This document shows positions 1 through 36,564 of a stretch of 36,564 bases of DNA, piece after piece. The position numbers and the translations under genes were made by a program. Each line of letters begins with the position of its first letter. Positions within the stretch are counted from its first letter, which is position 1. The notes beneath the pieces are model-generated. The model had not been told where the DNA came from. It saw only the letters and a program-made list of their open reading frames with translations, and made no database searches. This DNA is from Aliarcobacter sp. (GTDB lineage: Bacteria > Campylobacterota > Campylobacteria > Campylobacterales > Arcobacteraceae): the NCBI GenBank assembly GCA_017995775.1, contig JAGOIF010000014.1:1-36564 (forward strand), in the 5' to 3' direction.

Positions 1-84
1 ATTCAAGCACGATATGAAAAATCACTTGCATTAGCATCACTTAATCTAATTTTAGGAAAAAATATAAAAGAGGAAAAAATATAA
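1..84 (+). CDS. TolC-like outer membrane efflux protein, C-terminal end only
   Basis: The first 27 codons are open and end in TAA at 82-84. They read IQARYEKSLALASLNLILGK and then NIKEEKI. The pattern of an Ala/Leu-rich helix followed by LILGKNI is typical of the last helix of TolC-family outer membrane factors. The stop overlaps the ATG of the adaptor gene (TAATG), which indicates translational coupling in one efflux operon. The fragment is too short to prove the family alone. The call rests mainly on its position upstream of an adaptor and an RND permease. Confidence 0.6.
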   Translation: MQARYEKSLALASLNLILGKNIKEEKI

Positions 85-845
85 TGATAAAAATACTATT
101 AGCAACTATTTTTTGCGTAAACTTATTTGCAAATCAACTTGAACTATCAGGAACTGTAATATCTGATAATGAAAAAATCATTACAAGCCGAAATATGGGT
201 TATATTAAAAATGTCTATGTAAGTGAAGGCTCAAAGGTAAAAAAAGGTGATCTTTTATATGAAATTGATTCTTCAAATATTGATTCAAGCAAAAAAGAAG
301 TTCTTTTAAATTTAGAGATACTAAAAAATCAATCTAAAAATATAGAATTAAATCACAATAGATATAAAAGATTACAAGAGCAAGATTTAGTATCAAAATA
401 TGATGTGGAACAATTAGAATTAAACCTTTTAAATACAAAAAATATGATTTCAATAACAAATGCAAAATTAAAAGAAATCGACACACAATATGATTATTTG
501 AAAATAAAAGCACCAAATGATGGCTTAATTATTAAAAAATCAATAAAAGCTGGTGAAATGGCAATGCCTTCAATGCCAGCACTTATATTAACTGATTTAT
601 CAAATCTTTTAATAAAAGCAGATATTTCTGAAACAAACTTAAATAGTATAAAAATAAATCAAAGCGTTGATGTGGAAATTGCATCACAAAATTTTAAAAC
701 AAAAGGTAAGGTTCTAGCAATCATTCCAAATACAAATGGAATGACTCACTCATTTGTTTTAAAAATCTCTTTTGATAAAGAAAATTATAATATTTATCCA
801 GGAATGTACTCAAAAATTTCTATTGATTTATCTAGTACTAATTAG
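84..845 (+). CDS. RND efflux periplasmic adaptor (membrane fusion protein, HlyD/AcrA type)
   Basis: This 253-residue protein would link the inner-membrane RND permease to the outer membrane channel. Residues 1-16 form a signal peptide (IKILLATIFCVNLFA). The first biotinyl-lipoyl half follows (about 38-65, GYIKNVYVSEGSKVKKGDLL). A short alpha-hairpin spans about 70-135. The second lipoyl half is at about 140-160 (IKAPNDGLIIKKSIKAGE), followed by a beta-barrel domain. It is much shorter than AcrA (about 400 residues), mainly because the hairpin is short and the membrane-proximal domain appears reduced. It overlaps the TolC-like stop and ends 8 nt before the permease gene. No N-terminal lipobox cysteine fits, so it is probably soluble or held by the complex. 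The substrate cannot be inferred. Confidence 0.88.
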   Translation: MIKILLATIFCVNLFANQLELSGTVISDNEKIITSRNMGYIKNVYVSEGSKVKKGDLLYEIDSSNIDSSKKEVLLNLEILKNQSKNIELNHNRYKRLQEQDLVSKYDVEQLELNLLNTKNMISITNAKLKEIDTQYDYLKIKAPNDGLIIKKSIKAGEMAMPSMPALILTDLSNLLIKADISETNLNSIKINQSVDVEIASQNFKTKGKVLAIIPNTNGMTHSFVLKISFDKENYNIYPGMYSKISIDLSSTN

Positions 846-853
846 GAATTAAA

Positions 854-2413
854 ATGAATACTAAAATAGATAAAAATTTAAATATTGCAGGAAGATTATC
901 CTTAGGTTTTATAAATCATCCATTGACTTTTATCTTTGGTGCATTTATTTTAGCTTTAGGTTACATTTCACTTCTTGTAATGCCAAGGGAAGAAAATCCT
1001 CAGATAAAAGTAAGTGGTGGAGTTGTAATCGTAGCACTTCCAGGAGCAAAACCAAGTGAGATTCAAAAAGTTATAATTGAACCATTGGAAAAGAAAATTA
1101 GAGAAATTAAAGGTGTTGAAAATATCTATTCATTTGCAAAAGATTCTGTAGGAATCGTTCAAGTTCAATACTTTATTGGAGAAAATAAAGAAGAATCAAA
1201 TCTAAAACTTTACGATCAAGTTATGAGAAATATGGATTTAATGCCACTTGATGCTATGCAGCCTATTATTAAAACTATGGATATAGATACAGATATTCCA
1301 ATAGCAACAATTGCATTTTATAGCCAAAAAGAAAACAACAAAGATTTAATTTCACAAACTGCACTTTACAATGAAGTTAGTAAAATCTCAAAAGAGATAA
1401 ATAAAATAAAAGATGTGGCCTTGGTTGATTTAAAAGGTGAGAAAAAAGAGCAGTTTAATGTTCAAGTTGATGCAAATAAACTATCTGCTTATAATCTCTC
1501 TTTAGCATCTGTTATGAAACAAATTCAATCACTTTCATATAAAACTCCAAATATAACTTCAAGTACACAAGACTCATCTTTAGTTGTTTTTGGAATCAAA
1601 CAAGCAATTGAAAATGTTAAAGATTTAGAAAATCTAATAATCTCTTATAATTTTCAAACTCCTGTTTATCTAAAAGATATTGCACTTATTGAAAAATCTT
1701 TTGATATTCAAAATAAAAAAGAAGCATTAGTTTATATAAAAAATGAAAAAGATGAGTTTCTTGAATCATCACAAGTAACACTAAGCGCTTCAAAACTAAA
1801 AAGTACAAACTCTGTAACAATAAATGAAAATATATTTAAATATATGGATTCAATAAAAGATGAGTTATTAGAAAAAAATATCAAATATATAATCACTAGA
1901 GATGATGGATTTACTGCAAATAATGCAGTAAATGATCTTGTGGCAAATCTTTTGATTTCTATTGTTATTATTGCCATTTTACTTATATTTACACTTGGAC
2001 TTAAAGAAGCGATGATTGTTTCATTGATGGTTCCTATGATTTTATCTTTAACGCTATTTACAGGTTTAATAATTGGTGAAACAATAAATAGAATTACTCT
2101 TTTTGCTCTAATAGTATCTCTAGGAATGCTTGTGGATGCTGCAATTATAGTAATTGAGAATATCCATAGACATAGAAAAGAATCTCCTGGTGTGGATATT
2201 ACAACTATTTCAATAAATGCCACAAATGAAATAGGAAATGCTACAAACGTAGCAACGGTTGCTATTATCATGACATTTATTCCAATGTTCTTTGTAGGTG
2301 GAATGATGGGTCAATTTATGCACCCTCTTCCTGTTTTTGTACCTATTTCATTGGCTATGTCATTGTTTGTAGCTTACGCATTTACACCTTATTTAGTTAA
2401 AAAAATTCTGTAG
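854..2413 (+). CDS. RND efflux permease, N-terminal half (split gene)
   Basis: This 519-residue protein matches the first half of an RND permease: TM1 (about 25-45), a porter domain, then TM2-TM6 (about 365-515). Family landmarks are PREENPQI after TM1 and the TM4 motif GMLVDAAIIVIEN at about 424-436. In AcrB the TM4 motif has two adjacent aspartates (D407, D408). Here the first is kept (D428) and the second is Ala429, as I recall for CusA-type heavy-metal pumps. The gene stops (TAG) directly after TM6. The second half is a separate gene in another frame 8 nt downstream. SD AGGA lies 7 nt before the ATG. The two products probably pair to give the 12-TM protomer. A broken pump gene is the alternative. 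Confidence 0.85.
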   Translation: MNTKIDKNLNIAGRLSLGFINHPLTFIFGAFILALGYISLLVMPREENPQIKVSGGVVIVALPGAKPSEIQKVIIEPLEKKIREIKGVENIYSFAKDSVGIVQVQYFIGENKEESNLKLYDQVMRNMDLMPLDAMQPIIKTMDIDTDIPIATIAFYSQKENNKDLISQTALYNEVSKISKEINKIKDVALVDLKGEKKEQFNVQVDANKLSAYNLSLASVMKQIQSLSYKTPNITSSTQDSSLVVFGIKQAIENVKDLENLIISYNFQTPVYLKDIALIEKSFDIQNKKEALVYIKNEKDEFLESSQVTLSASKLKSTNSVTINENIFKYMDSIKDELLEKNIKYIITRDDGFTANNAVNDLVANLLISIVIIAILLIFTLGLKEAMIVSLMVPMILSLTLFTGLIIGETINRITLFALIVSLGMLVDAAIIVIENIHRHRKESPGVDITTISINATNEIGNATNVATVAIIMTFIPMFFVGGMMGQFMHPLPVFVPISLAMSLFVAYAFTPYLVKKIL

Positions 2414-2421
2414 GATATGAT

Positions 2422-4077
2422 ATGAGATTAGAAAAATTTATTTATAGTATTTTACAAAGTCCTTTTAGATCTTTTATGGTTTATTTTATAACTTTTATAT
2501 TATTTGTTTTAAGTATTGCAACTTTTCCAACAGAAATTATAAAAGCAAAAATGCTTCCAAGCAAAGACTCAGATACATTTTCTATTTATGTGGATTTAAA
2601 AGATGGTTCAAGCATAAGTCAAACAAAAGAAGTTGTACAATGTATTACTAAGCATCTTCAAAAAGATGAAAACATTACAAATATTTCAGCTTTTTTAGGT
2701 GAAGGTCAACCTTTAGATTTTGCAGCACTTGTAAAACAAAGTGCACTAAAAGATAAAGAATCACAAGCTGAAATAATGATAAATATCAAAAAATTAGGAA
2801 ATAGAGATATCACAAGTTATAACCTTGTATCTAATTTAAGACAAGATATTCAAAGTTCTTGTTCTTTATATGATGCAAATATTAAGTTTATAGAACTTCC
2901 AGCAGGTCCTCCAGTTCTAGCTTCCATTGTGGCTGAAGTTTATGGAGGAGATAGTTTTCAAAGTAGAAAAGAGTTCGCTTTAAAAGTGGCTTCAATTTTA
3001 AAAAACCAAGCAACATTAGTTGATATTGATATTCTTGCTGATAAAGATTTTATTATGTACGAACTTGAACTTGATAGTTCAAAAGCGATTATGAGTAATG
3101 TTGATTTAGCTCAAATAAAAAACATTCTTTATTTAGCATTTGAAGGAATGAAAGTAGCTGTAATAAATCAAGCAAATGCTCAAAATCAAATACCAATTTT
3201 TTTAAGACTTGATGATTCAAGATTATTAAAAGATTCAACACAAAATGATTTAAAAGCAAAACTTCAATCACTTAAAATTATAAACGCTCAAGGAAATACA
3301 GTTAGTATTGCAGAGTTTGTAAGTATTAAAGAGATTATAAAAGAACCTACGATTACATCAAAGAATTTAAATTTAATGATAAATGTAATTGCAGAAACTT
3401 CTAAAGATAGTCAAATTTATCCTCTTTTAGATGCAAGAAATGAGATGATAAGTTCATTTGATTCTAATTATGAAATCATAAAAGCTGATATGTTAAATCT
3501 ATCATTTATTGATAAAAATTCAAAAGAAAGATTTGATGTGGTATTTGATGGAGAATTAAAAGTTACTATTGATACATTTATTGATTTAGGTGGAGCATTT
3601 ATAATAGCTTTAGTTTTAATTTTCTTTTTAATGGTTATGTACTATAAAAGTTTTGCAATTTCAGGTGGAATTGTATTATCAAGCTTCGTATCTATTGTGG
3701 GGGTTATTTTTGCTCACGTTATTATGGATTTAATTACATTTGATACTTTTTATCTAACTGCAACTTCACTAATAGGATTTATTGGACTTATTGGAATAAA
3801 CTCAAGGAATTCAACTTTGATTATAGATTTTTCAAAACAACTTGTTGAAGAAAAGAATTTATCTATAAACGAAGCCATCGCAAAAGCAACTGCAACAAGA
3901 TCTAAGCCTATTATTCTGACCGTTCTAACAATGGTATTTGCAAGTGTGCTAATTGCAAATGATGCAGTGTTTGGAGGACTTGGAGTTGCTTTAATTGGTG
4001 GAACTTTAATCTCTTATATTGTGTCTATGTTTTTTGTTCCTGTAATTATCAAAAATCAGTTAAAGAAGATTTTATAA
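2422..4077 (+). CDS. RND efflux permease, C-terminal half (split gene)
   Basis: This 551-residue protein matches the second half of an RND permease: TM7 (about 18-35), KAKMLPSKDSDTFSIYVDL entering the second porter domain, then TM8-TM12 (about 385-548). The TM10 motif GINSRNSTLIIDF places Arg462 where AcrB has the proton-relay Lys940. The ATG has its own SD (AGGA at 2412-2415, 6 nt away), which overlaps the stop of the first half. Translation is therefore likely coupled, giving equal amounts of both halves. The usual cytoplasmic linker between TM6 and TM7 is absent rather than frameshifted. This argues for real gene fission. A hairpin terminator overlaps its stop codon. Confidence 0.85.
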   Translation: MRLEKFIYSILQSPFRSFMVYFITFILFVLSIATFPTEIIKAKMLPSKDSDTFSIYVDLKDGSSISQTKEVVQCITKHLQKDENITNISAFLGEGQPLDFAALVKQSALKDKESQAEIMINIKKLGNRDITSYNLVSNLRQDIQSSCSLYDANIKFIELPAGPPVLASIVAEVYGGDSFQSRKEFALKVASILKNQATLVDIDILADKDFIMYELELDSSKAIMSNVDLAQIKNILYLAFEGMKVAVINQANAQNQIPIFLRLDDSRLLKDSTQNDLKAKLQSLKIINAQGNTVSIAEFVSIKEIIKEPTITSKNLNLMINVIAETSKDSQIYPLLDARNEMISSFDSNYEIIKADMLNLSFIDKNSKERFDVVFDGELKVTIDTFIDLGGAFIIALVLIFFLMVMYYKSFAISGGIVLSSFVSIVGVIFAHVIMDLITFDTFYLTATSLIGFIGLIGINSRNSTLIIDFSKQLVEEKNLSINEAIAKATATRSKPIILTVLTMVFASVLIANDAVFGGLGVALIGGTLISYIVSMFFVPVIIKNQLKKIL

Positions 4078-4087
4078 TCTTCTTTAA
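4060..4087. terminator. Bidirectional hairpin terminator between convergent genes
   Basis: TTAAAGAAGATT (4060-4071) and AATCTTCTTTAA (4076-4087) form a perfect 12-bp stem with the loop TTAT. The stop codon of the RND second half is inside it. A T-rich tract (TCTCTTTCTTTTTAG) follows on the + strand. It separates the efflux operon from the converging minus-strand gene. Confidence 0.7.
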
Positions 4088-4099
4088 CTCTCTTTCTTT

Positions 4100-4804
4100 T
4101 TAGACAATCTTAAAAATAGACTTTTTTGAATACTTTAAAGAGTTTTTTACTAGCGTAATATATTTAGTATTACTTGCTTCTTTTTTTATAAAACCACTAA
4201 GATATGGTTCTAATTTTTGATTAAATATAGTGTAATTTGAGCTTGCATTTGCAAATAAATACTCTTCTTTAGTATTTGTTTTTATAAGATAAAAAAGATA
4301 CAACCACTCTTTATAAAATTTTTCTATTTTTACTGTTTTCGTCTGATTTTTTAATGAATTTATATACTTAACAATTACACATTTTTCAAATTCGAATATG
4401 CTTACATCTTCTGTTTTTATCTCTTGTATTTCTTTAAAAGTATTTATATATAAAAAAGGCAACATCAAAAAAAGAATATTTAATAAATTTTTATCATCAT
4501 TTTTATTAACTTCAAAAAATTCAATATATTTTTTAAAAAAAGCATCTATATTAAATATCACTTCTGGATTTCGTATTTTGCTTTTATTTTTAATTACAAA
4601 ATCAATTTTTTTATACTCTTCTTCACTAATAGAATTATCATGAAATAGTTTAATATTTAATTCTTTTAATCTTTTTGAAAAAATTCTAAAGGTGCCATAG
4701 GATTTATCATTTATATAATCATTTATAAATTCATATATATTATTTTGATTATTAATAATTTGTAGTAATTTACTTTCAAAAATTTCTACTTGATTTTTTG
4801 ACAT
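4100..4804 (-). CDS. Uncharacterised protein, possible degenerate tyrosine-recombinase fold
   Basis: I do not recognise this 234-residue, Lys/Ile/Asn/Phe-rich protein. The stretch FLYINTFKEIQEIKTEDV (about 115-132) resembles the box I region of tyrosine recombinases (TGLRISELLxLxxxDV). A strand-like segment with several lysines and a helix follow, as in that fold. The catalytic Arg is not present, and neither an HxxR box nor a terminal Tyr motif is seen, so it would be inactive if related. I chose the ATG at 4804: AAGGAG lies 4 nt before it, whereas the GTG at 4807 is only 1 nt from the SD. It lies 28 nt downstream of the small gene at 4833-5066 and is probably co-transcribed with it. Confidence 0.6.
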   Translation of the reverse strand: MSKNQVEIFESKLLQIINNQNNIYEFINDYINDKSYGTFRIFSKRLKELNIKLFHDNSISEEEYKKIDFVIKNKSKIRNPEVIFNIDAFFKKYIEFFEVNKNDDKNLLNILFLMLPFLYINTFKEIQEIKTEDVSIFEFEKCVIVKYINSLKNQTKTVKIEKFYKEWLYLFYLIKTNTKEEYLFANASSNYTIFNQKLEPYLSGFIKKEASNTKYITLVKNSLKYSKKSIFKIV

Positions 4805-4832
4805 CACACTCCTTATTATTTAACAAAAAAGA

Positions 4833-5066
4833 TTAAAATTGTGGTTCTTTAATACCATATTTTTCAAACCATCTTGTATTCATCATATCTTCCGTTGATA
4901 ATTTTCTTATGAACTCATCTTCTTGATTTTGAAAGTATAACTCCGTCCATATCTTAGTTAGCCACTTATGCCTTTGCAAAGTTTTGGGATCCATTGTTTT
5001 TTCCCAATCATAAGTACTTTTATTACTAAAATTAAATGTAGGGAAAGCTCTTTGTCTTATAGTCAT
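4833..5066 (-). CDS. Small uncharacterised Trp-rich protein
   Basis: This 77-residue protein matches no family I know. It has four Trp residues, many aromatic and charged residues, no signal peptide and no membrane segment. The centre (DWEKTMDPKTLQRHKWLTKI) looks like a soluble helical protein. The ATG has a strong SD (AAAGGA, 7 nt away). It is likely the first gene of a two-gene unit with the next minus-strand gene. Upstream DNA is extremely AT-rich with several TATAAT-like stretches, so its promoter cannot be placed exactly. The gene looks real because of the SD and a composition less AT-driven than the flanks. Confidence 0.6.
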   Translation of the reverse strand: MTIRQRAFPTFNFSNKSTYDWEKTMDPKTLQRHKWLTKIWTELYFQNQEDEFIRKLSTEDMMNTRWFEKYGIKEPQF

Positions 5067-5305
5067 TTCAGTATCCTTTGTTAATTTAATATTTAAATTA
5101 TGTTATATTTATATATATTTTATATAAAAATTACTAAATAGCTTCTTATTTTTCTATAAAAAAATAATTTTAAAATAATTAATATTTTTTACTGTTTGAA
5201 TAATTTTGTTTGGTTGATTTTTTTATAAATTTGAGTTTTAAGTAGTTTTTAAATTATTAGAATAAAAATAGAGAATTAATGAAAAAAAGTATTTTAAATT
5301 TAGCG

Positions 5306-5330
5306 TTTATGACCTATACAAGGTCATAAA
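5306..5330. repeat. Perfect 9-bp inverted repeat over the GNAT stop codon
   Basis: TTTATGACC (5306-5314) and GGTCATAAA (5322-5330) are exact reverse complements with a 7-nt loop that holds the stop codon of the acetyltransferase gene. On the minus strand the nearest T-run begins about 18 nt past the stem, so it is not a textbook intrinsic terminator. It most likely marks the 3' end of the long minus-strand operon. The remaining 5067-5305 interval is about 85% AT and shows no convincing gene. Confidence 0.5.
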
Positions 5331-5778
5331 CCATTGCGATCTCATCACAAATAGGGAAATGTTTGCATCTAATACAATCAGCCCATATTTTGTTTTCTGG
5401 TATATCTTCTTTTGCAATTGTTCTAAAGCCAATACTTGCAAAAAAACCTTCTTCATAAGTTAAAGATAAAAGTTGTGCAATTCCATACTCTTTTGCTTCT
5501 TTAATACAAACTTCAACAAGTTTTCTACCAAGCTTTAAACCTCTAAAATCTTTTGCAACAACTAAACTTCTTACTTCAGCAAGTCTAGGAGAATGAATAT
5601 GCGTTGCTGTAAATCCAGCCATTTTTCCATCTACTTCAACAACAGTATATGATCTAATTGTTGTAGCCATTTCATCTTCTGTACGTAATAAAATCTTACC
5701 ACTTGCTACTTCTTCTCTTACAATATCTTGCATTTTACTGATATCAGCCACAGTTGGCTTATAAAATCTAATTTCCAA
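5314..5778 (-). CDS. GNAT acetyltransferase, probable short N-acetylglutamate synthase (ArgA-like)
   Basis: A single GNAT domain of 154 residues. The acetyl-CoA-binding segment VVAKDFRGLKLGRKLVE has the R/QxxGxG/A form, and SLTYEEGFFASIGF is the conserved end of the fold. The C-terminus (KIWADCIRCKHFPICDEIAMVYDL) carries a Cys-rich tail that I associate with stand-alone N-acetylglutamate synthases, which acetylate glutamate in arginine synthesis. The TTG at 5778 is preferred because CAGGA lies 7 nt upstream and the product then begins MEIRFYKPTVADI, as in the family. A TTG at 5811 would add 11 residues lying inside engB. It overlaps the end of engB by 11 nt. Another GNAT substrate remains possible. 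Confidence 0.7.
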   Translation of the reverse strand: MEIRFYKPTVADISKMQDIVREEVASGKILLRTEDEMATTIRSYTVVEVDGKMAGFTATHIHSPRLAEVRSLVVAKDFRGLKLGRKLVEVCIKEAKEYGIAQLLSLTYEEGFFASIGFRTIAKEDIPENKIWADCIRCKHFPICDEIAMVYDLV

Positions 5779-6370
5779 ATAAATATCCTGTAATTCTATT
5801 TTGTAAATCAATCATACCTTTTTTCTTCAAGTTTGAAATGAAAATTCCTTCTGGATATTCTCTTTTTAACTTTTCTAAATCATTTCTTTTCAACTTATCA
5901 GTTTTAGTAAATGCTTGAATAATAATTTGATCGCCTCTTTTAATTGATCTTAAAAACTCATCAACATTTTTATCAATCTCAAGTAAAGGATGTCTTGAAT
6001 CAATTAAATGCACAAAAATTTGTAAATTTGGTCTTAATTCTAAATAGGCCGTTAGATTTCTATTCCATTCAGCTTTTAAACTTTTTGCAACTTTTGCATA
6101 TCCAAATCCTGGTAAATCCACAAATCTTGCATATAAATATGGCATTTCAAGATTTTCTGTTTTAAATTTAATTTGAAAATAGTTTATTAGTTGTGTTTTT
6201 CCAGGTGTTGATGATGATTTTGCTAAACCTTTTATATTTGTTAATGTATTTAAAAGCGATGATTTCCCAACATTTGATCTTCCTAAAAATGCAACTTCTG
6301 CTCTATCAGGACTTGGAGAATCATCGATTCCTTGTGCTGATTGTAAAAACTTTGCTTCCGTTATTTTCAT
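5768..6370 (-). CDS. engB: Ribosome biogenesis GTP-binding protein EngB (YihA/YsxC)
   Basis: This essential-type GTPase acts in assembly of the large ribosomal subunit. Its length (200 residues) is normal for the family. G1 is GRSNVGKS at 30-37. The Thr of STPGKT at 54-59 fits G2. G3 is DLPG at 85-88, followed by FGYAK. G4 is TKTD at 155-158. The ATG overlaps the lptA stop (ATGA). The link to lptC-lptA upstream matches the Campylobacter order I recall. Confidence 0.95.
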   Translation of the reverse strand: MKITEAKFLQSAQGIDDSPSPDRAEVAFLGRSNVGKSSLLNTLTNIKGLAKSSSTPGKTQLINYFQIKFKTENLEMPYLYARFVDLPGFGYAKVAKSLKAEWNRNLTAYLELRPNLQIFVHLIDSRHPLLEIDKNVDEFLRSIKRGDQIIIQAFTKTDKLKRNDLEKLKREYPEGIFISNLKKKGMIDLQNRITGYLFGN

Positions 6371-6861
6371 TTATTACTTCCTTTATCTTCACCACGCTCA
6401 ACATTTAGTATAAATCTAACTGGTTTATTTTCACTACCTTTAACTTTTGCTTCACCTGTTAATTGATTTACATAAATAGTATCACCGTAGATTTTTCTAT
6501 CATCATTCTTTTCTTGTATATAACCATTTCCAATAATTGTATACTCTTCTTTTTGTGGAGAATAAATGATTTTATCACCATTACCAACATAATGTTTATC
6601 TTTTGTAACTATTTCAAAATCAGCTTTTCCAGTTGCTTCATATTTTAATGGAACTTTTGCATTATCTTTACTTGTAGTAAAATAAACATCTACTTTATCT
6701 GCATTTAATTTATCTTGACCCATTTTCATCTTTACATTTCCTGTAAAAATTGAAATTCCTTTTTTATCATCTGCTTGAAAATCTTGTGCATCAATTACTA
6801 AAGTTTCACTTTGTGCAAATAAAATTGTTGAGCAAAGTAAAGTTCCAATTAAATATTTCAT
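6367..6861 (-). CDS. lptA: LPS transport periplasmic protein LptA
   Basis: A 164-residue protein of the OstA/LptA family, which forms the periplasmic bridge carrying LPS from LptC to LptD. A signal peptide is visible (MKYLIGTLLCSTILFA), followed by the OstA N-terminal pattern of short repeating beta strands (LVIDAQDFQADDKKGISIFT, then GNVKMKMGQDKLNADKVDVYF). I chose the ATG at 6861: AAAGGA lies 7 nt before it and the signal peptide then starts at the first residue. An ATG at 6900 would add a basic 13-residue extension with no signal value. It lies 13 nt downstream of lptC and overlaps engB by 4 nt. Confidence 0.85.
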   Translation of the reverse strand: MKYLIGTLLCSTILFAQSETLVIDAQDFQADDKKGISIFTGNVKMKMGQDKLNADKVDVYFTTSKDNAKVPLKYEATGKADFEIVTKDKHYVGNGDKIIYSPQKEEYTIIGNGYIQEKNDDRKIYGDTIYVNQLTGEAKVKGSENKPVRFILNVERGEDKGSNK

Positions 6862-6874
6862 TTTTTTCCTTTTT

Positions 6875-7405
6875 TTATTTTTTTGTAACATCAATTTCAA
6901 AATGTGTATTTTTTGCTGTCATATAATCATTATTTATATCCAAGAAAAGTGTATTTCCTTCTAAAATATGATTATTATAAACCCCAACAAAAGGTTTAGA
7001 ATTTTTAGCAGTCTTTTTTATATCATCATAAATTAACTCTTGTGTATCTAATTTTACAAAATTATCTCTTGTATATTTTACATTATTTGTTAAAGTATAC
7101 TCTTCGCCTTTTTTTACAATTAAATCTGCTTTTAATTTTTCATTATTATATTTTTTCGTTGGATCTGTATTTTTTAAAAGTATATCTGCATTAAACATTT
7201 CATCTCTAGTTTTATATCGTACAGCATAAGTAGCTATTACAACCCTGCTTACACTTTTATCAGTTAATGTATACATTATAGGTTTTTCAAATACAACAAT
7301 AGGAGCATCAGTTCCTGCAAGAGTATCTTGTATATTTTTAACAGGAATAAAATATGCAATTAATGCAAAAATTAAAAGAACAAAAGTAAAAGTTTTTACA
7401 GCCAT
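6875..7405 (-). CDS. lptC: LPS export ABC transporter periplasmic anchor protein LptC
   Basis: A 176-residue protein with one N-terminal membrane segment (about 5-23, FTFVLLIFALIAYFIPV) and a beta-rich periplasmic domain typical of LptC. It accepts LPS from the LptB2FG transporter and passes it to LptA. Sequence conservation in LptC is low, so the call leans on size, topology and its place between kdsC and lptA. The ATG overlaps the kdsC end by 10 nt. Confidence 0.8.
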   Translation of the reverse strand: MAVKTFTFVLLIFALIAYFIPVKNIQDTLAGTDAPIVVFEKPIMYTLTDKSVSRVVIATYAVRYKTRDEMFNADILLKNTDPTKKYNNEKLKADLIVKKGEEYTLTNNVKYTRDNFVKLDTQELIYDDIKKTAKNSKPFVGVYNNHILEGNTLFLDINNDYMTAKNTHFEIDVTKK

Positions 7406-7893
7406 GCGTTTAAAAAGTCCTCTTCTAATCCATCTTCTTTAAAAATATATTCAAGCATTTCCCTAACAGCACCTTCTCCACCTTTATTTTTACAAACAAC
7501 GTGCACAAAATCTTTTAAATAGTGTGTTCCATTAGAAGGTGTAAATGAAAGACCAACTTTTTTTAACATATTATAATCATTTAAATCATCACCAATTGCT
7601 GCTACTTGGCTCCAAGATAAACCCTCTTTTTTTAAAATTTCTTCTAAAATTTCTTGTTTATTTTTTATACCTTGATAAAGATAAGTTATATTTAACTCTT
7701 TTGCTCTTTTTTCCACAATTGAAGAATTTCTTCCTGTAATAATTGCAGCTTTCTTACCAAAACTTTTAGTCCAAACAGCTATTGCTAATCCATCTCTTAC
7801 ATCAAAAGATTTTGTTTCTTCACCATTATTTAAATATGTGATTTTACCATCTGTTAAAGTTCCATCTACATCTAAAACAATAAGTTCAATCAT
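7396..7893 (-). CDS. kdsC: 3-deoxy-D-manno-octulosonate-8-phosphate phosphatase (KdsC, HAD family)
   Basis: The enzyme releases phosphate from KDO-8-phosphate to give KDO for the LPS inner core. The 165-residue size and the absence of a cap domain fit the tetrameric KdsC group. HAD motif I is DVDGTLTD (nucleophile Asp8, acid/base Asp10). The motif II region is ITGR at 52-55. Motif IV is GDDLND at 101-106. It overlaps hisB by 4 nt upstream and lptC by 10 nt downstream. Placement next to lptC-lptA supports the LPS role over other HAD phosphatases. Confidence 0.88.
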   Translation of the reverse strand: MIELIVLDVDGTLTDGKITYLNNGEETKSFDVRDGLAIAVWTKSFGKKAAIITGRNSSIVEKRAKELNITYLYQGIKNKQEILEEILKKEGLSWSQVAAIGDDLNDYNMLKKVGLSFTPSNGTHYLKDFVHVVCKNKGGEGAVREMLEYIFKEDGLEEDFLNAWL

Positions 7894-8462
7894 AAAACAC
7901 CTTTTGTACTAGGAATTCCTAATCTTTCATTTTTAGCCAATGCACGTCTTAATGCAACTGCAAATGCTTTAAAACTAGCTTCTAAAATATGATGTTTATT
8001 TCTTCCTCTATCCGAGATAATATGCAAAGTAATCCCAGCATTTCCTGAAACTGCATGGAAAAATTCTTCTGCTAATTCAACATCAAAATCTCCCACTTTT
8101 CCACTTATATTTACTTCATAAACCAAAAAAGGTCTATTTGATAAATCTAAGGCACAAGTTGTTGCAGCTTCATCCATAACAACCGTTGCATTTCCGTATC
8201 TCTCAACTGCTTCTATAGGAAAAATTGCTTTTTTTAAAGCTTGCCCTATAACTATTCCACAATCCTCAACTGTATGGTGAGCATCAATATGTAAATCACC
8301 TTCGCAAGATAAGTCCAAATCAATTCCACTATGTTTTGATAAGGCTTCTAGCATATGATCAAAGAAACCTACACCTGTGTGAATATTTGATTTTCCAGTT
8401 CCGTTAATATCTATTTTGCATTTAATATCTGTTTCTTTTGTTTTTCTATTAATTTCTATCAT
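7890..8462 (-). CDS. hisB: Imidazoleglycerol-phosphate dehydratase (HisB)
   Basis: This enzyme of histidine synthesis converts imidazole glycerol phosphate to imidazole acetol phosphate. It is the monofunctional 190-residue form, with no histidinol-phosphatase domain. The two metal-binding motifs are AHHTVEDCG (His62, His63, Glu66) and KHHILEASFKA (His157, His158, Glu161). The ATG has AGGA 7 nt upstream. The gene sits inside a cell-envelope operon rather than with other his genes, so its expression is tied to wall and LPS genes. Confidence 0.95.
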   Translation of the reverse strand: MIEINRKTKETDIKCKIDINGTGKSNIHTGVGFFDHMLEALSKHSGIDLDLSCEGDLHIDAHHTVEDCGIVIGQALKKAIFPIEAVERYGNATVVMDEAATTCALDLSNRPFLVYEVNISGKVGDFDVELAEEFFHAVSGNAGITLHIISDRGRNKHHILEASFKAFAVALRRALAKNERLGIPSTKGVL

Positions 8463-8471
8463 TTTTTTATC

Positions 8472-9446
8472 CTAATTATTGCTTATTACTGCATTATCTA
8501 AACTATTCATATTTTTAAAATTTGTAGCATCATCATAACTTTTAAATCCTCTAATAAAGACTTTATGTAAAGTTTTTCCATTTACAAAAGTTTTTTGAAT
8601 ATCTACTTTATTATTTCCAAATTTCTTTTGATAATCATTTTTCGTTTTAATTGCACCTGATTCTAAACCAAATGCTCCAATTTGAATACTATAATTACCT
8701 TTTGCAAAATTTCCACTATTTTGAACTTTTACATTTGTTCCAATTACTTTAGCACCAGATGCTATAGGTTTTGGAAAAGTTCCTACCGTTGTTGTTGATA
8801 TTTTATCTTCTTTTATCTCTAAAGGTTCTAATGCTTCAATATTTGATTCTATTTCAGAAATACTAGGAGTTGGTGGTACTACAGGAGCTTGAACAACTGG
8901 ACCTCTAGCATTTTCTATTTCTCCATTATATCCTAAAACAGTAACTTTTACGTTTGCCGTTCCCTTTCTTACCATATCAATTTCATTGGCAGCTTTATTT
9001 GATAGATCAATAATTCTTCCTTTTACAAAAGGACCTCTATCATTGATTCTTACAATAATTACTCTTCCATTGTCTAAGTTTTCTACTTTTACAACTGTAT
9101 TCATAGGTAGAGTTTTATGTGCAGCTGTCATATCATACATATTGTAAATTTCACCATTTGATGTTTTTTTAGAATGAAAATCAGGTCCATACCAAGAAGC
9201 AATTCCATCAAAATTATCCCCAATATTAGCTACAAAAGGATAATAAGTAATACCAAATACACTATATGGTTTCATTGTATATTTATGCATTTGTAGTGAG
9301 TTATTTATTTTTGAATTTTTAGTATCTTTATAAAATTTATTGTAATCTGCTTGGGAGTTTTTTTGTGAACATCCTGTAAACAAAAATACACTTAATAATA
9401 AGCTTAAAAATAAACTATTTCTAAGACCTCTATTTATAAATTTCAA
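8472..9446 (-). CDS. rlpA: RlpA-type septal lytic transglycosylase, lipoprotein with SPOR domain
   Basis: A 324-residue lipoprotein. The lipobox LFTGC places the lipidated Cys at 26. The double-psi beta-barrel domain begins at about 80 with GIASWYGPDFHSKKTSNGE and contains RINDRGPF and RIIDLS, the conserved active-site segments. A Pro-rich linker follows. A SPOR domain (about 248-320, GNYSIQIGAFG) would bind denuded septal glycan. RlpA cleaves peptidoglycan lacking stem peptides during cell separation. The TTG start at 9446 has GGAG 6 nt upstream and overlaps the transglycosylase gene before it by 17 nt. The two enzymes are therefore translationally linked. Confidence 0.92.
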   Translation of the reverse strand: MKFINRGLRNSLFLSLLLSVFLFTGCSQKNSQADYNKFYKDTKNSKINNSLQMHKYTMKPYSVFGITYYPFVANIGDNFDGIASWYGPDFHSKKTSNGEIYNMYDMTAAHKTLPMNTVVKVENLDNGRVIIVRINDRGPFVKGRIIDLSNKAANEIDMVRKGTANVKVTVLGYNGEIENARGPVVQAPVVPPTPSISEIESNIEALEPLEIKEDKISTTTVGTFPKPIASGAKVIGTNVKVQNSGNFAKGNYSIQIGAFGLESGAIKTKNDYQKKFGNNKVDIQKTFVNGKTLHKVFIRGFKSYDDATNFKNMNSLDNAVISNN

Positions 9447-10749
9447 TACTATCTCCTATATTAATTAAATTTGACTTTTTCTTATTATCAGATTTAAGTT
9501 TTTTTACATTTATTTTATACATTTTTGCAATTGATTCAAAAGAGTCACCTTTTTTTACCTTATGAATTAATGGCTTATTTTTAGTAGTTTTTTCTGTTTT
9601 TTTAGGCTCAACCTTTTTTGAATCTACGACTTTTTTAGTTTCTACTTTTTTAGTTTCAATTTTCCGAGTATCAACAGTTTTTTTCTCAATATTAGTTTTT
9701 TGTGTTAAATTTTTATTTTCTACAATAGGCTTAATTGTAGCAATTTTTGTGCTATATAATTCTATTTTACTTTTTGGAATATAAAAATTATAAGGTTTAG
9801 AATCTTTTGATGTAATTTCTTTTTTAATGTGTTTATTGATTTTTTCAAGTTCACTAGAATTCATATTTATTGCACTTGCAATTGATTTTAAAGATAGACC
9901 TTTTGGTACTTTTACTTTTTCAAGTTTATAAGTACTTCTATCAACATTGTCGAATAATCCTTTATTTGACAACATTGAAAAAACAGTTATTTTTTTTATG
10001 TAAGTTATAGTTGATTGTGGTAAATATTCTTTGTTTTTATTATTTTGAACTAAGTATTCAAAATCAAAAGGTACTTCCAAACTTTGAAGTTCAGAATAAA
10101 GATTATATAAACTTGACATTCCTTTTTTTGTTCTTTGATAATCATCAATAAGTCTTTGATAACTTCTGATAATTCCACTATTTGCTCTACTTGGATTTGT
10201 TTCAATATATTTGTCCAATGAAGCTCTTGTAATTGCTTCAATAACTTTTCCTTCTCCACAATTATATGCCAAAATTGACAAATACCATTTTTCAAATTTT
10301 TTATTATATCTTTTCAAATATGAACTCGCTGCATCTGTAGATTTTATTAAATCTAATCTTTCATCCACAAATTCGTCATTTCTTAATTTTAAATGACTGG
10401 CTGTACTAGGAATAATTTGCCATAAACCACCAGGAGAATTTTTTCCTCTAGTTTGATTTACGAAACTTGATTCTATAACAGGAATAAAAAGTACAGCTTC
10501 AGGGAGATTTTCATTTTCGATTTCAGTTTTTACAATTTGAACATTTAGTGAAGATTTTTTTAAGATATTTCGATAATAAGATATTTTTTGTGATGATGAA
10601 TATTCATTATATATACTAATTAATTCACTATCTGAGATAAATGAAGCATCAAATCCTAAATCTTTCAGAACTCTTATATTTTCATCTGTTTCGATACTTG
10701 CCCACAATGTGTTAATTAGAAAAAATATTAGTATTATAATCTTATTCAA
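9430..10749 (-). CDS. Membrane-bound lytic murein transglycosylase, MltD-like, with LysM domain
   Basis: A 439-residue exported enzyme. Signal peptide at 1-18. A family-1 SLT domain spans about 75-230, with catalytic Glu93 in PVIESSF, then GGLWQIIPSTA at 107-117 and AYNCGEGKV. A divergent LysM-like segment at about 277-327 ends YNFYIPKSK. A long Lys/Thr/Glu-rich linker (about 345-393, repeats of KxETKKVxxKKV) leads to a clear LysM domain at 395-439 (HKVKKGDSFESIAKMYKIN). It cuts glycan strands to 1,6-anhydro ends. The TTG at 10749 has GGAG 5 nt upstream. The order with rlpA downstream matches Campylobacter as I recall. Confidence 0.9.
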   Translation of the reverse strand: MNKIIILIFFLINTLWASIETDENIRVLKDLGFDASFISDSELISIYNEYSSSQKISYYRNILKKSSLNVQIVKTEIENENLPEAVLFIPVIESSFVNQTRGKNSPGGLWQIIPSTASHLKLRNDEFVDERLDLIKSTDAASSYLKRYNKKFEKWYLSILAYNCGEGKVIEAITRASLDKYIETNPSRANSGIIRSYQRLIDDYQRTKKGMSSLYNLYSELQSLEVPFDFEYLVQNNKNKEYLPQSTITYIKKITVFSMLSNKGLFDNVDRSTYKLEKVKVPKGLSLKSIASAINMNSSELEKINKHIKKEITSKDSKPYNFYIPKSKIELYSTKIATIKPIVENKNLTQKTNIEKKTVDTRKIETKKVETKKVVDSKKVEPKKTEKTTKNKPLIHKVKKGDSFESIAKMYKINVKKLKSDNKKKSNLINIGDSIEIYK

Positions 10750-10784
10750 AAATCTCCATTTTGTTCATTTTAATAAGATTATAT

Positions 10785-11576
10785 CTAAGAAAGGCTAGAA
10801 AACTCTTTAAATAATTTTTTAGCGTTATTTGTTGTTAATTCTTTAATTTCAGTTTCATCAATTTGAAGTATTTCAGCCATTTTTTTTGCTACAAAAGTAG
10901 TATAAAAAGGCTCGTTTCTTTCACCTCTATGAGGATGAGGAGTAAGATAAGGAGCATCAGTTTCAATAACTAACTTATCTTTTGGAATCTTAGATAATAC
11001 ATCAACTAATTTTTTTGCATTTTTAAAAGTTAGAACTCCGCCAATTCCAAAATAAAAATTATGATCAGCTAAACAAAGTAAATGTTCACTTGCATTATAG
11101 CAGTGAAGCACACCTCCAACTTGTTTTGCATCATGATCTATTAAAATTTGTCTTGAGTCATTTGAAGCATCTCTAATATGAACTATTAAAGGTTTTTTTA
11201 CTTTTTTTGCAAACTCTATTTGAGATATAAAAACTTCTTTTTGTTTTTTTACATTTGCGATTTTTTCATCTTCATCTTCAGGAAGTCTAAAATAATCTAA
11301 GCCACACTCTCCAATAGCAATACACTTTGGATGAGTTACATATTTATTCATAATATTTTCATCATATGAATCAATATCGTAAGGGTGGATTCCTACAGAA
11401 AAATATACTTCTTTATATTTTTCTGCAAGTGCAACAGCTTGAGGTAAATCATTAAAATCAGCTCCAGGAATCAAAAATCCCTTTACACCATTTTCTAATG
11501 ATCTTTCTATAACAGTATGAATATCTTCGTAGTATTGTTTATTATCTAAATGACAATGAGTATCTATTATTATGAT
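10785..11576 (-). CDS. tatD: TatD-family metal-dependent DNase, with a non-canonical start codon
   Basis: Full-length TatD hydrolase (about 263 residues). The N-terminal metal motif DTHCHLD is encoded at 11544-11564. Later motifs are VGIHPYD, IGECGLDYF, HIRD, HCYNA and ETDAPYLTPHPHRGE. Reading back from DTHCHLD the frame gives ATA ATA ATA ATC GTT GCT AAG and then TAA, with no ATG, GTG or TTG. The first canonical start (TTG, 11474) would remove the metal motif. AAAAGG lies 5 nt before the ATC (11576) and 8 nt before the first ATA (11573), so one of these is the likely start. It overlaps the end of the receiver-like gene. A sequencing error at the start is the alternative. Confidence 0.85.
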   Translation of the reverse strand: MIIIDTHCHLDNKQYYEDIHTVIERSLENGVKGFLIPGADFNDLPQAVALAEKYKEVYFSVGIHPYDIDSYDENIMNKYVTHPKCIAIGECGLDYFRLPEDEDEKIANVKKQKEVFISQIEFAKKVKKPLIVHIRDASNDSRQILIDHDAKQVGGVLHCYNASEHLLCLADHNFYFGIGGVLTFKNAKKLVDVLSKIPKDKLVIETDAPYLTPHPHRGERNEPFYTTFVAKKMAEILQIDETEIKELTTNNAKKLFKEFSSLS

Positions 11577-11875
11577 AACAGCCTTTTATTTACTAAGTTT
11601 ATAATATTATTTATTTGAGAAATTTCCGACATTCTAATCCATGCATCAATTCCAAAATTTTTAAATGCATCATAATCGCTTTCATCTTCGATAACTGCAA
11701 TTGATACATATTTTTCTTTACAAATTTTTGTTTTATTTTCTTCAAATTCAAAAATTGAGTCGATATTTAAGATAACAATATCAGCGTTTTCAGTTGTTCC
11801 TGAGTAAAAATGTTCAACATTAAAGTCTGGATTAAATAAAGAATCATCTATTTCACAAAATGTAATAATATTCAT
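11570..11875 (-). CDS. Small receiver-like (pseudo-receiver) protein
   Basis: A 101-residue protein whose alternating strands and helices resemble a response-regulator receiver domain. ADIVILNIDS stands where the phospho-Asp strand would be. VSIAVIEDESD is a following strand. AFKNFGIDAWIRMSEI resembles the receiver pattern of a Gly-Ala turn, a strand and a Lys-Pro turn, but without the Lys-Pro. The acidic pocket near the N-terminus is EIDD. The family call is inference and no output domain is present. AGGAGA lies 5 nt before the ATG. A 58-nt gap after hslU contains a weak AT-rich hairpin (arms 11916-11921 and 11930-11935), so a separate promoter is possible. Confidence 0.6.
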   Translation of the reverse strand: MNIITFCEIDDSLFNPDFNVEHFYSGTTENADIVILNIDSIFEFEENKTKICKEKYVSIAVIEDESDYDAFKNFGIDAWIRMSEISQINNIINLVNKRLLS

Positions 11876-11933
11876 AATAATATCTCCTGTTTTTTATTAT
11901 TTTATTCTATCTAAAAAGTTATTAATTCTTAAC

Positions 11934-13262
11934 TTATAGAATATATCGAGTAATATCAACGTTATCTACAATATCATCTAGTTTTTCACCAACTAGCTCT
12001 TTTGTAACTACAACTTTCTCACCTTTTTTCTCGTCAGCATCGTATGAGATATCTTCAAGTACTTTTTCAATAACAGTATGAAGTCTTCTTGCACCTATAT
12101 CTTCTGTTTTTTCATTTGCAGTAACTGCATATTTTGCAAAAGCTCTAATTGCATCATCTTCAAACTCTAACTCAACACCTTCAACTGCTAAAAGTGCTTG
12201 ATATTGTCGTAAAAGTGAATTTTTTGTATTTGTTAATATTTTATATAATGCTTCTTCATCTAAAGATTCTAATTCAACTCTTAAAGGAAATCTTCCTTGA
12301 AGTTCTGGAATTAAATCACTTGGTTTTGATACATGAAAAGCACCAGCTGCAATAAATAAAATATGATCAGTTTTAAGCTGTCCAAATTTTGTCTGAACAC
12401 TACTTCCTTCAACTATTGGAAGTAAATCTCTTTGAACACCTTCTTTTGAAGGATCTTGTCCATTATTTTTCTTTCCTGATGCAATTTTATCAATCTCATC
12501 TAAAAATATAATTCCACCATTTTGAGCTCTTTTAAGTGCTTCGATTTTAATAGCCTCTGTGTCTAGTAAACCTTCACTAGCAACACCTCTTAGTAAAATT
12601 TTTGCATCTTTTATGCTTACTTCTTTTTTAATCGTATCTTTGTTAAGTCCACCTAACATTTTATTTAAGCTTTCTTGCATAGAACTCATATCAAATGGCA
12701 TTGATGAATCTATAATTTCCACATGGGCTTTTTTAGGAACTTCAATCTCTATTTTTTTATCATCTAAACTTCCATCAAGAAGTTTTTTCTCCATTGTGTT
12801 ATATGTTTTTATAAATGATTCTTTTGAAGCATCACTAGCACCATCAGGAAGTGGTGGAACTAATTTTTCAATGATTTTTTTAAGTACTTCATCATCGATT
12901 TTATCTTTTATCTTTTCTTCAAATTCTCGTGTTACTAAGTTTATACTTTCATATACTAAATCTCGAATCATAGATTCAACATCTCGTCCTACAAAACCAA
13001 CCTCTGTATATTTACTAGCTTCTACTTTTACAAAAGGTAATCCCATCATTTTTGCCATTCTTCTAGCAATTTCAGTTTTACCTACTCCTGTATTTCCTAT
13101 CATAAGAATATTTTTTGGCATAATCTCTTCTTGAAGTTTAGGCTCAACTTTCATTCTTCTATATCTATTTCTAAGAGCTAGTGCTATTGTTTTTTTAGCA
13201 CCATTTTGTCCGATAATATAATCATCAAGGTATGCAACAATTTGCTTTGGTGTCATATCCAT
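11934..13262 (-). CDS. hslU: ATP-dependent protease ATPase subunit HslU
   Basis: The AAA+ unfoldase of the HslUV protease (442 residues, usual size). The N-terminus (MTPKQIVAYLDDYIIGQ) and Walker A GNTGVGKT (56-63) are typical. YTEVGFVGRDVESMIRDL is the family pore-region signature. Walker B is GGIIFLDEIDKIA. The I-domain lies between about 110 and 225. The C-terminus RYIL is the conserved tail that docks into HslV pockets and activates it. It starts 6 nt after hslV, with GAGGA at the end of hslV as SD. Confidence 0.96.
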   Translation of the reverse strand: MDMTPKQIVAYLDDYIIGQNGAKKTIALALRNRYRRMKVEPKLQEEIMPKNILMIGNTGVGKTEIARRMAKMMGLPFVKVEASKYTEVGFVGRDVESMIRDLVYESINLVTREFEEKIKDKIDDEVLKKIIEKLVPPLPDGASDASKESFIKTYNTMEKKLLDGSLDDKKIEIEVPKKAHVEIIDSSMPFDMSSMQESLNKMLGGLNKDTIKKEVSIKDAKILLRGVASEGLLDTEAIKIEALKRAQNGGIIFLDEIDKIASGKKNNGQDPSKEGVQRDLLPIVEGSSVQTKFGQLKTDHILFIAAGAFHVSKPSDLIPELQGRFPLRVELESLDEEALYKILTNTKNSLLRQYQALLAVEGVELEFEDDAIRAFAKYAVTANEKTEDIGARRLHTVIEKVLEDISYDADEKKGEKVVVTKELVGEKLDDIVDNVDITRYIL

Positions 13263-13268
13263 AATTTT

Positions 13269-13805
13269 TTAATCCTCTATTTTCAATATTTTAATATTTT
13301 GATTTGTATATATGCAAAGTTCCCCTGCAATCATAAGTGATTCTCTTACAAGTTCTTCTTCATCTAAGTTTGAGTGTTTTGCTAGTGCTCGTGCTGCTGA
13401 AATGGCAAAGTTTCCACCACTTCCAATAGATGCGATACATCCATCTTCAGGTTCAACAACATCACCTGTTCCACTTAATATAAAAATTTTTTCTTTATTT
13501 AAAACTATCATCATAGCTTCTAGTCTTCTTAAAAGTTTATCTTTTCTCCACTCTTTTGAAAATGCAATTACTGATTTTAATAAATCACCTTTGCAAGTTT
13601 CTAAATGAGCTTCAAACATATCAAAAAGATTAAAAGCATCAGCTGTGCTTCCTGCAAATCCTGCAAGAATTTGATTTTTATATAAAGTTCTAATTTTTGT
13701 AGCATTACCTTTTAAAATAGTATTTCCAAAAGTAACCTGTCCATCTCCACCGATTACGGCTTTGTTAGCACCTTTATATGCAAGTATGGTTGTAGCATCA
13801 AACAT
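13269..13805 (-). CDS. hslV: ATP-dependent protease peptidase subunit HslV
   Basis: Proteasome-like Thr peptidase, 178 residues. The core [21 protein letters not shown] is diagnostic. In E. coli the protein starts MTTIV and Thr is exposed by Met removal. Here it starts [12 protein letters not shown], so the nucleophile (Thr5, aligned with TTI) must be freed by removal of four residues. I recall similar extensions in Campylobacter and Helicobacter HslV, so this is probably lineage-typical processing. Its SD (GGAG) lies 8 nt before the ATG. It starts 4 nt after rplI and precedes hslU. Confidence 0.95.
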
Positions 13806-13809
13806 TTAA

Positions 13810-14256
13810 TTATTCTCCAATTATATCAACTTTTAAACTTGCATGGATTCCATGTCCTAATTTACAATCAAGCTCATAAATTCCAACAGATTTTATTTTT
13901 TTATCTAATGTGATATTCTTTTTATCAACCATAATTGAGAATTGTAATTCTAATGATTCTGAAATTTCTTTATTTGTAACAGAACCTATTAAATGCCCAT
14001 TTGCACCAATTTTATGTTTTATACTTAGTTTTGTTGCATTAATTTTTTCAGCTAATTCTTTTGCTTCTGCTATTTGTTTTGCTTCATTTTCAGCTGCTTT
14101 TTTTTGCTCAGCTTTCCATCTATTTAATACTTCTGTTGTTGCTAGTAATGCTAAACCTTTTCCAATTAAAAAATTTTTTCCATATCCATCAGCTACTTCT
14201 TTAATTTCACCAGCTTTTCCTAAACTTTTTACATCTTTTGTTAATAATACTTTCAC
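13810..14256 (-). CDS. rplI: 50S ribosomal protein bL9
   Basis: Ribosomal protein of the L1-stalk base, 148 residues as usual. The N-terminal domain reads [25 protein letters not shown] with [12 protein letters not shown] long connecting helix (about 40-75, Ala/Lys/Glu rich) leads to the C-terminal domain ([21 protein letters not shown]). I chose the GTG at 14256 because GGAG lies 5 nt before it and the product then starts as L9 proteins do. The ATG at 14271 would add five atypical residues. It heads a run of minus-strand genes through to the GNAT gene. Confidence 0.95.
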
Positions 14257-14311
14257 AATAACTCCATTCATTTTTAATTAATTTTATTTTAACTATATTT
14301 TATTTAAATCT

Positions 14312-14938
14312 TTATACGCTTGGTAGGTTTAATTTTATATTTCTTTTTTTCACATAGTTATTTAGACCTATATGATTATTGTATCCAAGAAGTTTCGATA
14401 TTTTTCTAACTGATAAACCAACTGCTAGAAGTTCTTCTATTTTGTCTCTTTGTAAATCAAATTTGGATTTTTGAATAGTTCCTTTAGGTTTTCCTAAAGC
14501 TATACCTTTTAATTTTTTTGCATTTAAGGCTTCTTTTGTTCGTAAACTCATTAAATCTTTTTCTAATGATATGGTCATAGAAACCATTCCTAAAATCATC
14601 TGAGTTAACATATCTTTGTCATCTATTAATTCTAAGTTTTGATCAACAACTAATATTCTGATTTTATTTGATAATAAAAATCTAACTATTTCTAAAATCG
14701 TTTCAATTGTTCGTCCAAATACATTTAAATTAGAAACAATAATTGTTGAATTCATCTCACAATTTTTTAGTAATTCTAATATGTTTTTTTCTTCATCTGG
14801 AGTGTTAATAATTATCTCAATATTTTTATAAACATTTATATTTTGTTTATTTACATAGTTCTCAATAGAGTCAATTTGCTCTTGAGTATACTTTAAATTG
14901 TTCTCATTTTTTCTAACATATGTGAAAATTTTCATCAT
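14312..14938 (-). CDS. Serine-recombinase-like protein with degenerate active site
   Basis: This 208-residue protein has the resolvase/invertase layout: N-terminal domain (about 3-145), linker with GKPKGT (about 152-157), and a C-terminal helix-turn-helix (about 165-200, LAVGLSVRKISKLLGYNN). Against gamma-delta resolvase, YARVSTS becomes YVRKNEN, so the nucleophile Ser10 is Asn11. LDRLGR becomes LNVFGR, so Asp67 is Asn72 and Arg68 is Val73. Arg8 and Arg71 equivalents remain (Arg9, Arg76). Strand exchange by the known mechanism is therefore unlikely. Retained DNA-binding parts suggest a regulator or chromosome-structuring role (inference). AGGA lies 6 nt before the ATG. No terminal repeats or partner transposition gene are present. 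Confidence 0.8.
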   Translation of the reverse strand: MMKIFTYVRKNENNLKYTQEQIDSIENYVNKQNINVYKNIEIIINTPDEEKNILELLKNCEMNSTIIVSNLNVFGRTIETILEIVRFLLSNKIRILVVDQNLELIDDKDMLTQMILGMVSMTISLEKDLMSLRTKEALNAKKLKGIALGKPKGTIQKSKFDLQRDKIEELLAVGLSVRKISKLLGYNNHIGLNNYVKKRNIKLNLPSV

Positions 14939-15087
14939 ATTAAATCCTTTAACAAGAAGTATATTAAATAATATTTTATTCTACAATTTGTTTAAATATT
15001 AAATATATTATCTATACAAAATGTTACCATTTTTCTCTTTAATTTTAACTTATAAATTGATATTTTTGATATGTGTTATTAAGTGGA

Positions 15088-15116
15088 TTGAATTAAAAGT
15101 TTATTTTTGCTATTAT
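15088..15116 (+). promoter_or_regulatory. Sigma-70-type promoter of the ubiX-coaD-tmk-hisS-speA-cysE operon
   Basis: TTGAAT (15088-15093), a 17-nt spacer and TATTAT (15111-15116), with TGC directly before the -10 (extended -10) and a T-run in the spacer, as in Campylobacterota promoters. The TTG of ubiX lies about 25 nt after the expected transcription start. The 210-nt divergent region also must hold the promoter of the recombinase-like gene, which I could not place. Confidence 0.6.
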
Positions 15117-15148
15117 CGGTCTACATATACTAAAATCAAAGGTTTCTC

Positions 15149-15703
15149 TTGAAAATTACTGTAGCAATTTCAGGGGCCAGTGGCTCTAATTTAGGGGTAA
15201 ATTTCGTAAAAAAAATACCAAAAGATATTGAAGTTTTTGTTGTTTTTTCAAAGAGTGCAAAAATTGCATTAAAACTTGAAACGGGAATGTCTATAAGTAA
15301 ATTGTTTGAAGAATGTGAAAATGTAACTATTTTTCAAGACTCAAATATAGGTGCAAGTATCGCATCTGGCTCATTTAAAGTAGATAAAATGATAATTTTA
15401 CCATGCTCTATGAACACTTTAGCAAAATGCGCTGTTGGAATTTCGGATTCGTTAATTACAAGAGCTTTTACTGTTATGCTTAAAGAAAAAAGAGATATTA
15501 TTCTAGCTCCACGAGAAATGCCTTTTAGCAGTATTGCTTTAGAAAATATGCTTAAACTATCTAATCTTGGTATTACTATAGCTCCCCCTGTTTTAGGATA
15601 TTATAGTGCGCAACAAAGCTTAGAAGATATGGAAAACTTTTTAATTGGTAAATGGTTTGATTTACTAAAAATAGATAATAATTTATATAAAAGATGGGAA
15701 TAA
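15149..15703 (+). CDS. ubiX: UbiX-family flavin prenyltransferase
   Basis: Flavoprotein that prenylates FMN to make the cofactor of UbiD-type decarboxylases, here probably for a quinone pathway. 184 residues. The N-terminal ISGASGSNLG is the FMN-phosphate-binding loop. PCSMNTLAKCAVGISDSLITR and APREMPFSSIALENM are the conserved substrate-site segments. PPVLGYYSAQQSLEDM near the end is also typical. The start is TTG at 15149, with AAAGG 6 nt upstream and family-like residues from the first codon. It is the first gene of a colinear operon with coaD 2 nt downstream. Confidence 0.92.
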   Translation: MKITVAISGASGSNLGVNFVKKIPKDIEVFVVFSKSAKIALKLETGMSISKLFEECENVTIFQDSNIGASIASGSFKVDKMIILPCSMNTLAKCAVGISDSLITRAFTVMLKEKRDIILAPREMPFSSIALENMLKLSNLGITIAPPVLGYYSAQQSLEDMENFLIGKWFDLLKIDNNLYKRWE

Positions 15704-15705
15704 TT

Positions 15706-16194
15706 ATGCCACACAATAATGATATTAATTCATATAAAAAGGCCATTTACAGTGGTACTTTTGACCCAATTACAAATGGGCATTTAGATATTATAAAAAG
15801 AGCAGCAAATATATTTGATGAAGTAATTATAGCTGTTGCAAAAAGTGAACTAAAGAAACCTATGTTTACACATGAAAAAAGAGTTGAGTTTACAAAAGCA
15901 GCAATTGAAGGAATTCCTGGAGTAAGCGTATTAGGATTTGATACACTTCTTGTTGATTTAGCAACAGAACTTAAGGTTAACACAATTATTAGAGGTTTAA
16001 GAGCTGTATCTGATTTTGAATTTGAACTACAAATGGGTTATGCGAACTCTTCAATTAACAAAAAAATTGAAACTTTATACCTAATGCCAACACTTGAAAA
16101 TGCTTTTGTTTCATCTACGATTGTAAGAGAAATCATAAGATTTAAAGGTAAATTTGAACATTTAGTACCACAAAAAGTTGTACAATGTATGTAG
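15706..16194 (+). CDS. coaD: Pantetheine-phosphate adenylyltransferase (CoaD)
   Basis: Fourth step of coenzyme A synthesis: ATP plus 4'-phosphopantetheine gives dephospho-CoA. 162 residues. YSGTFDPITNGHLDII holds the nucleotidyltransferase TxGH site. RGLRAVSDFEFELQMGYAN and VSSTIVREI (the ISSTxVR motif) are diagnostic. The ATG at 15706 is preferred because GGGA lies 6 nt upstream. The ATG at 15694, inside ubiX, would add four residues and lacks a clear SD. It overlaps tmk by 10 nt. Confidence 0.95.
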   Translation: MPHNNDINSYKKAIYSGTFDPITNGHLDIIKRAANIFDEVIIAVAKSELKKPMFTHEKRVEFTKAAIEGIPGVSVLGFDTLLVDLATELKVNTIIRGLRAVSDFEFELQMGYANSSINKKIETLYLMPTLENAFVSSTIVREIIRFKGKFEHLVPQKVVQCM

Positions 16195-16754
16195 TAATAG
16201 AAGGCATTGATACAGCTGGAAAATCAACTCAATTAGATTTACTAAGATTTAAATATCCTAAGGCTATTTTTACAAAAGAGCCAGGAGGAACAGACATTGG
16301 TTTAAAGCTTAGAATGATGGCTTTAAATGGTGAAGCAAAATCAAAAATTGCAGAAATGTTTCTTTTTATGGCAGATAGAGCTGAACATATTGAAGAGGTA
16401 ATAAAGCCCAATAAGAATAATACAATTATTTCAGATAGATCGATTATATCAGGGATTGCTTATTCAACACAATTAAAAATAGATCAACTAATTGAACTAA
16501 ATTTAATAGCTACGGATAATACTCTTCCAAGCCATGTAATTTTACTTGAATTATCACCTGATGAATTAAAATATAGATTATCTTTAAAGGATAATGACTC
16601 AATAGAATTAAGAGGAATTAATTATTTGATGAACATTCAAAATAGAATGAAAGAAACTATTAAAAAACTAAATATAAATTATATTTTCATTGATGCAAGT
16701 TTAAAAATAGAAGAAATTGAAAAGAAAATAGAGGATTTTATGAATGGCGAATAA
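16185..16754 (+). CDS. tmk: Thymidylate kinase
   Basis: Phosphorylates dTMP to dTDP. 189 residues. P-loop GIDTAGKST at 7-15, with Ala-Gly instead of the more usual Gly-Ala/Gly-Ser. FTKEPGGT at 30-37 is the DRX-like/EPG segment. MADRAEHIEEVIKP (about 62-75) and ISDRSIISGIAYS (about 81-93) are typical. The lid region (about 135-150) is short. The ATG overlaps coaD, and the 3' end overlaps hisS by 11 nt, so expression is translationally coupled. Confidence 0.92.
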   Translation: MYVVIEGIDTAGKSTQLDLLRFKYPKAIFTKEPGGTDIGLKLRMMALNGEAKSKIAEMFLFMADRAEHIEEVIKPNKNNTIISDRSIISGIAYSTQLKIDQLIELNLIATDNTLPSHVILLELSPDELKYRLSLKDNDSIELRGINYLMNIQNRMKETIKKLNINYIFIDASLKIEEIEKKIEDFMNGE

Positions 16755-17985
16755 TGAAACTAAAAATGTTAAGACGATACAAAGCTTAAGAGGAATGAAA
16801 GACATTGTAAATGAAGAGAGTGCTTTATTTACATATTTTATAGAAAATGCATCAAAAATTGCTAAAAATTATGGATTTTCGTATATTGAAACACCCCTTT
16901 TAGAAGAAACAGCATTATTTAAAAGAAGTGTTGGAGAAAGTTCTGATATTGTAAATAAAGAGATGTATCAATTTATTGATAAAGGTGAAAATGACGTTTG
17001 TCTAAGACCTGAAGGAACAGCTGGAGTTGTAAGACACTTTGTTGAGAAAAAACTAGACCGTGCAGGTGGAAACTATAAATGGTATTATTATGGTCCTATG
17101 TTTAGATATGAAAGACCTCAAAAAGGAAGACTAAGAGAGTTTCATCAATTTGGTTGTGAAGTATTTGGGATTGACTCAGTTTTTGAAGATGCAAATATTA
17201 TCATTATGATTAAAGAAATACTTGATTTTTTCAAAATTGGATTTACATTAAAACTAAATTCTTTAGGTTGTAATGAGTGTATGCCTCCGTATAAAGAAAA
17301 TCTAGTTAAGTATTTAACAAATTTTAAAGAAAACCTTTGTGAAGACTGTAATAAAAGAATTATTACAAATCCAATAAGAGTTTTAGACTGTAAAAATGAT
17401 AAATGTCAATTACTATTAACAGATGCTCCCAAAATTACTACAAGTTTATGTAATTCTTGTGATACTGATTTTAAAAAACTAAAAGAAATTTTAGATTTTA
17501 ATAATATTTCTTATGAAGTTGATTCAAACCTTGTAAGAGGATTAGATTATTATAATAAAACTGCATTTGAATTTGTAAGTAATGAAATCGGCGCACAAAG
17601 TGCAATCGCTGGTGGTGGAAGATATGATAGACTTGTTGAATTCTTAGGTGGAAAGTCTACTCCTGGAATTGGCTTTGCTATTGGTATTGAAAGATTATTA
17701 GAACTTGTCAAAATGCCTTGTGTTGATGAAGAGATTGTTTATATTGGGGCATTAGATGAAAATTCATTAAATAGTGTTATTAGTATTGCAAATAAAAAGA
17801 GAAAAACAACAAAAACTTTAGTAGAATACTCGCCAAGAAGTTTTGGAAAACATTTTTCGATTGCCGAAAAATTAGGAGCAAGTATTGTTGCTTTAATTGG
17901 TGAAAATGAATTAAAAAATGGAACTATTTATATAAAAAATATAAAAACAAAAGAAGATACAAATTTAAAATTAGAGGATTTTTAA
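16744..17985 (+). CDS. hisS: Histidine--tRNA ligase
   Basis: Class II aminoacyl-tRNA synthetase, 413 residues. Motif 2 contains YYYGPMFRYERPQKGRLREF and QFGCEVFG. The HisA signature LVRGLDYYNKTAFEF is at about 262-276. Motif 3 includes GGGRYDRL (about 290-297) and PGIGFAIGIERLL. A four-Cys segment (about 179-240, with CNECMPPY, CEDCNKR, LDCKNDKC and CNSCDTDF) sits in the insertion domain, as in many bacterial HisRS that carry extra cysteines. The anticodon-binding domain forms the last 90 residues. It starts inside tmk and ends 2 nt before speA. Confidence 0.96.
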   Translation: MANNETKNVKTIQSLRGMKDIVNEESALFTYFIENASKIAKNYGFSYIETPLLEETALFKRSVGESSDIVNKEMYQFIDKGENDVCLRPEGTAGVVRHFVEKKLDRAGGNYKWYYYGPMFRYERPQKGRLREFHQFGCEVFGIDSVFEDANIIIMIKEILDFFKIGFTLKLNSLGCNECMPPYKENLVKYLTNFKENLCEDCNKRIITNPIRVLDCKNDKCQLLLTDAPKITTSLCNSCDTDFKKLKEILDFNNISYEVDSNLVRGLDYYNKTAFEFVSNEIGAQSAIAGGGRYDRLVEFLGGKSTPGIGFAIGIERLLELVKMPCVDEEIVYIGALDENSLNSVISIANKKRKTTKTLVEYSPRSFGKHFSIAEKLGASIVALIGENELKNGTIYIKNIKTKEDTNLKLEDF

Positions 17986-17987
17986 AA

Positions 17988-19793
17988 GTGAATAACTATG
18001 GTATTAATATATGGAGTGACGATAATTTTGTGATTGAAGATGGATTAGCGAAGATAAATCATGATTGTAAACCTTCGTTAATTTCCATCGTTAAAGATAT
18101 AAGAAAACAAGATTTCAAAGGTCCTTTACTTTTAAGGTTTCCCCATATAACTGAAAAACAAATAAACACTTTATACAACACATTTAATTCAAGTATTAAA
18201 GAATATGATTATAAGGGTGCTTTCAAGGCAGTTTTTCCTTTAAAAGTTAACCAATTACCTAACTTTATTCATCCTTTAATTAATGAAGGTAAAAATTTTA
18301 ATTACGGTTTAGAAGCGGGAAGTAAAGCAGAGCTAGTAATTGCTATGACTTATAATAATTTAGGTTCTCCAATAACTGTAAATGGTTTTAAAGACAAAGA
18401 AATGATTCATTTAGGTTTTATTGCTAAAAGTATGGGTCACGATATTACATTAATTATTGAAGGTTTAAATGAACTTGAAATGATTATCGAAGTTTTAAAT
18501 GAAACAAAAATGGAATCTCCAAGTATTGGTCTAAGAGTTAGACTTCATAGTGGTGGAAGTGGGTTATGGGCAAAAAGCGGTGGTATTAATTCTAAATTTG
18601 GACTAACATCTACTGAAATTCTAGAAGCTTATGAATTAATGGAAGAGAATAATGTAGTTAAGTATTTAACAATGATTCATTTTCATATTGGTTCTGCTAT
18701 GAATTCAATTAAACCATTAAAAAAAGCATTAAGAGAAGCTGGTCATATTTATGCAGAACTTAAAAATCTAGGTGCTACAAATTTAGATTCAATTAATATA
18801 GGTGGTGGATTAGCAGTTGAATATAATGCATATGAAAGAACTAGATTTTATTCATTATCTGAGTTTTCGAATGATGTTATCTTTACATTAAAAGAGATTG
18901 CAAAACAAAAAAATGTTGCTGAACCTAATATTTTTACAGAATCAGGAAGATTTATATCTGCTGCTTCTACTGTACTAATTACTCCTGTATTAGAGTTATT
19001 TTCAGCAGAATATGAGCTGGATCATTTAAATTTAAAAGAAAAAAACCCTCCTTTAATTCAAGAGTTATATGATTTATTCAGAGATATGTCTAAAAAAACT
19101 GCTTATGAGTTTATGCATGATAGTATCGATCATATGGAATCATTATTAACGCTTTTTGATTTAGGATATATTGATTTACAAGATAGATCAAATGCTGAAA
19201 TATTAACACATCAAGTAATTAAAAAAGCTATTTCTTTACTTGAAATTGATCATTATGAAGAGTTAAAAAAACTTGATGAAAACATTCAAGAAAAATATTT
19301 ATTAAACTTCTCAGTATTTCAATCCCTTCCTGATTATTGGGGAATTGAGCAAGAATTCCCTATTATGCCTATAACTCATCTTAATAGAAAACCTACAAGA
19401 AGTGCTAGTTTATGGGATATTACTTGTGATAGTGATGGAGAAATACCATTTGACATGAAAAAACCTTTATATTTACATGATGTAAATTTAAATAAAGAAG
19501 ATTACTTTATTGGATTTTTCAACGTGGGAGCATATCAAGATACCCTAGGAATGAAGCATAATTTATTTTCTCACCCAACAGAAGTTAACGTTGTATTTAA
19601 AAACGGTAAGGTAGTTTTAGAAAAAATCTTAGAATCTCAAAAGATTATTGATATTTTAGAAGATATTGATTATGATACAGAAGATATAAGATCAATTTTA
19701 AGAAAAAATTTAAATGATCATAATTTTAAAGATATTGAAAAATATTTAAATGAAAATAGTTATTTAAAAACTATTTGGAGTTATCATGAGTGA
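17988..19793 (+). CDS. speA: Biosynthetic arginine decarboxylase (SpeA)
   Basis: PLP enzyme that makes agmatine from arginine, the first step to putrescine and spermidine. 601 residues, normal for the Campylobacterota form. The PLP lysine lies in FPLKVNQ (Lys86). GLEAGSKAEL, MIHFHIGSA, INIGGGLAVEY and FTESGRFI are fold-III decarboxylase signatures. The C-terminal DITCDSDGE and GAYQDTLGMKHNLF are SpeA motifs. The start is GTG at 17988, with AGGA 9 nt upstream at the end of hisS. It overlaps cysE by 8 nt. Confidence 0.95.
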   Translation: MNNYGINIWSDDNFVIEDGLAKINHDCKPSLISIVKDIRKQDFKGPLLLRFPHITEKQINTLYNTFNSSIKEYDYKGAFKAVFPLKVNQLPNFIHPLINEGKNFNYGLEAGSKAELVIAMTYNNLGSPITVNGFKDKEMIHLGFIAKSMGHDITLIIEGLNELEMIIEVLNETKMESPSIGLRVRLHSGGSGLWAKSGGINSKFGLTSTEILEAYELMEENNVVKYLTMIHFHIGSAMNSIKPLKKALREAGHIYAELKNLGATNLDSINIGGGLAVEYNAYERTRFYSLSEFSNDVIFTLKEIAKQKNVAEPNIFTESGRFISAASTVLITPVLELFSAEYELDHLNLKEKNPPLIQELYDLFRDMSKKTAYEFMHDSIDHMESLLTLFDLGYIDLQDRSNAEILTHQVIKKAISLLEIDHYEELKKLDENIQEKYLLNFSVFQSLPDYWGIEQEFPIMPITHLNRKPTRSASLWDITCDSDGEIPFDMKKPLYLHDVNLNKEDYFIGFFNVGAYQDTLGMKHNLFSHPTEVNVVFKNGKVVLEKILESQKIIDILEDIDYDTEDIRSILRKNLNDHNFKDIEKYLNENSYLKTIWSYHE

Positions 19794-20541
19794 TGAACAA
19801 ATTGAAGAACAAGAAAAGATTTCATTTTGGCAACAGATAAAAGAAGATTTTACTGTTCCAAAAAATAACGACCCTGCCCTTGATTCTACAATAGAATTAG
19901 TATTTAATTATCCAGGTGTTTGGGCGATTATTAACTATAGATTTGCAAATAAACTTTATTATAAAGGTTTTAAGAAAACTGCAAGAATAATCAGTGGTTT
20001 ATCAAGCTTCCTTACAAAAACAGACATTCATCCAGCTTGTACAATTGGAAGAAGAGTATTTATAGATCATGCTATTGGTGTGGTAATTGGTGCTACTGCT
20101 ATTGTTGAAGATGATGTTTTGATTTATCAAGGAGTAACACTAGGTGGAGTTAGTCTTAATAAAGGAAAACGACATCCAACAATTAGATCAAATACTGTAA
20201 TAGGAAGTGGAGCAAAGATTTTAGGAAATATCACTATTGGTAAAAACTCTAAAATTGGAGCAAATTCTGTTGTAGTTTGTGATGTGCCTGATAATTCAAC
20301 TGCTGTTGGAGTTCCTGCTAGAATCATAAGAAGAGATAACAAAAACTGCAAAATGGAACATGGGGATTTACCTGATATTAATAAAGAAATGTTTAAATAT
20401 CTACTTGAAAGAATTCATATTCTTGAAGTTGCTCTAAAAGAACAAGATGGAATTGATGTGAGTGTTAAAGACAAAAAGCTTGAAGAAGATTATAATAATT
20501 TTATTGAAGCTATGAATTCTATAAAAAAGAGTGAATCTTGA
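19786..20541 (+). CDS. cysE: Serine O-acetyltransferase (CysE)
   Basis: Makes O-acetylserine for cysteine synthesis. 251 residues. The left-handed beta-helix spans about 85-185: HPACTIGRRVFIDHAIG, then GVTLGGVSLNKGKRHPTI, GSGAKILGNITIG and a VPARIIRR end. FIDHAIGVVIG carries the catalytic His. The N-terminal helical domain is shortened compared with E. coli CysE, as in the EpsC-type short forms. The C-terminal 60 residues (HILEVALKEQDG and onward) form a predicted helix specific to this group. It overlaps speA and is followed by a TTG-started permease gene that overlaps by 4 nt. Confidence 0.93.
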   Translation: MSDEQIEEQEKISFWQQIKEDFTVPKNNDPALDSTIELVFNYPGVWAIINYRFANKLYYKGFKKTARIISGLSSFLTKTDIHPACTIGRRVFIDHAIGVVIGATAIVEDDVLIYQGVTLGGVSLNKGKRHPTIRSNTVIGSGAKILGNITIGKNSKIGANSVVVCDVPDNSTAVGVPARIIRRDNKNCKMEHGDLPDINKEMFKYLLERIHILEVALKEQDGIDVSVKDKKLEEDYNNFIEAMNSIKKSES

Positions 20542-21272
20542 CATTAGAACTTGCTGGATTTGGAATAGTTACAGGTTTTATATCTGGATTTTTTGGAGTT
20601 GGTGGAGGAATGATTCTTGTTCCTATGCTTTTAATGGTGGGATATGTAATGAAAGAAGCCGTTGCTATTTCTATTATGCAAATGGTTTTTTCTTCAATTT
20701 ATGGATCTTTTTTAAATGCACAAAAAGCCAAAGACGTAGTAAAAGATGGAATGGTTATAGGAACGGGAGGGTTTATAGGTGGTCTTCAAAGTGGATATAT
20801 TGTATCAAATGTTTCAAATGAATTTTTACAATATCTTTTTATTGCCATTTTAATCTTCTCTATTGTTAGAATCTTTTACTCTCCTGCAGAACCAGAAGGT
20901 GAAAGAAAATCTCATAATAAATTTATACTGCTTATTATTGGATTTTTCATAGGAATTGTAGCTATGAGTATTGGAGTTGGTGGATCTATTTTATTAACAC
21001 CTATTTTAGTAGGCTTTATGAAATATGATTTAAAATCAGCAACTGCATTAGGATTATTTTTCGTAATTTTCTCTTCAATAGCTGGATTTACATCTATTTC
21101 ACTTCATGGAAATATGTTATATACAGAAGGTGCCATTGTTGGAATTGCTTCATTAATTGGTGTATATTTTGGAATCAAAGCAAAACACATAGTAAAATCA
21201 ACTTCTTATAAACAATATATTTTAATTTTAAATATTATTATATTAATAGCAATGCTTTATAAGACTATTTAG
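20538..21272 (+). CDS. TauE/SafE-family sulfite exporter-like permease
   Basis: A 244-residue inner membrane protein with about eight hydrophobic segments in two repeated halves. Each half begins with a Gly-rich motif: GFISGFFGVGGGMILVPMLL and GIVAMSIGVGGSILLTPILV. This is the TauE/SafE (DUF81) signature. These carriers move small organosulfur anions or sulfite across the membrane. The substrate here is unknown, but location directly after cysE suggests a link to sulfur metabolism (inference). The start is TTG at 20538, overlapping the cysE stop (TTGA). The 3' end overlaps the converging helicase gene by 4 nt. Confidence 0.88.
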   Translation: MTLELAGFGIVTGFISGFFGVGGGMILVPMLLMVGYVMKEAVAISIMQMVFSSIYGSFLNAQKAKDVVKDGMVIGTGGFIGGLQSGYIVSNVSNEFLQYLFIAILIFSIVRIFYSPAEPEGERKSHNKFILLIIGFFIGIVAMSIGVGGSILLTPILVGFMKYDLKSATALGLFFVIFSSIAGFTSISLHGNMLYTEGAIVGIASLIGVYFGIKAKHIVKSTSYKQYILILNIIILIAMLYKTI

Positions 21273-22501
21273 TCTTTTAAAGCTTGTTGTCTTAACTTAT
21301 CTTTTTTACTCATTCTAGCACCTTTTATAGGCTCTTGTCCTTTTTCTTTTTTAACTGCATTTCCAATTAATTCAAAACCTTCTATTTGCTCTTTTTGTAT
21401 TTTCATTTCACATTTTTTCTCAATTAAAGAAAAGTGTTCAAAATCTTCAAGTCCAATAAAAGAAATAGCATCTCCACTTTTACCAGCCCTACCCGTTCGT
21501 CCAATTCTATGTATATAATCAGCAGCCGCTCTTGGTAAATCAAAGTTCACAACACACGAAATATCTTCTATATGAAGTCCACGTGCAGCAATATCAGTAG
21601 CAAATAATATATTGATTTTTTTATCTTTAAACTCTTGTAAAATATCATTTCTATCATCTTGATGTAAATCTCCATGAAAAGATTCTGCATTTAATCCATA
21701 CTTTCTAAACTTTGCAGCAAGATTGTCACAAGAACGTTTATTTGCCATAAATACAAGTATTTGCTCCCATGCATGAGTTTGTATTAGATTTCTTAAAAGT
21801 GAACTTCTATTCTCTTTATTTACTTCTATTACCCTTTGATTTATAGTTTTAACAGTTGGTGTTTCATCTTTTATAAAAACTTCAACAGCTTCTTTTGTAA
21901 TCCTTGAAATAATATTTTGCACTTTTACAGGATAAGTTGCAGAAAACAGAAGATTTTGTCTATTTTTTGGTATTTGAGATAAAAGTAAATCTAACTCTTC
22001 TTCAAAACCAAAATCAAGCATTTTATCAGCTTCATCCAAGACAAAAAATTCTAAAGCACTTAAATTTAACTGCTTTTTTTCTAATATATCGAGCAGTCTT
22101 CCAGTAGTTGCCACAACAATATCACAACCTTTTTGAATCTCTAAGAGCTGATCACCAATACTTTGTCCACCAATAATACTTACGAGTTTTGGTTTTTTTT
22201 CAAGATTTGAAGAAAATTGTGTAAATGCATAAGATACTTGTAAAGCTAGTTCTCGGGTAGGAGTTAAAACTAAAGCTCTTATTTTAGGCTTTCCTTCATA
22301 GTTTTGCTCACTCCAAAGCTCTAAAATTGGTAATACAAAACTAGCAGTTTTTCCACTACCTGTTTGTGCTCTTGCTATTATGTCTTTTTTTTCTAATACA
22401 AGAGGAATCACCCTTTCTTGAATTGTTGTGGGATTTATATAAGAATTTTCAAAAAGTACTTTGCTAATCTCTTCTTTTAGTCCTAATTTTGAAAATGTCA
22501 T
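21269..22501 (-). CDS. DEAD-box ATP-dependent RNA helicase, RhlE-like
   Basis: A 410-residue RNA helicase of the RhlE group. The Q motif region TTIQERVIPL precedes motif I AQTGSGKT (45-52). Motif Ia is PTRELA, II is DEAD (156-159), III is SAT (187-189), and VI is HRIGRTGRAG. The C-terminal tail is short and basic (KGARMSKKDKLRQQALKD), suited to RNA binding. Such helicases act in ribosome assembly and mRNA turnover, often in the cold. AAAGGA lies 5 nt before the ATG. It is divergent from uvrA across 186 nt. Confidence 0.92.
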   Translation of the reverse strand: MTFSKLGLKEEISKVLFENSYINPTTIQERVIPLVLEKKDIIARAQTGSGKTASFVLPILELWSEQNYEGKPKIRALVLTPTRELALQVSYAFTQFSSNLEKKPKLVSIIGGQSIGDQLLEIQKGCDIVVATTGRLLDILEKKQLNLSALEFFVLDEADKMLDFGFEEELDLLLSQIPKNRQNLLFSATYPVKVQNIISRITKEAVEVFIKDETPTVKTINQRVIEVNKENRSSLLRNLIQTHAWEQILVFMANKRSCDNLAAKFRKYGLNAESFHGDLHQDDRNDILQEFKDKKINILFATDIAARGLHIEDISCVVNFDLPRAAADYIHRIGRTGRAGKSGDAISFIGLEDFEHFSLIEKKCEMKIQKEQIEGFELIGNAVKKEKGQEPIKGARMSKKDKLRQQALKD

Positions 22502-22653
22502 ATCTTTCCTTTGATTATTTTTTTATTATTTTATCCAATTTAAATATCATAAATACTTTTATAATATTTTTAATATTAAATAATATTCTTAATTCAAAAT
22601 CCAATAATTAAATTTATCATGATGCATTCAATAAGCTATTAAGTAATCTATCA

Positions 22654-22659
22654 TATAAT
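22654..22659 (+). promoter_or_regulatory. Putative -10 box of uvrA
   Basis: TATAAT at 22654-22659 lies 28 nt upstream of the uvrA ATG, and AAAGG (22676-22680) is the SD. No convincing -35 box is present at 17 nt spacing, which is common in this phylum. No LexA-type operator is evident. Confidence 0.4.
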
Positions 22660-22687
22660 ATTAGCTTCAAATTTTAAAGGCAAAATA

Positions 22688-25501
22688 ATGACTGATACTA
22701 TAAAAATTTTTAATGCTAAAGAAAATAATTTAAAAAATATTAACTTAGAAATACCAAAAAATAAGCTAATTGTGTTTACAGGACTTTCAGGTTCTGGAAA
22801 ATCTACATTAGCTTTTGATACACTTTATGCTGAGGGACAAAGAAGATATATTGAGTCTTTATCTGCTTATGCTAGACAATTTTTAGACAAGGTTGGAAAA
22901 CCTGATGTTGAAAGAATCGAAGGTTTAACTCCTGCAATTGCAATTGATCAAAAAACAACTTCTAAAAATCCACGTTCAACGGTTGGAACAATTACAGAAG
23001 TTTACGATTATTTCAGACTTTTATATGCCCGAATTGGGAAACAACACTGTAATCAGTGTGGAAATCCAATCTCTCAAATGAGTGCAAGTGATGTAATCAC
23101 CCAAGTTTTAACACTTCCTAATGAATCAAAAATAGTTATTTTAGCTCCAATTATTAATAGAAAAAAAGGAAGTTTTGCTGATTTACTTGAAAGTCTTCGT
23201 GCTAAAGGTTATGTAAGAGCCATGATTGATGGAGTAATGGCTAGACTTGATGAAGAAATAGAACTTGAAAAAAATAAAATGCACACTATTAAAATAGTTA
23301 TTGATAGGGTTGTAATTAAAGAAGAAAATAGAGATAGAATCGCACAAGATGTTGAAAAAGGTTTAAAAGAAAGTTTTGGAGAACTTGAAATTGAAGTTTT
23401 AAACCATGAAGAAGTGGGTGTTGAAAAGCATATTCACTACTCTGAACATATGGCTTGTTTTTCTTGTAAAATCTCTTTCGAACCACTTGAGCCATTGTCA
23501 TTTTCTTTTAACTCACCAAAAGGTGCTTGTTCATCATGTGATGGTTTAGGTATTAGATATGCTTTAGATATGAAAAAAGTTATTGATGAAGAATTAACAA
23601 TCGAAGATGGAGCTGTTAAAATCATATATGGTTTTAACAAAGGATTTTATTTTAAAATGCTTTTAGCTTTTTGTGAAGCAAGTAATATAAATACAAAAAT
23701 TCCTTTTAAAGAAATTGAAGAACATCAAAGAAAAGCACTTTTACATGGAAGTGTTGAAGACGCAGTATTTTTTTGGAAAAAACATAAGCTTACAAGAAAA
23801 TGGGAAGGAATTGTAAAATTAGCCTATGACATGATAAAAGAAGAAAAAGAGATGGCTGAATACATGACTGAAAAGAAATGTGATGCTTGTGATGGAAATA
23901 GATTAAAACCAGCCTCTTCTAGCGTTTTTGTGGCGAATAAAAAAATAAGCGATATTTTAAATATTCCAATTGAAGATGCCCATGCATTTTTTCAAGATGA
24001 AGAAAACTTTAAATATTTAAATGAACAACATCAAATGATTGCAAAACCTATTTTAAAAGAGATAAAAGAACGAATCTTTTTTCTATATGACGTAGGTCTT
24101 GGATATATTACACTAGGACGTGATGCTAGAACTATCTCAGGAGGAGAAGCTCAAAGAATTAGAGTGGCTTCACAAATAGGTTCAGGACTAACAGGAGTTA
24201 TGTACGTTCTTGATGAGCCTTCTATTGGACTTCATGAAAGAGATACAAATAAGCTTATTAAAACTCTTAGAGCTCTACAAGAAAAGGGAAATACTGTAAT
24301 TGTAGTTGAACATGATAAAGAGACTATTCAAGCGGCTGATTATATAGTTGATATTGGTCCATTTGCTGGGAAATATGGTGGTGAGATTGTATTTGCTGGA
24401 ACTTTAAAAGAGATGAATAAAGCAAAAACTTTAACAGCAAAATATGTAACGGGAGCAAAAAAGATTGATTATGTACATAATCGTCCCCAAGAAGAATTTA
24501 TAGAAATCAAAAACGTAACTATAAATAATATAAAAGATTTAAATGTAAAAATTCCACTAAAAAATTTATGTGCAATAACAGGAGTTTCAGGAAGTGGAAA
24601 ATCTTCACTTATTTTACAAACTCTACTTCCTGTTGCAAAAGAACTTTTAAATAGAGCTAGAAAAGTAAAAAAAGTTGATGGTGTAGAAATTGAAGGATTA
24701 GAAAAATTAGACAAAGTTATCTATCTTGACCAATCACCAATTGGAAGAACTCCAAGATCAAATCCAGCAACTTATACTGGTTTAATGGATGAAATCAGAG
24801 ATTTATTTGCAAAAACAAAAGAAGCCAGTTTAAGAGGTTATAAAATCGGAAGATTCTCTTTTAACGTAAAAGGTGGAAGATGTGAAAAATGTCAAGGTGA
24901 AGGTGAAATCAAAATCGAAATGCACTTCTTACCAGATATTATGGTTAAATGTGATGATTGTCATGGTAGTAGATACAATACGCAAACTTTAGAGATTTTA
25001 TACAAAGGTAAAAATATCTCTGATGTTTTAAATATGAGTGTTGATGAAGCTTTAGAATTCTTTGCAAAGGTTCCAAAACTAAATGCAAAACTTCAAACAC
25101 TAAGTGATGTAGGTCTTGGATACATTACTTTAGGACAAAATGCAGTAACACTAAGTGGTGGTGAAGCACAAAGAATTAAACTTTCAAAAGAACTAAGTAA
25201 AAAAGATACTGGAAATACTTTATATGTATTAGATGAACCAACAACAGGTCTTCACTTTGCAGACGTTGATAGACTTACAAAAGTATTACACCACCTTGTT
25301 GATTTAGGAAACTCTGTTTTAGTAATCGAGCACAATCTTGATGTTATTAAAAACTCTGATTGGGTTATTGATATGGGACCTGAGGGTGGAAATAAAGGTG
25401 GAATGATAGTTGATGAGGGAACGCCTGAGTATATAGCTTCAAATCATAAAGTTTCAGGTTCATATACTGGATATTATTTAGATAAAGAGATAAACGGCTA
25501 A
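22688..25501 (+). CDS. uvrA: Excinuclease ABC subunit UvrA
   Basis: DNA damage recognition ATPase of nucleotide excision repair, 937 residues (E. coli 940). Two ABC modules are seen: Walker A GLSGSGKS at 32-39 and GVSGSGKS at about 631. Each has an ABC signature (TISGGEAQRIRVA and TLSGGEAQRIKLS) and a Walker B (VMYVLDEPSIGLHERD and LYVLDEPTTGLHFAD). Zinc modules are CFSCKISFEPLEPL...CSSCDGLG and CEKCQGEGEIKIEM...CDDCHGSR, the second with the beta-hairpin used in damage sensing. It overlaps the DUF309 gene by one base (TAATG). Confidence 0.97.
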   Translation: MTDTIKIFNAKENNLKNINLEIPKNKLIVFTGLSGSGKSTLAFDTLYAEGQRRYIESLSAYARQFLDKVGKPDVERIEGLTPAIAIDQKTTSKNPRSTVGTITEVYDYFRLLYARIGKQHCNQCGNPISQMSASDVITQVLTLPNESKIVILAPIINRKKGSFADLLESLRAKGYVRAMIDGVMARLDEEIELEKNKMHTIKIVIDRVVIKEENRDRIAQDVEKGLKESFGELEIEVLNHEEVGVEKHIHYSEHMACFSCKISFEPLEPLSFSFNSPKGACSSCDGLGIRYALDMKKVIDEELTIEDGAVKIIYGFNKGFYFKMLLAFCEASNINTKIPFKEIEEHQRKALLHGSVEDAVFFWKKHKLTRKWEGIVKLAYDMIKEEKEMAEYMTEKKCDACDGNRLKPASSSVFVANKKISDILNIPIEDAHAFFQDEENFKYLNEQHQMIAKPILKEIKERIFFLYDVGLGYITLGRDARTISGGEAQRIRVASQIGSGLTGVMYVLDEPSIGLHERDTNKLIKTLRALQEKGNTVIVVEHDKETIQAADYIVDIGPFAGKYGGEIVFAGTLKEMNKAKTLTAKYVTGAKKIDYVHNRPQEEFIEIKNVTINNIKDLNVKIPLKNLCAITGVSGSGKSSLILQTLLPVAKELLNRARKVKKVDGVEIEGLEKLDKVIYLDQSPIGRTPRSNPATYTGLMDEIRDLFAKTKEASLRGYKIGRFSFNVKGGRCEKCQGEGEIKIEMHFLPDIMVKCDDCHGSRYNTQTLEILYKGKNISDVLNMSVDEALEFFAKVPKLNAKLQTLSDVGLGYITLGQNAVTLSGGEAQRIKLSKELSKKDTGNTLYVLDEPTTGLHFADVDRLTKVLHHLVDLGNSVLVIEHNLDVIKNSDWVIDMGPEGGNKGGMIVDEGTPEYIASNHKVSGSYTGYYLDKEING

Positions 25502-25866
25502 TGAAAATAAATTATGCTATTTTTTCTCAAAAAACAGCAATTGATAGATTTTTATTTGCTATTGAAAATGGCTATTTTGTAGAGGCTCACGAATTACTTG
25601 AAGATGATTGGAATATGTATAAAAAACAAGGGCAAAAAGAGAAAGCTCTTGTTTTAAAAGGTTTGATAAATGGAGCTACTGCACTTGCACTTTTTCATAT
25701 AAAAAAAAGACCTGAATCTTATCAAAAAGTTTGGCCAGCATTTTTAAAATATATTCCACTTTTAGATAAAGTAAGTTTTGAAGAAAAAGAGAAGTTTTAT
25801 AAAGCAAAAAAGATATTGGAAGAATTAAACAAAGAAATTATAATCAAAGAAGAAGTAGAAAAATAA
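25501..25866 (+). CDS. DUF309 domain protein
   Basis: A 121-residue helical protein with the DUF309 signature: an N-terminal FYxAHELLExxW-type motif (GYFVEAHELLEDDW), then KGLINGATALALFHIKKRPES and a helix ending YIPLLDKV. The family is widespread but without an assigned function. Its conserved His/Glu/Trp positions suggest a small ligand or metal site. The ATG overlaps the uvrA stop, so the two are co-translated. Whether it has any role in repair is unknown. Confidence 0.85.
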   Translation: MKINYAIFSQKTAIDRFLFAIENGYFVEAHELLEDDWNMYKKQGQKEKALVLKGLINGATALALFHIKKRPESYQKVWPAFLKYIPLLDKVSFEEKEKFYKAKKILEELNKEIIIKEEVEK

Positions 25867-25882
25867 ACTTATTTTTCTACTT
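25853..25882. terminator. Long hairpin terminator between convergent genes
   Basis: AAGTAGAAAAATAA (25853-25866) and TTATTTTTCTACTT (25869-25882) are exact reverse complements, giving at least 13 bp around a 4-nt loop. The stop of the DUF309 gene lies in the stem. T-runs occur on both sides of the symmetric structure, so it can serve the uvrA unit and the converging FlaG-like gene. Confidence 0.65.
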
Positions 25883-25909
25883 TCTTAATTGATATTATTA
25901 TTTAAGCAA

Positions 25910-26266
25910 TTAAGCTTCTTTGCCTATACTTAACATATAAGCTTTTAATTGCATCATTTCTTGAGTTGGATATTGATTTTCAACATTTGCTCGCTCTACT
26001 TTTACAAAAAAATCTTTTGAGCTATCGTTGTAACCAAAATTTGTATTACTTAAAACTACTTCATATTTTGGAGCAGATGATGAATCATTCTTAACTTCTT
26101 TTACATCTGACGTTTTTTTCTCTTCAGCAATAACTTCTTGCTGTATTTGTTTTAGTTCATTTTTATTTTTAATCTCTGAAGAATCTTTAGAAGATTGCAC
26201 TCTTTGCACTTCTACAGAGCTATTATCAACAAATTGGCTTAGTTTTGCAACTGTTCCATATTCCAT
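25910..26266 (-). CDS. Small FlaG-like protein (tentative)
   Basis: A 118-residue protein. Residues 15-70 are polar and low in complexity (Ser, Lys, Glu, Gln), likely disordered. The last 45 residues form a small domain: VVLSNTNFGYNDSSKDFFVK, then VERANVENQYPTQEMMQLKAYML. This has the shape of the FlaG C-terminal domain (a strand, a basic-hydrophobic strand VKV, then IPxEExLxL), but the identity is weak and FlaG is only a suggestion. No signal peptide or TM segment. The ATG has AAGGAG 6 nt upstream. It is divergent from the first CNNM-type gene, and its SD region is mirrored there. Confidence 0.5.
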   Translation of the reverse strand: MEYGTVAKLSQFVDNSSVEVQRVQSSKDSSEIKNKNELKQIQQEVIAEEKKTSDVKEVKNDSSSAPKYEVVLSNTNFGYNDSSKDFFVKVERANVENQYPTQEMMQLKAYMLSIGKEA

Positions 26267-26407
26267 AGTAAACTCCTTATTCGAAATTTATGTTTATTTA
26301 CATGTATTATACTAGAAAAACCTATTGTTTGTCAAAATATCAAACTATTAAGATTATTTTGATATTATTAGCTATATTTATTAATAAAAGAAGGAGTTTA
26401 CTTGGAA
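26261..26407. repeat. Inverted repeat flanking the divergent promoter region
   Basis: AGTAAACTCCTT at 26267-26278 is the exact reverse complement of AAGGAGTTTACT at 26391-26402. The match extends by TTCC/GGAA after one unmatched base. The 112-nt spacer (26279-26390) holds the promoters of both divergent genes. The arms include both SD sequences, which explains half of the identity. Inside the spacer AATATCAAA (26336-26344) and TTTGATATT (26358-26366) form another 9-bp inverted repeat that runs into the -10 box of the CNNM-type gene. Confidence 0.45.
26360..26368 (+). promoter_or_regulatory. Extended -10 promoter of the first leader/CNNM unit
   Basis: TGATATTAT (26360-26368) is an extended -10 element. 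Expected transcription begins near 26375, so the leader ORF at 26402 is the first coding element on the mRNA. One arm of a 9-bp inverted repeat overlaps the -10 hexamer, so a repressor could act here. Confidence 0.45.
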
Positions 26408-26461
26408 GATAATTCCCCAAGGCGTAGCTTATTAAGAAGTGAGAATAAATGGAAATTTTAA
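26402..26461 (+). CDS. Leader peptide ORF upstream of CNNM-type transporter (19 codons)
   Basis: A TTG-started ORF with a perfect SD (AAGGAG at 26391-26396, 5 nt away) encodes MEDNSPRRSLLRSENKWKF and stops 10 nt inside the transporter gene. The transporter ATG has only a weak SD of its own, so coupling to leader translation is likely. The tandem arginines are AGG-CGT, unusual in this AGA-rich genome. An acidic N-terminus followed by PRR recalls enterobacterial MgtL ([17 protein letters not shown]). A second, related leader precedes the paralogous gene at 33042-34118. Function is inferred; that it is translated is strongly suggested by the SD. Confidence 0.6.
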   Translation: MEDNSPRRSLLRSENKWKF

Positions 26462-27492
26462 TCTTACTATTTATTGTAGTTATTGGTACGTCGTTTTTGT
26501 GTTCTGTTTTAGAGTCTGTTTTACTATCTACAAACATGTCTTATATTTCTGTCTTAGAAAAAAACAATCCTGTTGCTGGAAAATTGTTAAAAAAATTAAA
26601 AATTGATATTGATAAGTCTATTGCATCAATACTTATTTTAAATACTATTGCTAACACTTTAGGTGCAACTGCAATTGGAGTTCAAGCTCAAAGTGTTTTT
26701 GAAGGTCATGCTACTTTTGTAATGCTTATTTCAATAATACTTACATTTATGATTTTATTTTTTGCAGAAATTATTCCTAAAACAATTGGTGCAGTTCATT
26801 GGAAAAAGCTTGCTCCATATGCTCCAAGAATAATAAATATTTTTATATTTATCACCTATCCTATTATAATCATAACTCAGTTTGTTACAAAAAAAATAGG
26901 AAAAGAAAACACTGATGCAATTTCAAGGGAAGAATTACTTCACTCTACACTTTTAAGTGAAGAAGAAGGAATTATTGGAGATTTAGAATCACAAATTATT
27001 GAAAATACTCTTACATTAAACAATATAAAGTTAAAAGATATTTTAACACCTAGATCTGTTGTTTATGCGGTTGAAAAAAACACTCCTATGTCTGTAATCT
27101 TAGAAGATAAAAGAACTATTAAGTTTTCAAGGGTTCCTATTTATGAAGGACATATTGATAATATAGTTGGAATCGTTTTAACTAAGAAGATATTTAAACA
27201 AGCACTTAATGATAGTAATAAAACAATAGAAGATTTAATGAAACCAGTATTTTCATTACATGAAAATATACATGTTGCAAAAGCTTTAAATATGTTTATT
27301 CAAAAAAAAGAGCATATGTTTGTTGTTCATGATTCTTATAATCAAACAGAAGGTATTGTGACATTAGAAGATTGTATTGAAACCCTTTTAGGGCGTGAAA
27401 TTATGGATGAACTTGATACAACTGCTGATATGAGAAAACTAGCTTTAAATAAAATGAAAGCAAAAAGAAAAGAGAAAGAAAAAGAAGCTTAA
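26449..27492 (+). CDS. CNNM/CorC-family (DUF21 plus CBS) membrane protein, probable Mg2+ transporter
   Basis: A 347-residue protein. A DUF21/CNNM transmembrane domain fills about 1-150, with N-terminal TM1 (LLFIVVIGTSFLCSVLESVLLS) and the signature FAEIIPKTIGAVHW. A pair of CBS domains lies at about 195-315 (KDILTPRSVVYAVE; EGIVTLEDCIETLLG). It ends with a basic tail and lacks the C-terminal CorC_HlyC domain. CNNM/CorC proteins move Mg2+, usually out of the cell, with CBS domains sensing Mg-ATP. The older label 'hemolysin' is misleading. A paralogue lies at 33042-34118. It is preceded by an overlapping leader ORF and followed 26 nt later by the ATPase gene. Confidence 0.88.
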   Translation: MEILILLFIVVIGTSFLCSVLESVLLSTNMSYISVLEKNNPVAGKLLKKLKIDIDKSIASILILNTIANTLGATAIGVQAQSVFEGHATFVMLISIILTFMILFFAEIIPKTIGAVHWKKLAPYAPRIINIFIFITYPIIIITQFVTKKIGKENTDAISREELLHSTLLSEEEGIIGDLESQIIENTLTLNNIKLKDILTPRSVVYAVEKNTPMSVILEDKRTIKFSRVPIYEGHIDNIVGIVLTKKIFKQALNDSNKTIEDLMKPVFSLHENIHVAKALNMFIQKKEHMFVVHDSYNQTEGIVTLEDCIETLLGREIMDELDTTADMRKLALNKMKAKRKEKEKEA

Positions 27493-27518
27493 CTAAGCAT
27501 TTAAAATAAAGGTTTGTT

Positions 27519-29894
27519 ATGAATACTACAATTGATTATGAAAAATTAAAACTTTTTTATATTGGAAAAGAAGAGACTTCAAAAGATGTTTATACTCCTT
27601 TAGTTTATAAAAACAAAGATTTATTAACCCATGCTGCTATTATTGGAATGACAGGAAGTGGTAAAACAGGACTTGGAATTTCACTTTTAGAAGAAGCAGC
27701 AATTGATAATATTCCTTCAATTATCATTGATCCAAAAGGTGATATGACAAATTTACTTCTTACTTTTCCACAACTTCAAGGAAGTGATTTTGAACCTTGG
27801 ATTGAAGAACAAGATGCTATAAATAATGGTTTAACAGTAAAAGAACATGCGCAAAATACTGCAAAACTTTGGGAAAAAGGAATTCAAGAAGATTTTCAAA
27901 GTAAAGAAAGAATTCAAAAACTAAAAGATTCAGCTGATTTTACTATTTATACTCCAGGAAGCACAGCAGGTGTTCAAATATCAATTCTTTCATCTTTTAA
28001 AGCACCAGCGCGTGAAATATTAGAAGATAATGATTTATTAGTTTCACTAATTAACTCAACAGTTTCTTCAATACTTTCTTTAATAGAAGAAAAAAATGAC
28101 TCAATTTCAAAGGAGAGTATTTTAATATCTTCTATTTTTATGAACTATTATACAGCGGGAAAAGATATATCTTTAGAGCAGTTAATTTCACTAATTGTAA
28201 GCCCTCCTTTTGAAAAAGTTGGAGTTTTTGATTTAGAAACATTTTTTGCACAAGATGATAGATTAAAACTAGCTCTTAAATTAAATACAATTATTGCAAG
28301 TCCCTCTTTTAAAACTTGGATTGAAGGGGAAGTTTTAGATATTTCAAATCTTCTTTATGATGAATCTGGAAAAGCAAAGGTTTCTATTTTTTCTATTGCT
28401 CATTTAAATGATTCACAAAGAATGTTTTTTGTTTCAATATTATTAAACCAAATGGTTTCTTGGATGAGAAGACAAGAAGGAACAACATCTTTAAAAGCTT
28501 TATTATATATGGATGAGATTTTTGGATATTTCCCTCCATCTTCAAATCCTCCTTCAAAACAACCTATGCTTACACTCTTAAAACAAGCAAGATCTTTTGG
28601 TGTTGGTATTATTTTATCAACACAAAATCCTGTTGATATAGATTATAAAGGTTTAGCAAATATTGGAACTTGGTTTATAGGAAGACTTCAAACTAAACAA
28701 GATAAAGAAAAAGTAATAGATGGATTAAGTTCAGCAAACGATGGAAATCTTGATAAAACTCAATTACTAAATCTTTTATCAAACTTAGAAAAAAGAACTT
28801 TTATTTTAAAAAATATAAATGAAGAAGGAATAAAAGTATTTAAAACAAGATGGGCACTTTCATATTTAAAAGGTCCACTTCCTAGTGATTCTATAAAAAA
28901 GTTAATGGCACATAAGATTAAAAACTTCTCTACCAATCCAAGTATTAATAAACAAGAAGAAACAATAAAAATACAACCGCCAGTAAAAATTGAACAAAGT
29001 GTAAAACCTATTTTAACCAGTTCAATAGCGCAAAAGTATTTATATTCTTCTCAAAATAATAGCTATTATTTACAAGGATATCTAGTGTTTTCTTGTAATA
29101 TTCACTATATAAATATTACAAAAGGAATCGATTTACAAGAAAATCAATCATTTAGAATTTATTTAGATGAATCAATGAATTCTATTGATTTTGAAGAAAA
29201 AGAAGAGTTCAATAATACTTCTTTTGAAGAGAAAGAAAGACCAAATTCATCTTATTATCCCCTTCCTTCTTTTATTCAAAATGAAAAATCTTTAAAATTA
29301 ATTGAAAAAGATTTTGTTGATTATATGTATAGAAATGCAAAATTAACTTTATATAAAAATGATGTTTTAAAAATCGTTTCAAAACAAGATGAAACATTAA
29401 ATGATTTTAAAATTAGACTACAAGATAGATTAAATGAAAAAACCGATGATGAGCTTGAGAAACTTCAATTAAAATTTAAAAAAGATAATGATTTAATAGA
29501 AAACAAACTTTCAAAACTTCTTGAAAAATTAGAAAAAGAACAAACACAAGCAACATCAACTACAACGGATACAATCATTGCAATTGGAACTTCTTTATTG
29601 GGAGCTTTTTTTGGTAATTCTTTACTTAATAAAACCAATATAGGAAAAGTAGCTACAACTGCTCGAGGTGCAAGTAAGATATTAAAAGAAAGAAATGATG
29701 TAAAGTATGTGGAAGAAGAAATTTCTCAACTTAAAAAACAAAGTTTTGATCTTCAACAAATTTTAGAAAATGAAATAGAAAAAATCAATAATACAAATGC
29801 AAGCTCAAACTATGAGATTGAAGAGATATTTATAAAACCAAAACGAAGTGATATTTATAATACAAAATTAGAATTACTTTGGAAAGAACAATAA
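27519..29894 (+). CDS. HerA/FtsK-like P-loop ATPase (DUF87/DUF853 type)
   Basis: A 791-residue ATPase of unknown biological role. Walker A is GMTGSGKT (43-50). IIIDPKGDMTNLL follows. Walker B is LLYMDEIFGYFPP (about 330-342). STQNPVDIDYKGLANIGTWF and GRLQT are the sensor segments of HerA-like hexameric translocases. The C-terminal third differs: a beta-rich region (about 505-590), a long coiled coil (about 640-680 and 725-760), and between them a hydrophobic Gly-rich stretch (TIIAIGTSLLGAFFGNSLL) that may touch membrane. Such proteins may pump DNA or serve in membrane remodelling. No nuclease partner (NurA) is adjacent. AAAGG lies 6 nt before the ATG. Confidence 0.8.
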   Translation: MNTTIDYEKLKLFYIGKEETSKDVYTPLVYKNKDLLTHAAIIGMTGSGKTGLGISLLEEAAIDNIPSIIIDPKGDMTNLLLTFPQLQGSDFEPWIEEQDAINNGLTVKEHAQNTAKLWEKGIQEDFQSKERIQKLKDSADFTIYTPGSTAGVQISILSSFKAPAREILEDNDLLVSLINSTVSSILSLIEEKNDSISKESILISSIFMNYYTAGKDISLEQLISLIVSPPFEKVGVFDLETFFAQDDRLKLALKLNTIIASPSFKTWIEGEVLDISNLLYDESGKAKVSIFSIAHLNDSQRMFFVSILLNQMVSWMRRQEGTTSLKALLYMDEIFGYFPPSSNPPSKQPMLTLLKQARSFGVGIILSTQNPVDIDYKGLANIGTWFIGRLQTKQDKEKVIDGLSSANDGNLDKTQLLNLLSNLEKRTFILKNINEEGIKVFKTRWALSYLKGPLPSDSIKKLMAHKIKNFSTNPSINKQEETIKIQPPVKIEQSVKPILTSSIAQKYLYSSQNNSYYLQGYLVFSCNIHYINITKGIDLQENQSFRIYLDESMNSIDFEEKEEFNNTSFEEKERPNSSYYPLPSFIQNEKSLKLIEKDFVDYMYRNAKLTLYKNDVLKIVSKQDETLNDFKIRLQDRLNEKTDDELEKLQLKFKKDNDLIENKLSKLLEKLEKEQTQATSTTTDTIIAIGTSLLGAFFGNSLLNKTNIGKVATTARGASKILKERNDVKYVEEEISQLKKQSFDLQQILENEIEKINNTNASSNYEIEEIFIKPKRSDIYNTKLELLWKEQ

Positions 29895-29896
29895 AA

Positions 29897-30391
29897 ATGG
29901 CAAAAAACCTAGATGAATTTTTAGAACCTTTAAAAAGTCTTACAATAAGCTCTCTAGATGAAAAAGGACTTCCTTTTACATCTTATGCGCCTTTTGTGAA
30001 ATATGAGCATAAATACTATGTTTATTTGTCTTTAATGGCAAAACATTCAAGCAATCTTACTCAAAATAAAATAGCTTCAATTTTCTTTTGTGAAGATGAA
30101 GAAAATTGTAAAAACATTTTTGCAAAAAAAAGAGTATCAATTCAATGTGAAACTTCAAAACTAGAACAAAAAACAGTTAAAGAAGAAGAAATACTAAATG
30201 AATTCAAAAATAAATTTGGTAATGAAATGGTAAATATGCTTTATAAAATGGGTGATTTTTATCTTTTTGAATTCACACCTTTTTATGGAGAAGCTGTTTT
30301 TGGGTTTGGACAAGCTTACAATCTTGGTGGAGAAAACTTTGAAGAGTTTGTACAAAGACAAAATATACAAAATACAGGTCATGGTAAATAA
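29897..30391 (+). CDS. HugZ-like haem-binding split-barrel protein (PNPOx family)
   Basis: A 164-residue split-barrel protein of the pyridoxamine-phosphate-oxidase superfamily, close to HugZ/ChuZ haem oxygenases of Helicobacter and Campylobacter. Typical segments are TISSLDEKGLPFTSYAPFV, CEDEENCKNIFAKKR, and FYLFEFTPFYGEAVFGFGQAY. The C-terminal NTGHGK resembles the His-containing tail that binds haem in HugZ. At 164 residues it lacks the N-terminal extension of the 250-residue forms. I chose the ATG at 29897. The TTG at 29879 lies inside the ATPase gene. Release of iron from haem is the likely role; flavin binding is possible. Confidence 0.75.
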   Translation: MAKNLDEFLEPLKSLTISSLDEKGLPFTSYAPFVKYEHKYYVYLSLMAKHSSNLTQNKIASIFFCEDEENCKNIFAKKRVSIQCETSKLEQKTVKEEEILNEFKNKFGNEMVNMLYKMGDFYLFEFTPFYGEAVFGFGQAYNLGGENFEEFVQRQNIQNTGHGK

Positions 30392-30397
30392 TATATA

Positions 30398-31066
30398 TTG
30401 GAAAAATTGCAAGAACCTGAAAACAGAGAAATATGTTACGAATGTTATAGACCAAAATCCTCTTGTATCTGTAAATTTACCACAAGCCCTATAAAAACAA
30501 ATACGAAATTTGTTATTTTAATGCATCCAAAAGAGTTTAGAAAAACAAAAAATGGAACAGGTCATATGACTAATAACTCTTTGGAAAATTGTGAGTTACA
30601 TGTGGGAATTGATTTTTCAAATCATAAAAGAGTAAATGAGCTTTTAAACGATGAAAATTATGAACCATATGTTTTATATCCTGATGTTAATAGTATAAAA
30701 TTAAATACTCAAAAACTCAACACTCTGAAAAAACCTTTAATATTTATTATTGATTCAACTTGGCCATGTTCTAAAAAAATTTTAAGACTTAGTACAAATT
30801 TACAAGAATTAAAAAAAGTTAGTTTTGATCATAATAAATCATCACAATTTAAAATAAAAACCCAACCAAATGAATATTGTTTATCAACAATTGAATCAAC
30901 TTTATGTGTTTTAGAACAACTAAATTTTCATAAAACAGAAAATATTTCTAAAGAATCTTTAGTTACTTTTTTGAATCCTTTTGAGAAAATGGTAGACTCG
31001 CAATTAGAATATTGTTTACACGTTAAAAATATAAGATTCAAACCAGCTTATAAAAAATCCATTTAA
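30398..31066 (+). CDS. DTW-domain tRNA-uridine aminocarboxypropyltransferase
   Basis: A 222-residue DTW-domain protein. The N-terminal zinc site is CYECYRPKSSCIC (Cys13, 16, 23, 25). IDSTWPCSKK carries the DTW-type motif, followed by PNEYCLSTIES, the SAM-site helix. Members transfer the aminocarboxypropyl group of SAM to uridine in tRNA (acp3U, as by TapT and DTWD1/2). The only start in this frame after the in-frame stop at 30389 is TTG at 30398 (or 30407). The SD is weak, so translation may depend on the gene before it, which ends 6 nt upstream. Confidence 0.85.
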   Translation: MEKLQEPENREICYECYRPKSSCICKFTTSPIKTNTKFVILMHPKEFRKTKNGTGHMTNNSLENCELHVGIDFSNHKRVNELLNDENYEPYVLYPDVNSIKLNTQKLNTLKKPLIFIIDSTWPCSKKILRLSTNLQELKKVSFDHNKSSQFKIKTQPNEYCLSTIESTLCVLEQLNFHKTENISKESLVTFLNPFEKMVDSQLEYCLHVKNIRFKPAYKKSI

Positions 31067-31190
31067 TCCTTACATAATAGCCCTCTTTTAAGCTTTTATT
31101 TAGAAAAAATATCTTTTATTATGACTTTTAACCATAATTTGGGTATTTTAAATAAATTAAAAGCACTTTGATTATCATGGAGATTATTTT

Positions 31191-32999
31191 ATGAATAAAC
31201 TATTGTTTATTGTTGTTATTTTTGCTGTATTTAATAATTATTTATCGGCAAATAATATGGAAGATGAAAGAATAAAAAAAGAAAAAACTTTTGTCAATGA
31301 AGATATAAAAAAAATATTGAAAAATATTTTAGAAAAAGAGTATCAATCTCTTTTAATTAATAAAAGTATTTTAAAAGATTATTACAAGCAAAATGATTTT
31401 AACACTTATTGGGTGGAAGAGGAAAAAGGTCTAAAGGATATTGCCCTTTCACTTATTGAAAAAATTAAAAATGACCCCGTTTTAAAGCCTAAAGTAAATA
31501 ATATTTTTAAATTAGATGAAATTACAGGAAAAATAAATTCTATTGACAAATCAAAAAAAGAAGATTTATTTACTGCTGATTTTATGTTAACAGAACTATA
31601 TGATAAATATATGTTTTATCTTTTACAAGGTTCAATAAATTGGAAACTTTTTGAAGAAAAACTTTCTTTAATTGAAAAAGAAACAGAAATAAAATCACAT
31701 TGGGATAGATATAGTTTAATCAAAAATCCTAAATTATTATTAAAAAAGGCAATTGAAGAAGATACTTTAACAAATGTATTTAAAGAAGTTGATTTTAATT
31801 ATCCAAATGCAGAAAAATTAATTTCTGCAATAGATAGTTTAGAAAAAATATCACAAAATGGTGGTTATACAAAATTACCAGAAATAAAAAGTCTAAGACT
31901 TGGTGATTCTTCTGATGTTGTAAAAGTTTTAAGAGCAAGACTAGCTCAAAGCCAAGATTTAACAAAAATTTGTGAAGGAAGTGTTGTTGTACAAAATATT
32001 GTTACAAATACAACAGCACCTTTAAGCACACAAACTGAAAATTCTTCAAATGAAAATTTAGCGACTTTAGAAACTCAAACAAGCGAAGAAACTATTCCAT
32101 GTGAGAATTATTTTGATGAAGATTTAAAAACAGCTGTAATCTCTTTTCAAAAAAACCATGGTTTATATGCAGATGGAATAGTAGGAAGTTGGACTCAAAA
32201 ATTTTTAAATACAAGTGCTGAGGAAAAAATAGAACAAATCAGATTAAATCTTGAAAGAATGAGATGGCTTCCAAGAGATTTAGGAGAAAAATATTTACTT
32301 GTAAATATTCCTGAATTTAGACTAAGAATGGTTGAAAATGATGCAATTAAATTAAGTATGAACGTGGTTGTGGGAGAAAAAAAACACCCTACTCCTATTT
32401 TCTCAGATAAAATGTCATACGTTGTTTTAAACCCAACATGGAATATTCCTCATAGTATTACGAAAAAAGAAATTATTCCAAAACTAATTAAAGATCCAAA
32501 TTATTTAGCTTCTAAAGGAATTGATATTTATGAATCTTGGAATCCTGATTCTGAGAAAATGAATACAAAAGATATTATTGATGCATTTATTTTAGAAGAT
32601 GTGAGTTCTATGCCAAACTTTAGATTAACACAAAGTCCAAGCTCTGAAAATCCACTTGGAAGAATGAAATTTATGTTCCCAAATAAACACGCTGTTTATT
32701 TTCATGATACACCTGCAAAAAGCCTATTTGGAAATGCTAGAAGAGCTTATTCTCATGGATGTATAAGACTTGCTAAACCTAATGAATTATTAAGTGCAAT
32801 AGCTCAAGAAGATAAAAGTTTAAATCCAGAAAGAATAGATTCTATTTTAAAGAATGAAAGTGAAAAAGCTTTAGGATTAAGTAAAAAGATTCCAGTTCAT
32901 ATAGTTTATTTAACATCATGGGTTGATGAAGAAGGACAATTACAATTTAGGGAAGATATTTATAATTACGATAATATTCAAAAGAAACTATTGTATTAA
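31191..32999 (+). CDS. L,D-transpeptidase, YcbB/LdtD-like
   Basis: A 602-residue exported enzyme that makes 3-3 crosslinks in peptidoglycan. Signal peptide at 1-20. A YcbB-type scaffold domain spans about 35-230. A peptidoglycan-binding domain (about 235-345, LRLGDSSDVVKVLRARL; FQKNHGLYADGIVGSWTQ) is interrupted by a Thr/Ser/Asn-rich loop flanked by two cysteines (KICEGS and IPCENY). The YkuD catalytic domain follows at about 365-560, with nucleophile Cys524 in SHGCIRL and the upstream HDTPAKSLFG. The size matches E. coli LdtD (615). GGAG lies 8 nt before the ATG. It appears monocistronic, with a terminator just after the stop. Confidence 0.92.
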   Translation: MNKLLFIVVIFAVFNNYLSANNMEDERIKKEKTFVNEDIKKILKNILEKEYQSLLINKSILKDYYKQNDFNTYWVEEEKGLKDIALSLIEKIKNDPVLKPKVNNIFKLDEITGKINSIDKSKKEDLFTADFMLTELYDKYMFYLLQGSINWKLFEEKLSLIEKETEIKSHWDRYSLIKNPKLLLKKAIEEDTLTNVFKEVDFNYPNAEKLISAIDSLEKISQNGGYTKLPEIKSLRLGDSSDVVKVLRARLAQSQDLTKICEGSVVVQNIVTNTTAPLSTQTENSSNENLATLETQTSEETIPCENYFDEDLKTAVISFQKNHGLYADGIVGSWTQKFLNTSAEEKIEQIRLNLERMRWLPRDLGEKYLLVNIPEFRLRMVENDAIKLSMNVVVGEKKHPTPIFSDKMSYVVLNPTWNIPHSITKKEIIPKLIKDPNYLASKGIDIYESWNPDSEKMNTKDIIDAFILEDVSSMPNFRLTQSPSSENPLGRMKFMFPNKHAVYFHDTPAKSLFGNARRAYSHGCIRLAKPNELLSAIAQEDKSLNPERIDSILKNESEKALGLSKKIPVHIVYLTSWVDEEGQLQFREDIYNYDNIQKKLLY

Positions 33000-33016
33000 T
33001 TCCTTTTGAATTTTTA

Positions 33017-33043
33017 AGAAGAAGAGATTAAATCTCTTCTTTT
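33017..33043. terminator. Hairpin terminator after the L,D-transpeptidase gene
   Basis: AAGAAGAGA (33019-33027) and TCTCTTCTT (33033-33041) pair around TTAAA, with extra A-T and G-U pairs outside, followed by TTAT on the + strand. It lies between two convergent genes and its right arm reaches the last codon region of the minus-strand CNNM-type gene. Confidence 0.6.
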
Positions 33044-34118
33044 ATACAAGTCTTATTTTTGCTACTCTTTTCTTTTCAACTAACATTTTATCTTGGAATT
33101 GTTTATTTTTATTTCTTGCAAATGCTTGCATATCTTCAACTTCATCCATTTCATCAACAATCTCAACACCTAATAGCGTTTCAATCGCATCTTCTAGCGT
33201 TACTACTCCACTTGTTTGCCCATAGTTATCTTGAACTATAAAAAGGTGAGTTTTTCTATTTATAAACTGATCAATCAGCGATGAAACAGGAACATTTTCA
33301 GATATTTTATGAACAGGAACTGTTATATCTAATAGAATTGTTTGGTCTTTCTCTTCAACGCTTTGTTCTAAAATATTTTGATTAAATACTATTCCTATTA
33401 CATCATCTATAGTATCTGTAAAGATTGGTATTCTTGAGTGAATATACATCTTATCCTCTTCAATAGCTTCTTCAACTGTAATATCTGATTTTAAAGCAAA
33501 TACAACGCTTCTTGGAGTCATAATATCTTTTGTTTTTATATTTTTTAATTTAAAAAGATTTTCAATTAACGCACTCTCTTTTGAAAGAATCGAACCTTCT
33601 TTTTCTCCCATTGTAACAGCTGCCATAATCTCATCTCTTGAAAAAGTTGACTCTTTTATTTTTCCTTTTGAAATCGCATTCGTAAGAAACATAGATATCC
33701 AAACAAGTGGATATAAAACTTTTATTAAAAAATTTATTATATACGCTGATGGAATTAACAATTTTTTCCAATAAATTGCACCGATTGTTTTTGGAATTAT
33801 TTCTGAAAAATAAAGAAGACAAAATGCTAAAATAATAGCAATTGTAGCTTCCATTTCTTGACCAAATAATATTTGTGATTGAGCACCAACACCGGCTGCT
33901 CCTAAAATAAGAACAAAATTATTTAAAATTAATATTGAAGATACTGATCTATTAGTATTAGATTTTAATTCCCTTAACATTTCTACGGTGTTTGAGTTCA
34001 TTGTCTTACTTAAAGATTCTATATAAGATGGTGTACTAGAAAGTAAAACTGCTTCTAGAATTGAACATAAAAAAGATACAAGTACGGCTACAAGAAGATA
34101 GGTAATTAAGAGGGTCAT
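33042..34118 (-). CDS. CNNM/CorC-family (DUF21 plus CBS) membrane protein, paralogue
   Basis: A 358-residue paralogue of the gene at 26449-27492 with the same layout: DUF21 domain (about 1-155, LVAVLVSFLCSILEAVLLSS; FSEIIPKTIGAIYW), CBS pair (about 195-320, KDIMTPRSVVFALK; SGVVTLEDAIETLLG), and no CorC_HlyC domain. Probable Mg2+ transport protein in the inner membrane. Its ATG overlaps the stop of a 21-codon leader ORF (ATGA), and no independent SD is obvious (only AAATGACC context with GGGG 11 nt upstream). Translation therefore likely depends on ribosomes finishing the leader. Two copies in one window, both with leaders, suggest differential regulation. Confidence 0.88.
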   Translation of the reverse strand: MTLLITYLLVAVLVSFLCSILEAVLLSSTPSYIESLSKTMNSNTVEMLRELKSNTNRSVSSILILNNFVLILGAAGVGAQSQILFGQEMEATIAIILAFCLLYFSEIIPKTIGAIYWKKLLIPSAYIINFLIKVLYPLVWISMFLTNAISKGKIKESTFSRDEIMAAVTMGEKEGSILSKESALIENLFKLKNIKTKDIMTPRSVVFALKSDITVEEAIEEDKMYIHSRIPIFTDTIDDVIGIVFNQNILEQSVEEKDQTILLDITVPVHKISENVPVSSLIDQFINRKTHLFIVQDNYGQTSGVVTLEDAIETLLGVEIVDEMDEVEDMQAFARNKNKQFQDKMLVEKKRVAKIRLV

Positions 34119-34180
34119 TTAGTAAGCCCCATATTTTGAGAATAATTTAAAACACGCCTACGGGAGTCGGTTAAATTCAT
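34115..34180 (-). CDS. Leader peptide ORF upstream of the CNNM paralogue (21 codons)
   Basis: ATG at 34180 with AGGA 8 nt upstream. The product starts MNLTDSRRRVLNYSQN and ends MGLTK. Its TGA overlaps the transporter ATG. It shares S-x-R-R-x-L with the leader at 26402, and the tandem arginines are again AGG-CGT at the matching position. It has one Asp but no Pro, so it is less like MgtL than the first leader. A promoter with TACAAT lies 31 nt upstream, so the leader is first on the transcript. Confidence 0.58.
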   Translation of the reverse strand: MNLTDSRRRVLNYSQNMGLTK

Positions 34181-34211
34181 TGATATAATCCTTTTAAAAA
34201 TTTTAAGGCGA

Positions 34212-34220
34212 ATTGTACCA
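34212..34220 (-). promoter_or_regulatory. Extended -10 promoter of the second leader/CNNM unit
   Basis: On the minus strand TGGTACAAT is an extended -10 (TGN plus TACAAT at 34217-34212). Transcription would start near 34205, giving a 5' UTR of about 25 nt before the leader ATG. It lies just downstream of the stop of the neighbouring minus-strand gene. Confidence 0.5.
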
Positions 34221-34224
34221 TATT

Positions 34225-35358
34225 TTATTTTATTAATGAGAAATTATTCAAAATATGTTTTATATTATCTATAGTTAAATGATGTTTTTCTTCTAATACT
34301 TTCATAAAAAATCTAACTTCTGCATTTGTAAATCCATCAAGTTCTTTGTCTTTTATTGAGACATTATTCTCTTCTAATCTGATTCTTTTTAGCTTTCCAT
34401 TCGTCTCTTTAGCATAATAAACTAAATCTAATTGAGTTTGATTAACCTTTTCAATAGTTACAATTACTTGATCAAACTTAGTTTTTAAATCAAAGTCCTT
34501 ATACAAAGTCAAAAATTCTTGGCTTGTTGTATATCCTATATAAAGTTTTGTATAAATATCAAAATAAAGCCCTAATTTAGCAGAGGAGAAGAATTTTAAA
34601 TCAACTGGAAACTTTGGGTTTTCTCTTGATTTATTTAAAATCCATTCTAATGTAGGAAAATATTGAAATTTATTATATTTAACTTTTAACGCTTCTATAA
34701 ATTTAGGATTTTTAGGAGCTTTTAAAGTTTGAATATCATTTTTAACTTTTTTTGCAAATATAATTTTTTCTATTAACTCTTCATCTTCTAAGTCATTTGT
34801 TAACCAAATAGTTGCGTATGCTGGGAAGTTTTTTAATCCAACTGAACCTTTTGTAACAACAATCAAAGCATTTATATTTAATGTTGGAAAAATCATTTTT
34901 AAAAGTGCGTACTTTTTTGCCAATCTTTTATTTAAGCTTGATGTTTTCTTGGAAGTACTCATTTCTACAAAGAATAATGAATCTTTTGTGAAAAACAAAG
35001 CATCAAATTCACTTATGTCTTTGTAAGCTGATTTGTAAACTATTTGAGAACTTCTATCTATTAAAAGTCCACTTTTAATATATAAATTTTCTTTATCTTG
35101 ATATGGACCTTTTAATACAAACCGTGTAATTTCAGGCTGTTCTTGTGCATATTGCATTAAAAGTTCATAAACAATATTTTCATAAACCTCGCCTTTAAAG
35201 CTACTATATGCTGAAATATATGAAATATCTTCTTTTGATGTATTATTTTTAACTAATGATTTTAGACTTTTACTATCGTATGAATAATGAAATAAATTCT
35301 CTTTTATATCGTGTATATCTAATTTTTTTATTTTATCTGTTATTATAAATTGATTCAA
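34225..35358 (-). CDS. Uncharacterised protein with a PD-(D/E)XK nuclease-like region
   Basis: A 377-residue soluble protein that I cannot assign to a named family. Residues 55-140 have the order of a PD-(D/E)XK core: a helix with KGEVYENIVYELL (Glu57 or Glu60), EFDALFF (Asp119), and LFFVEMSTSKK (Glu132). The motif Lys two residues after Glu132 is Ser134. Lys137 or Lys138 might substitute. The rest is mixed helix and strand, ending in a helical segment. Such cores occur in restriction and repair enzymes and in inactive relatives. The start is TTG at 35358, with a weak SD. A promoter and a repeated TATCTTAAG lie upstream. Confidence 0.65.
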   Translation of the reverse strand: MNQFIITDKIKKLDIHDIKENLFHYSYDSKSLKSLVKNNTSKEDISYISAYSSFKGEVYENIVYELLMQYAQEQPEITRFVLKGPYQDKENLYIKSGLLIDRSSQIVYKSAYKDISEFDALFFTKDSLFFVEMSTSKKTSSLNKRLAKKYALLKMIFPTLNINALIVVTKGSVGLKNFPAYATIWLTNDLEDEELIEKIIFAKKVKNDIQTLKAPKNPKFIEALKVKYNKFQYFPTLEWILNKSRENPKFPVDLKFFSSAKLGLYFDIYTKLYIGYTTSQEFLTLYKDFDLKTKFDQVIVTIEKVNQTQLDLVYYAKETNGKLKRIRLEENNVSIKDKELDGFTNAEVRFFMKVLEEKHHLTIDNIKHILNNFSLIK

Positions 35359-35360
35359 AT

Positions 35361-35417
35361 TATCTTAAGGTAAATAAATACCTTTTTCCTTCTATCTTAA
35401 GTGGACTGATTATAGCA
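35361..35417 (-). promoter_or_regulatory. Promoter and repeated element upstream of the PD-(D/E)XK-like gene
   Basis: On the minus strand TGC TATAAT (35417-35409) is an extended -10. TATCTTAAG occurs at 35361-35369 and again at 35393-35401, both in the expected 5' UTR. An AAGGTA/TACCTT hairpin (35367-35372 and 35379-35384) lies between them. The purine-rich AGAAGGAAAAAGG is about 25 nt from the TTG, too far to act as its SD. Confidence 0.4.
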
Positions 35418-35435
35418 AAATAAGTTTCAAATACC

Positions 35436-35915
35436 TTAAATATTATCAGTAGTTTCAAAAAAACTCATTTTTCCCAAATCATCAAATTTCATAAAAAATT
35501 TTAAATCACAAATAAAGTCCTCATCTAAACTCTCATAGGCTCTTTTCATACGAGAATATCTTGCCATTTGATTTTTCTCAAGAGCCTTTTGCATACCTCT
35601 TAAAAGATAATGATAACGTACTAACTTTTTTGTATATTCGCAAACTCTGTAATTTTTGATGATGTGATAACTTATCTCTTCGTGATTATGGAAGGAATAT
35701 TCATTAGTTATTTTGTCATTTTCATCTTGAAAAGCAACGTATGGTTTTCCAACATCATGTAAAAATGCAGCTGGAATCATTTTGTATTTTTTAGCTTTAA
35801 AAGTGTGAAAAACAACAGCTAAAGTATGAAGTAAAACACCAAATTTATGCCATTTGTTTTGTTTGATAAATAGAGTTATGAAAAACTCTTTTTTTAGGAT
35901 TCTTTTTCTTTTCAT
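35436..35915 (-). CDS. HD-domain protein (metal-dependent phosphohydrolase superfamily)
   Basis: A 159-residue protein with a full HD pattern: HKFGVLLHTLAV, then AAFLHDVGKP (the HD pair), HNHEEISYHII, RYHYL and a late Asp in FDDLGK. It contains only the HD domain. Relatives hydrolyse nucleotides or RNA ends (for example the HD part of tRNA nucleotidyltransferases), but the substrate cannot be told. The basic N-terminus (MKRKRILKKEFF) could bind nucleic acid. It lies 77 nt upstream of the PD-(D/E)XK-like gene on the same strand. Confidence 0.75.
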   Translation of the reverse strand: MKRKRILKKEFFITLFIKQNKWHKFGVLLHTLAVVFHTFKAKKYKMIPAAFLHDVGKPYVAFQDENDKITNEYSFHNHEEISYHIIKNYRVCEYTKKLVRYHYLLRGMQKALEKNQMARYSRMKRAYESLDEDFICDLKFFMKFDDLGKMSFFETTDNI

Positions 35916-36025
35916 GAAGGAATTGTAGCATTAAGTTGTTTTTATGTCATTATATACATGTTAAAATTTATACTCATAATTTGATATTGAAAGTTTTGAT
36001 ATTTTAAGAAGATTAAAATAGATGA

Positions 36026-36031
36026 TATAAT
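36026..36031 (+). promoter_or_regulatory. Putative -10 box directly before the last gene
   Basis: TATAAT at 36026-36031, in TGATATAAT context, is only 6 nt from the ATG at 36038. If it is the active -10, the transcript would start at or next to the ATG. No SD is visible before this ATG. Confidence 0.4.
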
Positions 36032-36037
36032 CAATCT

Positions 36038-36564
36038 ATGAAAACATTTATTATAAAAAACTGGAACAAACTTTTATTAGTTATTTTTACCCTGCTTGCC
36101 CTTTGTTTAGCTTTGTCTTTTACTATTGATGATAATTCTAAAAAACTTGTTGATGAATCATTTAAACAATCTGTTATTGTTTTTGGAAGTGCAAAAGCTT
36201 TAAATGCTGTGATTTCACTGGCACAAGGAACGCAAATTAATTTGCCTTTTGTAACAGTTGCTGTTGGTGAAATACTTGACCCTATAAACGATTTGGTTGA
36301 GCAATTTTCGTTGGTGATGTTAGCTAGTATGGTTTCACTTGGAATTCAGAAGATTTTACTTAATTTTGTAACAACTGATATTTATAATTATTTATTATTT
36401 ACTTCTATTATTATCTTTAATTTTTGGTTATTTAAACGATTTACTAATGATGAAAAAATAAGAAATTTATTTTTCAAAATCACTTTTATACTTCTATTTT
36501 TAAGATTTGCAATTCCAATGATGGCTTATGTAAACGAAGTTTCTTACAACTATTTTGTAAAACC
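36038..36564 (+). CDS. Inner membrane protein, N-terminal part (runs off the window)
   Basis: An open frame of 175 codons from ATG 36038 with no stop before the window ends. It begins MKTFIIKNWNKLLLVIFTLL, a TM segment. A conserved-looking Gly/Ala/Ser region follows (VIVFGSAKALNAVISLAQGT, then PFVTVAVGEILDPINDLVEQ), then TM segments at about 95-111, 120-134 and 150-166. I recall similar uncharacterised membrane proteins in other Proteobacteria and Campylobacterota, but no function. The start is chosen as the first ATG after the TATAAT. Confidence 0.7.
   Translation, partial: MKTFIIKNWNKLLLVIFTLLALCLALSFTIDDNSKKLVDESFKQSVIVFGSAKALNAVISLAQGTQINLPFVTVAVGEILDPINDLVEQFSLVMLASMVSLGIQKILLNFVTTDIYNYLLFTSIIIFNFWLFKRFTNDEKIRNLFFKITFILLFLRFAIPMMAYVNEVSYNYFVK

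Follow-up and report, generated by a model that had tools for sequence, protein, structure and literature searches.

Each of the two CNNM genes in the window, the 36,564-nucleotide stretch of Aliarcobacter sp. DNA that was analysed, is preceded by a short leader open reading frame (ORF) that overlaps the start of the gene and carries an island of rare codons close to its own beginning. Since the same arrangement recurs across the phylum, the leader probably controls the amount of exporter, a role played in E. coli by the yoaL leader for a different exporter. To our knowledge, how cation export is switched on in bacteria is poorly understood. The features of the two loci are as follows.

26363..26368, plus strand: putative -10 element TATTAT of a leader-CNNM-A transcript, conserved in sequence among orthologues.
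26391..26396, plus strand: Shine-Dalgarno sequence (SD) AAGGAG of leader A, from the sequence and computed anti-SD pairing.
26402..26461, plus strand: leader ORF A, TTG start, peptide LEDNSPRRSLLRSENKWKF then stop, overlapping the start of CNNM-A by 13 nt (TTG GAA GAT AAT TCC CCA AGG CGT AGC TTA TTA AGA AGT GAG AAT AAA TGG AAA TTT TAA).
26414..26425, plus strand: rare-codon core of leader A, TCC CCA AGG CGT, matching TCCCNNAGGCGT and assessed by the rarity test.
26449..27492, plus strand: CNNM-A gene, 347 aa, CNNM and CBS domains.
34212..34217, minus strand: putative -10 element TACAAT of a leader-CNNM-B transcript, TATAAT or similar in aligned orthologues and missed by the consensus scan.
34189..34195, minus strand: SD AAAAGGA of leader B, from the sequence, 8 bases before the start and conserved in orthologues.
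34115..34180, minus strand: leader ORF B, 21 codons, ATG start, peptide MNLTDSRRRVLNYSQNMGLTK then a TGA stop overlapping CNNM-B, conserved in orthologues (34180..34115: ATG AAT TTA ACC GAC TCC CGT AGG CGT GTT TTA AAT TAT TCT CAA AAT ATG GGG CTT ACT AAA TGA).
34154..34165, minus strand: rare-codon core of leader B, TCC CGT AGG CGT, matching TCCCNNAGGCGT and assessed by the rarity test.
33042..34118, minus strand: CNNM-B gene, 358 aa, CNNM and CBS domains.

The earlier note had described at CNNM-B a 21-codon leader with an SD, an ATGA overlap and an AGG-CGT pair, and had claimed a matching leader at the paralogue. Sequence and translation bore out the former: the last four bases, ATGA, hold both the TGA of the leader and the ATG of CNNM-B, and the tandem arginines are encoded CGT-AGG-CGT. 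The matching leader was found at 26402..26461; it has the string TCCCNNAGGCGT in common with leader B, and both are conserved in orthologues. This string occurs exactly twice in the 2.5-Mb genome, in leader A and leader B. Codons and leaders of the same genome were surveyed over 174 kb (127 genes, of which 121 were testable). The AGG-CGT pair, whose frequency in ordinary genes the note had wanted checked, is absent from them (0 in 42,811 codons), Arg-Arg pairs being AGA-AGA in 22 of 27 cases, and an SD-led short ORF overlaps the gene start at 3 of the 121 genes, namely both CNNM genes and one chance case. Together, these three observations exclude chance. The leader element is private to CNNM genes: a search of 104 genomes with the A core gave 39 matches, 31 of them CNNM leaders and the remaining 8 to be set against 6 in the chance control, all 13 matches to the B core were CNNM leaders, and neither search revealed other genes with the element above chance.

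The reading frame of the leaders is under selection in the orthologues. None of 48 distinct A leaders contained an in-frame stop, against 32 and 48 with stops in the other two frames; for 26 B and related leaders the corresponding counts were 0, 22 and 26. The distance from leader to ATG in the A type is 32, 44, 47, 50 or 53, and the phase is the same in all 46 measurable cases, so that sequence is gained or lost in whole codons.

Within this frame, conservation concerns the rare-codon island (TCC, AGG, CGT, TGC, CAG) and an acidic residue near the start, not the peptide as a whole. Ser5 of the A leaders is encoded by TCC in 42/42, although TCC makes up 1.8% of Ser codons. Over codons 2-12, AGG accounts for 35 of 54 Arg codons in the A leaders, AGA being 82% of Arg usage, and the B leaders contain 16 AGG, 19 CGT and no AGA. 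Mean log rarity was -2.18 at A codons 5-8 against -0.34 expected for the same amino acids, and -1.87 at B codons 5-10 against -0.37; the pooled z-scores (-28.6 and -17.9, respectively) overstate the significance because the leader sequences are related, and the window's own leaders alone give -3.9 (A) and -5.7 (B). The codons flanking the island are ordinary or only mildly rare in A and mildly to moderately rare in B. Codons 2-15 show 15 synonymous against 34 non-synonymous single-base changes. The third base is least variable in codons 2-5, which indicates that codon or nucleotide identity is held there, and codons 9-15, in the leader's second half, vary with roughly the freedom of neutral sequence. 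The tRNAs for TCC and TGC also read common codons, so these rare codons need not be slow, and a scan of parts of the genome revealed no tRNA genes for AGG. The strict identity of TCC and AGG could be a nucleotide signal of another kind.

An acidic residue at positions 2-6 is present in 79/79 leaders of the set compared with 28/87 ordinary N-termini, a count slightly biased by an A extraction pattern that favoured GAN or AAN as second codon. One A leader in the unbiased list (MKYCSYWY..) and one f7 candidate (LIIPRKN..) have no such residue. The peptide grammar of an acidic residue followed by R[R/C..] was found in 62/79 leaders and 0/87 ordinary N-termini. The earlier note had argued that the peptide or its codons are functional; the leaders are indeed real, conserved and functional-looking, and their codons matter, but the whole peptide is not conserved, its codons 9-15 being near neutral. 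The suggestion that P versus R tunes the two paralogues to different signals found no support, as the residue before AGG varies freely among orthologues (P, Q and R in A; Y, R, Q and N in B) and no two signal classes were seen.

The upstream DNA of about 110 CNNM genes was read in Arcobacteraceae, and leaders are present in most orthologues. Leader A stands before every A-type CNNM gene read in the family (48 distinct sequences, 47 of them with a TTG start), and leader B before most B copies of the window's genus and of genus g20 (MSSDRRC..). Leader B is not universal: part of the window's genus lacks it, and most CNNM-B genes of this subgroup are instead coupled by ATGA to a long gene upstream. 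In L028-L031, L033 and L058-L060 the CNNM-B start overlaps the stop of that gene (..EFKK then stop, AAAATGA), which replaces the leader. No leader precedes the third CNNM type of the family (start MLMLTYF or similar). Beyond Arcobacteraceae, CNNM genes with related leaders were found in at least five families, f5 (B type), f13, f19, f20 and f22, examples being MSDSSSKQRSF.., MSSSDSYNRRTS.., MNSSDYHRRC.., LSDPYSRREVKP and LDSYERYF... The A-type CNNM genes of f5 and many of f15 carry no leader ORF. For the E. coli CNNM genes paeA and yfjD, no overlapping leader is annotated, and reading of the upstream DNA revealed none that is clearly SD-led.

Both downstream genes match Pfam CNNM (E about 1e-26) and combine the CNNM membrane domain with a CBS domain, as expected of CNNM transporters; the nearest solved structures to CNNM-B are 7m1u/7m1t, hemolysin-type CBS proteins. 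CNNM-A and CNNM-B are thus probable cation/Mg2+ exporters, the substrate being assigned from the family. The enterobacterial relative PaeA exports polyamines. Two leaderless A-type CNNM genes checked by Pfam, from families f5 and f15 (L180 518..1708; L181 1477..149), follow directly on mgtE, which codes for a Mg2+ channel, and this supports a role in Mg2+ homeostasis.

Translational coupling between leader and CNNM is strongly suggested by the sequences, because the overlap has been retained, CNNM-A has a weaker SD than its leader, and lineages lacking the leader often have the gene coupled to an upstream one or, for the A type of other families, placed immediately after mgtE. Nearly every A and B leader overlaps the CNNM start, by ATGA in B and by 4-13 nt in most A, with the exception of the A leaders L062 and L074, which end 5 nt before the start of the reported match. 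The mean anti-SD pairing energy is -8.0 kcal/mol for the leader SD against -5.3 kcal/mol for that of CNNM-A. A good SD of the CNNM gene itself in some A orthologues, e.g. L064 and L075, counts against coupling.

On balance, we favour a cis-acting coupled leader, in which completed translation would feed ribosomes to the CNNM start and the early codon island would act as a throttle. A separate short transcript start would serve each CNNM gene, and behind it would come a mini-cistron with a stop that overlaps the CNNM start. Ribosomes would load at the leader SD, translate the leader, terminate where CNNM begins and start anew at that site, which would make CNNM output depend on the number of ribosomes finishing the leader. 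The early part of the leader, an acidic residue at positions 2-6 and then 4-6 rare codons, would throttle early elongation, and ribosomes may pause or drop off there. Given that the downstream gene probably exports Mg2+, the input is most likely the level of Mg2+ (or of total cations) acting through ribosome stability, which we put forward tentatively. With enough Mg2+, ribosomes would pass the throttle and exporter would be made; at low Mg2+ they would drop off and none would be made. The sign of this model fits an exporter, as high Mg2+ lets ribosomes finish the leader.

It is unlikely, though by no means far-fetched, that the mini-cistron only serves to bring ribosomes to a gene whose start signal is weak, without regulation, and that the rare codons merely space these ribosomes. 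Overlaps of the ATGA type are common in operons, coupling to a long upstream gene replaces the leader in part of the genus, and the leader evolves almost neutrally in its second half, all of which agrees with such plain supply. However, it leaves unexplained the family-wide keeping of TCC, AGG, YGY, the acidic residue at 2-6 and the TTG start (A), and also the near absence of such leaders from the other genes of the genome. That the peptide itself acts as a small protein, for example by binding the transporter, is very improbable: its N-terminal grammar is kept across families, but the leader peptides range from 11 to 32 aa, are hydrophilic without a membrane segment, are near neutral in their second half, and are encoded by ORFs that nearly always overlap the gene, as expected for action in cis.

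Sensing of arginine or of rare charged Arg tRNAs through AGG-CGT would account for the fact that the Arg codons are nearly all of rare types, and polyamine and Mg2+ homeostasis are linked. A precedent would be Salmonella speF, in which an upstream ORF with rare arginine codons reportedly mediates regulation by arginine through alternative mRNA conformations. The CNNM leaders have the rare arginine codons in common with speF, but they lack a supported structure and tolerate other residues at the Arg positions. In many orthologues Cys, His, Gln or Asn replaces the second Arg, so that no run of Arg codons is kept; AGG is absent from four A leaders of the window's genus (LEY.SR.., L111-L114), a related family carries Gln instead (MSDSSSKQR), and among the rare codons the best conserved one encodes Ser. 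An arginine attenuator is therefore improbable. We consider it hardly more credible that the conserved stretch is an RNA structure or a protein-binding element with an incidental open frame. The low variability of third positions in codons 2-5 would agree with this, and B leaders allow small CC..GG stems to be drawn, but these mini-stems are broken in several lineages. RNAalifold on 43 A and 16 B leaders gave no consensus better than shuffled columns, there was no Rfam match at gathering thresholds in 26200..34400 that would indicate a riboswitch, and the frame is never interrupted, its indels being multiples of three.

Several other readings of the overlap region were tried and rejected. For terminator-based attenuation, no terminator was found between leader and gene, which overlap. 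As for an internal SD of CNNM, many A leaders contain a GAGGTG that fits the anti-SD, but its distance to the CNNM start is about 24 nt, and the AGGCG variants match the anti-SD poorly. Fusion into CNNM by frameshifting is contradicted by stops in the CNNM frame in 48/48 A leaders, and no slippery heptamer is kept.

The closest known relatives of the CNNM leaders are YoaL-yoaE and MgtL-mgtA. High Mg2+ raises the expression of mgpA (yoaE) in Salmonella, and replacement of the YoaL start by a stop lowers MgpA/YoaE, by a mechanism that the authors left open (PMC12421838). E. coli YoaL (L117 5232..5074, minus strand) overlaps yoaE by 13 nt, as leader A does CNNM-A, and its start, MDRHRRHFS, presents an acidic residue and then Arg-Arg, like the CNNM leaders. 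The product of yoaE is a CorC-domain cation exporter with a TerC, not a CNNM, membrane domain, and YoaL has 52 aa compared with about 19-21 for the window's leaders. The likeness to leader A is one of anatomy, and homology is not claimed.

MgtL, the leader peptide at the enterobacterial Mg2+ transporter gene mgtA, resembles the CNNM leaders in its early acidic residues, and an Arg run follows its acidic part. At low Mg2+, ribosomes drop off in its EPDP (PMC11282234). It acts via Rho-dependent transcription termination, whereas the CNNM leaders leave no room for a terminator, and alternative RNA structures plus a terminator of the MgtL type were not seen in them. MgtL switches an importer on when translation fails, while coupling at the CNNM leaders predicts the opposite sign for an exporter. 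Paired acidic residues were counted in 32/47 A and 0/16 B leaders and Pro in 17/47 A and 0/16 B; as the B leaders lack the acidic-Pro signature, a single mechanism for A and B is not assured, and we claim a likeness in working principle rather than membership of the MgtL type. The IRD sequence at the N-terminus of E. coli CorC/YbeX has been proposed, as cited in PMC12421838, to control early elongation and so make a Mg2+-efflux protein Mg2+-dependent. It sits inside the protein, whereas the CNNM leaders are separate ORFs. It is a speculative possibility that the CNNM leaders form a phylum-wide, positive-sense Mg2+ gate, a codon and acidic throttle in a coupled mini-cistron that would allow the exporter to be made only at Mg2+ levels sufficient for completing the leader; it would be a mirror image of MgtL and would have arisen in parallel to YoaL.

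No publication describing CNNM-gene leaders in this phylum came up in our literature search, which fell short of most subscription journals, and novelty is provisional; the main text of a C. jejuni ribosome-profiling paper mentions no CNNM leader. A leader kept in about 50 Arcobacteraceae species, with related forms in further families of the order, offers a testable control point. It is unusual for a rare-codon island to be nearly invariant at synonymous sites, and this one makes sharp predictions for synonymous recoding. With MgtL and YoaL, the CNNM leaders suggest that early elongation of a leader may be a recurrent way to read cation levels.

Some further observations concern the neighbourhood of the leaders. 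A perfect sigma-70 promoter match (TTGACA, 18 nt, TATAAT) at 26335..26306 on the minus strand stands back to back with the CNNM-A leader and drives a divergent 118-aa ORF (25910..26266) without Pfam match. Upstream of CNNM-B lies a 377-aa ORF (34225..35358, minus strand), also without Pfam match, which is likewise the neighbour in the relative L183. The B-type CNNM genes of genus g15 (L023, L024, L025) have shorter and quite different leaders, MYEPSESTKSRVK, MYQTRKRTNKGLR and MTRYRLYNLHLFKK, each closed by a stop; the first two show the ATGA overlap with CNNM-B, like leader B. Genome G006 carries two CNNM-B copies (L016, L057), both with the identical leader MNSTDSYYRRTLNITFLGCKK and its stop.
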